From contig JAJRWM010000211.1 in NCBI GenBank assembly GCA_024276815.1, forward strand, positions 1 to 9,026: DNA of 9,026 bases, read 5' to 3'. A model generated the notes under the pieces. It worked only from the letters and a program-made list of their open reading frames with translations, made no database searches and had not been told where the DNA came from. This document shows positions 1 through 9,026 of this stretch, in pieces (position 1 is the first letter of the stretch; each line of letters starts with the position of its first letter). Source of the stretch: a bacterium (GTDB lineage Bacteria; JACRDZ01; JAJRWM01). Made by a program: the position numbers and the translations under genes.

Positions 1-128
1 AGTTTTTCAGTTGGTTCTGGACGAAAGATGTGGAAGAGTTGGATGATCAGGTTGAGCATGCCTTAAAACATTACCTTGATCGTCCACACCTGGTTAAATC
101 AATTTGCGCTATGTCACATTTTCATTAA
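1..128 (+). CDS. 3' end of an unidentified gene, cut by the window edge
   Basis: An open frame enters at base 3 and ends at TAA 126-128, giving about 41 C-terminal residues. It has coding-like composition: an aromatic start (FFSWFW), an acidic helix (DVEELDDQVEHALKHYL), then RPHLVKSICAM and the last residues SHFH. A short helix followed by a basic/Cys tail is reminiscent of the C-terminus of some transposases, but no catalytic motif lies inside the window, so that is only a guess. The frame is followed at once by a second stop (TAG 129-131). The start and most of the protein lie outside the window. The neighbouring antiporter converges on it from the opposite strand. Confidence 0.45.
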   Translation, partial: FFSWFWTKDVEELDDQVEHALKHYLDRPHLVKSICAMSHFH

Positions 129-131
129 TAG

Positions 132-233
132 GTACTATATACCAGAGTGGGTAACGTCCTGACTATCACGCTGGACGCGCCCGATGGGAAGGATGACAAA
201 GTATCTAAAGTTTTCGCGGTGGGATTACAATAA
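132..233 (+). pseudogene. Possible remnant of a gene 3' end
   Basis: After the double stop at 126-131 the same frame reopens for 33 codons and closes at TAA 231-233. The translation ends in LTITLDAPDGKDDKVSKVFAV followed by GLQ and looks like the final beta-strands of a soluble protein. It has no start codon with a ribosome binding site. It could be the tail of a gene whose front was lost when the upstream element arrived, or simply a chance open stretch. I do not recognise the family. Confidence 0.15.
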
Positions 234-246
234 GCAGGTGGGCCTG

Positions 247-1497
247 TTATTCACTTTCAAGGGCGGCTCGCATCGCCGGGGATTCATCAGCGGATCTGGC
301 CGATATTGTCAGGAACCGTCGGCCTGACCAGGAAATCAGATAGGCTCCTATCGGCGCTGTGATGAGGATACTCAGCACCGCTACCGCCAGGATTAACTCT
401 CCCGGCTGGGTGTTCATACCCTTCGCCAGCATGGCCGCCAGGGGCACTCCGCCAATCGCCGCCTGTACTGTCGCCTTGGGTAGGTAGGCAAACACGACAA
501 ATATCTTTTCCCTGACGGTCAGCCCGCTTCGGATCAAACATATCTGAACGCCGCAGGAACGACCCAGAAGACCAGTGAAAATAACTAACATTCCGCCCAG
601 TCCGGCGTTAACCGCTACCGGTATGTTAACTTTCGCACCCACCAGGGTAAACAGGAGCAACTGGGCGAAGACCCATATTTTGCCCAGCTTGGAGGAAATT
701 TCGTGCGCGACATGCTCGTCTTTTTCCAGGATGATGAAACCAATCGCCATGAGTGAGATCAAGGCCGAAAAGGGGATCACCAGTTCAATATGAGACTGTA
801 ACTTGAGCAGCAGAATCGCGATGCCCAGAATGATCAGGACTCGCTTGGTAGCCCGGGGGTTAAACTTCTTAAACACGTGATAAAGAGCCAGGCCAAACAA
901 TAAACCGGCCGCGATTCCGGCCAGGATAGCCAGCGGTATGGTCATGAGACTGGATAGCAGCTTCACGGATTCCCCTGTGTAAAGAGCGACGAAGGAAGAA
1001 CACAAGACGATCGCTACCGCGTCGTCAACTGAAGCCCCGGCCAAGACCAGGGTTGGAATGCCCTTTTGGGCTCCGCGTCCTTCCTCGATTAACTGGATCA
1101 TCAAGGGCACAACCACCGCCGGGGAGACCGCGGCCAGAATACTGCCCAGCATAGCGGCTTCGAGACGGGTTACCGGCAGGACCAGTGGAGCCGTAAAAGT
1201 AACCGTGGCAATCTCGCAGATGCAGGGAATAAACGACATTAACACTGCTCTGGCTCCAACCTTTTCCAGCGATTCCCGGCTCATTTCAAAGCCCGCCCGA
1301 AGCAGGATCACGATTAAGGCCAGTAAGCGTAATTCGTGGGAAACCATTTGAATTTCATTGTTTAAGAGGTTGAATACGTAGGGACCGACCAGAATCCCTA
1401 AAAACAACAACCCGATGAGGCCGGGGAATTTCATTTTGCGGAAAAGCCAGTCGAAAATAAGACCGACCAGTACCAACTCGGCAATACCCATCAACAC
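247..1497 (-). CDS. Cation:proton antiporter, CPA2/NHA (SLC9B-like), under a fluoride riboswitch
   Basis: This is a 416-residue polytopic inner-membrane protein, hydrophobic over about residues 3-395 with short charged loops, consistent with a 12-13 helix CPA antiporter. Visible family marks are LLRAGFEM (65-72), SPAVVVP (125-131), IPTLVLAGASVDDAVAI (147-163) with the ion-binding Asp pair D158-D159, LLLFTLVGAKV (280-290), Arg313 in a membrane segment, and LPKATVQAAIG (339-349) with Lys341. The Asp pair is typical of electrogenic family members, and the PKATVQAA block is characteristic of the NHA/SLC9B branch. The GTG start at 1497 is preferred because GGAGGAG (1511-1505) lies 7 nt away; an in-frame ATG at 1491 would be 13 nt away. 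A fluoride riboswitch in its leader suggests a role in fluoride resistance. The transported ion (Na+, H+ or fluoride itself) cannot be read from the sequence. Confidence 0.93.
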   Translation of the reverse strand: MLMGIAELVLVGLIFDWLFRKMKFPGLIGLLFLGILVGPYVFNLLNNEIQMVSHELRLLALIVILLRAGFEMSRESLEKVGARAVLMSFIPCICEIATVTFTAPLVLPVTRLEAAMLGSILAAVSPAVVVPLMIQLIEEGRGAQKGIPTLVLAGASVDDAVAIVLCSSFVALYTGESVKLLSSLMTIPLAILAGIAAGLLFGLALYHVFKKFNPRATKRVLIILGIAILLLKLQSHIELVIPFSALISLMAIGFIILEKDEHVAHEISSKLGKIWVFAQLLLFTLVGAKVNIPVAVNAGLGGMLVIFTGLLGRSCGVQICLIRSGLTVREKIFVVFAYLPKATVQAAIGGVPLAAMLAKGMNTQPGELILAVAVLSILITAPIGAYLISWSGRRFLTISARSADESPAMRAALESE

Positions 1498-1628
1498 GAT
1501 ACGTCTCCTCCATTATTTCCAGGACAGCCTGACAAACGGTATTTGGTGAATAGTTCGTTCATTATCGTTGTGAAAAGCGCTAAGCGGGTAATTGGGACAA
1601 ACAAATCCTCTGACCGCGGAAAAAACAT
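1491..1628 (-). CDS. Putative 45-residue small protein or leader peptide between riboswitch and antiporter
   Basis: An ATG at 1628 is preceded by AAGGAG (1641-1636) at a 7-nt spacing, among the best ribosome binding sites in the window. The frame runs 45 codons to TGA 1493-1491. The protein starts MFFPRSEDLFVPITRLALF and ends NNGGDVSC, with a moderately hydrophobic middle, two Cys and no domain I recognise. Its stop overlaps the antiporter's alternative start in a TGATG arrangement and runs past the GTG start, so ribosomes finishing it would land on the antiporter initiation region. It lies downstream of the riboswitch terminator and would be made only when fluoride opens the switch. It may be a real small protein, a coupling leader peptide, or a chance frame behind a chance SD. 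Confidence 0.4.
   Translation of the reverse strand: MFFPRSEDLFVPITRLALFTTIMNELFTKYRLSGCPGNNGGDVSC
1505..1511 (-). promoter_or_regulatory. Ribosome binding site of the antiporter
   Basis: GGAGGAG on the minus strand sits 7 nt before GTG 1497 and 13 nt before ATG 1491, so it decides for the GTG start. It lies inside the last codons of the small ORF 1628-1491, an arrangement that allows translational coupling. Confidence 0.75.
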
Positions 1629-1635
1629 CGGCGGA

Positions 1636-1641
1636 CTCCTT
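1636..1641 (-). promoter_or_regulatory. Ribosome binding site of the small leader ORF
   Basis: AAGGAG on the minus strand is spaced 7 nt from ATG 1628. This site is the main argument that the 45-codon frame is translated. Confidence 0.45.
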
Positions 1642-1671
1642 CTTGAATAGCGATTAATTTAACTGGCAGGC

Positions 1672-1723
1672 AAAAAAATACCCGCGATTTTGTCTTGACA
1701 GGAGTCATCAGCCTTTGGCGGGC
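1672..1723 (-). terminator. Riboswitch expression platform: intrinsic terminator
   Basis: On the minus strand GCCCGC (1723-1718) can pair with GCGGGT (1685-1680, one G:U). One base later comes a run of seven T (1678-1672), the layout of a Rho-independent terminator with a long loop. The 5' arm contains the GCC (1723-1721) that the aptamer uses for its short internal stem with GGC (1713-1711), so the two structures exclude each other. Fluoride binding should keep the GCC in the aptamer and prevent termination. The stem is short, so strength is uncertain. Confidence 0.6.
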
Positions 1724-1750
1724 GGTTTACGGAGGAACTCCATCTCCGTG
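1697..1750 (-). promoter_or_regulatory. Fluoride riboswitch (crcB motif) aptamer
   Basis: On the minus strand the segment contains, in order, the conserved blocks GGAGATGGAGTTCCTCC (1747-1731), TAAACCGCC (1729-1721) and GGCTGATGACTCCTG (1713-1699), which match the known fluoride aptamer. Pairings visible are GGAGT (1741-1737) with ACTCC (1705-1701), the pseudoknot ACGGAG (1749-1744) with CTCCGT (1734-1729), and the short stem GCC (1723-1721) with GGC (1713-1711). This aptamer family binds fluoride through Mg2+ ions and usually turns on fluoride exporters. It lies about 22 nt after the predicted transcription start and is followed by a terminator that competes with one aptamer strand. Orientation and position fit control of the antiporter 247-1497. 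Confidence 0.92.
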
Positions 1751-1764
1751 AGATCAGCGGAAAG

Positions 1765-1794
1765 CTGTTTAAAACAGATTATAAATATTAATCT
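1765..1794. repeat. Two abutting inverted repeats at the antiporter promoter
   Basis: CTGTTT-A-AAACAG (1765-1777) lies across the predicted transcription start. AGATTA-N7-TAATCT (1776-1794) covers the -10 box and part of the spacer. They could be a repressor operator, but AT-rich symmetry of this size can occur by chance and no regulator gene is nearby. Confidence 0.2.
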
Positions 1795-1805
1795 CCAAAT
1801 GTCAA
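1778..1805 (-). promoter_or_regulatory. Sigma70-type promoter of the antiporter transcript
   Basis: The minus strand carries a perfect TTGACA (1805-1800), a 16-nt spacer and a perfect TATAAT (1783-1778). Transcription would start near 1771, giving a leader of about 270 nt that holds the fluoride aptamer, the terminator and the small ORF. It is the strongest promoter match in the window. Confidence 0.82.
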
Positions 1806-1831
1806 GGCTAAACCGTTCAGGCGGTATAGAG

Positions 1832-1860
1832 TTGCAAAATCAGAGTTAATAATATAATAT
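1832..1860 (+). promoter_or_regulatory. Weak candidate promoter upstream of the large TPR gene
   Basis: TTGCAA (1832-1837) is followed by an AT-rich stretch with TAATAT (1855-1860) at a 17-nt spacing and an overlapping TATAAT (1853-1858) at 15 nt. It would give a leader of roughly 180 nt. The AT-rich run makes chance matches likely, and the promoter at 1980-2009 is better placed. Confidence 0.25.
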
Positions 1861-1979
1861 AAGGTACCTTTTTTACGTTAGAAGCATAGTTTGGTTATTT
1901 TAAAACATCGTCTTAGTTGATGGGGCTGGGGATGACGTAATAAAATGTGGTTTTCGCTTTCACTCGGCTGGATAAAATT

Positions 1980-2009
1980 TTGCTTGAATAATTGTAAATA
2001 TGATAAAAT
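1980..2009 (+). promoter_or_regulatory. Promoter of the large TPR gene, extended -10 type
   Basis: TTGCTT (1980-1985), an 18-nt spacer and TAAAAT (2004-2009) are seen, with TG at 2001-2002 one base before the -10, which is the extended -10 arrangement. The start would be near 2016, about 30 nt before the ATG. The remainder of the intergenic region 1861-1979 holds no structure or ORF I can support. Confidence 0.5.
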
Positions 2010-2047
2010 CATCTTCTGCTTGGAGTTGAACCAATGAGAGGGCCTTC

Positions 2048-5000
2048 ATGTCTTTAAAGAAAAACGAGTTAATATCAGCCGCCAACACGTTTTTTCAGCA
2101 GGGACGTTGGGATAAAGCTATCGAAAAATATAACTTGGTCCTGGAAATTGAGCCTAAGAATTTTAATGTTTTCAATATGTTGGGGGATTGTTACCTGGGG
2201 CGCGGAGATAACGCGAACGCCTTCGAAGTTTACCTGAAAGCGGCGGATATTTTAATCGAACAGGGCTTGATAAATAAAGCCATCGCTATTTATAAAAAGG
2301 TGCTGAGGATTTATCCCGATAATTTTGATATCTACGGGAAACTCGCCAATTGTTATGTCCAAAATGGTTTAATCGGCGAAGCGAACGCTCTGTATCTGAA
2401 ACTTGGTGAAATGTATACCAAGGAGAAGATGCCTCAGGAAGCGATGGTGGCTTATAGAAAAATAGCGGAACTCAATCCCAACAATGTATTGATACGCATC
2501 AAGCTGGCTGAAATGTTCGCCAAGCAGGGGATTATCAACGAGGCCGTCTCGGAATTCCTGCAAATAGCTGAAAAATACCAGAATGAGAACCAGGTCGAAA
2601 AACAGGTTCAGTTATTAATGCGCGGCAAGAAAATTTTCCCGCAAAACGCTGAGTTTTTTATTAAGTTAGGCGAAATTTACTTTGAGCGGGGAGACTACCA
2701 GGGAGCCGTTGTCGAATTAAAAGAGGCTTGCAATCTGCTCGAAAGCGCGGAAGTCTTGCAAAAGCTGGCCTTATGCGCTGTAAGAATTGATGATCGCGAT
2801 CTGTTTGAGAACAACCTGGAAAAACTGGTCAGCCTTGATCCTGATAATCCTGGGATCAAGCTCCTGCAGGGATTCAAAGCTGCCTATGCCGGCGACGCGG
2901 AGTCCGCTTACAATACCGTAAGTGAAATTAACGAGAGCTTGCTTGAGGAAGGCAAAATAAAAGAGGCCGGGGAAAACGCTCGGGATATGGAGACGATATT
3001 GGGCGACACCCTGGAAGTCCAGAAGCTGTATTTTCAGTTTTATGACGCTCAGGACGAAAAAGAGGATGAGTTGGTCTCAACCGGACAAAAGCTGGCCTTT
3101 CATCATCACAATTTGGGTCAGGTTGAGGACGCGGAGAAAGTCTATAAACATGTTTTAGAAAAATATTCCTATCGAAAAGATGTGCGGGAAGGCGCGCCGG
3201 TTCCCGTTGCCGAGAAAAAAGATGAGGCTCCCAAACAGGTTGAGGAAGTTGAAGCTAAATCGGTTGAGCTACTGCTTGAAGAAGCCAACGAATTAGCTCA
3301 GCAGGGTATTTTTGAAGAAGCGATAGATATTTACCAGGATGTGATATCTGAGGAGCCCTCTAACAGGGAAGCGTGTTACCAACTAGGATTGGTGCATAAG
3401 CGGCTGGGGAATTACGAAGAAGCTGTGAAAAGTTTCAGTAAATACCTGGAAAACGATAATCAGAATGTTCGCGTCTGGGCCAGCTTGGGTGAGGTTTATC
3501 AGGAGCTTGGGCAGACAGAGGAAGCTATTGTTGCTTTTGAACGAGCCGTTGAACTTGATGACTCCCTGATTTCTGTTTTGAATCAACTGGAAAAGATTTA
3601 TATAGAAACAGGCAATGATGAAAAGTTAAATTGGTGTCGGAGAAAACAGGGACAGTTGAGTTCGTTCGACGCTACGCCGACGGGACTGGAAGAAGTTTCT
3701 GAAGAGGAAGTGGCGTCTTCGGAGTATGTGGCGAGCGCTGCGGAAGAGTATATGCCTGAGGAGTATGACGAGCAGGTCAGCGCTGATTCAGGGGAAGCCG
3801 AAAGCGTATCTGAAGAAGAACTCCTGGAAATTGAACAAGTTTCAGAAGTAATTGAAGAAGTTGAGAAACCGGAATCTTTAGCCGCGGAACCGGTTGCCGA
3901 TGTCAAAACTGAGGAGATCAAACCTCTCGAAGTAGAACGGACTTCAGATATTGTGGAGGAAACGACAGAGCCGGAGACTGTTTCCGCTGATTCGGACGAA
4001 GTTGAGCCGCAAGCCGTGGCCGCTACAACTGAAGAGCCTGCGGGAATTGAACAGTTGGAGCCGGTAACCGCTGATTTCGAACCTTATGAAGATTCGGTCA
4101 CTTCGGAAATTGAGCCTATTGTAGTGGAGCAAAGCCCGCAATCCGAAGAAGACGCGGAGTTGCGGCCGGCTGTCGGGAAAGATGGTTCCCTGGTCGTCGA
4201 AGATGTCTTCACCCCGCCTCAGTCAGAAACCGATATCTCGGGAATTGATCTGGCCGCCTCTGAAGCCGAAGTTGCCGAAGTAAAGGTCGAGCCTACCGGC
4301 GAGATTGAGTTGGATCAACCTGAGAAAGAGATCGCCGTTGAGGAAAAACCATCCGCGGAAGAAGTTGCCGCCTCAAAGGAAGTTACTGAGGATCTGGAAT
4401 ATCTGGAAGAAGTTGAGGAATATGGCGAAGATACAGAGAAAATACAGCAAGCATTGGAACAAGCCAAGATTTTCCTTAATCATCATATTAACGATAAAGC
4501 CGCAGCCGAATGTAAAAAGGTTCTTGATCTGGATCCTGATAACGTTGAAGCGCAGCAGATATTGCTACAGCTTAAAGAGAAGATGTCGGCCAGGGATAAA
4601 ATCAAAGATCAAGACTTGGAACCGCCTGAAAAATCCGCCCAGGCCCTGGAGGGGGGGACCCGTTCCATCTCTGTTCAGGAGGAAAACATTCTGGATCAAT
4701 TGATGGATGAGGAGGTTGTTACCCCTGTGTTCCATGAAAGCGAACTGGACAGCAAATCTCTCGATGATATCATCGCCGATTTTAAAACAGGGGTCATTGA
4801 AGAGGGTGAAGACGAGGACTACGATAATCATTTTAAGCTGGGGCTGGCCTTCAAGGATATGGGACTCTACGATGAAGCTATCGGCGAGTTTCAGATTGCC
4901 GCCAAGGATGAGGAGCATTATTCGAGTTGCTGTGAAATGCTCGGTGATTGCTATCTGGAGAAAGGTATTTACAGTCTGGCGGTCGAAGAGTTGTCTAACG

Positions 5001-5182
5001 GGTTAGAGCTGGCGACTGGTGTTGAAGATAAAATAAAGTTTAAATACAAACTGGGTATCGCCTACGAAAAAAACGGCCATATAGACCAGGCTATTGAAAT
5101 GTATGAAAGTGTCGCCGCTGAAAACAGCGACTATGAACAGGTTGCCACCAGGTTGGAGTTAGCGAAAAAATCAAAAAATTAA
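2048..5182 (+). CDS. Large cytoplasmic TPR scaffold protein with acidic linker
   Basis: The protein has 1044 residues, no signal peptide and no membrane segment. Tetratricopeptide repeats fill residues 5-300 (for example GRWDKAIEKYNLVLEIEPKN), recur near 345-375 and again at 404-535 (GIFEEAIDIYQDVISEEPSN, GNYEEAVKSF, GQTEEAIVAF). Residues 545-795 are a Glu/Val/Pro/Ala-rich, strongly acidic and probably disordered linker. A single TPR-like unit (796-845) and a second acidic stretch follow. A C-terminal block of repeats (926-1035) is preceded by LDDIIADFKTGV (904-915). GAGAGGG (2036-2042) lies 5 nt before the ATG. TPR superhelices bind partner proteins, so a scaffold or adaptor role is likely, but the partner and pathway are unknown. 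No catalytic domain is seen. The same-strand tRNA follows after 57 nt. Confidence 0.92.
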   Translation: MSLKKNELISAANTFFQQGRWDKAIEKYNLVLEIEPKNFNVFNMLGDCYLGRGDNANAFEVYLKAADILIEQGLINKAIAIYKKVLRIYPDNFDIYGKLANCYVQNGLIGEANALYLKLGEMYTKEKMPQEAMVAYRKIAELNPNNVLIRIKLAEMFAKQGIINEAVSEFLQIAEKYQNENQVEKQVQLLMRGKKIFPQNAEFFIKLGEIYFERGDYQGAVVELKEACNLLESAEVLQKLALCAVRIDDRDLFENNLEKLVSLDPDNPGIKLLQGFKAAYAGDAESAYNTVSEINESLLEEGKIKEAGENARDMETILGDTLEVQKLYFQFYDAQDEKEDELVSTGQKLAFHHHNLGQVEDAEKVYKHVLEKYSYRKDVREGAPVPVAEKKDEAPKQVEEVEAKSVELLLEEANELAQQGIFEEAIDIYQDVISEEPSNREACYQLGLVHKRLGNYEEAVKSFSKYLENDNQNVRVWASLGEVYQELGQTEEAIVAFERAVELDDSLISVLNQLEKIYIETGNDEKLNWCRRKQGQLSSFDATPTGLEEVSEEEVASSEYVASAAEEYMPEEYDEQVSADSGEAESVSEEELLEIEQVSEVIEEVEKPESLAAEPVADVKTEEIKPLEVERTSDIVEETTEPETVSADSDEVEPQAVAATTEEPAGIEQLEPVTADFEPYEDSVTSEIEPIVVEQSPQSEEDAELRPAVGKDGSLVVEDVFTPPQSETDISGIDLAASEAEVAEVKVEPTGEIELDQPEKEIAVEEKPSAEEVAASKEVTEDLEYLEEVEEYGEDTEKIQQALEQAKIFLNHHINDKAAAECKKVLDLDPDNVEAQQILLQLKEKMSARDKIKDQDLEPPEKSAQALEGGTRSISVQEENILDQLMDEEVVTPVFHESELDSKSLDDIIADFKTGVIEEGEDEDYDNHFKLGLAFKDMGLYDEAIGEFQIAAKDEEHYSSCCEMLGDCYLEKGIYSLAVEELSNGLELATGVEDKIKFKYKLGIAYEKNGHIDQAIEMYESVAAENSDYEQVATRLELAKKSKN

Positions 5183-5239
5183 TGCTCCGGCCTCGGTTAA
5201 TTTTAACAGGGAACAGGGTGGGTTTCTTCTTGCGCGTCA

Positions 5240-5314
5240 GCGGGTGTAGTTCAGTGGTAGAACGCAAGCTTCCCAAGCTTGATGCCGAGGGTTCGATCCC
5301 CTTCACCCGCTCCA
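5240..5314 (+). tRNA. tRNA-Gly (anticodon CCC)
   Basis: A complete cloverleaf is seen. Acceptor GCGGGTG (5240-5246) pairs with CACCCGC (5304-5310). The D arm is GTTC/GAAC. The anticodon stem CAAGC/GCTTG closes the loop TTCCCAA, giving anticodon CCC, which reads GGG. The T arm is GAGGG-TTCGATC-CCCTT with one G:U. A discriminator T and an encoded CCA (5312-5314) end it. It sits between two same-strand protein genes with no obvious promoter or terminator of its own, so it is probably cut from a longer transcript. Confidence 0.97.
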
Positions 5315-5322
5315 TTTATTTC

Positions 5323-5329
5323 AGAAAGG
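5323..5329 (+). promoter_or_regulatory. Ribosome binding site fixing the GTG start at 5336
   Basis: AGAAAGG ends 6 nt before GTG 5336. It lies in the 21-nt spacer after the tRNA CCA and remains free once the tRNA is processed. In-frame TTG/ATG codons at 5279-5284 lie inside the tRNA and have no such site. Confidence 0.7.
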
Positions 5330-5335
5330 TATATT

Positions 5336-6010
5336 GTGTCATACAAAATCAAGCAAAAAAACAGCGAACAAAACAAACTTCAGTCTTTAATCGAATCAGC
5401 CAGGTACTATATCTCCGACAATTTAGCCAAAACCTTAATAACAGCCGCTGTATTATTGATCGTGGTGGTCATAATCCCCTCGGCTGTTTTTTATAAAAAG
5501 CATGTTGACCGGGTTGCCATTGATTATCTGGACAGAGGTCTGGCGCTCTACGAGCAGTCCCGGTTGAGCGGCGAACCGAACGGATACCTGGATTCCCAGG
5601 TTGTTTTCCAGAAAATAATCAATAATTACGCTTTGAGTAGCTCAACCCCGATAGCGTTGCTTTATATGGGGAACACCTTTTATAGCCTGGATAATTTTGC
5701 TGAGGCCAAGCGTGCCTTTGTCCGTTTCATCAAGAAATATCCCAACCATTCCCTGGTTGGTTTGGCGCAACGAGGAATCGCGATGGCAGCGCAAATGGGT
5801 AATGATTATGAAAGCGCCGTACTGGAATACCAGAAACTCATAAACAACTATCCTCAATTCGTCACAGACGATATCCGCATTAATCTGGCGGACTGTCTGG
5901 AAAAGCTGCGAAGATTTGATGAAGCGAAAAAGATATATGAAGAACTAGAAGCTGGAAACGTCGTCGCGAAACTTCGTCTTGCTCGTTTAAAAACCAGGGA
6001 AAAAGTTTAG
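5336..6010 (+). CDS. Membrane-anchored TPR protein, YfgM-like
   Basis: From the GTG at 5336 the product is 224 residues. A basic, polar N-terminus (about 30 residues) precedes one hydrophobic helix at 33-52 ([20 protein letters not shown]), then a helical repeat domain from 60 to 215. That domain shows TPR-like units such as [20 protein letters not shown] and [19 protein letters not shown]. This is the architecture of YfgM (SecYEG-associated, about 206 residues in E. coli): cytoplasmic tail, one helix, soluble TPR domain outside the cytoplasm. The match is of architecture only; other single-pass TPR proteins look alike. The stop is 3 nt before thiDN, so the two are probably translationally coupled. 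An upstream start would lie inside the tRNA and is rejected. Confidence 0.85.
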
Positions 6011-6013
6011 TTT

Positions 6014-7360
6014 ATGCGTAAAGTCCTGACAATCGCCGGTTCAGATTCCTCCGGCGGCGCTGGCATCCAGGCCGATATCAAAACGTTTGAAGCCTTGAAG
6101 ACATATGGACTAAGCGTTCTTACCGCGTTAACGGCCCAGAATACCCGCCGGGTTGACAGCATTCTCAATCTTCCGCCGGAATTTATCGAAGCGCAGTTTA
6201 ATTCCGTATTATCCGACATAAAAATAAACGCCGCCAAAACCGGTATGCTGGCTAACCACGATACGATTAAGGCTGTTGTCAAAGCGTTGCTGAAATACCA
6301 GGTGACCAACCTCGTTATCGATCCGGTGATGGTTTCCAAAAGCGGGCATTTGTTACTGGAGACCAAAGCGGTTGAGACAATGGTTGATGAATTGTTCCCG
6401 CTGGCTGTAGTGGTGACCCCAAACATTGATGAAGCTCAGGCGCTGGCCGGGATCAAGATTTATGATCAAAGCACCTTGGAACAGGCCGCCTTGCTGATCT
6501 ATCGCCGCTGCGCCAAGAATGTTTTGATAACCGGGACGGAAGTTGACGATGACGACCACATCACCGATTTGTTTTATGACGGCGTCGAATATCGTCAGTA
6601 TCGTTCGGTCAAATTAAAAAAACAGGGTATCCACGGCAGCGGCTGCACCTTTTCCGCCGCCATCGCGGCCTACCTGGCCCTGGACAAAGAGTTGCCCGAA
6701 GCGATTGGCCGGGCCAAGAAATACATCACCCAGGTTATTAATTACAGCTTCGCCGTTGGTAATGGTTATCCGGTTGGCAATCATTTCTTCCAGTTGTTTC
6801 GCGATGAGGAACTCAGACAAACCATCAAAGAGGTCAGCGATGGCGTTTACCGTTTGAAACAAGCCCGGATGGGGCGGCTGATTCCTGAAGTCCAGTCAAA
6901 CCTGGTGATGGCGTTTCACAGCGCTCAGGGGCTGGAGGAAGTTGTTGGTATACCAGGTAGAATCATCAAGGTTGGGGATGAGATTGAAGTGTTGAGAGCG
7001 CCATGTCTGGGCGGCTCTCAACATATGGGTAAAGTGGTTTTGACCGTGATGCGTAGCTTTCCCCACTGGCGGGCGGCCATGGCGATTAAATATAATGAGA
7101 CCATAATAAAAATAGCCGATAACCTTAATTTTACCATCGCTTCTTTTGACCGAAACAAGGAGCCGCTGGTTATTCAGGACAAGGAAGGTTTTTCCCTGGA
7201 ATGGGGCACCAGGGAAGCGCTGAAAAGCATTGATAGCCCGCCTGATCTGATATATGATACCGGCTCAAACGGCAAGGAACCGGTCTGCCGTATTTTGGGG
7301 GAAAATGTGGCCTCGGTTGTTGATAAAGTTTTAAAAATCTTGGATCTCTACAGTGAGTAA
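6014..7360 (+). CDS. thiDN: Bifunctional HMP-P kinase / thiamine-phosphate synthase, ThiD-ThiN fusion
   Basis: The product has 448 residues in two domains. ThiD (1-262) phosphorylates HMP-P to HMP-PP. It shows [18 protein letters not shown] (8-25), DPVM (103-106), TPN (135-137) and [10 protein letters not shown] (207-216) with the anion-hole region and Cys211. ThiN (about 270-448) joins HMP-PP to thiazole phosphate to give thiamine phosphate, replacing ThiE. It shows [10 protein letters not shown] (288-297), PGRI (314-317), GGSQH (333-337), AMAIKY (355-360), SFDR (377-380) and [10 protein letters not shown] (414-423). Arg316 and His337 are spaced like the Arg/His pair I recall as essential in an archaeal ThiDN. 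No frameshift separates the domains. The ATG is 3 nt after the upstream stop with only a distant weak SD, which suggests coupling. thiC follows with no real gap. Confidence 0.95.
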
Positions 7361-7361
7361 C

Positions 7362-8591
7362 ATGAAGTTTGATCTCAAACAATTAGCGATACGTGAGGGC
7401 GTCGAAGTCGCTTTCCTGGCTGAAAAGTTGAAAGCACGTGAAATTATCATAGTGCAAAACTCGGAACGCGAAATCAGGCCCCTCTTGATTGGGACCGGCC
7501 TTACCGTCAAGGTTAACGCCAATATCGGCACTTCGCAGGCGCATCTCGATGTCGATCTGGAACTGGAGAAGTTAAGGGTCGCTGTTGAAGCCGGGGCGGA
7601 CGCGGTCATGGACCTTTCCACCGGGGGGCCTCTGGATGAAATAAGGGAAAAAATCCTGACCGCTTCTCCGGTAGCTGTCGGTACGGTGCCTCTGTACCAA
7701 GCGTTTTGCGAGGCGGCCGGTCGGGGTAGCCGCAACGATTTAACCGCTGATGATATCTTCGGGGTAATTGAAAAGCAGGCTGAAAGCGGCGTTGATTTCG
7801 TTACCGTTCACTGCGGGGTTACACGTAACGCTCTGGATATTCTCAGGACGGAAGGACGTATCTGCGATATCGTCAGTCGGGGCGGAGCGTTAATCGCTGA
7901 GTGGATGACTGTTAACAATCAGGAAAACCCGCTCTATTCACAATTTGACCGTTTGCTGGAAATTTGCCTGAAGTACCGGGTAACTTTAAGCCTGGGTGAC
8001 GGATTGAGGCCTGGCTGCCTGGCTGACGCCACCGATAAAGCGCAAATCGCGGAACTGATAACGCTGGGTGAATTAACTCAAAGGGCCTGGCAAAAGAATG
8101 TTGATGTCATGGTCGAAGGTCCCGGTCACATGCCTATGGATCAGATTGAGGCCAATATGACGCTCCAGAAAAGGCTTTGTCACAACGCTCCTTTTTATGT
8201 GCTGGGACCGCTGGTTACCGATATCGCTCCCGGTTACGACCACATAACGGCGGCTATCGGAGGCGCTATCGCCGCTCGCTACGGCGCCGATTTCCTGTGT
8301 TATGTTACGCCGGCTGAACACCTGTGTTTACCGGAGGTCGAGGATGTTAAAACCGGGGTAATCGCTTCCCGGATCGCCGCGCACAGCGCTGACATCGTGA
8401 GGAATCCGGGCAGAGCGAGGATTTGGGATGACCGTATGGCTAAATTCCGCAAAGATTTGAATTGGGAGATGCAGAACAAACTGGCGATTGATCCTTGTCG
8501 GTTCAGGGAATTACACCAAAAATTTAAAGGCAGTGAAAAAGACTCCTGCACCATGTGCGGTGATTTGTGTTCGATGAAAGTGAAATTGTAA
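7362..8591 (+). CDS. thiC: Phosphomethylpyrimidine synthase ThiC, short form
   Basis: A radical-SAM enzyme that turns aminoimidazole ribotide into HMP-P, the substrate of the ThiD domain encoded just upstream. From ATG 7362 it has 409 residues, close to the short bacterial/archaeal form. Motifs are VNANIGTS (51-58), SLGDGLRPG (210-218), VEGPGHMP (251-258), GPLVTDIAPGYDHI (282-295) and the C-terminal cluster Cys396-TM-Cys399-GDL-Cys403 that holds the 4Fe-4S. The spacing is CX2CX3C, against the textbook CX2CX4C. The N-terminus lacks about 14 residues that many short ThiC proteins have. GTG 7353, overlapping the thiDN stop, would add three residues; neither start has a strong SD and ATG is chosen on codon preference. 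Confidence 0.96.
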   Translation: MKFDLKQLAIREGVEVAFLAEKLKAREIIIVQNSEREIRPLLIGTGLTVKVNANIGTSQAHLDVDLELEKLRVAVEAGADAVMDLSTGGPLDEIREKILTASPVAVGTVPLYQAFCEAAGRGSRNDLTADDIFGVIEKQAESGVDFVTVHCGVTRNALDILRTEGRICDIVSRGGALIAEWMTVNNQENPLYSQFDRLLEICLKYRVTLSLGDGLRPGCLADATDKAQIAELITLGELTQRAWQKNVDVMVEGPGHMPMDQIEANMTLQKRLCHNAPFYVLGPLVTDIAPGYDHITAAIGGAIAARYGADFLCYVTPAEHLCLPEVEDVKTGVIASRIAAHSADIVRNPGRARIWDDRMAKFRKDLNWEMQNKLAIDPCRFRELHQKFKGSEKDSCTMCGDLCSMKVKL

Positions 8592-8593
8592 AC

Positions 8594-8599
8594 AGGCGG
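8594..8599 (+). promoter_or_regulatory. Ribosome binding site of the secreted TPR gene
   Basis: AGGCGG lies 9 nt before ATG 8609 and just after the thiC stop. It supports this start and a gene in the same transcript as thiC. Confidence 0.5.
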
Positions 8600-8608
8600 T
8601 ATAATATC

Positions 8609-9026
8609 ATGCGTAAAAAAATGTTAACCATATCTATCTTATTGTTTACTTTAAGCTGTTTAAGTGTTTTGTCAGCGGTTGCTTTTGCTCAGCCCGGGGT
8701 GAGAGTCTTAAAAAATCGTCGTAAAAGCCTGGCGGTCCGGCGAGCGGGCAATAAGAAGAAAACAGATGAACTGATGAAGAAAGGGATCGAATTATTAAAG
8801 AAGGGAAAATACGAAATCGCCGCGGAGCGGTTCGGGGCGGTAGTTAAATTACAGCCACGGGACTTAAAAGCAAGATTGTTGCTGGCGGTTTGTCTGATCA
8901 AGCTCGAACGTAATCGACAGGCTTATAAATTACTGGAAAACACTTTGAAAATATACCCGGGCAATTCCGCCGCGCACTATTTCATGGGTTCTTTGCTTTT
9001 TAAAAATCGTCGCTTTGATAAAGCCC
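8609..9026 (+). CDS. Secreted TPR protein, 5' part only
   Basis: The frame is open from ATG 8609 to the window end, 139 codons seen. Residues 1-27 are a clear signal peptide: basic MRKK, hydrophobic core (ISILLFTLSCLSVLSAV) and AFA before Q28, a good signal peptidase I site. No lipobox is seen at the cleavage point. A basic segment (37-56) leads to TPR-type helices: MKKGIELLKKGKYEIAAERF (56-75), then a second pair around 87-115 and the start of a third (NSAAHYFMGSLLFKNRRF, 119-136). It is the third TPR protein of the cluster and probably acts in the periplasm or at the cell surface. The partner is unknown and the C-terminal part is missing. Confidence 0.85.
   Translation, partial: MRKKMLTISILLFTLSCLSVLSAVAFAQPGVRVLKNRRKSLAVRRAGNKKKTDELMKKGIELLKKGKYEIAAERFGAVVKLQPRDLKARLLLAVCLIKLERNRQAYKLLENTLKIYPGNSAAHYFMGSLLFKNRRFDKA

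Follow-up and report, generated by a model that had tools for sequence, protein, structure and literature searches.

The role of cation/proton antiporters in fluoride defence has been in question since these transporters were first linked to fluoride riboswitches. The typical bacterium has one of two fluoride exporters (PMC11139923), and the same review, citing Baker 2012, names Na+/H+ antiporters as the commonest riboswitch-associated genes after the exporters. The association between this riboswitch class and antiporters is already published (PMC2864571, PMC11139923, PMC11477304): the class was described together with K+ and Cl- transport genes (PMC2864571), and in C. difficile (CD0656-7) one riboswitch operon contains a CLC gene and, after it, an antiporter gene (PMC11477304). 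Here we ask what a predicted fluoride switch does in front of a stand-alone antiporter gene in a bacterial sequence of 9,026 nt (the window; contig JAJRWM010000211.1).

The original prediction placed a fluoride riboswitch on the minus strand at 1697-1750 and proposed a covariance-model search. In a cmscan of the window against Rfam, the fluoride riboswitch aptamer (crcB motif, RF01734) matched at 1756-1692 (-) over its full length (model positions 1-64 of 64) with 53.7 bits and an E value of 6.3e-13, clearing the gathering score of 34 bits by a wide margin. The location was thus right, and the true aptamer is slightly larger than first drawn; it is the only RF01734 match in the 2.39-Mb assembly. 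The Rfam alignment, with scripted coordinates, gives a P1 hairpin at 1749-1729 (ACGGAG 1749-1744 / CTCCGT 1734-1729) closed around the loop ATGGAGTTC, as well as a P3 stem at 1723-1711 (GCC 1723-1721 / GGC 1713-1711). The pseudoknot spans 1741-1701: its GGAGT half (1741-1737) lies within the P1 loop and matches ACTCC in the 3' strand (1705-1701) at 5/5 pairs. The two helices had been exchanged in the original prediction; what was called a 6-bp pseudoknot, ACGGAG/CTCCGT, is the ordinary P1 hairpin, and the supposed 5-bp stem, GGAGT/ACTCC, is the pseudoknot. The conserved blocks GATGG, AACCGCC and GCTGATGACTCCT had been named correctly and are all present. The window aptamer resembles the RF01734 class in P1, P3, the pseudoknot, the conserved blocks and its place in the 5' leader of a transporter gene, but it differs in having no clear terminator over the pseudoknot strand and a long leader, with 194 nt between the aptamer and the GTG start of the antiporter. 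We conclude that 1756-1692 (-) is a genuine full-length crcB-class aptamer, which, judging from its class, should bind fluoride.

The promoter, aptamer and antiporter follow one another in the order first described. Directly upstream of the aptamer we find the perfect promoter that had been reported there, a predicted sigma-70-type element at 1805-1778 (-) in which TTGACA (1805-1800) and TATAAT (1783-1778) are separated by a 16-nt spacer and match the consensus at 12/12 bases. The next gene on the same strand encodes a CPA2-type cation/proton antiporter of 416 aa (1497-247, -), preceded by the Shine-Dalgarno sequence GGAGGAG (1511-1505, -); it begins with a GTG at 1497, in line with the start positions of the homologues L033 and L102. 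The protein matches PF00999 with an E value of 2.7e-40, and its nearest solved structures are those of NHA2/SLC9B2 (E 1e-43), other Na+/H+ antiporters reaching 5e-8 or weaker; with TIGR00932, a narrower CPA2 model, it stays below the cut-off (32 of 238 bits). It shares PF00999, the Asp-Asp of TM5 (ASVDDAVAI) and the Lys motif of TM10 (PKATVQAA, KATVQ) with NHA2/SLC9B2 and NapA, both CPA2 proteins, and differs from them in being a bacterial protein of 416 aa that is predicted to be regulated by fluoride. We take the two Asp residues and the TM10 Lys to be the ion-site residues of NapA and NHA2. Some relatives have DN (L004, L006, L007, L009) or SD (L008, L010) in place of DD at the TM5 site, and these may differ from the DD proteins in substrate or coupling. 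DN variants occur both with and without the switch, so we did not take a missing Asp at the ion site to indicate a changed substrate.

Elsewhere in the window, a gene divergent from the antiporter (2048-5182) encodes a TPR protein of 1044 aa whose middle part is a long acidic stretch, and a tRNA gene identified by Rfam lies at 5240-5311; from its anticodon loop, TTCCCAA, we read by eye a probable CCC (glycine) anticodon. At 6014-8591 lie two thiamine biosynthesis genes, a ThiD-ThiN fusion and, after it, thiC, and the Rfam scan at the gathering threshold listed no TPP riboswitch in the window.

To see how the pairing of aptamer and antiporter is distributed, relatives were gathered by protein and profile searches, and aptamers were sought beside them by cmscan. 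A switch precedes the same antiporter subfamily in 36 of the 77 genomes examined, including that of the closest relative found (L102, 67% identical), with which the window pairs in a FastTree phylogeny at a support of 0.999 and around which the clades are mostly switch-bearing. An aptamer lies directly upstream of the antiporter at L006, L008, L033/L087, L048-L053, L055 and many of L062-L085, with further aptamers at L102 and at L109, where it is 256 nt away, and matches below the curated threshold at L005, L059, L060 and L067. Many antiporters on the Kiritimatiellia side (L098-L115; 54-60% identical, L102 excepted) have no switch, so the link is not obligatory; these look like apparent losses. 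Among weaker PF00999 relatives, cmscan found no aptamer at L011-L016, L019, L020 and ten others. Two of these loci, from two genomes of the same phylum, carry nhaA-I RNAs (RF03057, the lithium riboswitch class) near PF00999 genes (L019:3215-3269 and L020:3186-3239). The protein led us to L006, L008 and the later sets; L033 came to light through its own riboswitch and is therefore not an unbiased sample. A single-protein scan of genome contigs gave no match, and a DNA-pattern scan gave five loci, one with a 56% identical antiporter.

The pseudoknot is preserved across these aptamers. An initial MAFFT alignment misplaced the variable middle and was set aside, so pairs were counted by script in 33 aptamers, all but the last three; 31 of them keep 5/5 pairs, with two-sided changes between G-C and A-U and between U-A and C-G. 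The same riboswitch-antiporter pairing occurs in other phyla, which, at the level of sequence, supports the originally proposed tie between the antiporter and fluoride stress.

How the aptamer might control the gene can be read in part from the relatives. Most of them have an intrinsic terminator that starts within the pseudoknot strand (one instance is ACTCCTGC...GCAGGAGT-TTTT); with this arrangement, fluoride should induce expression. The same test found no terminator overlapping the pseudoknot strand in the leaders of the window, L087, L102 and L109; L087 and L102 have Shine-Dalgarno sequences (AGGAG, AAGGAG) that complement the pseudoknot region. The window leader contains AGGAG twice, once in the antiporter's Shine-Dalgarno sequence, where it complements CTCCT of the aptamer 3' strand, and once at 1640-1636. 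The second copy belongs to AGGAGTC (1640-1634, -), whose 7 nt are complementary to GACTCCT (1706-1700), the segment containing the pseudoknot strand; 8% of shuffles do equally well. A weak candidate for an atypical terminator lies at 1723-1672 (-), where GCCCGC (1723-1718) would pair with GCGGGT (1685-1680), followed by an A and seven T (1678-1672). With its long loop this hairpin reaches -14.4 kcal/mol (z -1.67; 13/200 shuffles do as well), and the folding energy of the whole leader is no better than that of shuffles. Neither candidate is statistically firm, so we infer the window's platform: for the window and its nearest relatives, translation control or a weak atypical terminator is likeliest. 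The minimum-energy fold also pairs the 3' strand of P1 with the main Shine-Dalgarno sequence; as P1 is a local hairpin, we gave this pairing little weight.

That the aptamer acts on transcription, with termination at the GCCCGC/GCGGGU hairpin and U7 tract, and not on translation, is the lesser but still substantial possibility. The hairpin lies directly 5' of AUUUUUUU; it is incompatible with the aptamer, since its 5' arm uses P3 and an inner UGAC/GUCA hairpin uses part of the pseudoknot strand, and terminators are what most relatives use. The long loop and the shuffles that match its stability speak against it, as do the switch-bearing L102 and L087, which have no terminator but do have a complementary Shine-Dalgarno sequence.

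The leader very probably contains a genuine crcB-class riboswitch that would turn on a CPA2/NHA2-like antiporter when fluoride enters the cell. RNA transcribed from the sigma-70-type promoter would fold around Mg-bound fluoride into P1, P3 and the pseudoknot, with fluoride-dependent modulation expected in the P1 loop and in the strand GAUGACUCC. When fluoride is absent, the free pseudoknot strand GACUCCU would block expression, most likely by pairing with the downstream AGGAG ribosome-binding sequence, the GCCCGC/GCGGGU-U7 hairpin being the alternative block; when fluoride is present, the same strand would be held in the pseudoknot and the gene would be expressed.

HF enters cells as a weak acid, and the trapping of fluoride is proportional to the pH gradient. 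The antiporter would probably counter this weak-acid stress through transmembrane exchange of protons against Na+ or K+. Running so as to import protons, it would reduce the pH gradient and with it the trapping of fluoride; in a Na+-energised anaerobe, the reverse mode could expel protons and relieve the acid load. pH homeostasis is also the general role favoured in the review, and fluoride-adapted yeast tolerate a lower cytoplasmic pH (PMC11139923).

We looked for CrcB (Fluc) and CLC by family profile and found neither in the window's genome, which is 91% complete and contains six PF00999 genes but a single fluoride aptamer. CrcB is likewise found in 0/36 genomes with a switch-controlled antiporter, and CLC is absent from 4 of the 36, the window's genome included. 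The CLC-F signature is GNNLI/GMGLI (PMC11139923). All of the CLCs that we read in 25 other switch-antiporter genomes (25/25) have GREGP, and most also GSGIP, which are motifs of the chloride type and not of CLC-F; seven CLCs stand outside this reading (G158, G159, G160, G172, G267, G274 and G275). In the phylum of G121, the antiporter is found in 9/39 genomes and CrcB in 16/39 with an overlap of 0 (hypergeometric P 0.004, uncorrected for shared ancestry). The genomes compared are 64-100% complete, and this, together with shared ancestry, weakens the exclusion statistics. The window's own phylum is poorly sampled at four genomes: the antiporter occurs without CrcB in G000 and G001, while in G002 and G003 CrcB is accompanied only by distant PF00999 relatives. 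We did not find this exclusion between antiporter and CrcB in published work within the open-licence literature searched. What is new here is the antiporter subfamily behind the switch in genomes without Fluc, some of them without any CLC. The published antiporters under fluoride riboswitches (PMC11139923; C. difficile CD0656-7, PMC11477304) are alike in that a cation/proton antiporter lies downstream of the aptamer. In C. difficile, however, the antiporter shares one operon with the CLC gene it follows, whereas the NHA2-like gene of the window stands alone, and no Fluc or CLC is recognisable in its genome.

These absences raise the question of whether the subfamily protein itself exports fluoride, or exchanges it for a cation or proton, as a third solution beside Fluc and CLC-F. 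We consider this unlikely, even though no other gene in the antiporter's exporter-less genome lies under a fluoride riboswitch and the absence of CrcB, the four genomes without CLC, the chloride-type motifs and the lack of overlap in the phylum of G121 all point in that direction. The window protein keeps the TM5 DD and the KATVQ Lys of cation antiporters and matches NHA2, C. difficile has both an antiporter and a CLC under one riboswitch, and the P value, the completeness of the genomes and the seven CLCs outside the motif reading carry the limits given above.

Two further readings of the leader fare worse. Translation of a 45-codon leader ORF (1628-1491, -) coupled to the antiporter is improbable: it has an ATG and a good Shine-Dalgarno sequence (AGGAG 1640-1636) inside the 7-nt AGGAGUC complement of the aptamer strand, and its stop overlaps the antiporter start, but its codon usage looks non-coding (-0.14 per codon vs +0.20 to +0.37 in four genes), shuffles reach the complement as often as noted above, and such an ORF would not fit into the short leaders of L087 and L102. 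We rejected it as a gene, since by codon usage it is probably non-coding. The idea of a decayed relic or a functionless chance match in place of a working aptamer, to which the unremarkable folding of the leader and the lack of a visible canonical expression platform might lend some colour, is very hard to reconcile with the covariance score, the intact conserved positions, the perfect promoter and the sister gene L102, which shows the same arrangement with a covaried pseudoknot.

An ordinary riboswitch thus flags an antiporter subfamily that would never be connected with fluoride from its sequence alone. We suggest, tentatively, that in lineages without Fluc or CLC-F the NHA2-like subfamily may be the main riboswitch-controlled defence, either moving fluoride or collapsing the pH gradient that traps HF. 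Whether a cation/proton antiporter suffices for fluoride defence can be tested directly in the Fluc-less and partly CLC-less lineages.
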